From Winogradskyella thalassocola (GTDB lineage: Bacteria > Bacteroidota > Bacteroidia > Flavobacteriales > Flavobacteriaceae), in NCBI RefSeq assembly GCF_900099995.1, contig NZ_FNCZ01000001.1:930001-994000 (forward strand): 64,000 nucleotides of DNA. The letters are read 5' to 3'. Under the pieces are notes generated by a model, which made no database searches, was not told the origin of the DNA, and worked only from the letters and a program-made list of their open reading frames with translations. Positions 1 through 64,000 of the stretch are shown piece by piece. Both the position numbers and the translations under genes were made by a program. Positions within the stretch are counted from its first letter, which is position 1, and every line of letters begins with the position of its first letter.

Positions 1-1
1 T

Positions 2-250
2 AAAGTAGGAATGACAGGAAACACAGGTGGGCCACATGTTTGTTATCGTTTTTGGAAAAACGGACAACAAGTAGATCCATTTAAACAAAAGCTACCCGAA
101 GCAAAACCAATTTCAGATAGTTTAAAGGTTAAATATTTAGATCATATTAAACCAATTAAGCAGCGATTAGATAATATCTTTTTCTTAGAAGCAGATCCTA
201 TTCAGCCTGAAAACACAATAACTGAAGATTTAAATATAGATATACAGTAA
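2..250 (+). CDS. M23 family metallopeptidase, C-terminal end (truncated by window edge)
   Basis: Only the last 82 codons are visible; the frame is open from base 2 to a TAA at 248-250. The stretch GPHVCYRFWKNGQQVDP is the typical end of the LytM/peptidase M23 fold as found in Bacteroidota, a family of zinc endopeptidases that cut peptidoglycan cross-links outside the cytoplasmic membrane. The position that is usually the second His of the HxH zinc motif is Cys here (His-Val-Cys), a form I recall as common in this flavobacterial subgroup. An acidic tail follows the domain. The stop overlaps the pgi start by one base (TAATG), suggesting coupled translation. Confidence 0.8.
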   Translation, partial: KVGMTGNTGGPHVCYRFWKNGQQVDPFKQKLPEAKPISDSLKVKYLDHIKPIKQRLDNIFFLEADPIQPENTITEDLNIDIQ

Positions 251-1896
251 TGGCATTAAAAGCAACCAACCCTACTACCACAAACTCGTGGAAAAAATTA
301 CAAGCACATTTTGAAACCATTAAATCTCAGCATTTAAAAGCGTTATTTGATACGGATGCAGAAAGAGCTAACAACCTAACGGTTCAATGGGATGATTTTT
401 ATGTCGATTTTTCAAAAAATAGAATCACAACAGAAACGGTTGATTTATTAGTTGAATTAGCAAACGAGCAAGACTTAAAAGATGCGATTTCAAAATATTT
501 TGAAGGTGATATCATTAATGCAACCGAAGGCAGAGCGGTTTTACATACAGCCTTAAGAGCACCAAAAGACGCAGTGGTTTTAGTGGATGGTGAAAATGTG
601 ATTCCTGAAATACACGAGGTTAAGAAAAAAATTGAAAACTTTACGAATTCAGTAGTTAGTGGAGATCATAAAGGATTTTCTGGTAAAGCAATTACAGATG
701 TCGTAAATATTGGTATTGGAGGCTCCGATCTTGGACCTGCAATGATTGTAGATTCACTTCAGTATTATAAAAACCAATTAACGACTCATTTTGTGAGTAA
801 TGTAGATGGTGATCACTATCAAGAAGTGATTAAAAACTTAAATCCAGAAACAACGTTATTCGTTATTGTTTCTAAAACATTTACCACTCAAGAAACCTTA
901 TCTAATGCGAATTCAATTAGAGCATGGTTTTTAGAATCGCAACCCAAAGAGGCAGTTTCTAAGCATTTTGTAGCAGTCTCAACTAATATTGAAAGTGTAA
1001 AAAATTTCGGTATAGATGAAGCGAATATCTTTCCGATGAAAGATTGGGTTGGTGGTCGTTTCTCTTTGTGGAGCGCTGTTGGATTGTCTATAAGTTTAGC
1101 TTTAGGCTACAAACATTTTGAAAGTCTTTTAGATGGAGCGCATAAAATGGATGAGCATTTTAGAACTGCTGATTTTAGTGAAAACATTCCAGTAATTTCA
1201 GCTTTGCTAACCGTTTGGTACAATAACTTTTTTAAGGCTGAAAGTGAAGCGATAATTCCATATACACAATATTTAAACCAGTTTGCAACTTACCTTCAAC
1301 AAGGTATCATGGAAAGTAATGGTAAAAGTGTAGATAGAAATGGCAATAAAGTCAACTACCAAACCGGAACGTTAATTTGGGGAGAACCAGGAACCAATTC
1401 ACAACATGCCTTTTTTCAATTAATTCATCAAGGTACAAAGCTTATTCCTACAGATTTTATTGGATATGTTGAATCTTTGTATGGTAATAAAGACCATCAT
1501 AATAAATTAATGTCTAACTACTTCGCTCAAACGGAGGCATTAATGAATGGTAAAACGGAAGCAGATGTTTTATCAGAATTAAAAGCACAATCGCTTTCAG
1601 AAGATGAGATAGCTCAACTTTTACCTTTTAAGGTATTTGAAGGTAACAAACCTACAACGTCACTTTTAATTCAAAAATTAACACCAGAAAGTTTAGGTAA
1701 GCTTATAGCAATGTACGAGCACAAAATTTTTGTGCAAGGTATCATTTGGAATATTTATAGCTACGATCAGTTCGGTGTTGAGCTTGGGAAACAATTGGCA
1801 AAATCTATTTTAGAAGAGCTTGAAAAGGACGATGTAAATGCCGTACATGATGCGTCTACGCAAAATTTATTGGCATATTTTAAGGAAAACTGTTAA
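250..1896 (+). CDS. pgi: Glucose-6-phosphate isomerase
   Basis: Cytoplasmic enzyme that interconverts glucose 6-phosphate and fructose 6-phosphate in glycolysis and gluconeogenesis. The 548-residue length matches the bacterial/eukaryotic long-type PGI (about 549 in E. coli). Both family signatures are present: GGRFSLWSAVGLS near residues 270-283 and the C-terminal GIIWNIYSYDQFGVELGKQ region with its conserved Lys. The active-site segments NGKSVDRNG and GTNSQHAFFQLIHQG are intact, and the SIS-domain phosphate loop (VVNIGIGGSDLGP) is near residue 155. The start overlaps the stop of the upstream M23 peptidase by one base. No break or unusual insertion is seen. Confidence 0.97.
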   Translation: MALKATNPTTTNSWKKLQAHFETIKSQHLKALFDTDAERANNLTVQWDDFYVDFSKNRITTETVDLLVELANEQDLKDAISKYFEGDIINATEGRAVLHTALRAPKDAVVLVDGENVIPEIHEVKKKIENFTNSVVSGDHKGFSGKAITDVVNIGIGGSDLGPAMIVDSLQYYKNQLTTHFVSNVDGDHYQEVIKNLNPETTLFVIVSKTFTTQETLSNANSIRAWFLESQPKEAVSKHFVAVSTNIESVKNFGIDEANIFPMKDWVGGRFSLWSAVGLSISLALGYKHFESLLDGAHKMDEHFRTADFSENIPVISALLTVWYNNFFKAESEAIIPYTQYLNQFATYLQQGIMESNGKSVDRNGNKVNYQTGTLIWGEPGTNSQHAFFQLIHQGTKLIPTDFIGYVESLYGNKDHHNKLMSNYFAQTEALMNGKTEADVLSELKAQSLSEDEIAQLLPFKVFEGNKPTTSLLIQKLTPESLGKLIAMYEHKIFVQGIIWNIYSYDQFGVELGKQLAKSILEELEKDDVNAVHDASTQNLLAYFKENC

Positions 1897-2015
1897 AAAT
1901 TGTTAAAAAGTTTTCATAAATATAGTTATGCACGCATAAAACTTATGAAATCTATATTTATATTCGCGTGGCTTAATTGTTAACATTAACTTAATGTTTT
2001 AGCTATTGTATTGCG

Positions 2016-2023
2016 TAATTTTG
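2016..2023 (+). promoter_or_regulatory. Bacteroidota -7 promoter element for the TonB receptor gene
   Basis: TAATTTTG fits the TAnnTTTG element exactly and lies 33 bases before the receptor ATG. The -33 region has only a weak TGTTTT match at 1995-2000. It sits in the 160-base gap after pgi, consistent with a separate transcription unit. Confidence 0.5.
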
Positions 2024-2056
2024 CGCTGATAAAAAACCAATTAACTGAAATTTTAT

Positions 2057-4591
2057 ATGAAAAAATTTAGTCTTTTTTTATGTATCGTTGTTCTAACTAG
2101 TTTAACAACAATTGCATATGCCCAAAGCACTATCACGGGTAAAATTATTGATAGTGACATGAACTCTGCGCTTCCTGGTGCTAATATTATTGAGAAGGGA
2201 ACGACCAATGGGACAACTACAGATTTCGAAGGTACTTTTACTTTTAACTCTAATTCGAGTTCAGGTGAAGTTGTTATTTCTTATGTCGGTTATGTTTCTC
2301 AAACTATTGCATTTAACGGAGACACGGATTTAGGTACAATCACGTTAATGTCTAGTAACGTTGGCTTAGATGAAATTTTACTTGTAGCTTCTGTCGCTGT
2401 CGATAGAAAAACACCAGTTGCTGTTTCAACTATTAAGGCTGAAGAAATTGCTATTAAGTTGGGTACTCAAGAATTTCCTGAAATTTTAAAATCTACACCT
2501 GGTGTTTATGTAACAAGACAAGGTGGTGGTTATGGAGATAGTAGAATTAACCTTAGAGGATTTAATTCTGAAAACGTAGCGGTAATGATTAATGGTGTTC
2601 CGGTAAACGATATGGAAAACGGAGCTGTATATTGGAGTAACTGGGCAGGTTTAGGAGATGTAACATCTACGATGCAAGTTCAAAGAGGTTTAGGTGCTTC
2701 TAAAGTAGCTGTTGCTTCTGTTGGTGGAACAATTAACATTATTACAAAAACAACTGATGCAGAACAAGGTGGTAGCTTTGGTACTAGTATTGCTAATGAT
2801 GGGTATTTAAAATACGGTATGACGTATTCTACTGGATTAAGTGATAGTGGTTTTGCAGCAACAGTTAGTGCAGCAAAAATTGATGGTGATGGATATGTTG
2901 ATGGAACTGAGTTTTCAGGATACAATTACTTTTTAAGTTTATCTCAACAAATAAATGACGCACACAGATTGTCATTTACGGCTTTTGGAGCACAACAAGA
3001 ACACGGTCAACGTTTCAACCGTTCTACAATTGCTGAATTAAAGGATACAGATTCTGGTCCACAGAAAGCAAATAAAGATTGGGGTTATAAAAATGGTGAA
3101 GTATATCATCAATCTTATAATTTCTACCACAAACCTCAAATGTCTATTAATCATTTATGGAATATAAATGATGCTTCTTCATTATCAACAGCAGTATATG
3201 CATCGTTTGGTTCTGGTGGTGGACGTAGAGATGAAGGTTCTAAAATTGGTTCTGATGATTATAGAATTGGATCAACGGGCTTAACACCTATTGATTTTGA
3301 TAAAGTTATTGCAGAAAACCGTGCTAGTGGAGTAAATGGTTCTACAGATATTATTTCTTCTTCTAGAAACTCTCATGAATGGTATGGAATCTTATCTAGT
3401 TATAAAAACAGAATCAACGATAAATTAACAATATCTGCTGGTTTTGATGGTCGTTCTTATGTTGGATCACACTGGTACCAAGTGGATGATTTATTAGGAG
3501 GTGAATTTTTCTTAGATAATGAAACTGATACTTATGCTTTTGGTAAACCGTTACAAGTTGGTGATAAATACAACAAGGATTATGATGGTGTTGTAACAAG
3601 ATACGGACTTTTTGGACAAGCAGAATACCAAATTAATGAGTCAGTAAACGTATTTGTAGCAGGTGATGTTTCAAACAGTAACTACAAGCAGAGAGAATAC
3701 ATGAATAATACCATTGTAGGTAGCAGAGAGTCTGAAGTTGTAAACTTTACAGGATACGGTATTAAAGGTGGTGGTAACTATAACTTAGACATGAACAACA
3801 ATGTGTTTGTAAATGTTGGTTATTTTTCTAAAGCACCATTTTTAGATGATGTATTTTTAGATGAAGATGGAATCATTCCTAATGAAGATGCGGTTAATGA
3901 AAAGGTATTTAGTGCAGAACTTGGATACGGTTTCCGTGGCGAGAAATTAAGTGCTAACGTTAACATATATTATACACAATGGTTAGATAAGTCATTAGGT
4001 GGTTCACTTGGTACTGGTGAAAGTCTATTTTTCTACAACTTGCAAGGTATAGATGCATTACACCAAGGTGTTGAAATTGATTTAAGATATAAAGCTACTG
4101 ATAAAGTAACGGTAACAGGTATGGTATCGTTAGGAGATTGGCAGTGGAAAAGTAACGTGTCATCAGAAATTAGAGATCAATCTGGTGATGTTATAGATGT
4201 TGTTGAAGTTTATGCAGAAGATTTAAAAGTAGGTGATGTTGCTCAAACAACATTTGCAGTAGGTGTAGATTATAAATTAGCGTCTAAATCTAATATCTAT
4301 GTAGATTATAACTTTGCAGGTGACAACTATTCATCTTACGATGTTACAAATAGAGGAAGTAGTGATTTACCAGATGTTTGGGAACTTCCTGATTTTGGTT
4401 TATTTGATGTTGGTTTAAGACATACTTTTAATATCGGAACATTTGAAACGACATTAATAGGTAAAGTGAATAACGTTTTTAATACTGAGTATGTTTCAGA
4501 TGCTAATGATTTAAATGGTACGGCATCAGCAGCTCAAGTTTATTTTGGTCCTGGTAGAACATACAGTGTAGGATTAAAAGTTAATTTTTAA
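2057..4591 (+). CDS. TonB-dependent outer membrane receptor with carboxypeptidase-like regulatory domain
   Basis: Outer-membrane barrel that imports a ligand using TonB energy; 844 residues. A signal peptide (MKKFSLFLCIVVLTSLTTIA, ending about residue 23) is followed by a CarboxypepD_reg-like beta domain (about 24-108). The plug domain (about 115-230) includes NLRGFNSENVAVMINGVPVN and a run ending GGTINIITK. The 22-strand barrel ends in GRTYSVGLKVNF, a normal terminal strand with Phe. It is followed within 12 bases by a lipoprotein, so the two probably form a receptor/surface-lipoprotein pair. The lipoprotein is not SusD-like, so I do not call this SusC. The ligand is unknown; pgi upstream is not evidence of a sugar substrate. 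Confidence 0.92.
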   Translation: MKKFSLFLCIVVLTSLTTIAYAQSTITGKIIDSDMNSALPGANIIEKGTTNGTTTDFEGTFTFNSNSSSGEVVISYVGYVSQTIAFNGDTDLGTITLMSSNVGLDEILLVASVAVDRKTPVAVSTIKAEEIAIKLGTQEFPEILKSTPGVYVTRQGGGYGDSRINLRGFNSENVAVMINGVPVNDMENGAVYWSNWAGLGDVTSTMQVQRGLGASKVAVASVGGTINIITKTTDAEQGGSFGTSIANDGYLKYGMTYSTGLSDSGFAATVSAAKIDGDGYVDGTEFSGYNYFLSLSQQINDAHRLSFTAFGAQQEHGQRFNRSTIAELKDTDSGPQKANKDWGYKNGEVYHQSYNFYHKPQMSINHLWNINDASSLSTAVYASFGSGGGRRDEGSKIGSDDYRIGSTGLTPIDFDKVIAENRASGVNGSTDIISSSRNSHEWYGILSSYKNRINDKLTISAGFDGRSYVGSHWYQVDDLLGGEFFLDNETDTYAFGKPLQVGDKYNKDYDGVVTRYGLFGQAEYQINESVNVFVAGDVSNSNYKQREYMNNTIVGSRESEVVNFTGYGIKGGGNYNLDMNNNVFVNVGYFSKAPFLDDVFLDEDGIIPNEDAVNEKVFSAELGYGFRGEKLSANVNIYYTQWLDKSLGGSLGTGESLFFYNLQGIDALHQGVEIDLRYKATDKVTVTGMVSLGDWQWKSNVSSEIRDQSGDVIDVVEVYAEDLKVGDVAQTTFAVGVDYKLASKSNIYVDYNFAGDNYSSYDVTNRGSSDLPDVWELPDFGLFDVGLRHTFNIGTFETTLIGKVNNVFNTEYVSDANDLNGTASAAQVYFGPGRTYSVGLKVNF

Positions 4592-4603
4592 AAAAAATTG
4601 AAT

Positions 4604-6277
4604 ATGAAAAGAATATTTTATTGTTTAGCAATTTTGGGTGTAACCTTTGTAGGTTGTAACCCAATGGATGACATTTACGGAGATTTAGACACGTCAGCAG
4701 ACCCAATTGTAGGATCTGAATCTTACACTTTAACTGCAGATGATTATGCAGATTTAGAATTAGGATTTGGTAGCTTTAGCTCAGAAGAAGATGCTAAAAC
4801 AATGTTGCCAGGTTTTTTAGCCGACAAATATCCGTTTTGGGGACAAGGATCTTCGGTATTAGTTGGATACCAATTATACGTAGGTAGTGCGGAAGGAGTT
4901 AGTGATTTTACAAGTTCAGATGTTTATAACTTCACAAATTCTGATTATGCAACTACGGGTAGTGACGCTTTTGGTTTTTATCCAGATGTTAATGCAACAG
5001 ATGAAATTCCTGCGATTTTAGATGCTCAAATAGCTGCTCCTACTGAGGGACAAGTAGTTTTAGCAAAATATGCCCATTATACAGAAGTACCTGTAGTTGG
5101 ATTAGCAGATTTAGTATCTTATAATTTTGCTGGAAGTTTTGAAGGATGGAGTGCTGTTGAAGAATATGGAGCAGATGAAGTATGGACTTCAGAAACTGGT
5201 AACGTAAGAGGTAACGGTTATTTTGGAGATCAAGAAACAAATGCAGAATGGTTAGTATCGCCTTCAATTGATTTAACTGATGAGAGTGATCTTAAATTTC
5301 AAATTACTCAAGAACTTGATTTTGCTATTGATGCATCATTAGTTAAAATTTTAGTGTCAACAGATTATACTGATGATGTTTTTACTGCAACTTGGGATGA
5401 AATTACTTTAGCAATGCCTGCTACAGAAGATATGGCTCCTTCAGAAGATTACGATTTTTCTGCTTATGATGGTGAAACTATCAATATCGCGTTTAAATAT
5501 ACTTCTATAGGTGATGATGAATCTACTCCAGACGTTGATGAAGGTGATGCTTCAAGATGGAGAATTCAAAGTTTAGCAATTAAAACAGTTGGAGCTACAG
5601 GTGATAGAAATTTTAAAGGAGAATATTTTATGTACTCTGGTGGTTCTTGGGAAGCTGTAGAAGGTGTTTATTACTTAAGCTCTGATGATTACGATTCAAT
5701 GGGAGAAGGTTCTGGTCAGCCAGGACAGTATAATAACTTTAGTAGTTCATTATCTCCTGATAACTATTTACCAACATTTTTAAACTTAAACTTCCCTTAC
5801 GCTCAGGAAGATGAAGAATTGGTGATTGTTTATGATTACTTTTCAAGTTCTAGTGGAGCGCAAAGAAGAGGTAATTTTTATACTGTATCTGGTGGTGAAT
5901 TTGTAGGACATGAGTCAACAATATCTACAACACTTCAGTTTGGATATGATAATGGTTTATGGGTTCCTGATAATACTATTAGATATACATTTGGTCCTGC
6001 TGATTACGCTGCGGTAGCAACGGCATTAGGTGATATTTATCCAAATGCTACATCTAGTATGTCTAATTATGGAAATATGGATAGAAGAGCAGGTAATTCT
6101 GCTGAATGGACTAATGCAATGGTACTTGAGGCTATAAATGTAGTCTTAGATATCAATGTTCCTTCTGCTGCAGAAGAACAAAAGTATGTTATTACTGTTG
6201 AGGTTTATAACGGTAGTAATACAACAGAAGACTTCGCTGTTATAAAAATGGGAGGAGAATGGGTTTACCAAAACTAA
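4604..6277 (+). CDS. Lipoprotein with choice-of-anchor-J-like domain, partner of the TonB receptor
   Basis: A 557-residue lipoprotein, probably exported to the outer membrane: the signal peptide ends in the lipobox FVGC (Cys18) and is followed by an acidic spacer. I choose the ATG at 4604 over an in-frame TTG two codons earlier. Residues about 170-335 resemble the choice-of-anchor-J (MAM/concanavalin-like) beta-sandwich, with the typical SFEGW start and a Trp-Leu-Val-Ser-Pro-Ser-Ile-Asp-Leu segment. The C-terminal 220 residues are Tyr-, Ser- and Gly-rich and unassigned. Position right after the TonB receptor suggests it binds or presents the same ligand at the cell surface, in place of a SusD. 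Ligand unknown. Confidence 0.8.
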   Translation: MKRIFYCLAILGVTFVGCNPMDDIYGDLDTSADPIVGSESYTLTADDYADLELGFGSFSSEEDAKTMLPGFLADKYPFWGQGSSVLVGYQLYVGSAEGVSDFTSSDVYNFTNSDYATTGSDAFGFYPDVNATDEIPAILDAQIAAPTEGQVVLAKYAHYTEVPVVGLADLVSYNFAGSFEGWSAVEEYGADEVWTSETGNVRGNGYFGDQETNAEWLVSPSIDLTDESDLKFQITQELDFAIDASLVKILVSTDYTDDVFTATWDEITLAMPATEDMAPSEDYDFSAYDGETINIAFKYTSIGDDESTPDVDEGDASRWRIQSLAIKTVGATGDRNFKGEYFMYSGGSWEAVEGVYYLSSDDYDSMGEGSGQPGQYNNFSSSLSPDNYLPTFLNLNFPYAQEDEELVIVYDYFSSSSGAQRRGNFYTVSGGEFVGHESTISTTLQFGYDNGLWVPDNTIRYTFGPADYAAVATALGDIYPNATSSMSNYGNMDRRAGNSAEWTNAMVLEAINVVLDINVPSAAEEQKYVITVEVYNGSNTTEDFAVIKMGGEWVYQN

Positions 6278-6302
6278 CGGTAACTTAATTTCTTAAATAT
6301 TA

Positions 6303-6338
6303 AAAATGCCTATCGAAATTTCGATAGGCATTTTTTTT
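6303..6338. terminator. Bidirectional intrinsic terminator
   Basis: A perfect hairpin with arms AAAATGCCTATCGAAA and its complement, flanked by A and T runs, lies between the convergent lipoprotein gene and gldD and can serve both strands. Confidence 0.9.
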
Positions 6339-6360
6339 GTTTAAAATGTTTATAATAATC

Positions 6361-6930
6361 TTACTCCTTCCAACGTACCGTTTCCATAATACGTGTAATA
6401 TCCTTTTTTAGGTATTCTGAAGCCGGATAAATAGAATCATAATTAGGTTTGGCATAGAAGTATAGCGAACCACTTAAAAAGTGATGTGTGCTATCAGTAA
6501 CGTAAAACTGAGATTGTGATGCAGCGTTTCCTCCAATTTCATATAACATACCATATACATTTGCTTCTTTGTTCTCAAATAACTTATGAGAGATTTCATC
6601 AGCTTTTATAGCGTGCTTTTGCGTGAGGTTTTGAGCATCTCTTAGCAAACTATCAATATTGCCATTTTTAACGTCTTTATAGGTGAGATAAATGGTGGCT
6701 TTTAAAGACGAATATTTAATATCTATACCATTAATATTACCCGAAGTTTTTACCGTTTTAATAGGATCTGCTAATTTGTTTTTTTCAAAAGAAAAAGGCA
6801 AAGGAACAATAGCTTTTTCATAAACCGCGTTAGGATATTCGAGTCTCAAATAACCCTTTGGCTTCGGTAGTGTATCATCTCCGCAGCCTAACATTAATAC
6901 GCTTAATATGGGTAAAACAATTCGTTTCAT
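6361..6930 (-). CDS. gldD: Gliding motility lipoprotein GldD
   Basis: A 189-residue lipoprotein of the gliding/type IX secretion apparatus of Bacteroidota. The signal peptide ends in the lipobox MLGC (Cys16), and the mature protein starts with the diagnostic PKPKGYLRLEYP segment. In Flavobacterium johnsoniae loss of GldD abolishes gliding; its biochemical role is not established. It is the last gene of a minus-strand run mutY-ssb-gldE-gldD, an order I recall as conserved in flavobacteria, and is 85 bases after gldE. The shared terminator at 6303-6338 ends the transcript. Confidence 0.93.
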   Translation of the reverse strand: MKRIVLPILSVLMLGCGDDTLPKPKGYLRLEYPNAVYEKAIVPLPFSFEKNKLADPIKTVKTSGNINGIDIKYSSLKATIYLTYKDVKNGNIDSLLRDAQNLTQKHAIKADEISHKLFENKEANVYGMLYEIGGNAASQSQFYVTDSTHHFLSGSLYFYAKPNYDSIYPASEYLKKDITRIMETVRWKE

Positions 6931-7015
6931 ATGTTTTTATTTATTGCTTTTATAAGGCGCACATAGCTTAGGGTATTAACCAATCTGTTGAGTAACGATC
7001 TGTTTAACACATAGA

Positions 7016-8359
7016 TTACACTTGTGCGTCTAATAAAGTGAGTTTTATTTGTTTAATACGCTTACGCTCTAATGCTTCTACTGTAAAAACGTAATTTTTG
7101 AAATTTATTTTACTTCCTATTCTTGGAAAACCACCTGAAATCTCTAATACAAATCCAGCAAGGGTTTCTGCATCTCCTTTTTTGGCTTCAAAATATTCTG
7201 CATCCTCTTCAATACCAACTATTTTATACACGTCTTTTAAAGGTGTCTTGCCTTCAAAACTATAATTGTTGTTGTTGAGTTTGGTATAAATTAAATCGTC
7301 GTCATCGTATTCATCACTAATATCTCCAACAATTTCTTCAATAATATCCTCAAGAGATACCAATCCAGATGTGCCTCCATATTCATCAACCACAACAGCA
7401 AGGTGTACTTTTTTGGTTTGAAATTCTACCATTAAGTCATCTAGTTTTTTGTTTTCTGGCACAAAGAAAGGTTCACGTAAAATAGTAGTCCAGTCGAATG
7501 TTTTCTTGTTTAAATGCGGTAATAGATCCTTTACATATAAGACTCCTTTTATAGTATCTATACTTTCTTCGTAAATAGGAATTCTAGAGTAACCATTGTC
7601 AATAATTTGCGTAATAATGGTGTCGTACGGAGTGTTTATGCTCAAAGCAAACAAATCCATACGTGGCCGCATCACCTGTTTAGTGTCTGTATTCCCAAAA
7701 GAGACGATACCTTTTAATAATTTTTGCTCCTCTTTAGTAGTGTCTTCATCATTAGTTAATTCTAAGGCTTGCGATAATTGGTCTACACTAAGATTAGAGC
7801 GCTGTTTTCCAAATTTATTGTGAATTTGAATCGTTACATAACGCATTGGTAAACTTAAAGGTGAAAATACAAAGTCTAGCACTTTTAATGGTTTTGCCAT
7901 AAAGGAAGAGAACTTAACGGAATTCCTACTGGCATATATTTTGGGTATAATTTCTCCAAAAAGTAAGATCAAAAATGTCGCTACAATTACTTTAACAAAG
8001 AATGCGAGTTCAATCTCAAAAAAGTGAAAATTTATGGAGTACTTAATACCATCAAAAACAGCATCACTAATTGAAGCAAACAACAAAACAATAGCAATAT
8101 TTATAAAGTTATTAGCGACTAATATCGTTGCCAATAATTTTTTTGGACGTTCTAAAAGTGACGCAATAATCTCCATGGCAGGAGATTTGTTTTCTAAACC
8201 TTCATCTAAATTAGATTTGGTAAGTGAAAATAAAGCAACTTCAGCTCCTGAAATTAACGCAGAACATAACAGTAAAACGACGAGTACGATAATACTTGTT
8301 ATAAAGGAAGTATTAATAATTAAAAAAGAGGAAATTAAAACCGTGGGTTCTGGGTCCAA
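7016..8359 (-). CDS. gldE: Gliding motility-associated membrane protein GldE (CNNM/CBS/CorC-HlyC architecture)
   Basis: A 447-residue inner-membrane protein. The N-terminal DUF21/CNNM membrane region (about residues 15-195) has several hydrophobic helices and the segment SALISGAEVALFSL. A CBS-domain pair follows (about 215-345; MRPRMDLFALSINT, then HLAVVVDEYGGTSGLVSLED). A CorC/HlyC transporter-associated domain forms the C-terminus. The family includes magnesium/cobalt transport proteins. In flavobacteria the gldD-linked member is GldE, which can partly compensate for loss of GldD when overproduced. It lies 20 bases after ssb and is probably cotranscribed with it. Transport activity is not shown. 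Confidence 0.9.
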   Translation of the reverse strand: MDPEPTVLISSFLIINTSFITSIIVLVVLLLCSALISGAEVALFSLTKSNLDEGLENKSPAMEIIASLLERPKKLLATILVANNFINIAIVLLFASISDAVFDGIKYSINFHFFEIELAFFVKVIVATFLILLFGEIIPKIYASRNSVKFSSFMAKPLKVLDFVFSPLSLPMRYVTIQIHNKFGKQRSNLSVDQLSQALELTNDEDTTKEEQKLLKGIVSFGNTDTKQVMRPRMDLFALSINTPYDTIITQIIDNGYSRIPIYEESIDTIKGVLYVKDLLPHLNKKTFDWTTILREPFFVPENKKLDDLMVEFQTKKVHLAVVVDEYGGTSGLVSLEDIIEEIVGDISDEYDDDDLIYTKLNNNNYSFEGKTPLKDVYKIVGIEEDAEYFEAKKGDAETLAGFVLEISGGFPRIGSKINFKNYVFTVEALERKRIKQIKLTLLDAQV

Positions 8360-8379
8360 GATAAAGTTATATTAAATGG

Positions 8380-8826
8380 TTAAAATGGCAAATCATCATC
8401 ACCTTCTGGTTCTGCATTGGTAGGTGCAGACGGTTGTGATTGAGAATTAGTATTTGGTGTGCTAGTCTTTTTAGGCTGTTGCTGATCTGTTTTCGGTGTT
8501 AAAAACGTAAATTCATCACACTGAATTTCTGTAGAATAGCGCTCCATACCTTTATCATCAGTCCATTTTCTGGTTTTTATGCGACCTTCAATATAGATTT
8601 TATCACCTTTTGTAAGATATTTTTCGCAAATTTCGGCAGCCTTATTCCTAACCACAATGTTATGCCATTCTGTATTAGAGACACGTTCATTGGTTTGCTT
8701 ACTTATATAAGTCTCACTTGTTGCTATAGGAAAACGACCAACACAATTTTTATCATCAAAATAATGCATTTTTACTTCGTCTCCTAAGTTTCCAATTAGC
8801 ATTACTTTATTTAAGGTTCCAGACAT
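8380..8826 (-). CDS. ssb: Single-stranded DNA-binding protein
   Basis: A 148-residue SSB: one OB fold (residues 1-110, starting MSGTLNKVMLIGNLGDEVK and containing the TEWHNIVVRNKAAEICEKYL segment), a Gln/Pro/Ser-rich disordered linker, and the acidic tip DDDLPF that recruits replication and repair proteins. It coats single-stranded DNA in replication, recombination and repair. It sits between mutY and gldE, with 88 bases to mutY. Confidence 0.96.
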   Translation of the reverse strand: MSGTLNKVMLIGNLGDEVKMHYFDDKNCVGRFPIATSETYISKQTNERVSNTEWHNIVVRNKAAEICEKYLTKGDKIYIEGRIKTRKWTDDKGMERYSTEIQCDEFTFLTPKTDQQQPKKTSTPNTNSQSQPSAPTNAEPEGDDDLPF

Positions 8827-8914
8827 AATAATTAAGTTTTAATAAGTTGTAAAGTTACTCAATTGCGTAATCACTAGTTTAAAAGTAGTAAAAAAATGTG
8901 ATTTCTTTAAGGTT

Positions 8915-9955
8915 CTAAAAACTGAAATGATCTATAAACTCACTTATAAGCACAGGAGATGGATATTTTGTAAGGGATTTAATTGAAATGGCTTCTTTTG
9001 GAAGTGATTCCACATCAATAATCCAGAATTTTGTGTGTAAGTGCTGATGAGATAGTTTATGCACAATATCTACTTCATTGTATAAGGAATAATCTAAGTG
9101 TTCAATCTTTAATACGGTGTCTTTAAAATTTAAAAGGTGAAACTCTTCTGCTGTCAAACTTTTTTCAGATTCTATTAAAGGAAATTGATAAAGATGTTGC
9201 CATATCCCTTTTTCGATACGTTTTTCAAAAAGTGTCTTTTTATGGTGATCCATAAATACTAAAAAGTTGAAGTATTTAACGGTAACCTTTGTTTTCTTCA
9301 ATTTTACAGGAAGCACATCAATCGTTTGGTTTTTTAAAGCAACACAGCTGTCTTGTAAAGGGCAAGCAGAACAATCTGGATTTTTGGGTTTGCACTGTAT
9401 TGCACCAAACTCCATAATAGCTTGGTTGTAGGTTGCAGGTTGCTTGTGGTCTATTAAGGTTGAGGCTAATAATTTGAATTCTTTTATCCCTAGAGATGAG
9501 TTTATGGGAGTGTCTATTCCAAAGTATCGCGATAGTACACGATACACATTACCATCTACTACGGCTGCAACTTCGTTAAAAGCAATCGATGCAATGGCGC
9601 TTGCGGTATAATCCCCAACTCCTTTTAGTTTTAATAAGTCTTTATAATTATCTGGAAATTCGCCATCCAATTCATTAACAATATGTTTTGCTGTAAAATG
9701 AAGATTTCGAGCTCTAGAATAATAACCTAAGCCTTGCCATAATTTTAAAATTGACGTTTCTGAGGCGTTCGCAAGATCAAAAATTGTCGGATATTGAGTA
9801 ACAAATGCGTCATAATATGGTAATCCTTGCTTAACTTGGGTTTGTTGTAAAATTATTTCGGATAGCCAAATGTAATATGGATTACGGGTTTCTCTCCAAG
9901 GTAATTCTCTCTTTTTAATTGAGTACCAGTTGATTAGTTTGCTGTTGAAATCCAT
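8915..9955 (-). CDS. mutY: A/G-specific adenine DNA glycosylase
   Basis: Removes adenine mispaired with 8-oxoguanine. The 346-residue protein has the helix-hairpin-helix LKGVGDYTASAIASIAF, the catalytic Asp in AAVVDGNVYRVLSRYFG, and the Glu in SEIILQQTQV. The 4Fe-4S ligands are CKPKNPDCSACPLQDSC, spaced C-x6-C-x2-C-x5-C. The C-terminal third is the NUDIX-like domain that recognises 8-oxoG. It is divergent from the HU gene, with both promoters in the 134-base gap. Confidence 0.96.
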   Translation of the reverse strand: MDFNSKLINWYSIKKRELPWRETRNPYYIWLSEIILQQTQVKQGLPYYDAFVTQYPTIFDLANASETSILKLWQGLGYYSRARNLHFTAKHIVNELDGEFPDNYKDLLKLKGVGDYTASAIASIAFNEVAAVVDGNVYRVLSRYFGIDTPINSSLGIKEFKLLASTLIDHKQPATYNQAIMEFGAIQCKPKNPDCSACPLQDSCVALKNQTIDVLPVKLKKTKVTVKYFNFLVFMDHHKKTLFEKRIEKGIWQHLYQFPLIESEKSLTAEEFHLLNFKDTVLKIEHLDYSLYNEVDIVHKLSHQHLHTKFWIIDVESLPKEAISIKSLTKYPSPVLISEFIDHFSF

Positions 9956-9975
9956 TTCGTGTTTTTAATGAAAAG

Positions 9976-9983
9976 CAAAATTA
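9976..9983 (-). promoter_or_regulatory. Possible -7 element for mutY
   Basis: On the minus strand the bases read TAATTTTG, an exact TAnnTTTG match 20 bases before the mutY start. No convincing -33 TTG is visible. Confidence 0.35.
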
Positions 9984-10016
9984 AATGTTTATTGTGTTAA
10001 ATTTTAATTAATTACG

Positions 10017-10049
10017 TTTGAACTATTGAAATTAAATTACCTATATTTG
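10017..10049 (+). promoter_or_regulatory. Promoter of the HU gene
   Basis: TTTG at 10017-10020 and TATATTTG at 10042-10049, separated by 21 bases: a full match to the Bacteroidota housekeeping promoter, 41 bases before the HU start codon. Confidence 0.75.
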
Positions 10050-10089
10050 CATCCCTTAGAATTTATAGTAACCCTAAAACTAGTAAAAA

Positions 10090-10380
10090 ATGACAAAAGC
10101 TGATTTAGTAGCGAAAATATCTGATAAATTAGGTATAGAAAAAGGTGATGTACAAGCTACAGTTGAAACCTTTATGGAAGAAGTAAAAACATCTTTAGAG
10201 AGCGGAGATAACGTATATTTAAGAGGTTTCGGAAGTTTCATTATTAAAACAAGAGCTGAAAAAACAGGTCGTAATATTTCAAAAAATACTACAATAAAAA
10301 TTCCTGCACACAACATTCCAGCATTTAAGCCTGCTAAAGTATTTTTAGAAGGAGTTAAATCTAATGTTGAGGTTAACTAA
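10090..10380 (+). CDS. HU-family nucleoid DNA-binding protein
   Basis: A 96-residue histone-like protein, slightly longer than the 90 typical of HU. It starts MTKADLVAKISDKLGIEKGD. The beta-arm region contains the signature VYLRGFGSFIIKTRAEKTGRNI (split here by usual family variation), followed by the arm tip with Pro (IKIPAHNIPAFKPAK). It bends DNA and helps organise the nucleoid. A strong promoter precedes it, and the 29-codon mS38-like gene starts 44 bases downstream, before the first terminator, so the two are probably cotranscribed. Confidence 0.93.
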   Translation: MTKADLVAKISDKLGIEKGDVQATVETFMEEVKTSLESGDNVYLRGFGSFIIKTRAEKTGRNISKNTTIKIPAHNIPAFKPAKVFLEGVKSNVEVN

Positions 10381-10424
10381 GAAAGCATTTAAACAAAATA
10401 TTAATTTAAAAAGCATTATTTATT

Positions 10425-10514
10425 ATGCCAAGTGGTAAAAAAAGAAAAAGACACAAGGTAGCGACGCACAAGCGTAAGAAACGTAGACGCGCTAATCGTC
10501 ACAAGAAAAAATAA
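10425..10514 (+). CDS. 29-residue AURKAIP1/COX24 (mS38-like) small basic protein, probably ribosome-associated
   Basis: A short ORF with an ATG at 10425 and a TAA at 10512-10514. The product begins MPSGKKRKRHKVATHKRKK and ends RRRANRHKKK; more than half of the residues are Lys, Arg or His. It matches my recollection of tiny Bacteroidota proteins annotated as AURKAIP1/COX24 domain, related to the C-terminus of mitochondrial ribosomal protein mS38 and to bS22 of mycobacteria. A role in the small ribosomal subunit is inferred from that likeness. It lies between the HU gene and ribonuclease G, followed at once by a terminator. No Shine-Dalgarno site is visible, as is normal here. Confidence 0.8.
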   Translation: MPSGKKRKRHKVATHKRKKRRRANRHKKK

Positions 10515-10520
10515 ATTGTT

Positions 10521-10546
10521 AAAAGTAGTTTTAGAACTACTTTTTT
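10521..10546 (+). terminator. Intrinsic terminator after the mS38-like gene
   Basis: Stem AAAAGTAGTT / AACTACTTTT with a TTAG loop and a run of six T, ending the HU/small-protein transcript. Confidence 0.8.
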
Positions 10547-10686
10547 CAGTTTTAAAGAAACGTTCTTTGATATAGAATCGGTGGTATTTAATAGAGTACC
10601 TATGATTTGTTGGATATTACATCCTGTGTCAAATAATTTAGTAAAATCCATCTAACTCAATGAAGAGCTAGATATAAATTAACATT

Positions 10687-12231
10687 ATGAACAAGGAATT
10701 AATCGTAAGATCGAGTTCAGATATTGTTGATTTTGCCTTATTAAAAGATGGAAAACTTATTGAATTACACAAAGACGAAGAGGATAACAACTTTGCGGTA
10801 GGCGATATTTTTATTGCCAAAATCCGTAAAGTTATTCCTGGTCTAAACGCCGCGTTTGTTAACGTTGGCTACGAGAAAGATGGTTTTTTACACTATCATG
10901 ATCTAGGACCGCAAATGCCTTCACTTTTAAAATTCATTAAGCGTGTAAGCACAGGGAAATTAAGGGATTACACCCTTAAAGACTTTCCTATGGAAAAAGA
11001 TTTAGATAAAAATGGCAGCATTGCGAATGCCATAAAATCTAATCAATCCATATTAGTACAAGTAGTAAAAGAACCAATCTCTACAAAGGGACCGCGCATT
11101 AGTTCAGAATTGTCTATTGCCGGAAGATACATTGTCTTGGTACCGTTTTCTAATCGTATTTCAATTTCACAAAAAATTGAATCGCAAGAAGAGAAAGACC
11201 GTCTAAAAAGACTCGTAAAGAGTATTACACCTAAAGGGTTTGGAGTTATTATTCGTACTGTAGCAGAAGGCAAAAAAGTTGCCGAGCTAGATAGTGATTT
11301 ACAGAATTTGCTGGATCGATGGACAGCAATGTGTAAAAAAATGTACAAAGCACATCACCCAACTAAAGTATTGGGAGAAATGAATAAAGCATCCTCAATT
11401 TTGAGAGATATTTTTAATGATTCGTTCTCTGGTATTGTTGTAGATGATGAAGAAATGTATGTACAAGTAAAAGATTACGTGCAACAAATTGCACCGAAAA
11501 AAGAATCTATAGTAAAGTACTACAAAAATGGTGTACCGATTTTCGAAAAATTTGGCATAGAACGTCAAATTAAAACATCATTTGGTAGAACAGTTTCTAT
11601 GGCTAAAGGCGCTTACTTGGTAATAGAACATACTGAAGCACTACATGTTGTAGATGTTAACAGTGGTAACCGATCTAATAAAGAAACTAACCAAGAAGAC
11701 ACAGCCTTAGAAGTCAACATGATCTCCGCCCAAGAAATTGCCAGACAATTGCGTTTGCGAGATATGGGAGGCATTATCGTTATCGATTTTATTGATATGG
11801 GTAAAGCAGAGAATAGAAAAAAGCTTTATAATTATCTTAGAGATGAGATGAAAGATGATAAAGCAAAGCATAAAATATTGCCGCCGAGTAAGTTTGGATT
11901 AGTTCAGATAACCAGACAGCGCGTTAGGCCAGAACGCAATATTAAAACGAAAGAAGAAAATCCTAATTTAGTAGGAGGAGATGAAATCGAAGCACCAATT
12001 AAAGTGGTGGAACGTATTAATCAAGACCTTCAGCGTATTTTCAAAAAAGACCATAAAAAGGTGATTCTTAATACACACCCTTTTATAGCAGCCTTTTTAA
12101 CCAAAGGGTTTCCATCAGTACGTTCAAAGTGGTTTATTGAACACAAAAAATGGGTAAAAGTTTTACCTAGAGATGCTTACACATATCTTGAATACCATTT
12201 TTTCGATAAGAATGGTGACAAAATTAAATAA
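10687..12231 (+). CDS. rng: Ribonuclease E/G family endoribonuclease
   Basis: A 514-residue RNase E/G catalytic protein that cleaves AU-rich single-stranded RNA in rRNA maturation and mRNA decay. An N-terminal S1-type segment (about residues 38-125, GDIFIAKIRKVIPGLNAAFVN) precedes the 5'-sensor region. The DNase-like catalytic part has the metal ligands in VVDVNSGN and IVIDFIDMG. The length fits RNase G without the long C-terminal scaffold of RNase E. The zinc-link CPxCxG motif near the end of gammaproteobacterial enzymes is not seen, as I expect in Bacteroidota. It follows a 140-base leader and ends at a strong terminator. Confidence 0.93.
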   Translation: MNKELIVRSSSDIVDFALLKDGKLIELHKDEEDNNFAVGDIFIAKIRKVIPGLNAAFVNVGYEKDGFLHYHDLGPQMPSLLKFIKRVSTGKLRDYTLKDFPMEKDLDKNGSIANAIKSNQSILVQVVKEPISTKGPRISSELSIAGRYIVLVPFSNRISISQKIESQEEKDRLKRLVKSITPKGFGVIIRTVAEGKKVAELDSDLQNLLDRWTAMCKKMYKAHHPTKVLGEMNKASSILRDIFNDSFSGIVVDDEEMYVQVKDYVQQIAPKKESIVKYYKNGVPIFEKFGIERQIKTSFGRTVSMAKGAYLVIEHTEALHVVDVNSGNRSNKETNQEDTALEVNMISAQEIARQLRLRDMGGIIVIDFIDMGKAENRKKLYNYLRDEMKDDKAKHKILPPSKFGLVQITRQRVRPERNIKTKEENPNLVGGDEIEAPIKVVERINQDLQRIFKKDHKKVILNTHPFIAAFLTKGFPSVRSKWFIEHKKWVKVLPRDAYTYLEYHFFDKNGDKIK

Positions 12232-12240
12232 TATCTATTA

Positions 12241-12275
12241 AAAAAGCCCAACTGAAAATTTCAGTTGGGCTTTTT
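12241..12275. terminator. Bidirectional intrinsic terminator after rng
   Basis: AAAAAGCCCAACTGAAA pairs perfectly with TTTCAGTTGGGCTTTTT. It can end rng on the plus strand and the 35-codon ORF on the minus strand. Confidence 0.9.
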
Positions 12276-12296
12276 GTTTTTAAAATAGATCTATAT

Positions 12297-12404
12297 TTAT
12301 TTGTAACGTCTTTTTGTATTCCAAACTATTGAAGTTGCGTTGCTAAACTGTTTTGTTTTCGTCCCTACTTTGCTTTCTGCGGCGATTTGATTATTTAATT
12401 TCAT
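12297..12404 (-). CDS. Small hypothetical protein (35 residues) with its own promoter
   Basis: An ORF from ATG at 12404 to TAA at 12297-12299 encodes MKLNNQIAAESKVGTKTKQF followed by SNATSIVWNTKRRYK. It is basic, lacks a hydrophobic segment, and I do not recognise it. Support as a gene comes from context. An exact -7 element (TAAATTTG on this strand) sits 33 bases upstream with a TTG 23 bases further, and a bidirectional terminator lies 20 bases after the stop. The unit promoter-ORF-terminator is complete within the 375-base gap between rng and the Bax-inhibitor gene. It could instead be a small RNA. Confidence 0.45.
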   Translation of the reverse strand: MKLNNQIAAESKVGTKTKQFSNATSIVWNTKRRYK

Positions 12405-12436
12405 AATATATTAGTTTTCTCGTTTTTTTCGAGGTG

Positions 12437-12470
12437 CAAATTTACGATGCTTATACGCATTAGAGCACAA
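12437..12470 (-). promoter_or_regulatory. Promoter for the 35-codon ORF
   Basis: On the minus strand: TTG (12470-12468), 23 bases, then TAAATTTG (12444-12437). The -7 element is an exact consensus match pointing at the small ORF. Confidence 0.55.
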
Positions 12471-12551
12471 TAGATTTGACGTATTTCTATGGTATATTAA
12501 CCTTATTTTGTTTTTTTTAACAAAAAACAGGATAAAATAAAATATTTAAAA

Positions 12552-12590
12552 GAAAACCCCAACTGAAATTTTCAGTTGGGGTTTTCTTTT
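12552..12590. terminator. Bidirectional intrinsic terminator downstream of the Bax-inhibitor-1 gene
   Basis: GAAAACCCCAACTGAAA pairs with TTTCAGTTGGGGTTTTC, flanked by A and T runs. The stem core CCCAACTGAAA is the same as in the terminator at 12241-12275. Confidence 0.88.
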
Positions 12591-12606
12591 TTGATATAAT
12601 TTGATA

Positions 12607-13323
12607 TTAATCTCTAGACATAAATATGCTTAAAATATACCAGAATAATAACATTAATGAAGCAAACAAACCTAGAGCAGCCGGAATATAATCATCAACG
12701 CCATACGTTTTTACCAAATTAGAGGTTTGATACAAAATTGACCCTCCTGCTAATAAACACATCGCTACTGAGAACCATAAGCCTAAACTAAAACCAAATA
12801 GGGTTCCAGCTATAATTAAACCTATAGCTATAAAGAAGCCTATAGTTAATCCTGTTTTTAAAAATGAGAAATCAGACTTGGTCATTAATACAACGGCAGA
12901 TAAGCCGGTAAACAATGCTAAAGTAACAATTGCCGCTTGGTTTAGAATTTCTGGACCAGACTCCATATAATAAGCAGCCATATATATTAATGGTACAAAG
13001 ATTAATGCTTGAAAAAAGATGTAAATGCCATACGCCATGTATTGCGTGTTTTTATCAGTAGTTTTCATAGCTAGCCCTTCAGCATATCTAGTGGCCAACA
13101 TAAAACCACCAAGCACTAATAACCATTTGTAGCCTTCTGTCATAGATAACATAAACTCTACAACGGTGTCACTTTGTAGTAAAAGATATTCAAAAAGTAT
13201 AAAGACAAGTACGCCTCCTGCAACATGTCCGTATGTTTTTTTATAAAATGTAGCGCGTTCAACGTCGGAAATGCTGCCTATTACTATTTTTTCTGAGGTT
13301 TGACTCGGGAATTGATTGTCCAT
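12607..13323 (-). CDS. Bax inhibitor-1/YccA family integral membrane protein
   Basis: A 238-residue protein with about seven hydrophobic helices, starting after a short polar N-terminus. It is of the bacterial BI-1/YccA/YetJ group: the segment VERATFYKKTYGHVAGGV leads into the first helix, and the last helices end in FWYILSIFMSRD. Members are pH-sensitive calcium leak channels (B. subtilis YetJ) or modulators of FtsH (E. coli YccA); which applies here is unknown. It is monocistronic or follows the zinc peptidase after a weak terminator. Confidence 0.9.
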   Translation of the reverse strand: MDNQFPSQTSEKIVIGSISDVERATFYKKTYGHVAGGVLVFILFEYLLLQSDTVVEFMLSMTEGYKWLLVLGGFMLATRYAEGLAMKTTDKNTQYMAYGIYIFFQALIFVPLIYMAAYYMESGPEILNQAAIVTLALFTGLSAVVLMTKSDFSFLKTGLTIGFFIAIGLIIAGTLFGFSLGLWFSVAMCLLAGGSILYQTSNLVKTYGVDDYIPAALGLFASLMLLFWYILSIFMSRD

Positions 13324-13382
13324 TTTAGATTTAAAGATTGGTTAGTTTAACTAATGTAGGTATTTTCAGTAGTATTTCAAAC

Positions 13383-13411
13383 AAAAAAAAGCTCCGATTA
13401 CTCAGAGCTTT
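13383..13411 (-). terminator. Intrinsic terminator after the zinc peptidase gene
   Basis: On the minus strand, stem AAAGCTC / GAGCTTT with a 10-base loop followed by eight T. Confidence 0.75.
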
Positions 13412-13436
13412 AATTGTATGTATTTGTTTTATTTGG

Positions 13437-14141
13437 TTAATCTCTACCACCAAATACTTGTAGTGCCCAGTATAATAAAGACGCTAATGCACCAATAGCA
13501 GCAACTAAATACGTTCTAGCAGCCCATTTTAAGGCATCTTCAGAACCTTTATATTCATCTGGTGTTAGCATGTTTTTATTTTTTAACCAAGCTAAAGCTC
13601 TGTTACTTGCGTCGTATTCTACAGGTAAAGTAATAAAGCTAAATAATGTAGCAAAGCCCATAAAAACTAAACCAGCAACAGCAACCCAATAGCCAATACC
13701 TATGCCTGCGGCAGCACCTAAGATTAAACCACCAATAACTAACCACTGCGACATTCCTGAGGTTACACTTACAATTGGCACTAATGCCGAACGCATACCT
13801 AAAGCACTATAAGCTTGTGCGTGTTGTACGGCGTGTCCACATTCGTGAGCAGCAACAGCAGCCGAAGCAGCGTTTCTTTGATTATAAACAGACTCGCTTA
13901 AGTTTACTGTTTTATTTTTTGGATTGTAATGATCTGTTAATTGTCCTGGTGTAGAAATAACCTCTACATCAGTGATACCATTATCTGCCAACATTTTTTC
14001 TGCAATTTCTCTACCAGATAAACCATTTCGTAATTGTATTTTGGAGTATTTAGCAAATTTTTTTTTAAGTTGATTACTCACTAACCAGCTTACTAAAGCA
14101 ATAGCACCAATTAGTATGTAATATCCCATCATTCCACTCAT
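13437..14141 (-). CDS. YugP-family neutral zinc metallopeptidase
   Basis: A 234-residue membrane-bound peptidase. The first helix (residues 5-22) anchors it. The zinc motif is in AAHECGHAVQHAQAY (HExxH form HECGH, about residue 100), followed by hydrophobic helices. The C-terminal DASNRALAWL and YLVAAIGALASLLYWAL segments match the YugP family. Length is close to the B. subtilis protein (about 225). Substrates are unknown. Bax-inhibitor-1 lies downstream on the same strand; ald is the upstream neighbour. Confidence 0.9.
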   Translation of the reverse strand: MSGMMGYYILIGAIALVSWLVSNQLKKKFAKYSKIQLRNGLSGREIAEKMLADNGITDVEVISTPGQLTDHYNPKNKTVNLSESVYNQRNAASAAVAAHECGHAVQHAQAYSALGMRSALVPIVSVTSGMSQWLVIGGLILGAAAGIGIGYWVAVAGLVFMGFATLFSFITLPVEYDASNRALAWLKNKNMLTPDEYKGSEDALKWAARTYLVAAIGALASLLYWALQVFGGRD

Positions 14142-14246
14142 AATTTGAAATTTTTAATTCATGTAAATTTAATAAATGAATTGCAAATAATGAGCCAAAT
14201 TTGAGTTAAGAAATTTTGTCAGGATTTTAGATGACAATGGCTAACT

Positions 14247-15347
14247 TTACATAGCATCAACAGACCAATTGAAGGCTTCAGCGATTTCTTCATAAACGAT
14301 TTTGCCTTTAACAATATTTAATCCTTTTGCTAAAGTTTCGTCATTTTTACATGCCGTTTCCCAACCTTGATTGGCTAAACGTAACACATAAGGTAACGTT
14401 ACATTAGTTAAAGCTAAAGTTGATGTGTATGGCACAGCTCCTGGCATATTAGCAACACAATAATGTACAACATCATCAATAATAAATGTTGGGTCCTCGT
14501 GTGTTGTTGCTCTTGTTGTTTCCATACAACCACCTTGGTCTACAGCAACATCCACCAAAACAGTGCCTGGTCGCATGTCTTTAAGCATATCTCTAGTGAT
14601 TAGTTTAGGTGCTTTTGCTCCTCTTACTAAGACACCGCCAATAATTAAATCATGATCTTTGATACGTCTTCTAATATTGTACTCGCTTGAAAACTCCGTT
14701 ACCACATGGCTAGGCATTACGTCGTTTACATAACGCAGTTGCTTCATATTGATGTCCATAACCGTAACATGGGCACCTAAACCAGCAGCCATTTTAGCCG
14801 CTTGAATACCAACGATACCCGCACCTAAAACTAAGACACGTCCTGGAGGTACACCTGGTACTCCTCCTAACAATACTCCACGACCTTTAATCGGTTTTTC
14901 TAAATATTTAGCTCCTTGCTGAATGGCCATTCTTCCGGCAACCTCAGACATTGGAGTTAATAATGGAAGTGTGCCATCTTTATCTTCAACCGTTTCGTAG
15001 GCAATACAAACGGCTTCGCTTTTTAACATGGCTTTTGTTAAAGGTTCGCTAGAAGCAAAATGAAAATAGGTAAATACCACATGATGCGATTGTATTAAAG
15101 GATATTCTTCTTCAATTGGTTCTTTTACCTTTACAATCATGTCGCTAGAGGTGTAAACATCGGTTATAGTTTCTAACACAATGGCTCCAGCATTTATATA
15201 ATCTAAATCCGAAAATCCGCTACCAAAACCAGCATCTTTCTGAACATATACGGTATGTTTGTTTTTTGTTAGCTCGAAAACGCCAGCAGGTGTCATACCA
15301 ACTCTGTTTTCATTGTTTTTAATTTCCTTTGGGACTCCGATTTTCAT
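14247..15347 (-). CDS. ald: Alanine dehydrogenase
   Basis: A 366-residue NAD-dependent enzyme interconverting L-alanine and pyruvate plus ammonia. It starts MKIGVPKEIKNNENRVGMTP, the AlaDh/PNT N-terminal signature. The substrate Lys lies in MIVKVKEP and the catalytic His in HHVVFTYFHFASS. The Rossmann loop VLVLGAGIVGIQAAKMAAGLGA (about residues 170-190, quoted in family form) ends in an Asp (VMDIN), which favours NAD. The segment VANMPGAVPYTSTLALTNVT closes the substrate site. It has a 430-base upstream gap with no other gene, so it is probably a single-gene unit. Confidence 0.95.
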   Translation of the reverse strand: MKIGVPKEIKNNENRVGMTPAGVFELTKNKHTVYVQKDAGFGSGFSDLDYINAGAIVLETITDVYTSSDMIVKVKEPIEEEYPLIQSHHVVFTYFHFASSEPLTKAMLKSEAVCIAYETVEDKDGTLPLLTPMSEVAGRMAIQQGAKYLEKPIKGRGVLLGGVPGVPPGRVLVLGAGIVGIQAAKMAAGLGAHVTVMDINMKQLRYVNDVMPSHVVTEFSSEYNIRRRIKDHDLIIGGVLVRGAKAPKLITRDMLKDMRPGTVLVDVAVDQGGCMETTRATTHEDPTFIIDDVVHYCVANMPGAVPYTSTLALTNVTLPYVLRLANQGWETACKNDETLAKGLNIVKGKIVYEEIAEAFNWSVDAM

Positions 15348-15777
15348 TTGTTTTTTTAATTTAATAAATCTGTCAAATGGAATTCGCTAATTAAATTATC
15401 GATTAGATTCAATTTTTTAATTAAGCTCATTTCATAGGTTTTGTAGATTTTGAGATTAATAAGCGTAAGAAAGTACCATCAAAAAAACTAGCTATGCAAA
15501 TTTTAATATAACGATGATTTTATTTTTATGAAATCAGTATTATGAAGCTTTAATTTTGAAAACTCTTAAAAATAGGGTTGACTTTGAGGGCAATATGATA
15601 TTCGGATAATGTTTAAATTTTTTGAATAAAGTGCTGTTTTGATTATGGGTTATCCGTAAAAAATTACAGGAAATTATAATCGAACGAATGTGGTTTTTAT
15701 AAATAGTGATACGGATACCTCGCTTAGAGAGATTGGTGACGAATGAACCAATCTTAAAAAGAAATTTAAAAAGAGGA
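15348..15777. other. 430-base gap upstream of ald without a recognisable gene
   Basis: I see no credible ORF. It holds inverted repeats only: CGGATAA (15604) against TTATCCG (about 15651), and AGATTGGT (15730-15737) against ACCAATCT (15747-15754), the latter lacking a T run. A weak -7-like site (AAAATTTG on the minus strand near 15499) could serve ald. Confidence 0.5.
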
Positions 15778-16197
15778 TCAGTCTCTTCTAGACTCTAAAA
15801 CCATTTTAACAACCTTATTGTTTTCAAAAAACAAAACGAGCTGCATAGGACCTTCGTTATCAAAACTGGCTCTTTCACCAACATAATAAATATAAGAATC
15901 CGTTTCTTCCGGATACATATCATTAGGTTTACCTAATTGATCAAAAACGTCTTGTTTTGTATCATTAATAAATAGGTCTCTATCCATAACATCATCAACC
16001 ATTTGAGACCGAAGGGAAGGTTCAGATTGCCATCTTTCAGAATCGAAACGTTCGTTAAACTGATAAATTAAGGTGGTTGCTAAAACAAATGCCAGAAAGA
16101 AAATTAAACCAACTTGATTGACCTGATTATTACGAAAATCAAAATAATCCTTAAGCGATTTGCGCTTCTTTTTAGGTGTGGGTTGATCTAAAAACAT
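15778..16197 (-). CDS. Small single-pass membrane protein with SmpA/BamE-like C-terminal domain
   Basis: A 139-residue protein. A basic cytoplasmic N-terminus (PTPKKKRKSLKDYFDFRNN) is followed by one membrane helix (about residues 29-47, VGLIFFLAFVLATTLIYQF). The external 90-residue domain includes INDTKQDVFDQLGKPNDMYP, which resembles the G-x-P turn of the SmpA/OmlA/BamE fold and of small flavobacterial proteins of that type. Function unknown. It lies 112 bases after leuS on the same strand and may be cotranscribed with it. Confidence 0.65.
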   Translation of the reverse strand: MFLDQPTPKKKRKSLKDYFDFRNNQVNQVGLIFFLAFVLATTLIYQFNERFDSERWQSEPSLRSQMVDDVMDRDLFINDTKQDVFDQLGKPNDMYPEETDSYIYYVGERASFDNEGPMQLVLFFENNKVVKMVLESRRD

Positions 16198-16308
16198 AGG
16201 ATTAGAATTTATTTAACTTCCCGAATTACATAGTTGGCAACAGAGTCACGATAACTTTGAGACCAATATATAATTGGCAACAAAGTTATGATGATATGTT
16301 TTAGAAGT

Positions 16309-19300
16309 TTACCCAACAATATTTACAATCTTACCTGGCACTACAATTATTTTTTTTGGAGTTCTGCCATCTAATTGTGCTATGGTTTTTTCGTGAGCCA
16401 TTACGGTTTTTTCAATATCGTCTTTGCTCATATCCATTGGTAATTCTAAAGTAAAACGCATTTTACCATTAAACGATATTGGATATTTTTTGCTGCTTTC
16501 TACTAAATGACTCGCCTCAAATTCTGGGAATGCTGCAGTAGAAATAGATGTGCTGTTTCCTAATTGACTCCATAATTCTTCAGCAATATGCGGAGCATAA
16601 GGAGAAATTAAAATCAACAAAGGTTCTAAAATGTCTTTGCTTGTACACTTCTGAGCTGTTAACTCATTTACAGCAATCATAAAAGTAGAAACCGACGTAT
16701 TGAAAGAGAAATTCTCAATGTCTTCTTCAACCTTTTTAATCGTTTTATGTAATGTTTTTAAGTTGTCTTTTGTTGGTTCTGCGTCATTGACTTTTAAGCC
16801 ATTATCATCTACATATAATTTCCATAGTTTTTTAAGGAAGTTATGGACTCCTGTAATCCCAGCGGTATTCCAAGGTTTGTATTGCTCTAAGGGTCCTAAG
16901 AACATTTCGTAGAGTCTTAGGCTGTCTGCACCGTAATCGGCACAAATACTATCTGGATTGACGACATTGTATTTAGATTTAGACATTTTTTCAACATCTC
17001 TACCAACTTTATAAACTCCACCTTCGCGTATAAATTCAGCATCTTTAAAATCTTCACCAAATTCTCCATCAGTTTTTAAACCTTCAATATCTAACTCATC
17101 CGAAGCATTTACATATTGTACTTTTACGTGTAGTTTATCAATGTTTGCAACATGAATATTAACCTTCTCGGCTGTATTGTGATTTTTTTGGTATGATTTG
17201 ATTTTCTCTAAAACTTCTTCAGTTTCATACTTATCTAAATAATTTTCTTTAAAATATTCATCAACTTCAAAAAGAGATTTTTCTTTTACTAAATCTTCTG
17301 AAATATATAAGGATGGTAAAATTTTATTTATTTCTTCAAGATGTTTTTGCTGCTCTTCTTTGGTAGCTATTCCTGCGGAATTTAAAGCATGATTGACACT
17401 GAATTTTACCCTATAAACAAAAGCACTAGTCCCAAGAATCATTCCTTGGTTAATCAACTTTTTAAAAGGCTCTTCAACATTGACGAAACCGCGATCTTTT
17501 AATAATTTCACCCAAAAACGTGAGTAGAGTAGGTGACCTGTAGCATGTTCGCTACCACCAATATATAAATCTACATTTTCCCAATACTTCAATGCATCTT
17601 CGCTAGCAAAAACACCATCTCTATTGGCAGCCTCTTCCATATAACGGAAGAAATACCAAGAACTACCTGCCCAACCTGGCATTGTATTCAATTCTAAAGG
17701 AAACACGGTTTTATGGTCAATCAATTGATTGCTGACCACTGAACATTGGTTTACGTCCCAAGCCCAAACGTCTGCACGTCCTAAAGGTGGTTCGCCTTCT
17801 TCGGTTGGTAAATATTTTTCAACTTCTGGCAACACAATAGGCAAATGTGCTTTGTCTATCATTTGTGGCATGCCGTTAACGTAGTACACTGGGAAAGGTT
17901 CTCCCCAATAACGTTGACGAGAGAAAACGGCATCACGCAAACGGTAATTGGTTTTGCCTTCTCCTTGTCCTAATTGCTCTAATTGGTAAATAGCGAGTTT
18001 AGAGGCTTTTTTATAGTTCATGCCGTTTAGGAAATCACTATTTGCAATTTTTACATTGTCTTTAGATGCAAAAGCTTCTTCAGAAATATCGGCACCTTCA
18101 AATATATTTGGAATTTCAATATCAAAATGTTTTGCAAAATCGTAATCACGTTGATCACCACAAGGCACTGCCATTACAGCTCCTGTTCCGTAGCTTGCTA
18201 ATACGTAATCGCCAATCCAGATTGGAATTGGTTCTTTAGAAAACGGATGTTCTGCATAAGCACCAGTAAAGACTCCAGAAATGGTTTTTACATCGGCCAT
18301 ACGATCGCGTTCGCTACGTTTCGCTGTTTTTTCTATGTAGGCTTCAACGGCTTCTTTTTGTGCTTCGGTTGTAATTTTTGACACTAATTCATGTTCTGGC
18401 GCTAAAGTCATAAAAGACACACCAAAAATAGTATCTGGTCTTGTGGTGAAGACGTCTATCACCTCGTCATGTCCATTCACATTAAAAGTCACACTTGCTC
18501 CAACCGATTTTCCAATCCAGTTTTTTTGAATATCTTTTAACGCATCGGTCCAATCAATGGTATCTAAACCTTGTAGTAAACGTTCTGCATAGGCCGAAAT
18601 ACGCATAGACCATTGGGTCATTTTTTTACGCACTACAGGATGACCACCACGTTCTGAAACGCCATTTACAATTTCGTCGTTAGCTAAAACGGTTCCTAAT
18701 GCTGGACACCAGTTCACTTCCGTTTCCGCTAAATAGGTTAATCTGTATTTTAAAAGGATGTCTTGCTGTTGCTCTGAGGAATAATTATTCCAGTCTTCCG
18801 CAGTGAAAGTCGCAATATCATCATCACAAGCAGCATTTACCGTTGCATTTCCTTCTGCAGCAAATTTTTCAACTAAAGAATCAATATGCTCGGCCTTGTT
18901 AGAATCGTTATTGTACCAAGACTCAAATAATTGAATAAAAATCCATTGGGTCCATTTGTAATATTCAGGATTAGAGGTACGCACTTCACGACTCCAATCG
19001 AAAGAAAATCCAATTTGATCTAACTGACGACGATACGTTTTTATATTCGCTTCCGCAGTTACTGCAGGATGCTGACCGGTTTGAATGGCATACTGTTCTG
19101 CAGGTAATCCAAAAGAATCATAGCCTTGCGGATGTAAAACATTAAAACCTTTATGACGTTTGTAACGTGCATAGATATCACTAGCAATATAACCTAATGG
19201 GTGACCAACATGCAAACCTGCTCCAGAGGGATAAGGAAACATATCCAAAACGTAATATTTTGGTTTATCGCTGCTGTTTGAGGCTTTAAAAGTTTCGTTT

Positions 19301-19353
19301 TTTGCCCAGTAGTCTTGCCACTTTTTCTCTATGTCGTTGAAATTGTATGTCAT
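16309..19353 (-). CDS. leuS: Leucyl-tRNA synthetase
   Basis: Charges tRNA-Leu with leucine. HIGH motif is HVGH at residues 48-51 and KMSKS is at 789-793; the editing domain (about 285-480) contains the Thr-rich TTRPDTIFG motif. I choose the ATG at 19353, not the one ten codons earlier, because a consensus -7 promoter element lies at 19381-19388, across the earlier start. The product is 1014 residues against about 860 in E. coli. Two extra segments explain this: residues 148-205, which I recall as usual in flavobacteria, and a long Lys/Glu-rich insert at about 648-735 just before the KMSKS region. Confidence 0.95.
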   Translation of the reverse strand: MTYNFNDIEKKWQDYWAKNETFKASNSSDKPKYYVLDMFPYPSGAGLHVGHPLGYIASDIYARYKRHKGFNVLHPQGYDSFGLPAEQYAIQTGQHPAVTAEANIKTYRRQLDQIGFSFDWSREVRTSNPEYYKWTQWIFIQLFESWYNNDSNKAEHIDSLVEKFAAEGNATVNAACDDDIATFTAEDWNNYSSEQQQDILLKYRLTYLAETEVNWCPALGTVLANDEIVNGVSERGGHPVVRKKMTQWSMRISAYAERLLQGLDTIDWTDALKDIQKNWIGKSVGASVTFNVNGHDEVIDVFTTRPDTIFGVSFMTLAPEHELVSKITTEAQKEAVEAYIEKTAKRSERDRMADVKTISGVFTGAYAEHPFSKEPIPIWIGDYVLASYGTGAVMAVPCGDQRDYDFAKHFDIEIPNIFEGADISEEAFASKDNVKIANSDFLNGMNYKKASKLAIYQLEQLGQGEGKTNYRLRDAVFSRQRYWGEPFPVYYVNGMPQMIDKAHLPIVLPEVEKYLPTEEGEPPLGRADVWAWDVNQCSVVSNQLIDHKTVFPLELNTMPGWAGSSWYFFRYMEEAANRDGVFASEDALKYWENVDLYIGGSEHATGHLLYSRFWVKLLKDRGFVNVEEPFKKLINQGMILGTSAFVYRVKFSVNHALNSAGIATKEEQQKHLEEINKILPSLYISEDLVKEKSLFEVDEYFKENYLDKYETEEVLEKIKSYQKNHNTAEKVNIHVANIDKLHVKVQYVNASDELDIEGLKTDGEFGEDFKDAEFIREGGVYKVGRDVEKMSKSKYNVVNPDSICADYGADSLRLYEMFLGPLEQYKPWNTAGITGVHNFLKKLWKLYVDDNGLKVNDAEPTKDNLKTLHKTIKKVEEDIENFSFNTSVSTFMIAVNELTAQKCTSKDILEPLLILISPYAPHIAEELWSQLGNSTSISTAAFPEFEASHLVESSKKYPISFNGKMRFTLELPMDMSKDDIEKTVMAHEKTIAQLDGRTPKKIIVVPGKIVNIVG

Positions 19354-19380
19354 TGTCTTGTTTTCCTTGTAATAATGGCG

Positions 19381-19388
19381 CAAATTTA
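19381..19388 (-). promoter_or_regulatory. -7 promoter element of leuS
   Basis: TAAATTTG on the minus strand, exact consensus, 27 bases before the chosen start. No good -33 TTG is at the expected distance. Its position rules out the upstream ATG at 19383. Confidence 0.5.
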
Positions 19389-19432
19389 ATAATAACCATC
19401 TAAACTGCCTATTTTAAAATCAATAGGTATTT

Positions 19433-19472
19433 TAAAAGAAAACGCACCTTACTAAAGTGTAAGATGCGTTTT
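19433..19472 (-). terminator. Intrinsic terminator after the outer membrane barrel gene
   Basis: On the minus strand, AAAACGCATCTTAC pairs with GTAAGGTGCGTTTT (one mismatch) and is followed by a T-rich run. Confidence 0.8.
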
Positions 19473-19492
19473 TAAATTTGGGGTCTAATAGC

Positions 19493-20050
19493 TTAGAATT
19501 TATAGCCTAAAGAGACTTGAACGACGCTATTTTTAATATCTGGGTTTTCTGCTACTGTTGAAATACCAAAATTATAACGCGCTTGGACAAACATATTAGA
19601 GTTAAGGTTGTATCCCAAGCCTACATTAGCTCCAATATCAATACTAGAAGCATCTGTATCTTCATCAGGAAGATCGCTATCAATATATTCGCCTTTATCG
19701 TTTACTAGAAATGAAAATTGTGGACCAACTTCTAAGCTAAAATCTTTTGCTAAATAATATTTAGCCATAATTGGAATGGCTAAATAATCGACTTTTACTT
19801 TAACGACATCTTGTGCTTCAGAGCCTTGTCTAGAATATAAAAGTTCGGGTTGAAGTGAGAATTTTTCACTCAATGGAATTTCGGAAATAAACCCAACATG
19901 AAATCCGATGAGGCTATTTCTATCTGCATCTCCTCCTGAAAAATTAGAGATATTAAGTCCTGCTTTAGCTCCAAACTGTACGTCTTGGGCATTCGTTTTT
20001 TGCATTAAACCTAAAGTTGCAAGTACAACAACGATGTAAATTTTTTTCAT
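19493..20050 (-). CDS. Outer membrane beta-barrel protein (PorT-like porin family)
   Basis: A 185-residue outer-membrane protein. I place the start at the ATG at 20050, which gives a clean signal peptide (MKKIYIVVVLATLGLMQKTN, cut before Gln-Asp); the longer reading adds 15 unrelated residues. The mature part begins VQFGAKAGLNISNFSGGD, the hallmark of the outer_membrane_beta-barrel family (8 strands), and ends VVQVSLGYKF with a terminal Phe. Members are abundant in Bacteroidota and mostly of unknown function. It has its own terminator. Confidence 0.88.
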   Translation of the reverse strand: MKKIYIVVVLATLGLMQKTNAQDVQFGAKAGLNISNFSGGDADRNSLIGFHVGFISEIPLSEKFSLQPELLYSRQGSEAQDVVKVKVDYLAIPIMAKYYLAKDFSLEVGPQFSFLVNDKGEYIDSDLPDEDTDASSIDIGANVGLGYNLNSNMFVQARYNFGISTVAENPDIKNSVVQVSLGYKF

Positions 20051-20252
20051 AATAATTGATTTAAAGGTTAAATTGATAAGTCTAAGACTAGACAATTATT
20101 GTGCCAACGTAAAATAAGAACGATTGAGCTTACAGATGGCTTTAGAGTGATATCTTTTTAAACCGTTTACAACACTATTAAAAGTTAGCCGTTGTAATAG
20201 TTAACATAAGCAAATTCTTTATTATTTTTACAGCATAAATCCGCGTGTATTC

Positions 20253-21131
20253 ATGGCATCATCTTTTGACAAATATCAAAAACGTAAACTTATATCGTCT
20301 TACGTCTCTGTAGTGATAAGTATCGCTTTGGTTTTGTTTCTTTTAGGCAGTTTAGGTCTTTTAGTTATCAATTCTAAAAAAGTTGCAGATCACTTTAAAG
20401 AGCAAGTGGTGATGACTATTTATTTGAACGATACAGCAAAAGAAGTTGAAGTCAATCAGCTAAAAAAGAGTTTAGCGATGGCAGATTATACAAAAGATGC
20501 GGTTTACGTCTCAAAGGAAGAAGCTGCTGAATTTATGAAAGCCGAAACTGGAGAAGACTTTATGGACTTTGTGGGTTACAACCCTTTAAAGAATTCTATT
20601 GACGTGCATTTAAAAGCCGATTTTGTAACGACAGAACAACTTACAGAAATTACAGAAAGTTTATCTAACAAAGCATTTATCGAAGAGATTAGATACGATA
20701 ATGATTTGGTGGAACTGATGAATGATAATGTTAAAAAAATTACGTTTTGGGTGTTAATTATTAGTGGCTTATTTACGTTAATTGCGGTGTTATTAATTAA
20801 TAGTTCTATTCGTTTAGCGGTGTATTCTAAGCGTTTTATTATAAAAACCATGCAAATGGTTGGAGCAACAAAACGTTTTATTCGCAGACCATTTGTATGG
20901 AAAAGCGTGCAATTGGGAATCATTGGTGCATTAATCGCTTTGGCAGGAATGGCCGTTGTATTATATTATTTAGATTTAACGTTCCCAGAACTAGAATTAC
21001 TAAAAAATACGACATTGATTATTGGTCTGTTTGTTGGTATTTTTCTTTTAGGGATTTTAATTACTTGGATTAGTACGTTTATCGCCACCCAACGTTTCTT
21101 AAACTTGAAAACGGATCAGTTGTATTATTAA
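20253..21131 (+). CDS. ftsX: Cell division protein FtsX (permease-like)
   Basis: A 292-residue inner-membrane protein with the FtsX layout: a short cytoplasmic tail, helix 1 (about residues 18-40), an external domain of about 110 residues, then three helices (about 165-190, 215-240, 255-280). The segment IKTMQMVGATKRFIRRPFVWKS before helix 3 (family hallmark) is clear. With the ATPase FtsE, encoded elsewhere, it controls peptidoglycan hydrolases at division. It is followed by two small membrane-protein genes on the same strand. Confidence 0.92.
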   Translation: MASSFDKYQKRKLISSYVSVVISIALVLFLLGSLGLLVINSKKVADHFKEQVVMTIYLNDTAKEVEVNQLKKSLAMADYTKDAVYVSKEEAAEFMKAETGEDFMDFVGYNPLKNSIDVHLKADFVTTEQLTEITESLSNKAFIEEIRYDNDLVELMNDNVKKITFWVLIISGLFTLIAVLLINSSIRLAVYSKRFIIKTMQMVGATKRFIRRPFVWKSVQLGIIGALIALAGMAVVLYYLDLTFPELELLKNTTLIIGLFVGIFLLGILITWISTFIATQRFLNLKTDQLYY

Positions 21132-21191
21132 CCGTTGTTTCTTAGGGAAATAAATTCAATTTGTATGCGTTAGCTATTCAAACTATTAGGT

Positions 21192-21548
21192 ATGAATAAG
21201 TCAGTTAGAAAGTCTATAATAACCGTAGCGGTTGTTATTCTTTTGGTTTTTTTGTTTAATTCTTTGGTTATTTATAATCCAAAATCTGCAGACTGTAAGG
21301 TTGTAAGCGCAAAAATCATTGATCTTAGAGCTGGTCCTACTTATGATATTCAGTTTAAAGACCACAACGGAGACACGTACTATATCAATAGGGGAATAGA
21401 ATCTGGTTTAAATTTAGATTCTCTTAACGCAAAAGTTTTAAATAAAACCGTTACTTTGCACCTACCAAAAATGATTTATGGGCCGTCAAAACATATAGCA
21501 CAGCTAGCTATTGAAGACCACATAATCTATTCAGAATTTAAGGACTAA
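21192..21548 (+). CDS. Hypothetical single-pass membrane protein
   Basis: A 118-residue protein: a basic N-terminus, one membrane helix (residues 9-27, ITVAVVILLVFLFNSLVIY), and a small external beta-rich domain containing GPTYDIQFKDHNGDTYYINR. I do not recognise the family. Its stop overlaps the DUF3098 start in a TAATG, so the two are translationally coupled. I do not recall this gene between ftsX and DUF3098 in other flavobacteria, so it may be a lineage-specific insertion. Confidence 0.65.
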   Translation: MNKSVRKSIITVAVVILLVFLFNSLVIYNPKSADCKVVSAKIIDLRAGPTYDIQFKDHNGDTYYINRGIESGLNLDSLNAKVLNKTVTLHLPKMIYGPSKHIAQLAIEDHIIYSEFKD

Positions 21549-21802
21549 TGGGAGTACAAAAACGAAAAGACGAATCAAAATCCGAATTTATCTTCGGAAA
21601 GAAAAACTATAAATTTTTATTTATAGGTTTAGCATTTATTGTTGTTGGTTTTATATTAATGTCTGGAGGTGGTAGTGACGATCCTAATGTTTTTGATGAA
21701 TCTATTTACAGCTGGAGACGTATTAGATTAGCTCCAACCCTTGTGTTAATAGGCTTTGGGATTCAGGTTTATGCTATTCTCTTAAACCCGAATAAGAAAT
21801 AA
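21548..21802 (+). CDS. DUF3098 family membrane protein
   Basis: An 84-residue protein with two membrane helices (about residues 24-41 and 62-79) joined by SGGGSDDPNVFDESIYSWRR. The N-terminal FIFGKKNYKFLFIGLAFIVVG and the S-WRR-L-APTLVLIGF segment are diagnostic of DUF3098, a Bacteroidota family found between ftsX and uppP. Function unknown, presumably linked to the cell envelope. In this genome it is separated from uppP by the 8 kb catabolic locus; the glycerate kinase stop lies only two bases away on the other strand. Confidence 0.88.
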   Translation: MGVQKRKDESKSEFIFGKKNYKFLFIGLAFIVVGFILMSGGGSDDPNVFDESIYSWRRIRLAPTLVLIGFGIQVYAILLNPNKK

Positions 21803-21804
21803 TT

Positions 21805-22932
21805 TTATTTACTTATAAAATCAATAAACTCTTCGGTGATTTGCTTTAAATAGAACGTTGTATTTTCTAATGCATCATCTAAATTAATAGCTTTGTAAAT
21901 GATAGAATCTCTATAAACAATTCCCATTTGATTTAGTTCGTCAGGTATTAAATCAATACTTCCGCAAAAAGCAGCCACTTTTATTTTATTGTTATTTGCT
22001 GAAGTTAAAACACCACTTAAGGTTTTTCCGGATAAGGTTTGGTTATCTAATTTACCTTCGCCTGTAATAATCCAATCTGCATTTTTAATTTTAGTATCAA
22101 AATTGGCTATCTGTTTTATTAGGTCAATTCCAGGTAGAAGTTCTCCGTATAGAAAAGCGACGGCACCAGCACCCATTCCTCCAGCAGCACCAGCACCTGC
22201 TATGTTTTGAATTTTAATATTAAAATGTTTATCTAAAATTTTGGAGAAACTTTGTAAACCAGAATCTAAATCACTGATGTCTGATTCTGTCGCCCCTTTT
22301 TGTTTGGCATAAACATGTGCAGCACCATTAGGTCCGTAAAGTGGATTTGTAACATCGCAAGCGATTTGAAATTTAATAAATTTCAATCTTTTATCTACTA
22401 GAGAATCATCGATTTCACAAATATTAATAAGTTCACAACCAATTGGTTTGATATCATTATTGTTTTTGTCTAAGAAGCGATATCCTAAGGCATTTGCCAT
22501 ACCAATACCACAATCGTTTGTAGCACTTCCTCCAATACCTAAAATAATATGTTGCGCACCTTGGTCAATAGCATTAAGAATTAATTGCCCAGTACCATAG
22601 GTTGTGGTGTGCATACAATTTTGATCTGAAGGCTTTAAAAGTTTCATTCCAGAAGCTTCAGCCATTTCAATAAAAGCAATTTTAGAAGATTCTGAATATA
22701 AAAAAGAGGCTATAACAGAGTTGAATGTAGGGTTCATAACTTTGACCTGAATAACCTCTCCTTTCAAATAATAGTTGACGACTTCAATGGTGCCATCGCC
22801 ACCATCTGCTAAAGGTGACTTCATAATTTCAACATGGGGTGTTATGGCTTTTATAGTTGCTTCAACTACATTACAAAACTCCATCCCTGTTAAGGAATTT
22901 TTGAATTTATCTGGTGCTAGTACTATCTTCAT
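21805..22932 (-). CDS. Glycerate kinase (GarK/GlxK family)
   Basis: A 375-residue cytoplasmic kinase phosphorylating D-glycerate, in the GarK family usually to 2-phosphoglycerate. It starts MKIVLAPDKFKNSLTG, has the SPLADGGDGTIEV substrate loop, and contains LGIGGSATNDCGIGMANALG (residues about 130-150); all three are family signatures. It is the last gene of the probable minus-strand operon TonB receptor, GH63 hydrolase, symporter, glycerate kinase, five bases after the symporter. With a GH63 of the glycosylglycerate-hydrolase type upstream, the obvious job is to bring released glycerate into lower glycolysis. Confidence 0.95.
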   Translation of the reverse strand: MKIVLAPDKFKNSLTGMEFCNVVEATIKAITPHVEIMKSPLADGGDGTIEVVNYYLKGEVIQVKVMNPTFNSVIASFLYSESSKIAFIEMAEASGMKLLKPSDQNCMHTTTYGTGQLILNAIDQGAQHIILGIGGSATNDCGIGMANALGYRFLDKNNNDIKPIGCELINICEIDDSLVDKRLKFIKFQIACDVTNPLYGPNGAAHVYAKQKGATESDISDLDSGLQSFSKILDKHFNIKIQNIAGAGAAGGMGAGAVAFLYGELLPGIDLIKQIANFDTKIKNADWIITGEGKLDNQTLSGKTLSGVLTSANNNKIKVAAFCGSIDLIPDELNQMGIVYRDSIIYKAINLDDALENTTFYLKQITEEFIDFISK

Positions 22933-22937
22933 TTGCT

Positions 22938-24584
22938 TTAACTTAAAATGGATGGAAGAAAATAACTGAATATTATAATAAAAATGAAAAAGGCTACAAG
23001 TATATAAACTTCTTTTATCATAAAATCCTCTTTCCTAATTGTTACATTAAAATTGGAAATACTCTTTATTGCTGTTTTTCTAGTTAAAGCACTGACAACG
23101 TAAGCCACGACTAAGGCTATTATGACTCCTGTGAAATTAAGCCAGATCCAAAAAATATTAAAACCTAAATCGATATGAAATAACTCTTGTATGGTTTTTG
23201 AAAAAACCAAGTTAACAAGCACTGCAGAAATGATTGCAGCATTCATCCCAATATGATTTACTTTTTTTGAAAAGAATGCTAAAAAGAAAGTCACTAAAAC
23301 TGGTCCGTAAAAGACAGAACCAATCGCATTAATAATTTCTATAACAGCACTTTTACTACCCCCAAAAAGAAAGGCAGCTGCAATACAAACCACTCCCCAA
23401 AACACAACAGAGCCTTTAGAAATAAGCATGTACTTTTTATTACTCAACTTTACTTTACCACGATTAAAAAAATCTTCAACAGTTACTGCAGATAATGAAT
23501 TAACTGTAGAACTCAAAGAGGACATGGCTGCTGATAAAATGCCGACCATTAATATACCTATTAAACCATGTGGTAAAAATTTCATGATAAAAACAGGCAC
23601 CATTAAATCTGCCTTAACACCATGCGTTGCATATTCATCCGGGAAATATTTTTGAGTAGTCATCGCTATGTCTTCAAGGAAATCGGGTGCTACTGTAATT
23701 AATCCACCAATGACTAATCCCATAATACAATAGATTAAAACCACGGGGAATCTTAAAAGACCATTTGCCATTAAAAGGGTTCTAATGGTTTTTTCGTTTT
23801 TTGCAGAGAGCAAACGTTGTGCTTGTGTTTGGTCACAACCATAATAAGAAGCGTAAAGAAAAAAACCACCAATAATCATTGGCAATATCCCATATTCATT
23901 TCCTTCTCCTATTCCTAAATTATAGTCTATTACTTTTAGGCGTTCAGGATCAAAACCAGCTTCTAAACCTCCGTGTTCTTGCAAAAGACTCCAACCAAAA
24001 TACAAGCAAATAATTAAGCCAGCGAATAATATAATCATCTGTATGGCATCTCCCCATACAACAGCCTTCATACCACCTTGCCAAGAATAAATAATAGTAA
24101 TAACACTTATTATTAAAATGGTGTAAACAAAATCTATATTTAAAACAGCTTGTAAAATAATGGCGATGGTATATACCATAACGCCTGTACCTAATGCGCG
24201 ACTAATTTGAAATACAATACTTAAAATTAATCGTGTTGATGTACTAAAACGTTTCTCTACAAACTCATAAATACTCACTACTCCAGACCTAAATAATGGA
24301 GGTATTATAACAATCATTATAAAAATCATGGCCAACGGAACTGCAAACTCGAAAGTTAGCCATTTCATGCCACCACCTATTTTTAAACCAACAAAGGCTG
24401 GGGCCGAAATAAAACTAATTGCCGATAATTGGGTTGCCATTGTAGATAGACTTAATGGGAACCAACCCATATTTTTGCCTCCCAAAAAATAATCTTTTGA
24501 GTCTTTGTTATCCTTAAAGAAAAACCCCATTCCTAAAAAGAAAATGATGTAAAATATTACAATACTATAGTCTAGCCAATTCAT
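22938..24584 (-). CDS. Sodium:solute symporter (SSS family)
   Basis: A 548-residue inner-membrane transporter with about 14 hydrophobic helices and the SSS topology: LGMGFFFKDNKDSKDYFLGGKNMG in the first loop (family hallmark, spread over residues 17-41), then STMATQLSAISFISAPAF in helix 2 with sodium-site residues. It resembles the solute:sodium symporters of sugar-type loci (SGLT/YidK-like). Position between a cytoplasmic GH63 hydrolase and glycerate kinase suggests it brings the intact glycoside across the inner membrane after TonB-driven entry. The substrate is inferred. It follows a 233-base gap that may hold a second promoter, though I see no consensus one. Confidence 0.92.
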   Translation of the reverse strand: MNWLDYSIVIFYIIFFLGMGFFFKDNKDSKDYFLGGKNMGWFPLSLSTMATQLSAISFISAPAFVGLKIGGGMKWLTFEFAVPLAMIFIMIVIIPPLFRSGVVSIYEFVEKRFSTSTRLILSIVFQISRALGTGVMVYTIAIILQAVLNIDFVYTILIISVITIIYSWQGGMKAVVWGDAIQMIILFAGLIICLYFGWSLLQEHGGLEAGFDPERLKVIDYNLGIGEGNEYGILPMIIGGFFLYASYYGCDQTQAQRLLSAKNEKTIRTLLMANGLLRFPVVLIYCIMGLVIGGLITVAPDFLEDIAMTTQKYFPDEYATHGVKADLMVPVFIMKFLPHGLIGILMVGILSAAMSSLSSTVNSLSAVTVEDFFNRGKVKLSNKKYMLISKGSVVFWGVVCIAAAFLFGGSKSAVIEIINAIGSVFYGPVLVTFFLAFFSKKVNHIGMNAAIISAVLVNLVFSKTIQELFHIDLGFNIFWIWLNFTGVIIALVVAYVVSALTRKTAIKSISNFNVTIRKEDFMIKEVYILVAFFIFIIIFSYFLPSILS

Positions 24585-24817
24585 AATCTTAGAATTTCAG
24601 TCTTTATTAGTTTGTTTAAGGTTTATTTCTGTCTTTACTTATTCTAGTCTTAAAAAATAAATTAGAATGACAACAGTTCTTTCAGTACCATTAATATTTG
24701 GGAACATATTTATTAGAAAGCTTTACCCTGATTTTTTATGTAATTATAATAGTTTAGCCTTGTTGTTCGTTATGGTATAATTTTCAGAAAATCAGATTTT
24801 ATACGATCTTATGAATT

Positions 24818-26128
24818 TTAAGACTTCAGAAAATCGATTAGTAAAGCCGCACTCCATGAAAAGTTATTACCTCCATAACCTGCATTTTCTTTTACTTCTT
24901 TTCTTGAATCAAAATATTCGTAAAATCCGTACTTTTCTATTAACTCAATAGAATCTTTCTTTACGCGATTGGAAAGATCATAAAAACCATAAGCTTTTAA
25001 ACCTCTATAAAGTAGCCAGTTTAAATTAATCCAAACAGGACCTCTCCAATATTTTTTAGGGTTAAATCGGTCACTTTCAGGATCGAAGGACGCACATAAG
25101 TATCTGTCTTCAGTACCAAATTTTTTCATCATTGTTTTTACAATAGTCTCAACTCTTTCCTCATTAGGAATATCTGCAAATATTGGGGCAAAGGATGACG
25201 ATGATAAATATTCTATCTGCTTTTCGTTTCTAAGATCGTAATGTACATAAGCGCCTAGCTTTTCATTAAATAGTTTTTCGTTAAATCGTTTAATAGCTTT
25301 GGTTTGCCATTGCTTTAAAGTTTTTATTTTATCGTCAGAATTACCAATTAACCCATAAAGTTCAATTAATGCTGCATTAGATTTTATTAGCATAGCATTA
25401 AAAAGCGGATCTTGGACTAAAAATGGAGATAATTCAGCAATTTTAGCATCATCGTAATTGTGTTCTTTTGCAATTTCTATGAGGTGTAAATAGTAATCAT
25501 ATTCCCTATTCGTTGGTCTTTGTGCAGCATCAACATGAGTAGTATCTCTTCGTTCAAATTTATATTTTGGCGGATCCATAGTAGCCCAAATATCATCCCA
25601 AATAGGAGAATTATCTGTGCCAGATTCCCAATTGTGATAAATATAAACTAAGCCTTCTTTATTAGGATCTCTATACGTATAAAAATGTTCGTGGTTATTA
25701 TAAACCTTGTCAATATTACGTTTTATAAAATTCAAGATATCAACTTTATCTTCGATGATATCATAAAGTTCTTTTAGAACAAACCCTAAAACAGGAGGTT
25801 GTGTCATTCCTGTAGTTCTATGCGTTTTTGAAGCCAAAGGATGTAACTTAGACTGGTGAAAATCTGGGCCAGGAAAATACGTATCACTGTCATTATGAAA
25901 AACGATGTGTGGTATAAAACCATTTTCCCATTGCGCACTCAATAATGCTTCAATTTCGCGTTTGGCTTTAGTTGCATCATAGTGTGCAAATCCTATAGCG
26001 ATAAACCCAGAATCCCAGTTCCATTGAAAAGGATACAAACCTTCACAAGGAATTGTAAAACCTTTATCTTCTTTAAAATTGTTGTTAAGGACTGTTTCAG
26101 CCTTTTGTATTAAATTGTTATTTGTCAT
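24818..26128 (-). CDS. GH63 glycoside hydrolase, glucosylglycerate/mannosylglycerate hydrolase type
   Basis: A 436-residue (alpha/alpha)6-barrel enzyme. I use the ATG at 26128 (MTNNNLIQKAETVL); there is no signal peptide, so it acts in the cytoplasm. The pattern is that of bacterial glucosylglycerate and mannosylglycerate hydrolases as I remember them. Shared segments include LYPFQWNWDSGFIAIG, LLSAQWENGFIPHIVF, YFPGPDF, TGMTQPPV, NWESGTDNSPIWD (probable acid Asp172), QRPTNREYDYYL, YWRGPVWINLNWLL and FYEYFD (probable base Glu404). Length is also right (about 440). The glycerate kinase two genes downstream supports a glycerate-releasing reaction. Trehalase (GH37) is less likely because its signatures are absent. 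Glucose versus mannose cannot be told by eye. Confidence 0.85.
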   Translation of the reverse strand: MTNNNLIQKAETVLNNNFKEDKGFTIPCEGLYPFQWNWDSGFIAIGFAHYDATKAKREIEALLSAQWENGFIPHIVFHNDSDTYFPGPDFHQSKLHPLASKTHRTTGMTQPPVLGFVLKELYDIIEDKVDILNFIKRNIDKVYNNHEHFYTYRDPNKEGLVYIYHNWESGTDNSPIWDDIWATMDPPKYKFERRDTTHVDAAQRPTNREYDYYLHLIEIAKEHNYDDAKIAELSPFLVQDPLFNAMLIKSNAALIELYGLIGNSDDKIKTLKQWQTKAIKRFNEKLFNEKLGAYVHYDLRNEKQIEYLSSSSFAPIFADIPNEERVETIVKTMMKKFGTEDRYLCASFDPESDRFNPKKYWRGPVWINLNWLLYRGLKAYGFYDLSNRVKKDSIELIEKYGFYEYFDSRKEVKENAGYGGNNFSWSAALLIDFLKS

Positions 26129-26205
26129 AGTAGAATTGTAAAATGAAAAAGAAAGCATTGACACAATCTAACAATGCCAATGCGATCAAACTCAATTAAT
26201 CAAAC

Positions 26206-28800
26206 TTAAAAATTAAATGTAGCATTGAAAAACACTCTTGTTGGTAACACTGGTCTTCCAACAAAATATTCTTCATCTGTTTGGTTGTTTCCTAATCGTG
26301 GTGATCCTTCTGTAACTCCTTCGGAATTGAAAAGGTTAAACACTTGTGCTCCTAAGCGAAGTGTTTCTCCATCTTCACTTAAAGCAAGTGTATATCCAAG
26401 GTTTAAATTTGCTAAACCGATAGCATCTAATTCTATGCTATTCGCATCATTCGCAAACTTTTTACCTGTATAATTATAAACTAAACCTGCATCAAATTTT
26501 GAGTCGTTGTAATCAACAGCCAAAGTTGATAGTATGTTAGGTTGTCTTCTTAATTCGTTTCCTTCTAAATCAGTGTTAGCTTCAGATTTTGTTATTTCAT
26601 GGCCTTGATAAGTTAATGATCCGCCAAAGTTAAAGTTCTCAGCAAAAATCCAATTCCAAGTACCTTCAAGTCCGTAAGTGCTCGTATCTTGAATATCAAC
26701 TTCTTCTGTAAATCCACCTCCTGGTGCGTTTACAAAACTAATAGAACGTCTATCTTTTAAACTAACAGCATAAAGCGCAGCTGTTCCGGAAAATTTATTT
26801 TTAGAATATTTAAGACCTAATTCTCCTTGTATAATTTTTTCAGTATCATATGAAGAAGGATTACCTAATGCATCAAACTTTGTTGATCTTAGTTCTGGGA
26901 AGAAGTAGCCTCTTGAGAAGTTTCCATAAGCACTTAAATCATCATTCACTTTATATAAACCTGCAACAACAAGAGCAAAATCATCAGCCGACACATGTCC
27001 TCTTGTAAAACTTCCGTTACCCCAAGTTGCGTTATCTAAATTTGCAATACCAGTATTATCTACGTTATAAGATTGAGTACCTTCAACTTCAATATCTCCT
27101 GAAGCTCTTTCATATCTAATACCGTAGTCAAAATTCCAACGATCAAGTTTTACTTCATCTGCCACAAAAAAAGCGATTTTATTACTAGAAATATTTCTAT
27201 TTGTATAAGCTGTACCTCTATTAGTGACACCATTTATGGTGTAGCCTGATACGTTTATTAATTCAGGTCTATCATTATACTCCCCTAAATAATTAGTAAT
27301 GACATTAAAATCACCGCCTTCAGATCTAGACATAAAAGTTCCGAAAGTTATGTTATGATTTCCTGCAGTTTTAGTAAACTTGATATCTGCCATTAACTCT
27401 TGTAAAGGTCTATTACGATCTAAAATTCTATTTTCAAATAATAAAGCATTTGAAGCTAAGGGCTGTCCGTTGAGATAGGTGAAATCACCAGAAGTTAAAC
27501 CTCTAGCATCTAAGTATTCTTGTTGTGTTTCTACAGCTTTTGCTCCTGAAACACCACTTCCATCAAGAAAAAGGTTGAATTGATGTTCATATTTCGAATA
27601 TCTTAATTTAGCGTCTAATCTTAAATCATCTGAAAAACGATGTTTGATATCTGTTAAAAAATATCCACCTCTAGTGGCAACTCCATCTTCTATTGGTGAA
27701 TTATAAATACCATCTGGTGTTGCATAAGAAATATCAGATGCTGCAGCAGTTTGTAGCGTAAATATTTCTTCGCCATCATTTCCTGTAGGACGTTTTCTTG
27801 AACCTCCTTCTAAAGGGTAAGGTAAAAAGAATTGTACTGCATCATCAATCCATTGTCCTGATAAGGTAATTGATCCTTTGTCAGTAACGTGTTTAATGTT
27901 ACCTCTTAATTGGAAACCTTCTGTCGCTAAACCTGTTTTTATAGGGCCTTCATCATATCTATAAAAACCAGATAATGCGTAGAAGGTATTAGAATCTTCA
28001 CCTCCTAGAGGACCGCTTGTAGCAAAATCAGCCTTGTATCTTGAATTTGAAGCAACTTCAGTACGTAATGTTGTTTTACTTTTACTACTTCCTGTAGCAC
28101 TTGTGTAATTAATTATTCCTGCCACAGAACCAACACCATAAAGAATAGAAGATCCACCTCTTACAAATTCTAAACTTTTCATTCCTATATCATTCCTAAA
28201 ATACACATCATGTGCAGAAGAATTTAAACCAAAAGTACTAAGTACTGGCATACCATCAATTTGTAAAGGATTAAATTGATACTGTCCACCAGAAGGTAAA
28301 CCTCTTACAAAAATATTTGAGGCAACCTCACCACCACCACCTTCAGCAGTAATGCCAGGAATACTTCTAAGGACATCTGCCTGACTACTGGTATTTACCG
28401 TTGATAATTTTTTGGAACCAATAGATGTAATAGACATTGGTGTTTCTTTTTGTGATCTTGTTGTAGATGTTGCTGTTAAAAGAACAGTATCTAAAGAGTT
28501 ACCTCCTTCAGATAAAATGGCATTTACAGTTAGTGCTGTACCATCACAATTAATTGTTTGTTGGTAAGTTTCAAATCCTAAATAAGAAATCTGAATAATT
28601 TGTTCTCCTGATAAATCAGTAGTAAAACTAAAATTTCCATCAAAATCAGTTGTTGCACCAGAAGTGCTTCCTTTAATAATTACATTGGTACCCATAATCG
28701 GCATACCAGATGCATCCGTAACTTTTCCGCGAATCTCTGTTTGCGAAAAAGCAGTAAACGCACTTATAAAAAGTACGAATGCGAGTAGAGATCTTTTCAT
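26206..28800 (-). CDS. TonB-dependent receptor of the glycosylglycerate locus
   Basis: An 864-residue outer-membrane receptor: signal peptide (MKRSLLAFVLFISAFTAFSQ), CarboxypepD_reg-like domain (about 21-108), plug (about 115-230; SILYGVGSVAGIINYTSATG) and barrel ending in VFFNATFNF. It is the first gene of the probable operon, directly downstream of the LacI operator region, and no SusD-like partner is present. Receptors without SusD usually carry small ligands, which suits a glycosylglycerate. Related proteins are annotated as TonB receptors of FecA/CirA type. The ligand is inferred from the neighbours alone. Confidence 0.9.
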   Translation of the reverse strand: MKRSLLAFVLFISAFTAFSQTEIRGKVTDASGMPIMGTNVIIKGSTSGATTDFDGNFSFTTDLSGEQIIQISYLGFETYQQTINCDGTALTVNAILSEGGNSLDTVLLTATSTTRSQKETPMSITSIGSKKLSTVNTSSQADVLRSIPGITAEGGGGEVASNIFVRGLPSGGQYQFNPLQIDGMPVLSTFGLNSSAHDVYFRNDIGMKSLEFVRGGSSILYGVGSVAGIINYTSATGSSKSKTTLRTEVASNSRYKADFATSGPLGGEDSNTFYALSGFYRYDEGPIKTGLATEGFQLRGNIKHVTDKGSITLSGQWIDDAVQFFLPYPLEGGSRKRPTGNDGEEIFTLQTAAASDISYATPDGIYNSPIEDGVATRGGYFLTDIKHRFSDDLRLDAKLRYSKYEHQFNLFLDGSGVSGAKAVETQQEYLDARGLTSGDFTYLNGQPLASNALLFENRILDRNRPLQELMADIKFTKTAGNHNITFGTFMSRSEGGDFNVITNYLGEYNDRPELINVSGYTINGVTNRGTAYTNRNISSNKIAFFVADEVKLDRWNFDYGIRYERASGDIEVEGTQSYNVDNTGIANLDNATWGNGSFTRGHVSADDFALVVAGLYKVNDDLSAYGNFSRGYFFPELRSTKFDALGNPSSYDTEKIIQGELGLKYSKNKFSGTAALYAVSLKDRRSISFVNAPGGGFTEEVDIQDTSTYGLEGTWNWIFAENFNFGGSLTYQGHEITKSEANTDLEGNELRRQPNILSTLAVDYNDSKFDAGLVYNYTGKKFANDANSIELDAIGLANLNLGYTLALSEDGETLRLGAQVFNLFNSEGVTEGSPRLGNNQTDEEYFVGRPVLPTRVFFNATFNF

Positions 28801-28822
28801 TTATTTATAGTTTTATTATTGT

Positions 28823-28855
28823 TTTGGTAAATTTATTGTCAAATCGTTAAGTTTG
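28823..28855 (+). promoter_or_regulatory. Promoter of the lacI-family regulator gene
   Basis: TTTG at 28823-28826, 21 bases, then TAAGTTTG at 28848-28855: full consensus. Transcription would start near 28860, so the operators at 28881-28906 lie just inside the leader, a roadblock arrangement suited to autoregulation. Confidence 0.7.
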
Positions 28856-28880
28856 TATCATAAATATTACGAAATTACCA

Positions 28881-28906
28881 CGCAAACGTTTGCGGTAACG
28901 TTTGCG
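28881..28906. promoter_or_regulatory. Two overlapping palindromic LacI-family operators
   Basis: CGCAAACGTTTGCG (28881-28894) is a perfect 14-base palindrome with the central CG typical of LacI/GalR operators. CGGTAACGTTTGCG (28893-28906) is a second copy with two changes in one arm, sharing two bases with the first; centres are 12 bases apart. They lie in the 117-base gap between the divergent receptor and regulator genes, so one regulator can control both. Confidence 0.8.
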
Positions 28907-28917
28907 TAAGCTATAAA

Positions 28918-29943
28918 ATGATGAAAAATAAAATTCCAACCTTAAAAGAGATTGCTGAGAAGCTGGGAATATCTATTTCAACAGTATCAAGAGCACTAAA
29001 TGATCATCAAGATATAAGTGAAGTCACAAAAGAAAGAGTAAAAGCATTAGCTGCGGATTTGAATTATATTCCTAATATTTTTGCAAAAGGTTTTAGAACA
29101 CATAAAACAAATATTATTGGTGTTGTTGTACCTAACATTACGCACTATTTTACAACCACATTAATAAGAGGAATATTAGAGGAAGCATCACTTCAAGGTT
29201 ATCGTGTAATAATTTCAGAATCGAATAATGATGTAGATAAACAAACAGAAATGCTTAATACCATGATTCAATTTGGTGTGGATGGTGTTTTAATGTCGTT
29301 ATCAAAGATGACGAGAGATATTAGTTCAATTTTGAAAATAATGAATACACTTCCTTTGATTTTATTTGATAAAGCTTCAAACAAAATTCCTTGTACTCAA
29401 GTTGTCATCAACGAAGAAGAAGCTACTTATAATGCCATTGAGCATCTCATAAATATTGGAAAAAGGAGAATAGCCATAATTAAGGAATCTGAATTTTCTT
29501 ATAATTCAGAAAAACGATTTGAAGGTTACTTAAGAGCCTTAAAAGAAAACAATTTACCAATTGATGAAAAAATTATATTGAGTGTTGACGATATTTCAAT
29601 GATTCAGGGAAAACGAATGACGAATGTTTTAATGAGTCTAAAACAAAAACCTGACGCTATTTTTGCCATAACAGATAGCGCTGCTATTGGTGTAATTAAA
29701 ACATTAAAAAAATTGCATGTAAAAATCCCAGAGGAAGTTGCTGTTGTAGGGTTTAGCAATTCTATAAACTCTACAATAATAGAACCTATGTTAACCACGA
29801 TAGATCAACCAGGTCAAAAAATAGGAGCTACAGCAGTTAAATATTTAATAGAAGAAATTAATCATCCTAATGAGATATTCATTAATAAAACCATAGAAAT
29901 AAGAAGTAATTTAATTATTAGGAACTCAACGTTTAAAGTTTGA
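28918..29943 (+). CDS. LacI-family transcriptional regulator
   Basis: A 341-residue repressor. The N-terminal helix-turn-helix (residues 6-27, TLKEIAEKLGISISTVSRAL) and hinge helix (about 50-58, AADLNYIPN) bind the operators just upstream. The rest is a periplasmic-binding-protein-like effector domain starting at IIGVVVPNITHYF. It is divergent from the receptor-hydrolase-symporter-kinase operon, and its start lies 11 bases after the second operator, so it probably represses itself and the operon until the sugar ligand or a breakdown product binds. The effector is unknown. Confidence 0.93.
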   Translation: MMKNKIPTLKEIAEKLGISISTVSRALNDHQDISEVTKERVKALAADLNYIPNIFAKGFRTHKTNIIGVVVPNITHYFTTTLIRGILEEASLQGYRVIISESNNDVDKQTEMLNTMIQFGVDGVLMSLSKMTRDISSILKIMNTLPLILFDKASNKIPCTQVVINEEEATYNAIEHLINIGKRRIAIIKESEFSYNSEKRFEGYLRALKENNLPIDEKIILSVDDISMIQGKRMTNVLMSLKQKPDAIFAITDSAAIGVIKTLKKLHVKIPEEVAVVGFSNSINSTIIEPMLTTIDQPGQKIGATAVKYLIEEINHPNEIFINKTIEIRSNLIIRNSTFKV

Positions 29944-29971
29944 AAAATAACACTCATTTTACTTATTTTTG
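29939..29971 (+). promoter_or_regulatory. Promoter of uppP-truB
   Basis: TTTG at 29939-29942 (overlapping the lacI stop), 21 bases, then TATTTTTG at 29964-29971: full consensus. It gives uppP its own promoter after the 8 kb locus that separates it from ftsX. Confidence 0.7.
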
Positions 29972-30005
29972 CCGCGTATCTCCACTTAATTGATACTTTT
30001 GTCAC

Positions 30006-30797
30006 ATGGAAATTTTAGATGCAATTATTTTAGGAATTATTCAGGGTCTTACTGAGTTTTTACCGGTATCCTCAAGTGGTCACTTAGAAATAGGAAAAGC
30101 CATTCTTGGTGATAATTCTGTACCAAAAGAAAGCTTGTTATTTACAGTTGTACTTCATTTTGCTACAGCATTAAGTACAATGGTTATTTTCAGAAAAGAT
30201 ATTCTTCAAATTATAAAAGGTGTTTTAAAATTTGAATGGAATGAAGACCTTCAATTTATTTCAAAAATCGCTTTATCCATGTTGCCAGCCGTTATTGTTG
30301 GTGTCTTTTTTGAAGAAGAATTAGAACAATTATTTAACGGAAATATTTTACTTGTCGGTTGTATGCTTATCGTTACAGCCATTTTACTTTTCTTGGCAGA
30401 CAAAGCTAAAGACACACAGAAAAAGGTGACATTTTCTAACGCCTTTATAATTGGTGTTTCTCAAGCTATTGCTATGTTGCCAGGAATTTCGCGTTCTGGT
30501 GCAACAATCTCGACGTCAGTATTATTAGGAAACGATAAAACCAAAGCCGCACGTTTTTCATTTTTAATGGTGGTGCCTTTAATATTTGGTAAGATTGCAA
30601 AAGACCTTTTAGGAGGTGAATTAACCTATGACAGTTCTAATATAACAGCTTTAAGCGTCGGTTTTATAGCCGCCTTTGTTGCCGGTTTATTTGCTTGTAC
30701 GTGGATGATTGCTTTAGTGAAAAAAAGTAAGTTATCGTATTTTGCTATCTATTGTGTAGTTGTTGGTGTTATTGCTATAATTTGGTCTCTCGTATAA
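30006..30797 (+). CDS. uppP: Undecaprenyl-diphosphatase
   Basis: A 263-residue inner-membrane phosphatase (BacA family) recycling undecaprenyl diphosphate for wall synthesis; it confers basal bacitracin resistance. It has about eight helices. Both catalytic motifs are present: the (E/Q)xxxE plus PVSSSGHL region at residues 14-28 (GLTEFLPVSSSGHL) and LPGISRSGATI near residue 158. The next gene, truB, starts on the base after its stop. Confidence 0.96.
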   Translation: MEILDAIILGIIQGLTEFLPVSSSGHLEIGKAILGDNSVPKESLLFTVVLHFATALSTMVIFRKDILQIIKGVLKFEWNEDLQFISKIALSMLPAVIVGVFFEEELEQLFNGNILLVGCMLIVTAILLFLADKAKDTQKKVTFSNAFIIGVSQAIAMLPGISRSGATISTSVLLGNDKTKAARFSFLMVVPLIFGKIAKDLLGGELTYDSSNITALSVGFIAAFVAGLFACTWMIALVKKSKLSYFAIYCVVVGVIAIIWSLV

Positions 30798-31520
30798 ATG
30801 AAAACTAAAGAAGATTATATAAGCGGACAAGTCTTACTCATAGACAAACCATTAACATGGACCTCTTTTCAGGCGGTTAATAAATTGCGTTGGGAAATTA
30901 GACATGCTTTCGATATTAAGAAAATTAAAGTAGGTCATGCAGGGACTTTAGATCCCTTAGCGACAGGTTTATTGGTGATTTGTACAGGTAAAATGACCAA
31001 GCAAATCAACATTTTTCAAGGTCAAGAAAAAGAATATACTGGGACGTTTGTTTTAGGCGGAACAACACCTTCGTTTGATTTGGAAACAGAAGTCAATGAA
31101 ACTTTTCCGACGGATCATATTACAGAAGAATTAATACAGAATGCAGTTCCACAATTTATAGGTCAAATAAGTCAATTCCCTCCGGTTTTTTCTGCGATTA
31201 AGAAAGATGGAAAACGATTATACGAATTTGCGAGAGCAGGTGAGGAGGTCGAAATAAAATCGAGACAAGTAGAAATTACCGAATTTGAAATCACTCAAAT
31301 TAATACTTCGACTGCGCTCAGCACAGGTGGTTTAGAATTGCACTTTAGAGTGGTATGTAGCAAGGGGACTTATATTAGATCCTTAGCGAACGACTTCGGA
31401 AAAGCTTTAAATTCTGGAGCACATTTATCATCATTACGACGTACGCGTATAGGTGATTTTAAAGTTGATGATGCGCTTACACCAGAAGATTTTATAGCTA
31501 ATTTACCTTCTAAAGAGTGA
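30798..31520 (+). CDS. truB: tRNA pseudouridine-55 synthase
   Basis: A 240-residue enzyme making pseudouridine 55 in the T loop of tRNAs. The catalytic Asp52 lies in KVGHAGTLDPLATGLL; YEFARAGEEVE and CSKGTYIRSLANDFG are also conserved. Residues about 169-178 (NTSTALSTGG), just before LHFRVVCSKG, look like extra material. The DNA there (31306-31327) is a copy of a dispersed palindromic repeat that also occurs at 32340-32363, inserted without breaking the frame. Adjacent to uppP, probably one operon. Confidence 0.96.
   Translation: MKTKEDYISGQVLLIDKPLTWTSFQAVNKLRWEIRHAFDIKKIKVGHAGTLDPLATGLLVICTGKMTKQINIFQGQEKEYTGTFVLGGTTPSFDLETEVNETFPTDHITEELIQNAVPQFIGQISQFPPVFSAIKKDGKRLYEFARAGEEVEIKSRQVEITEFEITQINTSTALSTGGLELHFRVVCSKGTYIRSLANDFGKALNSGAHLSSLRRTRIGDFKVDDALTPEDFIANLPSKE
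31306..31327. repeat. Dispersed palindromic repeat copy inside truB
   Basis: The core TTCGACTGCGCTCAGC matches the copy at 32340-32363 except for one base. It encodes residues TSTALST of TruB in frame. Confidence 0.6.
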
Positions 31521-31669
31521 TTTAACAAGGGTTTAAGGTTGGTGCCTAAACTATTTCTTCATTATATTCGTATCTATTAATAGACTAAAACTATTTCATA
31601 CTGAATTTTGTTGATCAACATAAAGCCGCAATCATTACATTTCTTCTAGCAGGAATTGTAGTCTTTGGT

Positions 31670-32335
31670 ATGTTTAGCATTCAGTTAAAACGTCATCAAG
31701 ATTTAATTTCTGAAAGCTATTATCTCATGGAGCCAGAACCTGAAATGAAAAAAGAAGACGTTCAGGATATAGAAGCTATAAACGGAAAATCTACAAACAA
31801 AGCGTTTAACGAAGACCAAGAGTTTAAAGAAATGATGCGTAACTTTAAAACGGTTAGCGCAAATGATTTTGAACGTACCACAAAGGCCATGGAAGAGGCT
31901 AAGGCAAGTGAAGACGTGCAAGAAGAGACCAGTGTAACTAAATCGTATGCAGGTAGTAATACTTACGCTTTAAATTCTGAAGACACAGAATCGTATAAAA
32001 AACTTCAGGAAGAGTTAAAACAGCGCCTTAACAACAAAAAACAAGCAGACGAACACGCTAAAACAAAAAGCACACTAACCTATTCTTTAAAAGGTAGAAC
32101 ATTGACCTATTATAAAATACCACGATACTTATGCGAAAGTGGTGGAAAAATAGTAGTGAGTATTAGAGTTAATGATGCAGGTGATGTTATTGATGCTTAT
32201 ATTAATGGGGCTTCTAATTCAGATAATCAGTGCTTAATAAACCATGCGATTGCTTATGCTGAAACCGTTCAGTTTGATGCCTCAGACAAGAAAGAGCAAT
32301 TAGGTACGATTACGTTCTTGTTTAAAGGAAAATAG
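31670..32335 (+). CDS. Membrane-anchored protein with TonB-like C-terminal domain
   Basis: A 221-residue reading from the ATG at 31670, but the coding pattern continues upstream. Codons from 31601 (CTG) read NFVDQHKAAIITFLLAGIVV and lead straight into this ORF, forming a cytoplasmic tail and the membrane helix a TonB-type protein needs. No ATG, GTG or TTG exists in frame after the stop at 31586-31588, so a CTG start at 31601 is likely. The middle is an acidic, charged periplasmic linker. The C-terminus (about 140-221; LTYYKIPRYLCESGGKIVVS, then two Cys) resembles the TonB fold of flavobacterial envelope proteins. Function unknown. Confidence 0.72.
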   Translation: MFSIQLKRHQDLISESYYLMEPEPEMKKEDVQDIEAINGKSTNKAFNEDQEFKEMMRNFKTVSANDFERTTKAMEEAKASEDVQEETSVTKSYAGSNTYALNSEDTESYKKLQEELKQRLNNKKQADEHAKTKSTLTYSLKGRTLTYYKIPRYLCESGGKIVVSIRVNDAGDVIDAYINGASNSDNQCLINHAIAYAETVQFDASDKKEQLGTITFLFKGK

Positions 32336-32339
32336 AATA

Positions 32340-32363
32340 GTGGCTTCGACTACGCTCAGCCAC
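32340..32363. repeat. Dispersed palindromic repeat (REP-like)
   Basis: Hairpin with arms GTGGCT / AGCCAC around TCGACTACGCTC, four bases after the TonB-like gene. The core is shared with the copy in truB and, in degenerate inverse form, 38131-38157. Confidence 0.65.
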
Positions 32364-32379
32364 CTAATGAATTCATTAC

Positions 32380-32994
32380 TTATTTTAATAAGCTAACCAA
32401 ATCTTCGATAGTAGATTGGCCTTTATCTTTATTATACCAACGTTGTAAATCTTCTTTAAATTCTGGAGTTAACATCCCGTGTTCAACTTTATAAGTTTGC
32501 ACCATGTTTGTCGCAACTGTAGGCCGAGGACCAAAGGTATCTAAAACAGCATTTGTTTCAGAATCTAACATAATTAACTTAGGAATCGATTTCCCGCCAT
32601 TAGTTAAAAACTGATCCATAAGTGCTTCGTTTTCATCTCTGAGCACCACTCTATAATCAATATTACCATTGAGTTCAGCCACTTTATTAATTATGGGCAT
32701 AATATGCGCAGCATCTCCACACCAACTTTCAGAAATAACGAGCCAAGTTATTTTCTTATCAAAATTTGCAATTTTAATATTCATGGCATCCGAAACTTTT
32801 GCAGTTTTATCCCAACGTCGCATTCTACTATCATTAAGTTGTGTGTAATTCACTAAATCTTCCGATTTATCAGTACCCGTAGTTGATTTTTCTTCAACTA
32901 ATTTTATAACTAATTCTCTGTATTCAGCATAAGTCATACTGTTTTGTAAACTTGCTGAAATAATATCTTGTAGTGTAAGTGTGTCTGTAATCAT
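32380..32994 (-). CDS. Thioredoxin-family protein lacking the CxxC motif
   Basis: A 204-residue cytoplasmic protein of the flavobacterial Thioredoxin_9-like type. The thioredoxin core begins near residue 82 (KKITWLVISESWCGDAAHIM), and the cis-Pro region is SIPKLIMLD. The active site reads Trp-Cys-Gly-Asp-Ala, so only the first Cys of CxxC remains. It cannot act as a normal dithiol oxidoreductase; binding or a one-Cys reaction is possible. The promoter at 33000-33033 would start transcription within a few bases of the ATG. Confidence 0.85.
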   Translation of the reverse strand: MITDTLTLQDIISASLQNSMTYAEYRELVIKLVEEKSTTGTDKSEDLVNYTQLNDSRMRRWDKTAKVSDAMNIKIANFDKKITWLVISESWCGDAAHIMPIINKVAELNGNIDYRVVLRDENEALMDQFLTNGGKSIPKLIMLDSETNAVLDTFGPRPTVATNMVQTYKVEHGMLTPEFKEDLQRWYNKDKGQSTIEDLVSLLK

Positions 32995-32999
32995 AAGTA

Positions 33000-33033
33000 C
33001 AAAAATAATAATCTATTGCCATTTTTTATGCAA
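33000..33033 (-). promoter_or_regulatory. Promoter of the thioredoxin-like gene, giving a nearly leaderless mRNA
   Basis: On the minus strand, TTG (33033-33031), 23 bases, TATTTTTG (33007-33000). The predicted start is about 2-4 bases before the ATG at 32994. Confidence 0.55.
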
Positions 33034-33237
33034 CTGTTGTTACATTAGTCGAGAACTAATTTAGACCCTTTCCATTTGCTAAAAAATTGTTCTTTTAAAT
33101 TTAAATTTTGTCTTTTTAGAGTCGCGTAGCGATGCTATTCAACTAGAAAAAAGCTTTTATTTAATTTTAAAATTCCTAATTTTCGCTAAAACAGAAAACA
33201 TATAGTTTAATTCTTGCAAAATAAAACTCCTTACAAT

Positions 33238-33801
33238 ATGAATAAAAACAGATGTGGTTGGTGTGTTGGTGATCCCTTATATGAAGCCTATCATGATGAA
33301 GAATGGGGAGTTCCTGTCTATGACGATGCTAGGTTATTTGAATTTTTAATTTTAGAAACATTTCAAGCGGGCTTGAGTTGGATCACCGTTTTAAAGAAGC
33401 GTGAAAATTTTAGAAAGGCTTTCGATAATTTCGATTATAAGAAAATTGTAAACTATGATGCTTCTAAAATTGAAGACTTATTACAAGATGCTGGAATCAT
33501 TAGAAATAAACTTAAAGTAAATGCCACAATTACTAATGCGCAGGCTTTTATGAAAATTCAGGAAGAATTTGGGTCATTTTCTAAATACATATGGAATTTT
33601 GTAGATGGAACACCGATAAAAAACAAGGTGAAAATCTATAAAGACGCTCCAGCAAATACGCCATTGAGCGATACCATAAGTAAAGATTTAAAGAAGCGTG
33701 GATTTAAGTTTGTAGGTTCTACTGTGATTTATGCACAGATGCAAGCTACAGGTATGGTAAATGACCATGAAGTCTCTTGTTTTAGATATCATGAGGTTTA
33801 A
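33238..33801 (+). CDS. tag: DNA-3-methyladenine glycosylase I
   Basis: A 187-residue base-excision repair enzyme removing 3-methyladenine. I choose the ATG at 33238 (MNKNRCGWCVGDPLYEAYHD), the usual Tag start, over a TTG eight codons earlier. Zinc ligands are the N-terminal Cys of CGWC, then His in YHDEEWG, with C-terminal His and Cys in MVNDHEVSCFRY. The active-site EEWG and FLILETFQAGLSW segments are intact. Its 3' end overlaps that of the convergent aat gene by 20 bases. Confidence 0.94.
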   Translation: MNKNRCGWCVGDPLYEAYHDEEWGVPVYDDARLFEFLILETFQAGLSWITVLKKRENFRKAFDNFDYKKIVNYDASKIEDLLQDAGIIRNKLKVNATITNAQAFMKIQEEFGSFSKYIWNFVDGTPIKNKVKIYKDAPANTPLSDTISKDLKKRGFKFVGSTVIYAQMQATGMVNDHEVSCFRYHEV

Positions 33802-34420
33802 TGTAATTAAGGAATTCTTTTCGTGATATGTTTTTAGCACCTAAACTTTCGAGATGCTTGGTGTGTAACTGACAGTCAATTAATTTGTAATTAGAATTTT
33901 GAATAAAGGTTATAAAACCCACTTTGCTAGCATTACTCACTTTAGCAAACATGCTTTCACCACAGAAAACAGACTCGCTAACTTCAATACCATACAAACC
34001 ACCAACAAGTTCATCATTTTCCCAGACCTCTATAGATTTAGCATAACCGAGCTGATGTAATTTATAGTAAGCATCTACCATGTTATCCGTAATCCAAGTG
34101 CCATCTTGGTCATTACGTTTTGCTTGGGCGCAATTCTCTACCACAGCTTTAAACGCTTTGTTTATGGTAACTTTAAATTTCTCTTTTTTAAGCACCTGTC
34201 TCATACTTTTAGAGACTTTTAGATCTTCAGGAAACAAAACAAACCGTGGATCTGGAGACCACCAAAGTATAGGTTCCTCATCTTGAAACCATGGAAATAT
34301 ACCTTCAGCATAGGCATGTATTAAACGTGCAGGAGATAAATCACCACCAATAGCGAGAAGTCCATCTGCGGATGCTTCAGATGGATCTGGAAATTCAATT
34401 TTATAGGTTAAAAAGTGCAT
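33782..34420 (-). CDS. aat: Leucyl/phenylalanyl-tRNA--protein transferase
   Basis: A 212-residue enzyme adding Leu or Phe to N-terminal Lys or Arg, which marks proteins for ClpS/ClpAP in the N-end rule pathway. It starts MHFLTYKIEFPDPSEAS and has LLAIGGDLSPARLIHAYAEG with GIFPWF, the WWSPDPRFVLFP block, GTWITDNMVDAYYKLHQLG, SVFCGESMFAKVSNASKVG and LIDCQLHTKHLESLGA, all hallmark segments in order. Full length and intact. Confidence 0.96.
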   Translation of the reverse strand: MHFLTYKIEFPDPSEASADGLLAIGGDLSPARLIHAYAEGIFPWFQDEEPILWWSPDPRFVLFPEDLKVSKSMRQVLKKEKFKVTINKAFKAVVENCAQAKRNDQDGTWITDNMVDAYYKLHQLGYAKSIEVWENDELVGGLYGIEVSESVFCGESMFAKVSNASKVGFITFIQNSNYKLIDCQLHTKHLESLGAKNISRKEFLNYIKPHDI

Positions 34421-34521
34421 AAATTAAAACGGATATGCTGTTTATACATTTAAAATTAAGACTTTAGCTTTGATGCTAAAAGATTTTTGTAGATATTTGA
34501 GTAGACCTTTACATCGTAAAT

Positions 34522-34551
34522 TTTGTTCATCATTGCTTTTATATAAGTTTG
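34522..34551 (+). promoter_or_regulatory. Possible promoter of a small RNA
   Basis: TTTG at 34522-34525, 18 bases, then TAAGTTTG at 34544-34551 (exact -7). It points at no ORF but at the terminator at 34584-34612. Confidence 0.4.
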
Positions 34552-34556
34552 TTTGT

Positions 34557-34612
34557 AAAGGTCAAACCTAAAATCAAAGTACTAAGTCCTGATTAACCAT
34601 CAGGACTTTTTT
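34557..34612 (+). ncRNA. Candidate small RNA of about 55 bases
   Basis: Between the promoter-like site and a strong plus-strand terminator there is no coding frame. The segment holds a small hairpin AGGT-CAA-ACCT (34560-34570) and then the terminator stem. The aat gene to the left and the DUF3127 gene to the right are on the other strand, so no plus-strand gene needs this terminator. Existence of the RNA is inference. Confidence 0.3.
34584..34612 (+). terminator. Intrinsic terminator on the plus strand without an upstream gene
   Basis: AAGTCCTGAT pairs with ATCAGGACTT around a TAACC loop and is followed by T6. The minus strand has no T run, so it is directional. Confidence 0.8.
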
Positions 34613-34636
34613 AATTTAAGTTAAGATGATAAACAG

Positions 34637-34672
34637 AAAAAGACCTGTTTTAAATTTAAAACAAGTCTTTTT
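34637..34672. terminator. Terminator after the DUF3127 gene
   Basis: AAAAAGACCTGTTTTAAA pairs with TTTAAAACAAGTCTTTTT with one mismatch; A and T runs on both sides make it bidirectional. Confidence 0.8.
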
Positions 34673-34693
34673 ATATGTATTTAATCTACCTAA

Positions 34694-35068
34694 TTAGAAC
34701 GGTAAATCGTCGTTGTCACCTTCGTTTAAATCACTAACTGGTTCAAATGCTTCAGTTGGTGGTACTGGAGGCATATCTCCACTTGCAGACGCTTGTACAC
34801 CTTCAATTCTCCAACCTTGAATAGAGTTAAAGTATTTAGTTTCACCTTGTGGATTCACCCACTCTCTCCCTCTTAAGTTAATATTAATTTTAACTTGCTG
34901 ACCTTCTTTGTAGCTGTTTAGTAAATCACATTTATCTTGAACAAACTCCACCATAATATGTTGTGGGTATTGCTCTTCTGTAGTCACTACAACTTCTCTT
35001 TTTCTAAACCCGTTACTACCAAAAGTTTGAGTCTCACCTACCATTTTAATACGTCCTTGTACTTCCAT
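34694..35068 (-). CDS. DUF3127 family protein with SSB-type acidic tail
   Basis: A 124-residue protein. Residues 1-95 are predicted beta-rich (MEVQGRIKMVGETQTFGSNG, then RKREVVVTTEE and IMVEFVQDKCDLL), consistent with an OB-type fold, and match DUF3127. After a short Pro-rich linker it ends EGDNDDLPF, virtually the DDDLPF tail of the SSB encoded at 8380-8826. That tail is what SSB-interacting proteins bind, so a role in single-strand DNA metabolism is a reasonable inference. Single-gene unit with its own terminator. Confidence 0.85.
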   Translation of the reverse strand: MEVQGRIKMVGETQTFGSNGFRKREVVVTTEEQYPQHIMVEFVQDKCDLLNSYKEGQQVKININLRGREWVNPQGETKYFNSIQGWRIEGVQASASGDMPPVPPTEAFEPVSDLNEGDNDDLPF

Positions 35069-35113
35069 TTTTGCTTAATCTATAATTTATTATAATACTT
35101 AAATATTTTCAGA

Positions 35114-35983
35114 CTACGAAAGTAATAACTTCCAAGCACTTTCTACGTCTCCATAGCTCAAATAATTTTGAGCCAACTTGTGTTTTTCTCTGTGAGATGC
35201 CGTTTTTATGTCCGGATAACGCTCACTGATGTCGTCAATAAACTTATTAACATCTTCTGTATTTGGCAAGGCATCAACATTCGCTAACATTCCAATGTTA
35301 TTGCCTGTTAAAATCATGCTGTTTTTTACATTATTTGGCATATTGTCGACTCCGATGCCTATGGATGCTAGAGGTTTAGGGATTTCAAAAAATCCTTTTT
35401 TTGCTCTACTGTAATAACTACCTCCAGCTCTTGCAACTAAATCTAAGGCCTCTTGATTTATGGTTTGGTCAGCGTTTAAAACCTCTTCCGCAATATGAAG
35501 TTTTACAACTTCACAGATGACTAAATTTCCTGCACCTCCTTCAGAACCTAACGAAATAATATCGTTTACTTTACATTCTAATTGAATAGGAGATTCTGCA
35601 ACTCTAAAGGGTTTTACTATATCTGATGGTAGCATGGATAACCCTGCTTTTTCAAATTCATTAGTGCCTTCAGGATATTCTGTACTTGCTAAAGACGCTT
35701 GGTGTACCATGTCGTAATTAACCACGTTAATAACCACTTCTTTGGTTGCTTCTACATTGTGTAATGTATGTTTTGTGGTATTATCTCTAACACGTCTCGC
35801 AGGCGAAAAAACCAAAATCGGAGGATTAGCGCTAAACACGTTAAAAAAGCTAAATGGTGATAAATTTGGATTACCCTCCGCGTCAACAGTACTAGCAAAA
35901 GCGATGGGTCTTGGTGCAACAGCACTTAATAAAAAGCCATGTAAAATACTAGTTGTAAGGTCTTGAGGGTCAAATGAAGCCAT
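35114..35983 (-). CDS. Flavin reductase family protein (FMN-binding split barrel)
   Basis: A 289-residue flavoprotein. I choose the ATG at 35983 (MASFDPQDLTTSILHGFLL); a longer reading would cross an exact -7 promoter element at 36003-36010. The FMN-binding core (residues 20-185) has SAVAPRPIAFASTVDAEGNPNLSP (family hallmark) and FSFFNVFSANPPILVFSPARR. The C-terminal 100 residues are a helical extension typical of this flavobacterial group. Substrate unknown. Confidence 0.88.
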   Translation of the reverse strand: MASFDPQDLTTSILHGFLLSAVAPRPIAFASTVDAEGNPNLSPFSFFNVFSANPPILVFSPARRVRDNTTKHTLHNVEATKEVVINVVNYDMVHQASLASTEYPEGTNEFEKAGLSMLPSDIVKPFRVAESPIQLECKVNDIISLGSEGGAGNLVICEVVKLHIAEEVLNADQTINQEALDLVARAGGSYYSRAKKGFFEIPKPLASIGIGVDNMPNNVKNSMILTGNNIGMLANVDALPNTEDVNKFIDDISERYPDIKTASHREKHKLAQNYLSYGDVESAWKLLLS

Positions 35984-36002
35984 GTAGTTTGCTGATTTTG
36001 AA

Positions 36003-36033
36003 CAAATATAATTATATTGAGTTGGAGACAAAA
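36003..36033 (-). promoter_or_regulatory. Promoter of the flavin reductase gene
   Basis: On the minus strand, TTTTG (36033-36029), 18 bases, TATATTTG (36010-36003). The -7 match is exact and fixes the start codon downstream at 35983. Confidence 0.6.
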
Positions 36034-36107
36034 GTATTTTGTAGATAACTAAGAACAATAATATCAACAATTTTACATTATATTTAAAAATGATTTAAAC
36101 CTAACTA

Positions 36108-37262
36108 ATGACTTTTAGCTTCAACCGTAATGTAATCCGTTGGATTATTATAGCTTCATCTTTTATAATTATTTCTCTTATTCTTTGGAATACCTATACC
36201 TTTTTTCAAGATTTTAAAGCCGAAGAGCGTTCTAAAATGAAAACGTGGTCTGTGGCTTTAACAGATATTGGAACTATAAAGTCTAATGATGAGGTCAACG
36301 AAGTGACCAGTCATGTAATTACGGAAACAATAATTAGTACTCCAGTTATTGTTATTGATAATGATGGGGAACTCAGTACTTCTAGAAATATTGATGAATC
36401 TTTATTATCAGATTCTCTTGTAGTAAAAAATCTTGTTGTTCAATTTAAAAGTGAAAACACTCCAATTGAAGTGAATATGGGTACCAAGTCCAAACAATTT
36501 ATTTATTATGGTAATTCGCCTTTATTAAACAGATTAAAATACTATCCGTTAGCTTTATTACTGATTATTTTGCTCTTTGCAGCGGTTGTCTATTTCTTTT
36601 ATCGTAGTTCAAAAATTGCAGAACAAAATAAACTATGGACAGGAATGGCAAAGGAAACAGCACATCAAATAGGTACTCCTTTATCGTCGCTTGTGGGTTG
36701 GGCAGAAATTTTAAAGACCGAAAATGTAAACCCAGAATATATTATAGAGATAGAAAAAGACATTGACAGGCTTCAAACGATAACGGAACGTTTTAGTAAA
36801 ATTGGATCTGCACCCACGCTAAAACAAATGGATATCGTTGAGGTAACCAAATCTTCTTATGAGTATTTAAAATCGAGATCATCTAAGTTAATTAATTTTG
36901 AAATTGTACTTCCTGAAAGAGAAATTACAGTGAACTTAAATGAACAACTCTTTAGTTGGACGATTGAAAATTTAGTAAAAAATGCCATTGATGCCATGAA
37001 AGGTAAAGGGGATTTAAAACTAGAATTAACACAACTTGAAAACAAAGTATTCATTAATATATCTGATACAGGAAAAGGGATCCCGAAATCGTCATTTACT
37101 AAAATATTTGAACCTGGTTATACCACTAAAAAGCGAGGCTGGGGACTTGGATTGTCTTTAGCTAAACGAATTGTAGAAGACTACCACAATGGTAAAATAA
37201 AAGTATTGAATTCTGAAATTAGAAAAGGAACAACCATACAGATTATGTTGAAACAGATTTAG
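36108..37262 (+). CDS. Membrane sensor histidine kinase
   Basis: A 384-residue kinase with helices at about residues 8-29 and 143-165 flanking a 110-residue periplasmic sensor domain. The H-box is AKETAHQIGTPLSSLVGW (His about 185). The ATPase part has the N-box NLVKNAIDAMKG, G1 ISDTGKGIP and G2 GWGLGLSLAKRIVEDY. No response regulator is adjacent, so its partner is encoded elsewhere. Signal unknown. The following zinc-ribbon gene has its own promoter. Confidence 0.92.
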   Translation: MTFSFNRNVIRWIIIASSFIIISLILWNTYTFFQDFKAEERSKMKTWSVALTDIGTIKSNDEVNEVTSHVITETIISTPVIVIDNDGELSTSRNIDESLLSDSLVVKNLVVQFKSENTPIEVNMGTKSKQFIYYGNSPLLNRLKYYPLALLLIILLFAAVVYFFYRSSKIAEQNKLWTGMAKETAHQIGTPLSSLVGWAEILKTENVNPEYIIEIEKDIDRLQTITERFSKIGSAPTLKQMDIVEVTKSSYEYLKSRSSKLINFEIVLPEREITVNLNEQLFSWTIENLVKNAIDAMKGKGDLKLELTQLENKVFINISDTGKGIPKSSFTKIFEPGYTTKKRGWGLGLSLAKRIVEDYHNGKIKVLNSEIRKGTTIQIMLKQI

Positions 37263-37324
37263 TTTATTTTGGCTGAGACCCAGCACGTTTTATAATCTTG
37301 ACACTTCTGAAAAAAACTTTAAAA

Positions 37325-37354
37325 TTGAATTATTAAAATTTTAGTTTAAATTTG
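37325..37354 (+). promoter_or_regulatory. Promoter of the zinc-ribbon gene, giving a nearly leaderless mRNA
   Basis: TTG at 37325-37327, 19 bases, TAAATTTG at 37347-37354. The ATG at 37358 is three bases after the -7 element, where transcription should begin. It also excludes the TTG at 37352 as a start. Confidence 0.5.
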
Positions 37355-37357
37355 AAG

Positions 37358-37708
37358 ATGAATTCTTCGAGATTTTTTACTTTAAAAGAAGCTAGGATAG
37401 GTAATAACTGTCCAGAATGCTATTCTAACGATAGTTTGGAACTTACGTTTAAGCAAAAATTAATTGAGACTAAGCTTTATAAGGCAATAACTGACGAAAC
37501 TGCATGCCAGTTGCTATGTTTAAACTGTGACGTGCAGATTTTTCCAATTCGTTGGACCGATGATATCGAACGTGTCGTGGATTATCACAATAGAGGACTT
37601 AAAATCAAACCTAAGTCTACCAAACTAAAATCAATTGCTTGGGGTTTAATTATTTTTAGTGTTGTTGTATTAATAGCAATACTACTATTTGCATTAAAAA
37701 TAATATAA
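37358..37708 (+). CDS. Hypothetical zinc-ribbon membrane protein
   Basis: A 116-residue protein. An N-terminal zinc ribbon has CPEC (about residues 17-20) and CLNC (about 51-54, with a further Cys nearby). A linker, FPIRWTDDIERVVDYHNRG, leads to one C-terminal membrane helix (about 93-114). It looks like a tail-anchored cytoplasmic protein. I do not know its function; similar proteins occur in flavobacteria. Its last base adjoins the stop of the convergent HIT gene. Confidence 0.72.
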   Translation: MNSSRFFTLKEARIGNNCPECYSNDSLELTFKQKLIETKLYKAITDETACQLLCLNCDVQIFPIRWTDDIERVVDYHNRGLKIKPKSTKLKSIAWGLIIFSVVVLIAILLFALKII

Positions 37709-38098
37709 CTATAAATACGACCCTATTTTTTCTGCTAATGCTTCAAACTCTTCAGGTGTTACTTTTTGCTTGTTTGTGAAGCGCGCATCATCCATAGTGT
37801 GTAACGGAATTAAATGTACATGTACATGTGGCACTTCTAGCCCAATTACAGACATACCAATACGTTCACATGGTACCGCTTTTTCTAAGGCAATCGCAAC
37901 ACGACGCGAAAATTTCATCAACTCTACATAAGTCGATTCGTCTAAATCAAAAATTTTATTAACCTCTTTTTTAGGAATACAAAGTGTATGGCCTTTAGAG
38001 TTTGGGTTAATATCTAAAAACGCAAAGAAATCTTCAGTTTCGGCTACTTTATATGATGTTATTTCACCCGAAATTATTTTTGTGAAGAGTGTTGCCAT
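37709..38098 (-). CDS. HIT family nucleotide-binding protein
   Basis: A 129-residue histidine-triad protein that hydrolyses or transfers nucleotidyl groups, typically from AMP-lysine or dinucleoside polyphosphates. It starts LFTKIISGEITSYKVAET and has DFFAFLDINPNSKGHTLCIP. The triad is in EVPHVHVHLIP (HxHxH, about residues 92-96). It lies downstream of greA on the same strand, beyond a terminator. Confidence 0.95.
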   Translation of the reverse strand: MATLFTKIISGEITSYKVAETEDFFAFLDINPNSKGHTLCIPKKEVNKIFDLDESTYVELMKFSRRVAIALEKAVPCERIGMSVIGLEVPHVHVHLIPLHTMDDARFTNKQKVTPEEFEALAEKIGSYL

Positions 38099-38130
38099 AA
38101 ATTATTAGTCTGTTGTTATGATTTATAAAT

Positions 38131-38157
38131 GTCACCTTGAGCGCAATTGAAAGGGCT
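38131..38157. repeat. Degenerate dispersed repeat copy
   Basis: CACCTTGAGCGCAATTGAAA is an inverse, mutated form of the TTCGACTxCGCTCAG repeat found at 31306 and 32340; similar segments are common in flavobacterial intergenic DNA as I recall. Confidence 0.45.
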
Positions 38158-38231
38158 TTAACAACGAAATGAAAAAGGTTTCAGCGGTATTCAAACTAAC
38201 GGATAACTGTAATTGATATTTACATAAATAT

Positions 38232-38262
38232 AAAAAGATTCCTTTTAAATAGGAATCTTTTT
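38232..38262. terminator. Terminator between greA and the HIT gene
   Basis: AAAAAGATTCCT pairs with AGGAATCTTTTT around a 7-base loop; it works for the minus strand and is symmetrical. Confidence 0.8.
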
Positions 38263-38278
38263 ATCAATAATCTATGAG

Positions 38279-38298
38279 ATTCCTGCGAAAGCAGGAAT
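38279..38298. repeat. Palindromic repeat with GAAA tetraloop
   Basis: ATTCCTGC-GAAA-GCAGGAAT, a perfect 8-base-pair hairpin three bases after the greA stop. A decayed copy is at 59289-59310. This sequence is familiar as a dispersed element of Bacteroidota genomes. Confidence 0.55.
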
Positions 38299-38301
38299 AC
38301 A

Positions 38302-38775
38302 TTATCTAGAAATTTCTAGAATATCAAATTTCATGATACCACTTGGCACTTGTATTTCAGCAGTATCTCCTACAGATTTCCCTAATAAACCTTTTCCAAT
38401 TGGAGAGTTTACTGAGATTTTACCTGTAGCTAAATCGGCTTCGCTTTCAGCTACCAAAGTGTACGTCATTTCCATGCCATTAATTTGGTTCTTAATTTTA
38501 ACCTTTGATAAAGCTAAAACTTTAGTCAAATCTAATTGCGACTCATCAATAACTCTTGCACCAGATAAAATTTCTTCCATTTTAGAAATTTTCATTTCTA
38601 GCATACCTTGTGCTTCTTTCGCAGCATCATATTCTGCATTTTCACTTAAATCGCCTTTGTCTCTAGCTTCTCCAATCGCTTGTGATGCCTTAGGTCGTTC
38701 CACATCTTTAAGATGGTTTAACTCTTCTCTTAACTTTTTTAAACCTTCAGCTGTGTAATAAGATACTTTACTCAT
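38302..38775 (-). CDS. greA: Transcription elongation factor GreA
   Basis: A 157-residue factor that rescues backtracked RNA polymerase by stimulating transcript cleavage. The N-terminal coiled coil (residues 1-75) starts MSKVSYYTAEGLKKLREELN and carries the tip acids in GDLSENAEYDAAKEAQG. The C-terminal FKBP-like domain holds ISVNSPIGKGLLGKSVGD. Complete. The upstream 5' region is long and holds two hairpins. Confidence 0.96.
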   Translation of the reverse strand: MSKVSYYTAEGLKKLREELNHLKDVERPKASQAIGEARDKGDLSENAEYDAAKEAQGMLEMKISKMEEILSGARVIDESQLDLTKVLALSKVKIKNQINGMEMTYTLVAESEADLATGKISVNSPIGKGLLGKSVGDTAEIQVPSGIMKFDILEISR

Positions 38776-38824
38776 AATTTAATCGTTTTAATATAACGCA
38801 TTCTAATAAGCAGATTCTTTATCA

Positions 38825-38861
38825 TTTTTGAGCCTGTCTGAAAATCAGACAGGCTCAAAAA
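38825..38861. repeat. Perfect 17-base-pair inverted repeat in the greA leader
   Basis: TTTTTGAGCCTGTCTGA, three-base loop AAA, TCAGACAGGCTCAAAAA. The T run comes before the stem on both strands, so it is not a normal intrinsic terminator. Confidence 0.7.
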
Positions 38862-38921
38862 TAACTTTAGATATTTTGTGCTTCTTAGAAGTTTGTTATT
38901 TTGTAATTATAATGTTAGCAT

Positions 38922-38945
38922 AAAAAAAACCTCGCGCTGACGAGA
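38922..38945 (-). terminator. Terminator-like hairpin upstream of greA
   Basis: On the minus strand, TCTCG-TCAGCG-CGAGG followed by eight T. It could end a transcript running on from the TonB receptor at 39569-41785, antisense to the lipoprotein gene, or act in the greA leader. Confidence 0.5.
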
Positions 38946-39140
38946 TTACTATGCAAATATATAAAATATTTACGGTATTGTTGAATTAATAGTAAATTGC
39001 GCATCAAATTTTGAAGTTAAAATTTAGAAAAAATGTTAATAATTTGAAGGCTAAACAAGAAAGTGAGTGTTGTCGTGGCTTTAGACGATTTTGTTTTTCA
39101 ATTATCTAAATTTCAAACTATTAAAAAAAAAATTAAACCT

Positions 39141-39572
39141 GTGAAGAAATTCTTTTTAATACTAAGTTGTATTGTTGTTTTTGGATGTAGCAAAAACGAA
39201 TCTATTTATAATTGTAACTACTTGCTAGATGTTGGAGTTAATCTCACCGTGAATCTTAATCTTCCTCAGTATAATCAACTTTTGTTCCCAGTAAATGCTG
39301 TTAGAGTAGACGGTTATGGTAATAACGGAATTATCCTTGTAAGAACTAATGCAAATTCAATTTTAGCTTGGGATGGTGCAGACCCTAACCATACAGCTTC
39401 TTCTTGTTCTAAATTAACAATTGTAGGTTTAAATGCCGTTTGTGGTTGTGAAGATGGTAATGAGTATAGTTTAATTACGGGGACAGCACTAGGCGATAAT
39501 GCTCAACCCTGTACGTTAAAACCATACAGAGTTGAGCCTACCGGCAATAATAGTTATTTTGTCAGTAATTAG
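39141..39572 (+). CDS. Hypothetical lipoprotein with Rieske-like fold lacking the cluster ligands
   Basis: A 143-residue lipoprotein. I take the GTG at 39141, which gives a standard lipoprotein signal (KKFFLILSCIVVFGC, lipobox VFGC); longer readings add an unlikely N-terminus. The mature part, with NLTVNLNLPQYNQLLFPVNA, DPNHTASSCSKL, CGCEDGNEYSLITGTAL and LKPYRV, follows a flavobacterial family annotated as Rieske-like. The CxH and CxxH iron-sulfur ligands are not present. Function unknown. Its stop overlaps that of the convergent TonB receptor by four bases. Confidence 0.7.
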   Translation: MKKFFLILSCIVVFGCSKNESIYNCNYLLDVGVNLTVNLNLPQYNQLLFPVNAVRVDGYGNNGIILVRTNANSILAWDGADPNHTASSCSKLTIVGLNAVCGCEDGNEYSLITGTALGDNAQPCTLKPYRVEPTGNNSYFVSN

Positions 39573-41785
39573 AACTTCAAGGTAACACCTACTAAAAAGT
39601 TAGTAGTGGCCTGTGGGTAAAAACCAGCTCCTTCAACAGTTGCAATACTTCCTGGATTAGACCAACTATCATCATACGTGTAATAATAGCCATTAGATAC
39701 ATATTTTACATTGAAAATATTATTTACTAAACCTGAAAATACAATAGCGTCAAATATAGAATCTGTTTTTAAAGTATAATTAATATTAAAATCATTAATA
39801 AAATAGCTGTCTAATTTAGAGGATTTAGCTTCTGTGTTACTCATAAATTGTTCGCCAACAAATTTACTTAACAACGACATTTGCAGATTCTCAATAGGTT
39901 GAAAAACGATGGCATTGGCAGCGACTAAATCTGGGGAAAATGAAATATCCGTTTTACCTAAGTTCTGTAATTCATCATCAAAAGAAATAATCGTTTCTTT
40001 ATTTTTATTAGTACTTAGCGTTAAATTAGGCTGTAAGGTCAACTTCAATGTTACCGGAATTATAGCCTCTAGTTCTAAACCTAAACGGTAACTTTTTCCA
40101 CTATTGGTTCTAATTGGATTTCCTACGTCATCCAATCTTCCAGATAACACTAATTGCTCATTGTAGCTCATGTAATATGCGTTGGCATTAAATGAAAAGT
40201 TTCCCTTTTGATGTCTCCAACCTAATTCAAAATCATCTAATTGTTCTGATTCTATGTTTTCATTGCTTTCAAAATCCGTTCGGTTTGGCTCTCTGTTGGC
40301 TCTAGCATACGAAAAGTATAGATCATTACCAGTATTTAATGAATAGGTAATTCCTGCCTTTGGGTTAAAAAACGTAAAATCTTTATCTATTGCAAATTCT
40401 ACAAGATCAGACGTTGTACCAGTCGTTTTATAAGTAACATTTCTAACTTGTAAATCTCCGTATAAACTTATTTTTTCGTTGAGTCTGTAATTGGCTTTAG
40501 TGAACATAGATAAATCGTTTTTTATACTATTTCCATCATAATAACGGTCTCTAATTTCAGTTTGACTGGCGTATTCTGCCCAAATTACTTCACCAAAATG
40601 ATCACCATCATAATGACTAAAAGAACTTCCAAAAATTAAATTAAGATTATCGTCTTTATAGCTAGCGTTAGCATTGATAACATAAAAATTATTATCTAAC
40701 CAACGTCTTCTAATTAAATCGGTTTCATTAATTATGTCACCATTGAAGTCTAATGGGTCTAAACCATAATCGTCAAATCCTTCGTCTTCTTTGTATTGTT
40801 CAAAATACCCTTGACCTTTAGTATAGTTTAAGCCTAATGTGGTTGACCATTGGTTGTCGTAACGCTGATTCCAATGTAGTTGGTAATGATCTTGACTGTA
40901 ATTATCGACTTCATTATCATAAAATTGAGGATCACCATTATTATCCGTGTATTCACCTGCAGTATTATACGTACGGTCGTCTTCTAGTTTATCTAAATCT
41001 TCTAATCCATTCCAAGCCTGATATGTGACTTCCTTACCACCAAAAGTTATGGCTTTAATTAAGGTGTTGTCATCGACATAAGACCCTTGTAAAAAATAGG
41101 ATTTTAAATCGGCCGAAGCACGATCGATATAACCATCTGAAACAATATTAGATAAACGACCGGCGATTTCAATATGGTCATTCATAAGACCCGTACTGAA
41201 TTTTACGGTATGTTTTCTAGTGTTATAACTTCCAAATGAATTAGAAATTTCGCCTGAAGCATCTTTTGAAATTGCATCGGTAAGGACATTAATACTAGCT
41301 CCAAAAGCACCAGACCCATTGGTAGAGGTCCCCACGCCACGTTGTAATTGAAGACTTTCTGTAGAAGACGCAAAATCTCCTAAATTAACCCAAAACGTTC
41401 CTAAAGATTCCGCATCATTATACGGAATACCGTTTATAGTAATATTGGTAGATTGTGAGCTTACACCACGAACTCTAATGCCAGTGTAACCAATTCCTGC
41501 ACCCGCATCTGTAGTTGTTACTACCGAAGGTAAGAAGTTCAATAACATCGGAATGTCTTGCCCTAAATTTCGTTTAGCTAAAGCTTCTTTGGTAACATTA
41601 GAATGTGTAATTGGCGATTTAGCATCGACTCTTACGGCTCTTACTAGAACTTCGTCTAGTTTTTCAACTTTGGTTGAATCTTGTTGTTTTTCTTGTCCAT
41701 AAGCTGAACAAATACCTAAAAATGCAATTGAAAGTGTTAATCTCTGCCTACTTTTTTTTGAGAGATTGTTGAATAAAATTTTCAT
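39569..41785 (-). CDS. TonB-dependent receptor under TPP riboswitch control, probable thiamine transporter
   Basis: A 738-residue outer-membrane receptor. Signal peptide ends near residue 30 (LSIAFLGICSAYGQ), then a TonB box-like region (KLDEVLVRAVRV) and plug (about 55-165, with YTGIRVRGVSSQSTNITING). The barrel has strands of FecA type and ends FLVGVTLKF. It lacks a CarboxypepD_reg domain. A TPP riboswitch lies about 220 bases upstream on the same strand with nothing between, so expression should fall when thiamine pyrophosphate is plentiful. Riboswitch-controlled receptors of this kind were predicted to import thiamine in Bacteroidota. The thiamine ligand is therefore well supported but not proven. 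Confidence 0.9.
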   Translation of the reverse strand: MKILFNNLSKKSRQRLTLSIAFLGICSAYGQEKQQDSTKVEKLDEVLVRAVRVDAKSPITHSNVTKEALAKRNLGQDIPMLLNFLPSVVTTTDAGAGIGYTGIRVRGVSSQSTNITINGIPYNDAESLGTFWVNLGDFASSTESLQLQRGVGTSTNGSGAFGASINVLTDAISKDASGEISNSFGSYNTRKHTVKFSTGLMNDHIEIAGRLSNIVSDGYIDRASADLKSYFLQGSYVDDNTLIKAITFGGKEVTYQAWNGLEDLDKLEDDRTYNTAGEYTDNNGDPQFYDNEVDNYSQDHYQLHWNQRYDNQWSTTLGLNYTKGQGYFEQYKEDEGFDDYGLDPLDFNGDIINETDLIRRRWLDNNFYVINANASYKDDNLNLIFGSSFSHYDGDHFGEVIWAEYASQTEIRDRYYDGNSIKNDLSMFTKANYRLNEKISLYGDLQVRNVTYKTTGTTSDLVEFAIDKDFTFFNPKAGITYSLNTGNDLYFSYARANREPNRTDFESNENIESEQLDDFELGWRHQKGNFSFNANAYYMSYNEQLVLSGRLDDVGNPIRTNSGKSYRLGLELEAIIPVTLKLTLQPNLTLSTNKNKETIISFDDELQNLGKTDISFSPDLVAANAIVFQPIENLQMSLLSKFVGEQFMSNTEAKSSKLDSYFINDFNINYTLKTDSIFDAIVFSGLVNNIFNVKYVSNGYYYTYDDSWSNPGSIATVEGAGFYPQATTNFLVGVTLKF

Positions 41786-41979
41786 ACGACTATAGTATTA
41801 TAATCGAATAAAAAGAGGTCATTATTCTTGGTTAATAATTAATTATTGTGAGCATAATGCTTATACGATAGTTAAATATTGCTTTTTTTCTTTTTGAAAT
41901 TGTTCGTGTATAATTAAATTATAACAAATCAAAATTCAGAAGTGAAAAAACAATAATTGATAACCTTATCGCACTCGCT

Positions 41980-42001
41980 AAAAATGTCCACTGGACATTT
42001 T
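41980..42001 (-). terminator. Riboswitch expression platform hairpin
   Basis: On the minus strand, AAAATGTCC-AGT-GGACATTTT plus one T directly follows the riboswitch. It is a plausible ligand-controlled terminator, though its T run is short (five). Confidence 0.55.
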
Positions 42002-42002
42002 C

Positions 42003-42088
42003 TTACGCTCGTTTCCTAAACAGCATTACCTGTTCTAGGTTCAATGGGTATGATCTCAGCCGATATTAGGCACCCCTTTATTGAGAAC
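42003..42088 (-). ncRNA. TPP (THI element) riboswitch
   Basis: Read on the minus strand the conserved blocks appear in order: GGGGTGCC (42076-42069), GGCTGAGATCATACCC with GAACC following (42061-42035), and AACAGGTAATGCTG then AGGAAA (to about 42012). These are the helix P2-P3 and P4-P5 cores of the thiamine pyrophosphate aptamer. It is followed by a terminator-like hairpin and the TonB receptor gene. Confidence 0.92.
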
Positions 42089-42092
42089 GCGG

Positions 42093-42100
42093 CAAAGATA
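42093..42100 (-). promoter_or_regulatory. -7 promoter element of the riboswitch transcript
   Basis: TATCTTTG on the minus strand, an exact match; a TTCG lies 18 bases upstream as a weak -33. Transcription would begin at the 5' edge of the riboswitch. Confidence 0.55.
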
Positions 42101-42200
42101 TAACGGATTTTAGAATTACGAATTATGAATGTGGAATTTTTTTAGTTTGGCACAAAGATGCTAGAAGTAGATGCAAAGGTTCAAACAGTTATAAGGTGTT

Positions 42201-42253
42201 TTCTCGCAAAGACGCAGAGTCGCAAAGAATAATCACATAGCGTTGCGACTCTG
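42201..42253. repeat. Inverted repeat of REP type
   Basis: CAGAGTCGCAA (42215-42225) and TTGCGACTCTG (42243-42253) form an 11-base-pair hairpin; the left flank reads CTCGCAAAGACG. No T run. Confidence 0.6.
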
Positions 42254-42300
42254 AGCCTTATTATGAGCACATTGGAATTTGTTTATTTTAATTTTGGAAT

Positions 42301-42366
42301 TTATTCAAGCGTTGGTGGCTTCCGATTTGCTTTTTATTCAAGCGTTGGTGGCTTCCGATTTGCTTT
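42301..42366. repeat. 33-base perfect tandem duplication at the 3' end of arfB
   Basis: Two identical 33-base units, 42301-42333 and 42334-42366. The right copy encodes the last ten codons and stop of arfB; the left copy lies just after the stop. Confidence 0.9.
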
Positions 42367-42738
42367 TTTATCAGCATTAATGCGTTTTACTTTTAAACGT
42401 TTTCGCTTTACTGATCTTGGAACTCTAGTTGAAATTCGTTTTTTTTCTTCCTTTAAGCCTTCTTGAATTAATTCTAAAAATCGCTGCGTAACTAAAGCTT
42501 TGTTTCTAAATTGACTTCGACTTTCGTCACAGGCTAGAATTAAAACACCATCTTTGGTTAAACGATTATTGAAAAATTCGGAAAGCTTTTGTTTTTCCTG
42601 ATCGTTAAAAACAGATGAGTTGCTAAGATCGAAGTACAATTCAGCTTTTGAAGATACCTTATTTACATGTTGCCCTCCGCTTCCTGAGCTTCGGACGTAT
42701 TTGTAGTTTATTTCAGATTTAAGTAAGGTTACATCCAC
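42334..42738 (-). CDS. arfB: Alternative ribosome-rescue factor B (peptidyl-tRNA hydrolase)
   Basis: A 134-residue release-factor homologue that frees stalled ribosomes. The GGQ motif is in SGSGGQHVNKVSSKAEL (residues about 19-25), and the basic C-terminal tail (VKRKRLKVKRINADKKANRK) enters the mRNA channel. It lacks the codon-recognition domain of true release factors, as ArfB should. It is the last gene of a tightly packed minus-strand cluster, two bases after the DUF4301 gene. Its final 33 bases are duplicated downstream. Confidence 0.93.
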   Translation of the reverse strand: MDVTLLKSEINYKYVRSSGSGGQHVNKVSSKAELYFDLSNSSVFNDQEKQKLSEFFNNRLTKDGVLILACDESRSQFRNKALVTQRFLELIQEGLKEEKKRISTRVPRSVKRKRLKVKRINADKKANRKPPTLE

Positions 42739-42740
42739 TA

Positions 42741-44297
42741 TTATTTAATTTGATGTGGTGATTTTAATAAATCGTTTACTGTCTTTACTGGATTAAACGT
42801 AATGATTGGAACTTCAACAAAAATAGTACTCCAATGCGCCATACTTCCGTTCCAAAGTCCAGGTAATTCTAATGCTTTTAAGTCCCTACCGTTTTTGGTT
42901 TTCTCGGTTATAAAAGCGGCGTTATGGTCTACATAATTTTCTAAATCGAATTTCTCACCTTTATAATTTTTTACACCACAGACTAAGTCCACTGGATTAA
43001 AGTGCGTAGCATTTTTAAGAATGTCTTCTTGTTTTGGATCTTTTAAATTGATTTGTGCCGACTCTACAATTTGAAGTGATTGATTAGATTTATGATCTTT
43101 TACCCAAAACGGACCACCGCCAGGTTCACCTTCGTTCTTAACCATACCACATACACGAATTGGTCGGTTTAATTTTTCTTTTAAATATTCAATCTTATAA
43201 CGATCGGTATATTTTTTATATTCATCGGATATTTTGATACTTAGTTTGTGCGTTAAGAAATTCTCTACCGAGACCAACGTACCTTCATTAACCTGTTCTG
43301 AATCTAATTCGTGTAAATATTCGAACGCTTTATTTTGTAATTCGATTAAGATGCCTGCTAGTACCTTTTTGTATTTTGCCAGTTCATCTTTGTATTTGTA
43401 AACGACAACATTATCAATATTCTTAACGAAAATGATATCAGCTTCTAAGGCATTTAAATTCTTTAATAAAGCACCATGCCCTGATGGTCTAAACAACAAC
43501 GAACCGTCTGCTTCTCTAAAGGGCCTATTCTTAAGTGTTACAGCAATAGTATCGGTTGATTGTTGTTGAAATGAGAACGATATGTCGAATTCTACTCCTG
43601 TGTTTTCTTCAACTTGGTTTTGAATATTCTTAAATTCCTTGGTAAACTTATTCTCATAAACTTCAGAAATTGTAAAGTGAAGTTTGGCTAGTCCATTGCT
43701 TGAAGCATACATTGCTGCTTCATATAAATGTTCTTCAAATGCCGTAGAAATATGGTTGTTTTTATAATCATGAAAAGGAAGTAATCCTTTAGGTTGATTT
43801 CCAAAGTTGAGTTGATTTTCATCTAACATAGCCTTTGCAAAATGCCAAACCTTTTCTTGATTAGATAAGTTTTCATAATCTATTCCATTAGATTTTAATA
43901 ATTCTAATATCTGGTTATAAAATGGAAACTTCTCTAAACCGACCATAAATAAGGATAGCTCTCTGAGGTTGTTTTTATTTATATATGAATTTAGAGATTG
44001 CTCATTGGAATTGTATTCACTAACAAATTTGAACAAAAATTTGAACATTCGTGTTGCTGCTCCAGAAGCTGGTACAAACTTTAATAACGATTTTTTATCC
44101 TTCTCATTTTCAAATAGTGAAACATACGCTTGAATATTAGAATCGTTTAAAGGCATAATCCCATTATTCAATGTAGCAGCATCTGAAACATTTGTAAAAG
44201 GAATTCCGGTTTCAAAAATCTCGATTTGTTTTTTAATTCCTGTTAAAGTTAAATCGTTAGATTCTATTTGGTAGATGTCGTTTTCAGTAAAACTCAT
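42741..44297 (-). CDS. DUF4301 family protein
   Basis: A 518-residue cytoplasmic protein of a Bacteroidota family of unknown function. Recognisable blocks are FVPASGAATRMFKFLFKF (residues about 75-92), RPSGHGALLKNLNALEADIIFVKNID (about 265-290), RVCGMVKNEGEPGGGPFWV and LPGLWNGSMAHWSTIFVEVP near the C-terminus. The SGAAxRM and GHGAL motifs with Asp-rich strands recall nucleotidyltransferase-like sugar-phosphate enzymes, but I would not assign an activity. Its ATG overlaps the stop of the kinase gene upstream by four bases (ATGA). Confidence 0.82.
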   Translation of the reverse strand: MSFTENDIYQIESNDLTLTGIKKQIEIFETGIPFTNVSDAATLNNGIMPLNDSNIQAYVSLFENEKDKKSLLKFVPASGAATRMFKFLFKFVSEYNSNEQSLNSYINKNNLRELSLFMVGLEKFPFYNQILELLKSNGIDYENLSNQEKVWHFAKAMLDENQLNFGNQPKGLLPFHDYKNNHISTAFEEHLYEAAMYASSNGLAKLHFTISEVYENKFTKEFKNIQNQVEENTGVEFDISFSFQQQSTDTIAVTLKNRPFREADGSLLFRPSGHGALLKNLNALEADIIFVKNIDNVVVYKYKDELAKYKKVLAGILIELQNKAFEYLHELDSEQVNEGTLVSVENFLTHKLSIKISDEYKKYTDRYKIEYLKEKLNRPIRVCGMVKNEGEPGGGPFWVKDHKSNQSLQIVESAQINLKDPKQEDILKNATHFNPVDLVCGVKNYKGEKFDLENYVDHNAAFITEKTKNGRDLKALELPGLWNGSMAHWSTIFVEVPIITFNPVKTVNDLLKSPHQIK

Positions 44298-44863
44298 GTC
44301 TTGTTCATTAATAAGTTATCAATATGCTTAACAGCTAGTTCTAGTCGTTCTTTTTTATTCCCTTTTAAAAGTATATAAGGTTTATTATAGGTTTTTAAAG
44401 CGGATTCGAAAGCATTAAACATACGTTCGCGTTCATTGGGTTTGTCTCTTAGGTCGTCATCTTCCCAAGGTGTGTCAATATAGGTTAAAAAGTAAAGATG
44501 GTAAAAATTTTTTAGAGCATATGTATTTAAAATAGGGTCACATGCACCATCGTAATAGGCTTCGCTATAGACCTTAGTTTCTAATAAATCTGTATCACAA
44601 ATTAAAACTGAGTTTGTTTTTTGTGCCAATTCGTTTTCAAGTTTCATTTGCCCAATTGCAATTGGAAGTATGTCTTTGGGTTCGCAAATTTTACGTTCAT
44701 TATCCCACTTATCTTGAAGATACGCACGTGAAAATTCTGGTACCCAAACGGTATTATAATGTTTAGCTAGCTGTCTAGAAAGGGTTGTTTTTCCAGTGGA
44801 TTCAGGCCCAAACAAAACTACTTTTATGCAGTTTGAAGGTTGTTGTTTAAGTTCTTTTTCCAT
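44294..44863 (-). CDS. NadR-like P-loop kinase (ribosylnicotinamide kinase type)
   Basis: A 189-residue AAA_28/NadR kinase-like protein. The Walker A is LFGPESTGKTTLSRQLAKHY (residues 18-28 core), with VWVPEFSRAYLQD, ICDTDLLETKVYSEAYY (Walker B-like Asp) and DDLRDKPNERERMF lid segments. NadR kinases phosphorylate nicotinamide riboside. The gene overlaps the PnuC-like transporter by 40 bases, a pairing typical of vitamin salvage by uptake and phosphorylation. Because an UPF0045 thiamine-binding gene precedes them and a TPP-controlled receptor follows, thiamine rather than nicotinamide riboside is an open possibility. Confidence 0.8.
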   Translation of the reverse strand: MEKELKQQPSNCIKVVLFGPESTGKTTLSRQLAKHYNTVWVPEFSRAYLQDKWDNERKICEPKDILPIAIGQMKLENELAQKTNSVLICDTDLLETKVYSEAYYDGACDPILNTYALKNFYHLYFLTYIDTPWEDDDLRDKPNERERMFNAFESALKTYNKPYILLKGNKKERLELAVKHIDNLLMNKT

Positions 44864-45456
44864 GCTAAATAACCAAATATTGCTATAACTGTAAATCCTA
44901 AATATTGAAAACTTGTGAATGTAAAGCCTTTATAGAAATATAAAGGTACAGAAATCACATCTCCAATAATCCAAAAGATCCAATTTTCTAATTTTCGTCT
45001 TGCCATTAACCACATGCCTACAAAAAATATCGCTGTTGTTATGGTATCGACATAGGCTACCCAACCATTCCACTTATCAAATGTTTTATAAACAACGAAT
45101 ACAAAAACTAGGGTTGCGATAAATATGGAGAGACTTATTTTTTTTTCTTCTGTCGTGGTTTTTGATATTTGAGTAACATGTGTGGCATCTATTTTACGTG
45201 TCCATATATACCATCCGTAAACACTCATACAAAAGTAGTAAGCATTAATCATCATGTCTCCAAGAAGTTCCCACTTTAACAATAGGTAAACAAAAATGAA
45301 GGTACTTATCATTCCTGTTGGAAAAACAAGAAGTTTATTTTGTTTAGAATACCAAACCGATAAAAAACCAAAAATAACGGCTACGATTTCTAAAACAATA
45401 TCTGTAGTTTCGTAACCAGAATATTGCGAGAAAAGAAAATCAAAAATGTGGTTCAT
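44824..45456 (-). CDS. PnuC-family vitamin transporter (PnuC or thiamine-type PnuT)
   Basis: A 210-residue inner-membrane facilitator with about seven helices. It carries family segments VLEIVAVIFGFLSVWYSKQNK, PTGMISTFIFVYLL, and INAYYFCMSVYGWYIWTRK (substrate-binding helix). PnuC moves nicotinamide riboside; the relatives PnuT and PnuX move thiamine and riboflavin, with the substrate trapped by a kinase. It overlaps the UPF0045 gene upstream by 17 bases and the kinase gene downstream by 40. Context favours thiamine, sequence by eye cannot decide. Confidence 0.85.
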   Translation of the reverse strand: MNHIFDFLFSQYSGYETTDIVLEIVAVIFGFLSVWYSKQNKLLVFPTGMISTFIFVYLLLKWELLGDMMINAYYFCMSVYGWYIWTRKIDATHVTQISKTTTEEKKISLSIFIATLVFVFVVYKTFDKWNGWVAYVDTITTAIFFVGMWLMARRKLENWIFWIIGDVISVPLYFYKGFTFTSFQYLGFTVIAIFGYLAWKKNLNNNLQTA

Positions 45457-45700
45457 AATCGCTACGGTCTGTTTTTACAATTTTCATTTGTAATACGGCA
45501 ATATCTATTTCTGAAAATGAACGTTTTATTTCTTGCGTTAAAAACGGCATTAATGTATCATAATCCCCATAAATTTGAGTACTCAAGGGATTTTCTAAAA
45601 CCGTGAATTCTGAAGCTCGTAAGTGTTTTATAAAATCAATAATATGAGGCTCGTAATCGTCTTTTAATGGTGATAATTGTAATTCGATAGATATTTTCAT
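45440..45700 (-). CDS. UPF0045 (MTH1187/YkoF-like) thiamine-binding protein
   Basis: An 86-residue protein with the ferredoxin-like fold pattern of the thiamine_BP family: KISIELQLSPLKDDYEPHII, a helix with IKHLR, FTVLENPLSTQIYGDYDTLM and a final strand. The family binds thiamine or its pyrimidine part in structures of related proteins. It overlaps the transporter gene by 17 bases and lies 31 bases after the GGGP synthase gene, so it is expressed with them. It may sense or buffer the vitamin. Confidence 0.8.
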   Translation of the reverse strand: MKISIELQLSPLKDDYEPHIIDFIKHLRASEFTVLENPLSTQIYGDYDTLMPFLTQEIKRSFSEIDIAVLQMKIVKTDRSDYEPHF

Positions 45701-45731
45701 TGTAGTATCTTAACTAATATTAGTTGCGTAT

Positions 45732-46460
45732 TTACGGTTTCTTCAATTTCTTAAAAAAGGTCTCGTCATCTTCAAAAGCAGTTCCAATAACAACTAAATC
45801 GGCTCCAGCATTATAAGCGGAATCTAATGCCATTTTAGTTTTAATACCTCCACCAACAATTAAAGGGATATTTAGTTGACGCTTAACTTCAGAAATAATA
45901 TGAGATTCAATAGGGTGTGTGGCTCCGCTACCGGCTTCGAGATATATAAGTTTCATACCTAATAATTCGCCAGCTTTAGCGGTATCTTTTATAAGTTGAA
46001 TGTCACTTCGTTTAATCGGTTTTGTTTCACTAACACGTTGAACAGCGGTTTCTTTTCCGTTTTCTATAAGTACATAGCCTGTTGCAATAATTTCAAGATT
46101 AGTTTTGGCTAATTTTGAAACGGCTTCTACTTGCTTTCCTATTAAATAATCAGGATTTCGTCCAGAAATTAAAGATAAAAATAAAATGCCATCCGCTTTA
46201 TCTGTTATTTGAATGACATCTCCAGGAAACAATATTATAGGAAGTTCCGTGTATTTTTTTAATTCGATGATCAAAGTTTCAGTTAAACCGTCATCAACTT
46301 CACTGCCTCCAACAAAAATATGTGTAGCGATAGATTGGTTGACTTTAGCTATAAAACTTGAAACGGTTTCAATCCTCATCTTATCAGGATCTATTAAAAC
46401 AGCTAATTGTTTAATGCCTTTATCTGCAGTGTCGATTATATTTTTAAGGAGATTATTCAT
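45732..46460 (-). CDS. Geranylgeranylglyceryl phosphate synthase family protein
   Basis: A 242-residue TIM-barrel prenyltransferase joining a polyprenyl diphosphate to glycerol 1-phosphate, the first step of ether-lipid synthesis in archaea. I choose the ATG at 46460 (MNNLLKNIIDTADKGIKQLA), which overlaps the previous stop in a TAATG. Phosphate-binding parts are AVLIDPDK (residues about 20-27), FVGGSEVDDG, YLEAGSGATHP and IVGGGIKTKM. Bacteroidota homologues, including the Flavobacterium johnsoniae enzyme, belong to group II. Its physiological product here is unknown. Confidence 0.9.
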   Translation of the reverse strand: MNNLLKNIIDTADKGIKQLAVLIDPDKMRIETVSSFIAKVNQSIATHIFVGGSEVDDGLTETLIIELKKYTELPIILFPGDVIQITDKADGILFLSLISGRNPDYLIGKQVEAVSKLAKTNLEIIATGYVLIENGKETAVQRVSETKPIKRSDIQLIKDTAKAGELLGMKLIYLEAGSGATHPIESHIISEVKRQLNIPLIVGGGIKTKMALDSAYNAGADLVVIGTAFEDDETFFKKLKKP

Positions 46461-47086
46461 TATGGAACGACATAAGCACAAGTAAAGCCTTCAAATTCTA
46501 AAAATGCAGTGTTATATCTGTACTTTTTATTCTTATAATCTATCCAAGCCACAGTCGCTCCATCCTTTAACATAAACGGAATTACTAGAAAATGTTCTTT
46601 AAACAGCATGCCTGGAGTGGCAAAAAGCTTGTAAAGGGATTCCTTAATTCCCCAAATGACGGTAAGTCTATTAATGTAATCTTCGTCCGTAGGTTTTACA
46701 TAATTAGATTCGTAATCGACAAATTTATGAGCAATGACTCCTATTTTTTCACGTTGCTTTTCAATATCAATTCCGACTTTATTATCACTAATAATAACAC
46801 CAGAAAATGTAAAGGAATGGGTTATAGAAATGTGTTTTCCATCCTTTAAATGTGGTTTCCCATTGTCGTCATAATATAAATCTTGGTCTGTATAGCCAAA
46901 CTCGTGTAGCAAATGTCTAACGCTCAAAAATCCGCGTTGATGAAGCTCACTTTTCATGCCTAAAACACGTTGTAAACTTTGTGGTTTTAAATCTAAAGGC
47001 TGAAATAGAGCATCATAAGATTCTTCAATCTTCCAGATTTTAACAGTAGTTTGTGAATTTACACTAATGGATTTGTATAGTGGCAT
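46460..47086 (-). CDS. 4'-phosphopantetheinyl transferase superfamily protein
   Basis: A 208-residue Sfp-type enzyme that attaches the phosphopantetheine arm to carrier proteins. Magnesium and CoA motifs are present: KHISITHSFTFSGVIIS, VGIDIEKQREK (about residue 105) and WGIKESLYKLF (about 152). It is the first gene of the long minus-strand cluster and divergent from ahcY, an arrangement I recall in other flavobacteria. Its target carrier protein is not encoded nearby. Confidence 0.92.
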   Translation of the reverse strand: MPLYKSISVNSQTTVKIWKIEESYDALFQPLDLKPQSLQRVLGMKSELHQRGFLSVRHLLHEFGYTDQDLYYDDNGKPHLKDGKHISITHSFTFSGVIISDNKVGIDIEKQREKIGVIAHKFVDYESNYVKPTDEDYINRLTVIWGIKESLYKLFATPGMLFKEHFLVIPFMLKDGATVAWIDYKNKKYRYNTAFLEFEGFTCAYVVP

Positions 47087-47109
47087 TTAGAATTCTGAAT
47101 GTTATTGAT

Positions 47110-47117
47110 TACCTTTG
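47110..47117 (+). promoter_or_regulatory. -7 promoter element of ahcY
   Basis: TACCTTTG, an exact TAnnTTTG match, leaving a leader of about 95 bases before the ahcY ATG. The -33 match (TTTAG near 47088) is weak. Confidence 0.45.
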
Positions 47118-47217
47118 CGTCGCCTTAGACAGATTTAGCATTTTTTAGATAAGCGAATTTAACTATTTAAGTGTTAAACCCAAAGGTGTTTTAAAATATA
47201 AAAACAAAGAAAAGAAT

Positions 47218-48534
47218 ATGAGTAATAAAACAGTTGCTTACGTACCTAACAAGGTAAAAGATATGTCGCTTGCGGCTTGGGGAAGAAAAGAAATAAATTT
47301 AGCTGAAGCAGAAATGCCAGGTTTAATGAGTTTACGTGAAGAATATAAAAACGAGCAGCCTTTAAAAGGAGCGCGAATTGCTGGATGTCTACACATGACG
47401 ATTCAAACAGCAGTTTTAATAGAAACATTACAAGCTTTAGGTGCTGAGGTAACTTGGAGTTCTTGTAATATTTTTTCTACGCAAGATCAAGCTGCTGCTG
47501 CAATTGCTGCTGCAGGAACTGCGGTTTATGCATGGAAAGGACTAACAGAAGAAGAATTTGATTGGTGTATTGAACAAACATTATTCTTTGGTGAAGATCG
47601 TAAGCCATTAAACATGATTTTAGATGATGGTGGTGACTTAACGAATATGGTTTTAGATAAGTACCCTGAGTTATCTGAAGGTATAAAAGGTTTATCTGAA
47701 GAAACAACGACTGGAGTTCACAGATTATACGAACGTGTTAAGAATGGTACTTTAACAATGCCAGCAATTAACGTGAATGATTCTGTAACTAAATCTAAGT
47801 TCGATAATAAATACGGTTGTAAAGAATCTGCAGTAGATGCCATTCGTCGCGCAACAGATATTATGTTAGCTGGTAAACGTGTAACGGTTTGTGGTTATGG
47901 TGATGTTGGTAAAGGTACAGCGGCTTCTTTTAAAGGTGCAGGTTCTATTGTTACTGTTACTGAAATTGACCCGATTTGTGCTTTACAAGCTGCAATGGAC
48001 GGTTTTGAAGTTAAGAAATTAGAAACCGTTGTTGGTAATTCTGATATTATTATCACAACAACAGGAAATAAAGATATCGTACGTGCTGAGCATTTTGAAG
48101 CAATGAAAGACAAAGTAATTGTAGCAAATATTGGTCACTTTGATAACGAAATTCAAGTAGGTTGGTTAAACGAGAAACATGGTGCTACTAAAGATACCAT
48201 AAAGCCTCAAGTAGACAAATACAACATCAACGGAAAAGATATTATTTTACTTGCCGAAGGTCGTTTAGTAAACTTAGGTTGTGCAACTGGTCATCCTAGT
48301 TTTGTAATGAGTAACTCATTTACAAACCAGACTTTAGCACAAATTGAACTTTGGAAAAATAGTGCAGCGTATAAAAACGATGTATATATGCTACCAAAGC
48401 ATTTAGATGAAAAAGTAGCAAAATTACACTTAGAAAAAATTGGTGTTGAGTTAACTGAATTGGCAGAATACCAAGCTGATTATATTGGTGTAAAAGTTGA
48501 AGGGCCTTATAAGCCTGAGCATTACAGATACTAA
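47218..48534 (+). CDS. ahcY: Adenosylhomocysteinase
   Basis: Splits S-adenosylhomocysteine into adenosine and homocysteine with NAD, keeping methylation reactions going. 438 residues. Hallmarks: [20 protein letters not shown] near the start, [35 protein letters not shown] with the NAD-side Lys and Asp, [17 protein letters not shown] (Rossmann), TTTGNKDI and NIGHFDNEI, and the C-terminal KPEHYRY with conserved Lys and Tyr. Complete and monocistronic, ended by a terminator at 48601. Confidence 0.98.
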
Positions 48535-48542
48535 TCTAAGAA

Positions 48543-48580
48543 TGTCATTGCGAGGCGCTTTATAGCGACGTGGCAATCTC
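48543..48580. repeat. REP-like palindromic element
   Basis: GTCATTGCGAGGCGC...GACGTGGCAATCTC: outer arms ATTGC/GCAAT and inner CGCT/AGCG. This type (GTCATTGCGAG...GCAATCTC) is a very widespread intergenic repeat in bacteria. Confidence 0.75.
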
Positions 48581-48600
48581 ATTAATAGAAACTGAATTTT

Positions 48601-48635
48601 AAAAATCCCAAGCATTCGTGTTTGGGGTTTTTTTA
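48601..48635 (+). terminator. Terminator after ahcY
   Basis: AAATCCCAA pairs with TTTGGGGTTT (one G-U pair) around a short loop, followed by T7. Confidence 0.7.
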
Positions 48636-48669
48636 TTTGGGCAATTTTAATTTGGTTTTTAGCACCAAA

Positions 48670-48771
48670 TTAAACCATGCTTTTCACTATATCTTTTTCT
48701 CGTGCCTCAAAAAAGGATGCCGTTTCAATCGTTAGTGCATTTGACAAAACAAACTTTTTAGCCAGATTCAT
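48670..48771 (-). CDS. Possible 33-residue ORF, unrecognised
   Basis: ATG at 48771 to TAA at 48670 encodes MNLAKKFVLSNALTIETASF and continues FEAREKDIVKSMV. It looks amphipathic and protein-like and may be a gene remnant. No consensus promoter. Weak case. Confidence 0.2.
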   Translation of the reverse strand: MNLAKKFVLSNALTIETASFFEAREKDIVKSMV

Positions 48772-48801
48772 TTTAATTACCTTTCAACAAAATAAATTTA
48801 A

Positions 48802-49272
48802 ATGAAAAAGTTAGATATTACAGTTTTACAAAATGCATTAAGCCAAATTGAAGGTTATATTCCACAACGTGAAATTTTAAATACTAATGTTTCAAAAGCG
48901 ACTGTAGCATGGCATTTAGATCATAGCTTAAAAGTGATTAACGCCGTGGTGACAACAATGCAGAATTCAGATCCAGCTTTGTATAAGGATAATTTTAGTT
49001 TTTTGGGTAAGTTGTTATTGAAATTTGGATTCTTTCCAAGGGGAAAAGCGAAAGCACCAAAATATGTAACACCACCTGAAGTCATTTTAGAGGATGATAT
49101 TATTTTACAATTAGCAGAAGCGAGAACGAATATTAAAACGATATCCAATTTAGACGATAACGCTTATTTTAAACATCCCTTATTTGGGAATATTAATAAA
49201 TATAGAGTAGTACAGTTTTTGGATGCACACACCAATCATCATTTAAAAATTGTAAAGAGTATAGTGAAGTAA
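48802..49272 (+). CDS. DinB-like/DUF1569 family protein
   Basis: A 156-residue four-helix-bundle protein. The metal ligands of the DinB fold are visible as His in VAWHLDHSLKVINAV (about residue 38) and the C-terminal DAHTNHHLKIVKSI pair (about 143-148). DinB-like proteins include thiol transferases; the activity here is not known. It lies after ahcY and is convergent with the S46 peptidase, sharing a terminator. Confidence 0.78.
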   Translation: MKKLDITVLQNALSQIEGYIPQREILNTNVSKATVAWHLDHSLKVINAVVTTMQNSDPALYKDNFSFLGKLLLKFGFFPRGKAKAPKYVTPPEVILEDDIILQLAEARTNIKTISNLDDNAYFKHPLFGNINKYRVVQFLDAHTNHHLKIVKSIVK

Positions 49273-49293
49273 CTCTATTACGCATCTGAAAGC

Positions 49294-49336
49294 AAAAAAG
49301 CCCTCACGAGTTCTAAAAACTTACGAGGGCTTTTTT
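49294..49336. terminator. Bidirectional terminator between the DinB-like and S46 peptidase genes
   Basis: AAAAAAGCCCTC pairs with GAGGGCTTTTTT; the loop has a further partial pairing. Confidence 0.85.
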
Positions 49337-49375
49337 AATATACTGGCGACTGCCAACTGAAGACTAAAGAACTGC

Positions 49376-51505
49376 TTACTTCTTTTTACGCTTTCTTTTC
49401 TTCTTTTTCTTAGAACTATTGGTCTTAGGATGCACCAATTCCATTTCATCAATCAGATGTTTTGCTCCAGCATATTTGTCGACAATAAAAAGGACATAAC
49501 GTAAATCTACCATAATGTTTCGGCAAATTTCTGGATCGTAATTCATGTCACTCATGGTCCCTTCCCAAACTCTGTCGAAGTTTAATCCGACTAAATTTCC
49601 GTGCGCATCAATTGCAGGACTTCCAGAGTTTCCACCTGTAGTGTGGTTAGTTCCTAAAAAGCAAACAGGTACTTTTCCGTTACTGTCTGCATATTGTCCG
49701 TAGTCTTTAGCTTCATATAATTCAATTAATTTTTGAGGCACATCAAATTCGTAATCACCTGGAATATACTTTTCAATAACACCATCTAAATAACTTACGG
49801 GCTCGTAATAGACCGCGTCTCTTGGAGAATACCCTCTTACTTGACCGTAAGTAACACGAAGTGTACTATTAGCATCCGGAAAATAACGCTCATTAGGCAA
49901 AGCTTCCATAAGTGCCGTCATGTACTTAGTTTGTAAAGCCGTTATGGGTTCGTTTTTTTGTAAATATTCAGGATTAAGCGTGTCAAAAAACTCAGCAATT
50001 ATAGGTTTTGCATAGGCATAGGCAGCATCGTTATTTAGATTTTTAATTACGGTTTCGGCATCGCCTTCTAATAATTGTAAAGCCGATTCTAAATTGGTAA
50101 ACGCTGTTTTATCGTAAATTGATGCATCCACAAATTTTCCATATAAAGGCATTACATTTTCGTACACACCTTTATCTAAATCTACATCATAATTTTTATG
50201 AATACCTTGTAACTGACCAGTTAAAACTTCTTTTCCTCTTTCTAGATTCTCAGAGTTGGCTATTAGAGCTTGCTCAACTTGATACGCTCTAAAGGTCATT
50301 TGCATTAATTCATTGGTGGTTAAGAAGACCTCTATAAAGTTTCTACGCTTAATATTTATAGGTGCAAAACCTTTATAAAGTCTGTCGAATTCTGGAAGAA
50401 TGTTTCCGTATTTGTCTTCTAGTCCTTTTTCTTTTAAAGCCTTGGTGAATGTGGCTTCAAATTCGCGACGTTTTTCAACGGCATTACTTTTTTCGATTCC
50501 TAAATTTTCACCAATCCATCGTTTCCAAGAGTTAGCAATTCGTGCTTGTTTAGAGGCGTATTTAATTCTCACGGCGTCACTTTCTTTCATTTTTTGATCA
50601 ATGACTTTTAAGGCCGCTTCACGAATCGCAATGTTCGTAGGGTTGTAATCTTTTGTGATATGTTCTATCGCAACAGCTGGTAAATATTCGCTAGTCGTTC
50701 CAGGGAAACCAAAAACCATAGTGAAATCACCTTCTTCAACACCATCTAAAGAGATTGGTAAAAAATGTTTTGGCTTGTACGGTTTGTTGTCTTTGCTGTA
50801 TTTTGCCGGACGATTATTAGCGTCTGCATAAATTCTGAATAACGAAAAATCACCAGTATGTCTAGGGAAAACCCAGTTGTCGGTATCGCTTCCAAATTTA
50901 CCAATACTAGTTGGAGGTGTTCCCACCAAACGGATATCATCAAAACGTTCTGTTACAAATAAGAAGTATTGATTTCCCTCATAAAAGGCTTTTGTTTTTA
51001 CATCTTGCCACGATTCTTTTGGCCAAGTTTTTAGTGCTGCATTACTGTTTTTAGAAATTAAAGATTGCTTTTCAGTTTCCGTCATAGTATCCGTAATACC
51101 TTTTAAAACCACTTCAGATACATCGTGAATACTTACTATAAATTCAATGAATAAACCTTCGTTTGGTAATTCTTCATCTAAATTCATGGCCCAAAATCCA
51201 TCTTTTAAATAGTCATTTTCTAAAGACGAATGGGATTGAATTTGACTATAACCACAGTGGTGATTGGTCAGTACTAAACCTTGGTCTGAAATCACCTCAC
51301 TAGTACAACCACCATTAAAATGACCAATGGCGTCTTTTAAACTAGAATTATTGACATCGTAGATATCTTGAGCCGTTAATTTACTGCCCAAACTTTGCAT
51401 TTCATCTTCATTCATACCTTCTAAAAGTGAAGGAATCCACATGCCACCTTGTTGGGCAGAAGCTTGAAAAACAACGAAAAGAAAAAGAATTTTTAAAAAG
51501 CGCAT
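49376..51505 (-). CDS. S46 family dipeptidyl-peptidase, DPP11-like
   Basis: A 709-residue exported serine peptidase removing N-terminal dipeptides. The signal peptide (MRFLKILFLFVVFQASA) is followed by the fold with catalytic His83 in LTNHHCGY, probable Asp219 in PRHTGDFS and Ser627 in GGNSGSP. Eighteen residues after the Ser is Arg645 (LNFDRVWE), the position that is Arg in P. gingivalis DPP11 (Asp/Glu preference) and Gly in DPP7. I therefore predict acidic P1 specificity. A Lys/Arg-rich tail (KKKKKRKRKKK) ends the protein, which is unusual for a periplasmic enzyme. Confidence 0.92.
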   Translation of the reverse strand: MRFLKILFLFVVFQASAQQGGMWIPSLLEGMNEDEMQSLGSKLTAQDIYDVNNSSLKDAIGHFNGGCTSEVISDQGLVLTNHHCGYSQIQSHSSLENDYLKDGFWAMNLDEELPNEGLFIEFIVSIHDVSEVVLKGITDTMTETEKQSLISKNSNAALKTWPKESWQDVKTKAFYEGNQYFLFVTERFDDIRLVGTPPTSIGKFGSDTDNWVFPRHTGDFSLFRIYADANNRPAKYSKDNKPYKPKHFLPISLDGVEEGDFTMVFGFPGTTSEYLPAVAIEHITKDYNPTNIAIREAALKVIDQKMKESDAVRIKYASKQARIANSWKRWIGENLGIEKSNAVEKRREFEATFTKALKEKGLEDKYGNILPEFDRLYKGFAPINIKRRNFIEVFLTTNELMQMTFRAYQVEQALIANSENLERGKEVLTGQLQGIHKNYDVDLDKGVYENVMPLYGKFVDASIYDKTAFTNLESALQLLEGDAETVIKNLNNDAAYAYAKPIIAEFFDTLNPEYLQKNEPITALQTKYMTALMEALPNERYFPDANSTLRVTYGQVRGYSPRDAVYYEPVSYLDGVIEKYIPGDYEFDVPQKLIELYEAKDYGQYADSNGKVPVCFLGTNHTTGGNSGSPAIDAHGNLVGLNFDRVWEGTMSDMNYDPEICRNIMVDLRYVLFIVDKYAGAKHLIDEMELVHPKTNSSKKKKKRKRKKK

Positions 51506-51660
51506 AGTTAATATTTTATTAGTTTTTGTAAAGATAGAAAAGCTTGTTTTATATCTTTAATGTTTTAGTGGATAAAGACTTCTTTTTTATGAAACGCGCA
51601 TGTTAAAGTTTGTTAGTAGCGAACAACATGTAACAGTTGAAAAACAATACCTATAAACCC

Positions 51661-52803
51661 ATGAATATTACTTCAAAATTACCCAACGTTGGTACCACCA
51701 TTTTTATTGTAATGAGTGCTTTGGCTAAAGAGCATCATGCCATAAACCTGTCGCAAGGCTTTCCTAATTATCCAAGTTCTCAAAAGTTGAATGATTTGGT
51801 TACGAATGCCATGAATAATGGGTATAACCAATATGCACCAATGGCTGGTAATTTGGATTTGCGTTTAGCGATTGCTCACAAATATCAATTACTCTATAAA
51901 AGCACCTATCATCCTGAAAAAGAAATTACAGTTACAGCAGGTGCAACTCAAGCCATTTACACAATTATTTCAGCTTTTATAAGACGAAATGATGAGGTAA
52001 TTATGTTTAAGCCCGCTTACGATTGTTACGAGCCAGCGGTTGAAATTAATGGAGGGAAAACGATACCTGTTCAACTATCGGCTCCAAATTATAAGGTGAA
52101 TTGGGACAAAGTGGCTTCAAAAATTTCGTCTCAAACAAAAATGATTATTATCAATTCGCCTCATAATCCAAGTGGCACTATTTGGTCTAAAGACGATATG
52201 CTTCAACTTCAAAAATTAACCAGAAACACCGATATTATTATATTGAGTGATGAGGTTTACGAACATATTGTGTTTGATGACGCACAACATCAAAGCGCGT
52301 GTTTATTTGAAGATTTAAAACAACGCAGTTTTATATGCGCTTCCTTCGGAAAGACATTTCATAACACAGGATGGAAAATTGGCTATTGTTGTGCAACAGA
52401 AGCGTTAATGGTAGAATTTAGAAAAGTGCATCAGTTTAATGTGTTTTCGGTTCATCATCCGTCGCAAAAAGGAATTGCCGATTATATGCAAGACCCAGAA
52501 ACGTACTTAGGATTAAATACTTTTTTTCAGCGGAAGCGTGATTTGTTTTTGAGTTTAATTTCAGAATCTAGATTTAAATTTCAACCGTCACAAGGGACTT
52601 ATTTTCAGGTGTTAGATTATAGTGAAATAACAGATGAATCGGATGTAGATTTTGCAAAACGATTAACCGTAGATTTTAAATTAGCTTCAATTCCACTTTC
52701 GGTATTTAATACTAACAATCAAGACGATAAAGTGTTGCGATTTTGTTTTGCGAAAACGGATGAGACTTTGGTTAAAGCTGCAGAAATTTTATCAAAAATT
52801 TAA
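51661..52803 (+). CDS. Pyridoxal-phosphate aminotransferase (methionine/glutamine transaminase K type)
   Basis: A 380-residue fold-type I aminotransferase. I choose the ATG at 51661 (MNITSKLPNVGTTIFIVMSA) over a TTG eight codons earlier. Family segments: INLSQGFPNYPSSQKL, YAPMAGNLDLRLAIA, INSPHNPSGTIW, and the PLP-Lys in CASFGKTFHNTGWKIGY (Lys about 230). It matches YbdL-type methionine aminotransferase and kynurenine aminotransferase. The nitrilase (omega-amidase) two genes downstream fits glutamine transaminase activity. Confidence 0.92.
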   Translation: MNITSKLPNVGTTIFIVMSALAKEHHAINLSQGFPNYPSSQKLNDLVTNAMNNGYNQYAPMAGNLDLRLAIAHKYQLLYKSTYHPEKEITVTAGATQAIYTIISAFIRRNDEVIMFKPAYDCYEPAVEINGGKTIPVQLSAPNYKVNWDKVASKISSQTKMIIINSPHNPSGTIWSKDDMLQLQKLTRNTDIIILSDEVYEHIVFDDAQHQSACLFEDLKQRSFICASFGKTFHNTGWKIGYCCATEALMVEFRKVHQFNVFSVHHPSQKGIADYMQDPETYLGLNTFFQRKRDLFLSLISESRFKFQPSQGTYFQVLDYSEITDESDVDFAKRLTVDFKLASIPLSVFNTNNQDDKVLRFCFAKTDETLVKAAEILSKI

Positions 52804-52857
52804 GTTACCTTTAGTATAATTCTGTGTCATAAGCTTGAACATTTAAAATATAAAACC

Positions 52858-53484
52858 ATGAAATATTATATTATCTTATTATTCTTAAGCTTGTCACTTA
52901 CCAGCTTTGCACAAGAAGTGACTAAAGACGGAAAAATTTATGAAGTTAAAAAAGAGAAAATCTTTTTAAATGGGGAAGATGTTACAGAAACATTAACTCT
53001 CGAAGAAAAAGCAGTTATTTTTAAAGAAGCTGCTGTGATTGCAGAAAAACTTAAAACCGAAGCCGCAGCAAAATTGGAAGCAGCAAAAGCCAAAGAGGTT
53101 GAAGCAAAAGCAAAATTAGCAGCAGAAACAGCAAAAGCTGATGCAGTGAAATCTGAAAAAGCAGCTGCAAAGCTTAAGAAGGAAGAAGAAAAGGCTGTAA
53201 AGGAAAAGGAGAAAGCGGCTAAAATGTTAGAGAAGGAAAAATCGGATGCTGAAAAAGCGCAGAAGAAAGCAGAAAAAGCTCAGAAAAAGGCAGAAAAGGC
53301 ATTAAAGAAAAAAGAAAAGCTTCAAAAGAATTTTGAGAAAGCTGAAAGCAATTTGAGCAAATCACAGAAAAAATATGAAAAGCTAAAAAGAAAAGGTAAA
53401 CTATCGCCTCAAGATGAAATTAAGTGGCTTGATAAACTAGAGAAGCTTACGGATAAAGTAGTTAAAACAAAAAGTAAATTATAG
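52858..53484 (+). CDS. Exported Lys/Ala/Glu-rich coiled-coil protein
   Basis: A 208-residue protein with signal peptide (MKYYIILLFLSLSLTSFAQ), a short N-terminal domain (VTKDGKIYEVKKEKIFLNGE) and then about 130 residues of Lys, Ala and Glu predicted to form one long coiled coil. It resembles the periplasmic or surface filament-like proteins seen in flavobacteria. No function is assignable. The low-complexity composition alone does not identify a family. Confidence 0.75.
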   Translation: MKYYIILLFLSLSLTSFAQEVTKDGKIYEVKKEKIFLNGEDVTETLTLEEKAVIFKEAAVIAEKLKTEAAAKLEAAKAKEVEAKAKLAAETAKADAVKSEKAAAKLKKEEEKAVKEKEKAAKMLEKEKSDAEKAQKKAEKAQKKAEKALKKKEKLQKNFEKAESNLSKSQKKYEKLKRKGKLSPQDEIKWLDKLEKLTDKVVKTKSKL

Positions 53485-53517
53485 AATTTCTATTTCGTTA
53501 ATGTATTAGAGCAATTT

Positions 53518-53549
53518 AAAAAGCAGATAGGCTATCGTGTCTGCTTTTT
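53518..53549 (+). terminator. Terminator after the coiled-coil gene
   Basis: AAAAAGCAGA pairs with TCTGCTTTTT around a 12-base loop. Confidence 0.75.
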
Positions 53550-53601
53550 AGGTTGCTTTTTTTTATATCTTTTTTTGAATTCAAATTTGTAATTTTAAGC
53601 T

Positions 53602-54384
53602 ATGAATAAAGATTTGAAAGTTGCGATTATTCAAACTGATTTAGTTTGGGAAAATCCGGAAGAAAACCGACGTGTTTTAAACGATAAGATAAATGCTATA
53701 TCAACAAACGTTGATCTTATTGTGTTACCAGAAATGTTTACATCTGGATTTACAATGAATCCTGTGTTGGTTGCCGAAACTATGGATGGTGACACCATAA
53801 CTTGGTTAAAGGAAAAAGCAAAAGAAAAAGAGGCCGTTATTATGGGGAGTCTTGTGATTTCTGAAAATAACAACTTCTATAATCGTATGGTTTGCGTGGA
53901 GCCTTCTGGTGTAATTACAACCTACGATAAGCGCCATACCTTTACGTTAGCAGGCGAACACAACGTTTATACAGCCGGAACGGAGAAAGTGATGTTTAAC
54001 TATAAAGGTTGGAAAATTTGTCCGTTGGTATGCTACGATCTACGTTTCCCGGTTTGGGCTAGAAATGCTGAAGATTACGACCTTTTAATTTATGTGGCCA
54101 ATTGGCCTAAAGTACGGATCAATGCTTGGGATGCTTTACTAAAAGCAAGAGCCATTGAGAATATGACCTATTGTATTGGTGTAAATAGAGTAGGATTAGA
54201 TGGCAATAACCATGAATATTCTGGACACTCGGCAGCTTTTGATGTTTTAGGAAACAGAATGGATAATTTATCCGAAAACGAAGATGCTATAGCAATTGTA
54301 GTTTTAGAAAAAGATACAATTACTAAATACAGAGAAAAATTGAATTTTTTAAACGACAGAGACGACTTTAATCTAAAAGTATAA
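53602..54384 (+). CDS. Nitrilase-superfamily omega-amidase (YafV-like)
   Basis: A 260-residue carbon-nitrogen hydrolase. The catalytic triad is Glu (LPEMFTSGF, about residue 43), Lys (YDKRHTFTLAGEH, about 112) and Cys (PLVCYDLRFPVWARN, about 145). This is the YafV/NIT2 type that hydrolyses alpha-ketoglutaramate or alpha-ketosuccinamate. That product is made by glutamine or asparagine transaminases such as the one at 51661. Its 3' end overlaps that of the convergent Ig-like lipoprotein gene by 17 bases. Confidence 0.93.
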   Translation: MNKDLKVAIIQTDLVWENPEENRRVLNDKINAISTNVDLIVLPEMFTSGFTMNPVLVAETMDGDTITWLKEKAKEKEAVIMGSLVISENNNFYNRMVCVEPSGVITTYDKRHTFTLAGEHNVYTAGTEKVMFNYKGWKICPLVCYDLRFPVWARNAEDYDLLIYVANWPKVRINAWDALLKARAIENMTYCIGVNRVGLDGNNHEYSGHSAAFDVLGNRMDNLSENEDAIAIVVLEKDTITKYREKLNFLNDRDDFNLKV

Positions 54385-55978
54385 ATTCTTCAACAAAATC
54401 AAAATTAGAGCGAACCTCCTCTATGGGTTCTGAGTAACTAACCCGTTCGGGTTGGATGCCTAATAAGAAATTACCGGTATCATATTTTCCATTTCCATTA
54501 GTGTCAAAAATAGCACGTAGCTTGTATTTTCTAGGAACTAAATTTCTAAAATCCACAACAGGCGAATCTTTAGCATAACGCTCATACATTACATCACCTT
54601 TTTCATTGACCAATTGTACAATTAATGGGAATTTAGCATTTCTAATGTTGACTCTTATATTTCCATATTCAGATTTCATTTTGGTTCTAATAGAATAATT
54701 TAATGTATCTATATTAGTGCCATCATAGAAATCGGTAAATGTACCTGGAAGCATGGTGAAGCTGTATTTCTGACCCTCTTGTTTATCAATTGGAAATTTA
54801 TAAGTATTAAAAATAGAATCGTATTCTACTTTTAAGGGTACTGCTAAAGAATCTTTGTCTATGATTCTAATTTTTGTTGTGTCAATTTTAATTAAGGGAA
54901 TATTGGATTCCATTGTAAAATCCTCATTAAAATTCAATATACCTTGTGCAGTAGGTTTAAGAGTTAAAGAATCTCCTTTTATGGTTCTAAAACGATGTTT
55001 AAAGGTGTCAATTTGTTTGTCGTTGGTTACAATAAAGAATGTGGTATCGATTTCAAATTTTGGTTTATACCAATAGTATAAGGTATCCGTTTTTGGATCT
55101 TTTACAATTCGGGTTTTGTAACCCTCAGGTGTATCTCCAAGTACTTTAATTCGCATGGATTCATAATCACCTTCATATGGGAAAATAATACGTGTTTCAC
55201 CATCTTGAGAAGGTTTAACCGCTTTGTAATTTACCTTTTCATTAAAAAGCTTCAGTTTGTAAGAGTCATCTGTTGGTACAGTAATAAAATCTTCTTTAAA
55301 ACCTATTTTATCATTTTTCTGATTGAACATGTAATTTGAGTTCTTGTCCTTTAATGCAATCAGTTTATAAGTTCCTGCTTTAATATTTTCAATATTAAAA
55401 CTTGTCAGACTATCAAGTGTATTAGTAATATATCTTGGTTTTTGTTTGAACACTATTGAATCGGTATATGTAGAATCAACCTCATACAACATTACTGAAA
55501 TAAAGGTGTCTGGTTCTTCTTTTAAAGCATCTACAACATAACCTTTTACGGATAATGAATCAATAACATTTCCTGTGGAAAACACATAACGATAATAAGG
55601 ATAAGGGTTTTCTTCGTTATAGTCTACAATACTTTCTCCAAAATTAAAAGCATAAGTCGTATTGGCTTCTAAAGTGTCTTGAATTTTAATTGAAATGTAA
55701 TCACTTGCTCCACTCATTGGTGTTACAATAGGATCTGTATCCATAGGAGGCGAAACAATAAGTTGTTTTCTCAAGTCCTTTATTTTAACGTATTCATTAA
55801 AATAAATTTTAATCTCATCTCCTTTAAAGTTCGTTGAGAAATTTTCGGGTACAGAGCGGGTTATTTCTGGTGGTAAAAGATCCTTTTCTCCACCTGAAGG
55901 CATGCCTCGGTTAGCACAACTAACAATAGCTACTGTAATAAAAATCAGAATTAAAATTCGCATTAAATATAAACGCAT
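54368..55978 (-). CDS. Ig-like (Big_5) domain lipoprotein
   Basis: A 536-residue lipoprotein (lipobox AIVSC, Cys about 21). It starts ANRGMPSGGEKDLLPPEITR, then SVPENFSTNFKGDEIKIYFN, the Ig-like SbsA/Big_5 domain found in many Bacteroidota surface proteins. The rest is beta-rich, ending in a CarboxypepD-like part (FRNLVPRKYKLRAIFDTNGN). An alternative start five codons downstream (MRILIL) is possible. Function unknown; this gene next to comF and glyS is familiar from other flavobacteria. Confidence 0.85.
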   Translation of the reverse strand: MRLYLMRILILIFITVAIVSCANRGMPSGGEKDLLPPEITRSVPENFSTNFKGDEIKIYFNEYVKIKDLRKQLIVSPPMDTDPIVTPMSGASDYISIKIQDTLEANTTYAFNFGESIVDYNEENPYPYYRYVFSTGNVIDSLSVKGYVVDALKEEPDTFISVMLYEVDSTYTDSIVFKQKPRYITNTLDSLTSFNIENIKAGTYKLIALKDKNSNYMFNQKNDKIGFKEDFITVPTDDSYKLKLFNEKVNYKAVKPSQDGETRIIFPYEGDYESMRIKVLGDTPEGYKTRIVKDPKTDTLYYWYKPKFEIDTTFFIVTNDKQIDTFKHRFRTIKGDSLTLKPTAQGILNFNEDFTMESNIPLIKIDTTKIRIIDKDSLAVPLKVEYDSIFNTYKFPIDKQEGQKYSFTMLPGTFTDFYDGTNIDTLNYSIRTKMKSEYGNIRVNIRNAKFPLIVQLVNEKGDVMYERYAKDSPVVDFRNLVPRKYKLRAIFDTNGNGKYDTGNFLLGIQPERVSYSEPIEEVRSNFDFVEEFILLD

Positions 55979-56034
55979 CTACTCAAAATAATTTAGCACA
56001 AAGAAACAATATAATTTATTTAGAAACGAAAAAA

Positions 56035-56715
56035 TCAATCTGCAATTGCCATCGTTGCAAGACTTAACTTAATATTATCAATTTTTAACAAAACTGTAGC
56101 ACAGGCTTCAACGGTTGCTCCAGTTGTTATTATATCATCTACTAATAAAATATGTTTTCCTACTAAGGATTTGTTTTCGGAAATATTAAATAATGCACCA
56201 TCGTCATTCCAACGTGTTAAACGGCCTTTAAAGACTTGTGTTTTCGTGGATTTAATTTTTATTAAAACTGTGTCGTTATAGTCAGCATTTAGTGCTTTTG
56301 CTATCTCTTTTCCAAATTTTGCGACCTGATTATAGCCACGTTTTCTCAATTTGGATTTATATAAAGGCACAGGTACAACGACGTCGATGTGCCTATAAGC
56401 TTCAACAGTTGCTAATTCTGATCCAAACCATTTACCAAAGAATTCTCCAATATCTTCATGACCTCTATACTTTAAATTATGAAGAATTTGCTGTACAATT
56501 CCTTTTTTAGAAAAATGTAATAATGCTGTTGCATTTTCGAGTTTTACACGTCCGTAAACTATTTTTTTGACGTCTTCAGCATTATCAAAATGAAAGTTGG
56601 TAACAGGTAAATGATGTCTGCAAGTTATGCATAAAACCATTTCATTATCAGCTAAAGCATTGTTGCACGCTTCACAAACCTTTGGAAAGAACAAGTTTAA
56701 CAAGTTTTTCATCAC
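56035..56715 (-). CDS. comF: ComF family phosphoribosyltransferase-like protein
   Basis: A 226-residue protein. A zinc ribbon at the start (CEACNN and CITCRHH, residues about 14-35) is followed by the PRPP-binding fold, with PVPLYKSKLRKRGYNQ and the PRPP loop LLVDDIITTGATVEACA (about residue 195). ComF helps internalise DNA in transformation, but in Bacteroidota it is mostly known by homology. Divergent from the coiled-coil gene at 56783. Confidence 0.92.
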   Translation of the reverse strand: MMKNLLNLFFPKVCEACNNALADNEMVLCITCRHHLPVTNFHFDNAEDVKKIVYGRVKLENATALLHFSKKGIVQQILHNLKYRGHEDIGEFFGKWFGSELATVEAYRHIDVVVPVPLYKSKLRKRGYNQVAKFGKEIAKALNADYNDTVLIKIKSTKTQVFKGRLTRWNDDGALFNISENKSLVGKHILLVDDIITTGATVEACATVLLKIDNIKLSLATMAIAD

Positions 56716-56782
56716 TTAGTCGATTAAAATAAAATTAGACTTCAATTAACTCTAATTTCGCTTTAAATTAATAAAATTAATA

Positions 56783-57667
56783 ATGATAGTTAACCCTCAG
56801 CTATTTAATTATAGATTAATTATTAGTTCTTTATTAGTTGTTTTAACTGTTTTAGGAATTTATAGTTTTAGTAAATATAAATCCATTGAATCTTACGAAG
56901 AATTCTTAAAACAAGAAAAAATTTTGATAGAAACTGAATTATCAGAATTATTATCAAGTTATGACGAACTGAGTCAAGACTATAATTTTATGACGTCTCA
57001 ACTGCAAGACGCAAAGTTAGAAGCTAGTGATGTTTTAGATTCGTTAAGATTATTAAACAGTGATTTATCTATTATCACTAAATTTAAAGATCAATTAGTG
57101 GTTTTAAAATCGAAGAGTAAAGTATTGCTAAGTACTATAGACTCTCTAAATTCTGCGAATAAAAAATTACAGAGTGAAAAACGTTATGCTCTAAATACTA
57201 TTAAAAGTAACACTGTGAAGATTAGCGGTTTAGAAGAAGTTAATGATTCATTGTATAAAACAATTGATAATGCTGCTCTATTAAAAGCTAGCAATATTAG
57301 TGCGCAATCGTATAAATTAAAGTCGGGTAAAAAACGATTTACAAATCGTGCAAAACGTGCTAATGCCATTGATGTTTGCATTACGTTAAATGAAAACCCA
57401 TTAACTTTAGAAGGCAATAAAGATATTTATATACAAATTGTGAGTCCGCAAGGTAATGTTGTATCTGATAAAGGGGAAGTGTTTTTTGGAGACACCTCAT
57501 TAAATTACAGTCATAAGGAAATTGTAAATTATGAAAATGAAAACCTTGAAATATGTACAGCTATAGTGGCTGATAATGACGATCAACCCTTCTTAAAGGG
57601 GTACTACTTTATCAATGTTTTTCATAAAAATGTGAAACTGGGTAGTACAAGTCTTAACTTAAAATAA
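56783..57667 (+). CDS. Single-pass membrane coiled-coil protein of unknown function
   Basis: A 294-residue protein: N-terminal membrane helix (about residues 10-28, YRLIISSLLVVLTVLGIYSF), a coiled coil (about 35-165), and a C-terminal beta domain of about 100 residues (RANAIDVCITLNENPLTLEG to STSLNLK). Similar proteins beside glyS in flavobacteria are often called chromosome-partitioning protein, which I think is a misnomer since no ATPase motif is present. Function unknown. Confidence 0.8.
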   Translation: MIVNPQLFNYRLIISSLLVVLTVLGIYSFSKYKSIESYEEFLKQEKILIETELSELLSSYDELSQDYNFMTSQLQDAKLEASDVLDSLRLLNSDLSIITKFKDQLVVLKSKSKVLLSTIDSLNSANKKLQSEKRYALNTIKSNTVKISGLEEVNDSLYKTIDNAALLKASNISAQSYKLKSGKKRFTNRAKRANAIDVCITLNENPLTLEGNKDIYIQIVSPQGNVVSDKGEVFFGDTSLNYSHKEIVNYENENLEICTAIVADNDDQPFLKGYYFINVFHKNVKLGSTSLNLK

Positions 57668-57699
57668 GCAATAGATACAATTAACAATATAATTTTTAA

Positions 57700-57728
57700 A
57701 AAACCGCTCTGTTAATCAGAGCGGTTTT
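57700..57728 (+). terminator. Terminator between the coiled-coil gene and glyQS
   Basis: AAAACCGCTCTG, loop TTAAT, CAGAGCGGTTTT. It ends two bases before the glyQS -7 element. Confidence 0.85.
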
Positions 57729-57737
57729 CTATTTTTG
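57709..57737 (+). promoter_or_regulatory. Promoter of glyQS, overlapping the terminator
   Basis: TATTTTTG (57730-57737) is an exact -7 element; its -33 region (CTG at 57709-57711) lies within the upstream terminator stem. Transcription would start about three bases before the ATG at 57745. Confidence 0.5.
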
Positions 57738-57744
57738 CAGTATT

Positions 57745-59283
57745 ATGGCAAACGAAGATCAATTTAAAAAAGTAATCTCTCACGCAAAGGAGTATGGTTA
57801 CGTATTTCAGAGTAGTGAAATCTACGATGGACTAAGCGCAGTGTACGATTATGCTCAAAACGGAGTAGAATTAAAGAAAAATATTAGAGACTATTGGTGG
57901 AAAGCCATGGTACAAATGCATGATAATATTGTAGGTCTTGATGCTGCAATATTTATGCACCCAACAACATGGAAGGCTTCTGGCCATGTTGATGCGTTTA
58001 GCGATCCTTTAATTGATAATAAGGATTCTAAAAAACGTTACAGAGCTGATGTTTTAGTAGAAGATTATTGTGCTAAAATTGAAGCAAAAATTGAAAAAGA
58101 AGTTAAAAAAGCCGAAAAGCGCTTTGGAGAGGCTTTTAATAAACAAGAATTTGTTTCTACTAATGGACGTGTTGTTGGTTACCAAGAAAAAATCGATTCT
58201 ATTTTAAAACGTTTAGGGCAATCTTTAGAAAAAGAAGATTTAGCAGACGTAAAGGCATTAATCGAAGAATTAGAAATTGCTGATCCTTTAACAGGAAGTC
58301 GAAACTGGACAGATGTTAAGCAATTTAACCTCATGTTTGGAACTAAACTTGGTGCTTCTGCAGAATCGGCAATGGATTTGTATTTACGTCCAGAAACAGC
58401 TCAAGGTATTTTTGTGAATTTCTTAAACGTTCAGAAAACAGGACGTATGAAGATTCCTTTCGGAATTGCCCAAACCGGAAAAGCATTTAGAAACGAGATC
58501 GTAGCGAGACAATTTATCTTTAGAATGCGTGAGTTTGAACAAATGGAAATGCAATTTTTCATTAAGCCAGGCACACAAAAAGAATGGTTTGAACATTGGA
58601 AAGAAACACGAATGAAGTGGCATCTTTCTCTTGGAATGGGAGAAGACAATTACCGTTTTCACGATCATGAAAAATTAGCACATTATGCAGATGCTGCTAC
58701 AGATATAGAATTTAAGTTTCCATTTGGGTTTAAAGAATTGGAAGGAATTCATTCTCGTACAGATTTCGATTTAAAACAACATGAAGAGTTTTCTGGTAAA
58801 AAACTTCAATATTTTGACCATGAAGATAATGCAAGTTACACACCATACGTTTTAGAAACGTCTATTGGTTTAGACCGTATGTTCTTGGCTGTATTTTCGA
58901 ATGCCTTGGTAGAAGAAGAATTAGAGAACAATACAACCAGAACCGTTTTAAAATTACCAGCAGTGTTAGCGCCAATAAAAGCAGCTATTTTACCATTGGT
59001 TAAAAAAGATGGTTTACCAGAAGTTGCACAAAAAATTGTAGAAGATTTGAAATGGGATTTCAATGTTACTTACGATGAAAAAGATGCTGTAGGCAGACGT
59101 TACAGAAGACAAGATGCTAACGGAACACCATTTTGTATTACGGTAGACCACGATACTTTAGAAGATAACACGGTAACGATTCGTCATAGAGATACGATGG
59201 AACAGAAGCGTGTGAAAATTGAAGATTTAAAAGATATCATTAAAGCTGAGGTTGATGTTAAGCATTGGCTTCAAAAAATGTAA
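57745..59283 (+). CDS. glyS: Glycyl-tRNA synthetase (single-chain, class II)
   Basis: A 512-residue alpha2-type enzyme charging tRNA-Gly. Motifs: FQSSEIYDGLSAVYDYAQNG near the start, LRPETAQGIFVNF, RNEIVARQFIFRMREFEQMEMQFF (motif 2 region) and PYVLETSIGLDRMFLAVFS (motif 3). The anticodon-binding domain follows (about 400-512; VTYDEKDAVGRRYRRQDANG). It has its own promoter and a strong terminator at 59322. Confidence 0.97.
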   Translation: MANEDQFKKVISHAKEYGYVFQSSEIYDGLSAVYDYAQNGVELKKNIRDYWWKAMVQMHDNIVGLDAAIFMHPTTWKASGHVDAFSDPLIDNKDSKKRYRADVLVEDYCAKIEAKIEKEVKKAEKRFGEAFNKQEFVSTNGRVVGYQEKIDSILKRLGQSLEKEDLADVKALIEELEIADPLTGSRNWTDVKQFNLMFGTKLGASAESAMDLYLRPETAQGIFVNFLNVQKTGRMKIPFGIAQTGKAFRNEIVARQFIFRMREFEQMEMQFFIKPGTQKEWFEHWKETRMKWHLSLGMGEDNYRFHDHEKLAHYADAATDIEFKFPFGFKELEGIHSRTDFDLKQHEEFSGKKLQYFDHEDNASYTPYVLETSIGLDRMFLAVFSNALVEEELENNTTRTVLKLPAVLAPIKAAILPLVKKDGLPEVAQKIVEDLKWDFNVTYDEKDAVGRRYRRQDANGTPFCITVDHDTLEDNTVTIRHRDTMEQKRVKIEDLKDIIKAEVDVKHWLQKM

Positions 59284-59288
59284 TAATA

Positions 59289-59310
59289 GATTTTAGCGAA
59301 AGCAGAAATC
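59289..59310. repeat. Decayed copy of the GCGAAAGC palindromic repeat
   Basis: GATTTTAGCGAAAGCAGAAATC corresponds to the perfect copy at 38278-38300 with several changes in the stem; the GCGAAAGC tip is kept. Confidence 0.4.
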
Positions 59311-59321
59311 TTATATAAATT

Positions 59322-59358
59322 AAAACACCCAAACGGTTAAAGGTTTGGGTGTTTTTTT
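59322..59358. terminator. Terminator between glyQS and the efflux adaptor gene
   Basis: AAAACACCCAAAC pairs with GTTTGGGTGTTTT, loop GGTTAAAG region, with T7 on the plus strand and A4 (T4 on the minus). Confidence 0.85.
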
Positions 59359-59388
59359 GTGAAAGATTATGTCGAAATTAGAAAAAAA

Positions 59389-60534
59389 TTAATGGCTATG
59401 TCCACCTTCACTTTCATTAAGTAACATGCCGATACCTTTGACCAAGATTTGTTTGTTTTTTAAAGCTTCTGAGTTTAAAACTTCTACCACATCTTCTGTT
59501 TCTTTTCCGATAGTTAGTTTTACTTTTTGAAGATGAAACTCATTATTTTCTTCCGTTTCTAAAACCAGAATATAAGAATCACCTTCTAGGCTAATAATTG
59601 CTTCTTTTGGTAAACCTATTCGTTTTGTGTTTTCAGTAATAATCTCTGCATCGACAAACATGCCAACGATAAAATTGTCGTCCTCGTTGTCTATGTGTCC
59701 ATGAACCTGAACGCGTCTGCTCGCTCCATCAATCGTGGTACCCACTAAATGAACATCTGCATTAAAAGTTTGATCTGAGGCTTCTGGAATTTGAAATCTA
59801 ATTTTTTGTCCTTTTTTAACAGCCATAATATCCTTTTCAAAAACAGATAATTCCAAATGAACATGATGTGTGTCTACAATTTCTAAAATAACATCACTCG
59901 GAGAAACGTAGGTTCCATTACTCACATTTACCTTAGTTACAAATCCGTCAATTGGTGCATATAAATTGATGCTCGACGAAATAGTACCTTGTTCTACACG
60001 TTGTGGACTAATATGTATCATCTGCAGTTTTTTACGTAAACCATTGTAGTGTGCAAGATTGCTTTTGTATGTACTTTCTGCTTTTAAATAATTTTTTTCA
60101 GAAGTAATTTGTTCATCAAACAAGGTTTTCTGTCTGTTGAATTCAGATTTTAAATAATTTAATTGCTCTGCAACTTCGAGGTAATTCTGTTGAATTTCAA
60201 CGTATTCAGGATTTTGAAGTGTCACTAATAATTGTCCTTTTTTTACTTCACTACCAATTAATAAAGGTGTTTTGGTAATATAGCCTCCAATAAAAGTTGA
60301 AATACTCGATTTGTTTTGCGGTGGCACATCAATCATTCCGTTGGCTTTTATTCCTTCGTTAAAATCGAACTCTTCCAAACTTCCAAAAGCCATGTTTTCG
60401 CTTTCAAATTGGGCTTGTGTGATAGTTATATTGTCTTGGACTTCATCAGTTTGTATAACTTCTGATGTATTGTCTTTTTCTTTTCCGCACGCTGTGATAA
60501 GCAGGGCGAATAATATAATATATAGATTTTTCAT
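59389..60534 (-). CDS. Periplasmic adaptor subunit of a CusB/CzcB-type RND efflux system
   Basis: A 381-residue membrane-fusion lipoprotein (lipobox LITAC, Cys16). Order: barrel-sandwich half (about 75-115, IGGYITKTPLLIGSEVKKGQ), helical hairpin (about 120-190), second lipoyl half (INLYAPIDGFVTKVNVSNG) and beta-barrel (LVGTTIDGASRRVQVHGHID). The end, GGHSH, may bind metal. It links the inner-membrane pump to the outer-membrane channel, both encoded by the gene just upstream (gap two bases). Metal specificity (copper, zinc, cobalt) is not clear. Confidence 0.92.
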   Translation of the reverse strand: MKNLYIILFALLITACGKEKDNTSEVIQTDEVQDNITITQAQFESENMAFGSLEEFDFNEGIKANGMIDVPPQNKSSISTFIGGYITKTPLLIGSEVKKGQLLVTLQNPEYVEIQQNYLEVAEQLNYLKSEFNRQKTLFDEQITSEKNYLKAESTYKSNLAHYNGLRKKLQMIHISPQRVEQGTISSSINLYAPIDGFVTKVNVSNGTYVSPSDVILEIVDTHHVHLELSVFEKDIMAVKKGQKIRFQIPEASDQTFNADVHLVGTTIDGASRRVQVHGHIDNEDDNFIVGMFVDAEIITENTKRIGLPKEAIISLEGDSYILVLETEENNEFHLQKVKLTIGKETEDVVEVLNSEALKNKQILVKGIGMLLNESEGGHSH

Positions 60535-60536
60535 CT

Positions 60537-63500
60537 TTAAAAAATGTTTAAAATAAGGTGATTAATGGAAATAACGGTCTGGTTGTAAGCATTTAAATTA
60601 TCTAAATAAGACAGCTCAATATCTTTAGCTGTTTCTAAACTTTGGATATATTGAAAAAAGTCGATTTCACCTTCTTTAAAGGTTCGGTTGGCTGTTTTTA
60701 TAATTTCATCTTTTAAATGTTTACCTTGTGTATCGTAATAATTCACAGCTTCGTTGTATTTGTTTAGTGTGGTTAAAAGCGATTTATATTCTGAATTTAA
60801 CTGCACTTCATAATCTTGTTTTTGTTCAGATATGATGTCTTTGGCAATTTTAGATGCTTTAATTTTCGAAGAATTTCCAAAGAACAACAACGGAATTTTA
60901 ATCCCGAATTGGTAGCCTTTTATATTAGTGTTCAATTGGTCGTTTGTACCTTGAAAATATTCAAAATTAAGGTCTGGTAATAAATTTTGCTTTTCAGATT
61001 TATGTACTGCATTTTGATAGTTTTCGGCATTTTCAAAATAGAGCAAACCAAAATTATCCTGAAGCGAAGGAGTATATAGTTCTAGCTTTATTAATTCTTG
61101 GTCAACAATGTCTAAAGTATCAACTTGAACAATGGCTTTTAACTGCTCTTTTGAAAATTCAACATCCTGCAAAGCCTGTTTATACAATGTTTGAAGTTGT
61201 TTCTGTTTAGATTCAGCTGTAATAGTTTCTAAATAATTGGTTTCGCCAAGTTCAAACCGTCGTGCTGCTTTTTGTGAAAAATCTTGATACAAACTATCTA
61301 AAAAGCGATAGGTTTCAGCTTTCTGTTTGGCATAACTTAATTGATAATAACTAGAGTAAACCTTCTTTTTGACTCTTTGAAATTGAATATTATATTTAGA
61401 TTCTTCCAAATTTACCATCGCCTTATTTACTTTCTTTTCAGCAAAATATACTGTAGGAAACTTGAAGTCTTGAGAAATACCGAATACTTTTAGGGGCTCA
61501 TTGTTAATAGCTAAATTGCTTTCATCATAATTATGATACAAGGCTGTTTTATCAAAACTAAAAGCGCTGCCAACAAAGGCATCACTTTTTTCAATTTGTA
61601 AATTAGAAGCTTTTAAGCTGGCATTATTTTCAATAGCTAAGTCTAATGTTTGTTCTACGGTTAGTTGAGATTGTGCATTGACATTCATCATAAAAAAGAA
61701 TCCAATCACTGTGGCAACAGCTGTTTTATTCATTTTAATTTCTTTTTTCTCTTCAAACCAAGCGTACAATACTGGTAAAACTATTAATGTTAAGATGGTT
61801 GCAGTAACCAAGCCACCAATTACAACGGTTGCCAAAGGGCGTTGTACTTCTGCACCTGCATTTGTAGAAATAGCCATAGGTAAAAAACCTAAAGCTGCAG
61901 CTGCAGCGGTTAACACTACAGGTCTTAAACGTTCTGACGTGCCTCGTTTAATGCGTTCTTCAATATCATCAATACCTTGTGATTTGAGTTCTTTAAAATG
62001 CTCAATAAGTACTATACCATTTAAAACTGCAATTCCGAAAAGTGCAATAAAGCCAACACCTGCTGAAATACTAAAAGGCAAATCGCGCAACCATAGTAAT
62101 AAGATACCACCAACGGCCGAAAGCGGAATAGCAGAATACACTAATAAGGCTTCTTTAACAGAATTAAAGGCAAAATAGAGTAGTAGAAATATTAAGGCCA
62201 ATGCAATGGGTACAGCAACTGTTAATCGTGCTTTGGCACTTTCTAGATTTTCAAATTGTCCACCATAAGTAATAGTGTAACCAACAGGTAATTTAAGCTT
62301 GCTGTCAATAATAATTCTAACATCATCTACAACAGATTGCAAATCTCGGTTTCTCACGTTAATACCAACCACGATTCTACGTTTGGTATCATCGCGAGAT
62401 ATTTTTGCTGGTCCGGTTGTATATTGGATTTTGGCTAATTCGCTGAGCGGAATTTTAGTGCCACTAGGGGTATCTACATATAAGTTTTCTAGGCTTTCTA
62501 TGTTTTTACGATTCTTTTCATCTAATCGAATCACTAAATCAAAACGTTTTTCACCTTCAAAAACACTACCTACGGTTCCACCTGCAAATCCCATTGAAAT
62601 CAATTGATTAACATCTGAAATATTTAAACCATAACGCGCAATTTTACTTCGATTGAAAGTGACACTCATTTGCGGTAGCCCTTCGACTTTTTCAATAATA
62701 ATATCTGATGCGCCTTCAACATCTTGAATTAGACGTTTTATGTCATCTGCTTTATTGGCTAAAACGGATAACTCGTCACCAAAGATTTTAATAGCAATAT
62801 CTGCTCTAACACCTGTAATTAATTCGTTAAATCGCATTTCAATAGGTTGGGTGAATTCTACTTCCATACCTGGGATTATAGTCAATGCGTCTTTAAATTT
62901 ATCTGCTAATTCATCTTTGCTTTTTGCAGAAACCCATTCTTTTTTAGGTTTCAGTTTTATGATAACATCGCTTTCTTCCATAGACATTGGGTCTGTTGGG
63001 ACTTCTGCGGCACCAATCCTACTCACTACTTGGTCAACTTCCGGGAAATTATCTAGTAAGACTTGCTCAATTTTAGTGGTTATTTCTATGGTTTTACCGA
63101 GTGAAGTTCCTGTTTTTAAAACCGGTTGAATGACAAAATCACCTTCATCTAAAGTCGGTACAAATTCGCCACCCATTCTACTGAATACATAAAAACTAGA
63201 AACTAATAATAGAATTGCTAATCCAATCACTAATTTTTTGTGTTGTAAAGCCCAATTGATAGAAGGTTTATACCATGAGTTTAAAACTTTCATTAGTCTA
63301 ACAGAAACATTCTTATCGCTCGGTTTATTAGGTTTTAAAAATAAAGAAGCTACTACAGGAACATAAGTTAAACATAAAAGCATGGCTCCAATTAATGCAA
63401 AGCTAAAGGTTAAGGCCATTGGTCTAAACATTTTACCTTCCACACCACTTAAGGATAAGATTGGAATGAAAACGATTAAAATGATTAATTGTCCAAAAAT

Positions 63501-64000
63501 GGCAGAATTCATCATTTTTGAGGCGCTTTTTAGTGTAATGGCATCGATTTCGACTTGTTTTGCTTCTTTTGTGAGTGCTTTTAGATTGTCGCTTTGTGTT
63601 ATAATTCTGAAAGCAATAAACTCGACAATAATAACGGCTCCATCAATAATAATTCCAAAATCGATGGCGCCAAGACTCATTAAATTGGCATCGACACCAA
63701 AAAGGTTCATTAAGGAAATTGCGAATAATAGACTCAACGGAATCACAGAAGCGACTACTAATCCAGAACGTAAATTACCTAATAATAATACTACAACAAA
63801 TATGACGATGAGCGACCCTAGAATTAAGTTTTCGGAAACCGTAAATGTTGTTTTTCCTATGAGCTCACTTCGTTCTAAAAAGCCATTAATAAAAACACCT
63901 TCTGGTAGACTGCTTTGCACAGAAGCAACGCGTTCTTTTACAGCATCAATAATGGCTTTAGAACTACCATCTTTTAACATCATAATCTGACCAAGAACTT
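60537..64000 (-). CDS. CusA/CzcA-type heavy-metal RND pump fused to a TolC-family outer membrane channel (5' end outside window)
   Basis: The frame stays open to the right edge, where codons before the ATG at 63983 read VLGQI as in CzcA proteins, so the true start is outside. About 756 residues of the pump are visible: porter domain, helices 4-12, and motifs LGAIDFGIIIDGAVIIVEFI (Asp proton relay) and GFIALFGIAVLNGIVLIEHF. After the last helix (LPVLYAWFEEKKEIK) the same frame continues into MNKTAVATVIGFFFMM...NAQ, a signal-peptide-like segment starting at 61733. About 375 residues of TolC/OEP helices follow. The fusion is common in Bacteroidota. The adaptor gene follows. Confidence 0.9.
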   Translation of the reverse strand, partial: VLGQIMMLKDGSSKAIIDAVKERVASVQSSLPEGVFINGFLERSELIGKTTFTVSENLILGSLIVIFVVVLLLGNLRSGLVVASVIPLSLLFAISLMNLFGVDANLMSLGAIDFGIIIDGAVIIVEFIAFRIITQSDNLKALTKEAKQVEIDAITLKSASKMMNSAIFGQLIILIVFIPILSLSGVEGKMFRPMALTFSFALIGAMLLCLTYVPVVASLFLKPNKPSDKNVSVRLMKVLNSWYKPSINWALQHKKLVIGLAILLLVSSFYVFSRMGGEFVPTLDEGDFVIQPVLKTGTSLGKTIEITTKIEQVLLDNFPEVDQVVSRIGAAEVPTDPMSMEESDVIIKLKPKKEWVSAKSKDELADKFKDALTIIPGMEVEFTQPIEMRFNELITGVRADIAIKIFGDELSVLANKADDIKRLIQDVEGASDIIIEKVEGLPQMSVTFNRSKIARYGLNISDVNQLISMGFAGGTVGSVFEGEKRFDLVIRLDEKNRKNIESLENLYVDTPSGTKIPLSELAKIQYTTGPAKISRDDTKRRIVVGINVRNRDLQSVVDDVRIIIDSKLKLPVGYTITYGGQFENLESAKARLTVAVPIALALIFLLLYFAFNSVKEALLVYSAIPLSAVGGILLLWLRDLPFSISAGVGFIALFGIAVLNGIVLIEHFKELKSQGIDDIEERIKRGTSERLRPVVLTAAAAALGFLPMAISTNAGAEVQRPLATVVIGGLVTATILTLIVLPVLYAWFEEKKEIKMNKTAVATVIGFFFMMNVNAQSQLTVEQTLDLAIENNASLKASNLQIEKSDAFVGSAFSFDKTALYHNYDESNLAINNEPLKVFGISQDFKFPTVYFAEKKVNKAMVNLEESKYNIQFQRVKKKVYSSYYQLSYAKQKAETYRFLDSLYQDFSQKAARRFELGETNYLETITAESKQKQLQTLYKQALQDVEFSKEQLKAIVQVDTLDIVDQELIKLELYTPSLQDNFGLLYFENAENYQNAVHKSEKQNLLPDLNFEYFQGTNDQLNTNIKGYQFGIKIPLLFFGNSSKIKASKIAKDIISEQKQDYEVQLNSEYKSLLTTLNKYNEAVNYYDTQGKHLKDEIIKTANRTFKEGEIDFFQYIQSLETAKDIELSYLDNLNAYNQTVISINHLILNIF

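Follow-up and report, generated by a model that had tools for sequence, protein, structure and literature searches.

Introduction

Red algae and marine cyanobacteria contain the osmolytes mannosylglycerate and glucosylglycerate. How bacteria consume these compounds is little described in the literature we surveyed. Escherichia coli takes up and hydrolyzes mannosylglycerate by means of mngA/mngB, using phosphotransferase import and a hydrolase unrelated to the one considered here, and Thermus produces mannosylglycerate of its own. The Thermus thermophilus mannosylglycerate hydrolase (MgH; PDB 2z07, 4wva) has the same 13 conserved residues as the enzyme described below, as does the glucosylglycerate hydrolase (GgH) of Mycolicibacterium hassiacum (PDB 5ohc and others), which belongs to the same family, acts on glucosylglycerate with almost tenfold higher efficiency (PMC6608630), and carries Gln434 where the present enzyme has Phe.

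Within Flavobacteriaceae, digeneaside degradation genes of Maribacter dokdonensis 62-1, homologous to genes of Zobellia galactanivorans, are mentioned in an excerpt of PMC8072126 (citing Barbeyron et al. 2016b), and a passage of Kappelmann et al. 2019 (PMC6298971) places digeneaside among the possible substrates of North Sea Flavobacteriia, the same host group and compound as here, giving no gene details. Digeneaside genes have thus already been reported in Maribacter and Zobellia, and the locus described here, from the same family and with the same proposed compound, is a probably related unit; the excerpt of PMC8072126 gives no gene list and mentions none of the operator, isomerase clue and transporter replacement that we report here.

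Here we analyze a 64,000-nucleotide stretch of a Winogradskyella genome (the window), which contains what we read, with a probability of roughly 0.78, as a LacI-controlled operon whose products import and degrade a 2-O-alpha-glycosyl-D-glycerate. The likeliest compound is mannosylglycerate (digeneaside), with glucosylglycerate as a possible further one.

Organization and conservation of the locus

Open frames, translations and profile matches recovered every member of the gene run claimed in a preliminary description of this DNA, namely four minus-strand genes encoding a glycerate kinase, a sodium:solute symporter, a GH63 hydrolase and a TonB-dependent receptor, with a divergent gene for a LacI-family regulator. 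This confirms the observation made there, and its interpretation as a whole is partly supported.

The same five-gene order, which we also sought in other genomes, was found again in 53 of 80 relative loci, several of them from Maribacter, so the arrangement is not due to chance. The symporter gene comes directly after the hydrolase gene in all 77 loci with enough sequence, a glycerate kinase is present in 72 of 77, the receptor gene directly precedes the hydrolase gene in 54/80, and a LacI gene is the divergent neighbor in 53/80. These counts support a single unit that joins the hydrolase with both the symporter and the glycerate kinase. Among the Flavobacteriaceae we sampled 397 genomes from 237 genera; 57 of these genomes, in 47 genera, encode a relative of the hydrolase, and the unit could therefore mark osmolyte users.

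The hydrolase and its active site

The predicted glycosylglycerate hydrolase (24818..26164, minus strand) belongs to the MGH1-like GH63 family, as supported by its match to PF22422 (304 bits, cut-off 27). Its nearest solved relative is T. thermophilus MgH 2z07 (298 bits, 40% identity), followed by the M. hassiacum GgH entries (209–216 bits, 33% identity). On the NCBIfam equivalog for glucosylglycerate hydrolase (NF047898) it scores 323.1 bits, below the cut-off of 550, and we therefore did not file it under that name. All four peptide segments quoted in the preliminary description are found in the translation. As for the start codon, the GTG at 26164 probably lies too far upstream: translation from an ATG located twelve codons inward fits the relatives better. 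No signal-peptide-like stretch was seen at the N-terminus by eye, as had also been claimed, and the enzyme is probably cytoplasmic.

We aligned the window enzyme with 33 hand-picked relatives (14 from 120 listed proteins, 19 from 80 loci). Thirteen residues are strictly conserved across GgH and every characterized MgH (PMC6608630); all 13 are present in the window enzyme and invariant in 34/34 aligned sequences, in agreement with the expectation that glycerate-side residues would be present. These 13 comprise the catalytic acid and base and 11 further residues. D184 and E416 of the window enzyme align with D182 and E419 and are identical in every row. We propose that D184 acts as acid, E416 as base and R216 in glycerate binding, and, judging from these conserved residues, hydrolysis in the cytoplasm would release a hexose and D-glycerate.

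The active site also bears on whether the enzyme might instead act on another alpha-glucoside, such as trehalose, glucosylglycerol or similar, with the glycerate kinase adjoining by coincidence. Weaker matches to PF01204 (trehalase, 61 bits) and PF03200 (GH63, 36.5 bits) and the label "trehalase" that several relatives carry in their sources speak for this possibility. However, the five residues that contact glycerate directly in M. hassiacum GgH (Y36, W40, Y88, R216, Y375) are kept in 34/34 sequences, and R216 and Y222 are missing from all 16 control frames (13 distinct ORFs) taken from distant Winogradskyella paralogues, the distant frames being only roughly placed. Some glycerate-side residues do persist in these controls (Tyr at Y96 in 10/16, Tyr at Y372 in 9/16, Trp at W48 in 6/16), so that only R216 and Y222 discriminate cleanly. 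M. hassiacum GgH moreover cleaves neither glucosylglycerol nor glucosylglycolate (PMC6608630), and the near-constant presence of a glycerate kinase argues against coincidence. Together, these points make another glucoside very improbable, and we retain a glycosylglycerate as the predicted substrate.

We also considered loop-E Phe435, which stands in place of M. hassiacum Q434, as a mark of mannose specificity. This candidate was rejected: Phe is common to T. thermophilus MgH and 13/16 control frames, and the position is thus uninformative on the sugar.

Predicted glycerate and hexose steps

The glycerate kinase (21805..22932, minus strand) matches PF02595 at 448 bits (E = 3.1e-134) and TIGR00045 at 423 bits (cut-off 168), and its nearest PDB entry is 3cwc, "Putative glycerate kinase 2". 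It stays below the cut-off of the equivalog model for glycerate 2-kinase and of that for glycerate 3-kinase. By family, the kinase would convert the released glycerate to a phosphoglycerate that enters glycolysis.

The locus had been called complete, a description that does not hold for the hexose half: neither a hexose kinase nor a mannose-6-phosphate isomerase lies within it, and profile searches of the genome found no ROK or PF02685 kinase. A search for PF00349 kinases gave no match in any control genome and was hence uninformative. One manA-type gene lies elsewhere in the genome, on contig C11. The hexose would accordingly need to be phosphorylated, and isomerized if it is mannose, by enzymes encoded outside the locus, with the contig C11 gene as a candidate for the latter step.

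Transporters

The TonB-dependent receptor (26206..28800, minus strand; PF00593, PF07715 and PF13715) has a signal-peptide-like N-terminal stretch by eye. The locus does not read as a SusC/SusD-type PUL: the receptor reaches 90.6 bits on the SusC model TIGR04056, against a cut-off of 368.25, and none of the five genes of the run encodes a SusD, as the preliminary description had stated. The symporter (22938..24584, minus strand) matches PF00474 at 133.6 bits and TIGR00813 at 208.7 bits (cut-off 184). We propose these two proteins as outer- and inner-membrane importers, respectively, such that the intact glycoside would cross the outer membrane via the receptor and then the inner membrane by sodium symport.

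The presence of importer genes in the same unit as the hydrolase argues against the view that the enzyme mobilizes a glycosylglycerate of the cell's own making, as in mycobacteria. Such an internal role, which differs from the import proposed here, is put forward for the M. hassiacum enzyme in the part of PMC6608630 consulted. In the Winogradskyella genome, however, we found no match to MpgS (the same search did recover MpgS in a Thermus control genome), and the GpgS model gave 11 matches, 0/11 above cut-off. We regard use of an own store as highly unlikely and continue to favor an imported glycoside.

Among relatives, locus comparison and trees revealed that the symporter has been exchanged as a lone gene, and that the receptor falls into two alternating lineages. 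For the trees, 33 of the 53 full loci were picked for spread and the locus of the window was added; the receptor tree was built with FastTree on 26 rows. These replacements suggest that import may evolve apart from the enzyme. One speculative extension, which we consider unlikely, is that a fixed enzyme core is served by exchangeable importers: individual transporter genes, of the outer as of the inner membrane, would be exchanged between genera without a change of position. Such a swap, with or without a recruited mannose-6-phosphate isomerase or GH13 phosphorylase-like gene, would adapt one and the same hydrolase unit to mannosyl- or to glucosylglycerate, or would aid escape from receptor-using phages. 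By eye, with no statistic applied, no association was visible between transporter type and the isomerase gene.

Regulation

The LacI-family regulator (28918..29943, plus strand; PF00356, PF00532 and PF13377) is divergent from the other four genes, and a proposed operator (28881..28906, strandless) lies beside it. This consists of the palindrome CGCAAACGTTTGCG at 28881–28894 and an overlapping second copy with two mismatches at 28893–28906. Its core, GCAAACGTTTGC, recurs between lacI and the receptor gene in 37/54 regions as a perfect copy and in 47/54 with at most one mismatch, compared with zero occurrences in 5400 base-shuffled sequences. These results support a LacI-regulated operon with a conserved predicted operator, from which the LacI protein would repress transcription until an inducer arrives.

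The perfect operator site is single-copy in the genome. At up to two mismatches, operator sites are not commoner genome-wide than those of a reversed control (17 vs. 26 per strand), and the three one-mismatch sites lie within reading frames (L113, L114) or between two frames (L115). This genome-wide site search did not find a wider LacI regulon with manA or a hexose kinase.

Gene context and the choice of glycoside

To distinguish between mannosyl- and glucosylglycerate, we turned to the genes beyond the glycerate kinase gene (glxK). Such a gene is present in 69 loci, and in 22 of these it is a co-directional follower at most 250 bases away. Ten of these 22 followers (10/69 loci) are of the mannose-6-phosphate-isomerase kind and lie at most 14 bases from the glycerate kinase gene or overlap it. 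They represent two families: six are type I isomerases (three tested with PF20511, two of them also with TIGR00218, all above cut-off), and four are PF01050 cupins (two tested, above cut-off). In the remaining 59/69 loci no isomerase-type follower is present, and the window has none nearby. The isomerase-type followers favor mannosylglycerate (digeneaside), toward which the gene context of the relatives leads us to lean.

The main natural substrate might instead be the glucosylglycerate of marine cyanobacteria or bacteria, a reading that overlaps with ours, which allows both compounds. A sucrose-phosphorylase-like GH13 gene inside the operon of one relative locus (L051) points to a glucoside, and we keep glucosylglycerate as a candidate for this reason. 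In addition, glucosylglycerate is named as a major solute of Prochlorococcus NATL2A in the portion of PMC11631117 consulted, and PMC6608630 describes the enzyme of T. thermophilus and that of S. moellendorffii as similarly efficient on either compound, the former being the nearest solved structure to the window enzyme. Set against the single GH13 gene, however, are the ten isomerase-type genes from two families directly after the glycerate kinase gene, and we see glucosylglycerate as the main substrate as a tentative, somewhat doubtful option beside the favored mannosylglycerate. With the operator and the isomerase clue in hand, the substrate can be tested directly.

A putative GNAT remnant

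The 233-base gap between the symporter and hydrolase genes (24585..24817, minus strand) gave one weak tblastn match to a GNAT acetyltransferase (52% over 25 residues, E = 0.017), and by eye it contains a stretch resembling a GNAT C-terminus. An open GNAT frame occupies this position in 16/80 relatives, with PF13302 found in one such locus (L019), and a similar decayed stretch was seen by eye in another locus (L002). The gap thus looks like the remnant of a decayed GNAT acetyltransferase gene.

Gene content of the unit

The layout given in the preliminary description holds in frames, translations and Pfam and NCBIfam profiles, with four minus-strand genes encoding a glycerate kinase (21805-22932), a sodium:solute symporter (22938-24584), an MGH1-like glycoside hydrolase (24818-26164) and a TonB-dependent receptor (26206-28800), and one divergent plus-strand gene encoding a LacI-type regulator (28918-29943). 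By the same frames and profiles, the unit is flanked on one side by leucyl-tRNA synthetase, an outer-membrane barrel gene and ftsX, and on the other by an undecaprenyl-diphosphatase gene (bacA/uppP) and truB. A profile search found PF22422 only once in the whole 4.57-Mb genome, in which the window is G000:C19:930001-994000.

The hydrolase and its pocket

The solved structure closest to the hydrolase is T. thermophilus mannosylglycerate hydrolase (298 bits), with M. hassiacum glucosylglycerate hydrolase entries scoring 209-216 bits. According to excerpts of PMC6608630, the M. hassiacum enzyme shares Asp182, Glu419 and eleven substrate residues, without variation, with all characterised mannosylglycerate hydrolases. 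We aligned the window hydrolase with the two solved enzymes, and also with 33 relatives hand-picked for the analysis (14 of 120 proteins listed and 19 from the best 80 of 579 loci). The family assignment that had been read from segment patterns stands, with all 13 residues present in the window protein (Y44, W48, W50, D51, Y96, Q122, G182, D184, R216, Y222, Y372, W373 and E416) and invariant in 34/34 rows (window plus hand-picked relatives).

Distant paralogues from Winogradskyella served as the control, aligned as 16 frames that represent 13 distinct ORFs. Neither R216 nor Y222 occurred in any of the 16, six of which are gapped there, the placing of such distant sequences being rough. W50, D51 and W378 were kept in all 16, and other glycerate-side residues in part (Tyr at Y96 in 10/16, Tyr at Y372 in 9/16, Trp at W48 in 6/16). 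Because no control has either residue while other pocket residues are sometimes kept, it is R216 and Y222 that, judged by alignment, distinguish the pocket from those of the paralogues. The hydrolase scores below the cut-off of the NCBI glucosylglycerate hydrolase equivalog model and is therefore not given this name.

The unit in relatives

We searched genome contigs for the unit and analyzed the best 80 of 579 confirmed stretches, a set in which close relatives are over-represented. The gene order, which the preliminary description had singled out for a search in other marine Bacteroidota, recurs in full (LacI, then divergent receptor, hydrolase, symporter and glycerate kinase) in 53 of these best 80 of 579 loci. 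Within the same 80, the symporter comes next after the hydrolase in 77, and the remaining three (L032, L054, L080) end less than 0.8 kb past the hydrolase; glycerate kinase is present in 72 of the 77 loci with a symporter. Among the five lacking it, L060 is cut short and L056, L062, L063 and L081 have none nearby. At L062:12991-14316 the kinase's expected place after the symporter is taken by a GntP-type permease (PF02447), which perhaps handles glycerate. Among the 80 loci, 19 that carry glycerate kinase and five that do not show no LacI gene and receptor directly before the hydrolase; several of these have a contig start too near to judge (e.g., L026, whose upstream stub resembles a receptor end by eye, and L027).

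Across 60 Winogradskyella genomes, 18 have any hydrolase match and 13 a full-length relative, own genome included; in four of the 13 (L091-L094) bacA adjoins the hydrolase, with no receptor or regulator in between. Flavobacteriaceae as a whole yield a match at E <=1e-60 in 57/397 genomes and 47/237 genera, own included.

The kind of unit is already reported, since extracts of PMC8072126 give digeneaside degradation genes for Maribacter dokdonensis, homologous to those of Zobellia, and the window's unit is a further case. Digeneaside is also named among possible substrates in a passage of PMC6298971. Such an operon was undescribed in the titles and abstract openings of the matches listed for mannosylglycerate with Bacteroid, Flavobacteri or TonB, and for glucosylglycerate with Bacteroid, the subscription literature lying mostly outside these searches.

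Which glycosylglycerate, and from where

The gene past the glycerate kinase could be seen in 69 of the best 80 of 579 loci, and 22 of the 69 have a co-directional follower within 250 bases. Ten of these 22 followers are of the mannose-6-phosphate-isomerase kind, spaced by at most 14 bases or overlapping. Six are type I isomerases (L002, L003, L013, L016, L028 and L029) and four are PF01050 cupins (L018, L021, L037 and L038). By profile, L002, L016 and L028 exceed the PF20511 cut-off (L002 and L016 that of TIGR00218 too), L018 and L037 exceed that of PF01050 while staying below that of the longer GMP_PMI model, and the others were assigned by sequence clustering. The 12 other followers include one second symporter (L047). 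Isomerase carriers belong to Winogradskyella, Lutibacter, Algibacter, Aquimarina, Flavobacterium and other Flavobacteria, same-genus carriers not being independent.

Judged by sequence identity, the operon carries its own isomerase copy: among the 60 Winogradskyella genomes, its match within the same operon (G032) reaches 95%, with matches elsewhere mostly at or below 56%; the exceptions, at 64-69% in three genomes, lie next to frames that by eye resemble GH3 or a symporter. A single isomerase copy, 54% identical to that of the operon, is present in the window genome, on contig C11.

We favor mannosylglycerate over glucosylglycerate as the substrate by about two to one. A GH13 gene between symporter and kinase in Lutibacter sp. 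B1 (L051), whose product is nearest to sucrose and glucosylglycerol phosphorylases, would fit glucosylglycerate, which extracts of PMC5507952 and PMC3985010 name as a microbial-mat osmolyte. The hydrolase may well accept both compounds, by analogy with the T. thermophilus enzyme, which acts on both according to excerpts of PMC6608630.

A genome search for enzymes of glycosylglycerate synthesis gave no match to MpgS and nothing above the cut-off for GpgS; these results speak for a glycosylglycerate that would be imported rather than drawn from the cell's own store. The locus had been called complete, which is not borne out for the hexose half: it holds no hexose kinase, and the ROK and PF02685 profiles have no match in the genome.

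Regulation

The gap between lacI and the receptor gene contains CGCAAACGTTTGCG and an overlapping second copy with two mismatches (proposed operator, 28881-28906). Surveying 54 such regions (the window and 53 of the best 80 of 579 loci, each extended at both ends by 60 bases of coding sequence), we found the best match to GCAAACGTTTGC at 0 mismatches in 37, 1 in 10, 2 in four, 3 in one and 6 in two, with none of 5400 base-shuffled control sequences reaching 0 or 1. The other 27 of these 80 loci, scanned from 400 bases upstream to 60 bases downstream of the hydrolase start (460 bases), gave nothing under 2 mismatches, and two reached 2. Genome-wide, the perfect 14-base site occurs once; with up to 2 mismatches allowed, the motif turns up no more often than when reversed as a control (17 vs. 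26 per strand). Since the palindrome resembles the box recognised by PurR of E. coli, it is typical of LacI-type proteins and not diagnostic. Elsewhere in the genome, two CGAAAACGTTTTCG palindromes 20 bases apart (G000:C19:42683-42716, L123) lie beside frames that by eye are LacI-like and TonB-receptor-like, and perhaps mark a further transport locus under LacI-type control.

Mosaic history

In 34-row trees, the window hydrolase and glycerate kinase fall in an eight-row group with the six other Winogradskyella loci of the trees and Mesoflavibacter L077 (100/97 and 100/99), whereas the window symporter clusters with those of Algibacter, Polaribacter, Kordia and others in a set of 12 rows (100/100); symporters of those six Winogradskyella loci form a separate group (96/95). 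DNA identity to L002 is 85.5% across 24818-29941 vs. 73% across the symporter. On this phylogenetic evidence, the symporter gene (22938-24584) was replaced on its own by one of Algibacter/Polaribacter/Kordia-like type, from another genus, in an otherwise Winogradskyella operon.

Two TonB receptor lineages, with 45-51% mutual identity when compared with the window, alternate at 26206-28800 in close relatives: the window and L002 (95% identical) belong to one, and L003-L006 and L008 to the other, in a FastTree tree with local support only and a long-branch warning. The L086 receptor (86% identical) is placed in the window lineage by identity alone. Exchange of single transporter genes has thus taken place within a conserved unit.

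Between hydrolase and symporter, 24585-24817 weakly matches a GNAT acetyltransferase (E 0.017) and looks like a decayed gene of this kind; an open GNAT frame lies at the corresponding gap in 16 of the best 80 of 579 loci. Farther off in the window, 2057-6277 encodes a TonB-plug protein without a barrel-domain match, then a 559-aa protein that matches nothing in Pfam. At the window edge, a 1148-aa frame (60537-63983), whose start may fall beyond the window, fuses AcrB-type pump sequence, to which the profile aligns from position 287 onward, with an outer-membrane efflux protein domain.
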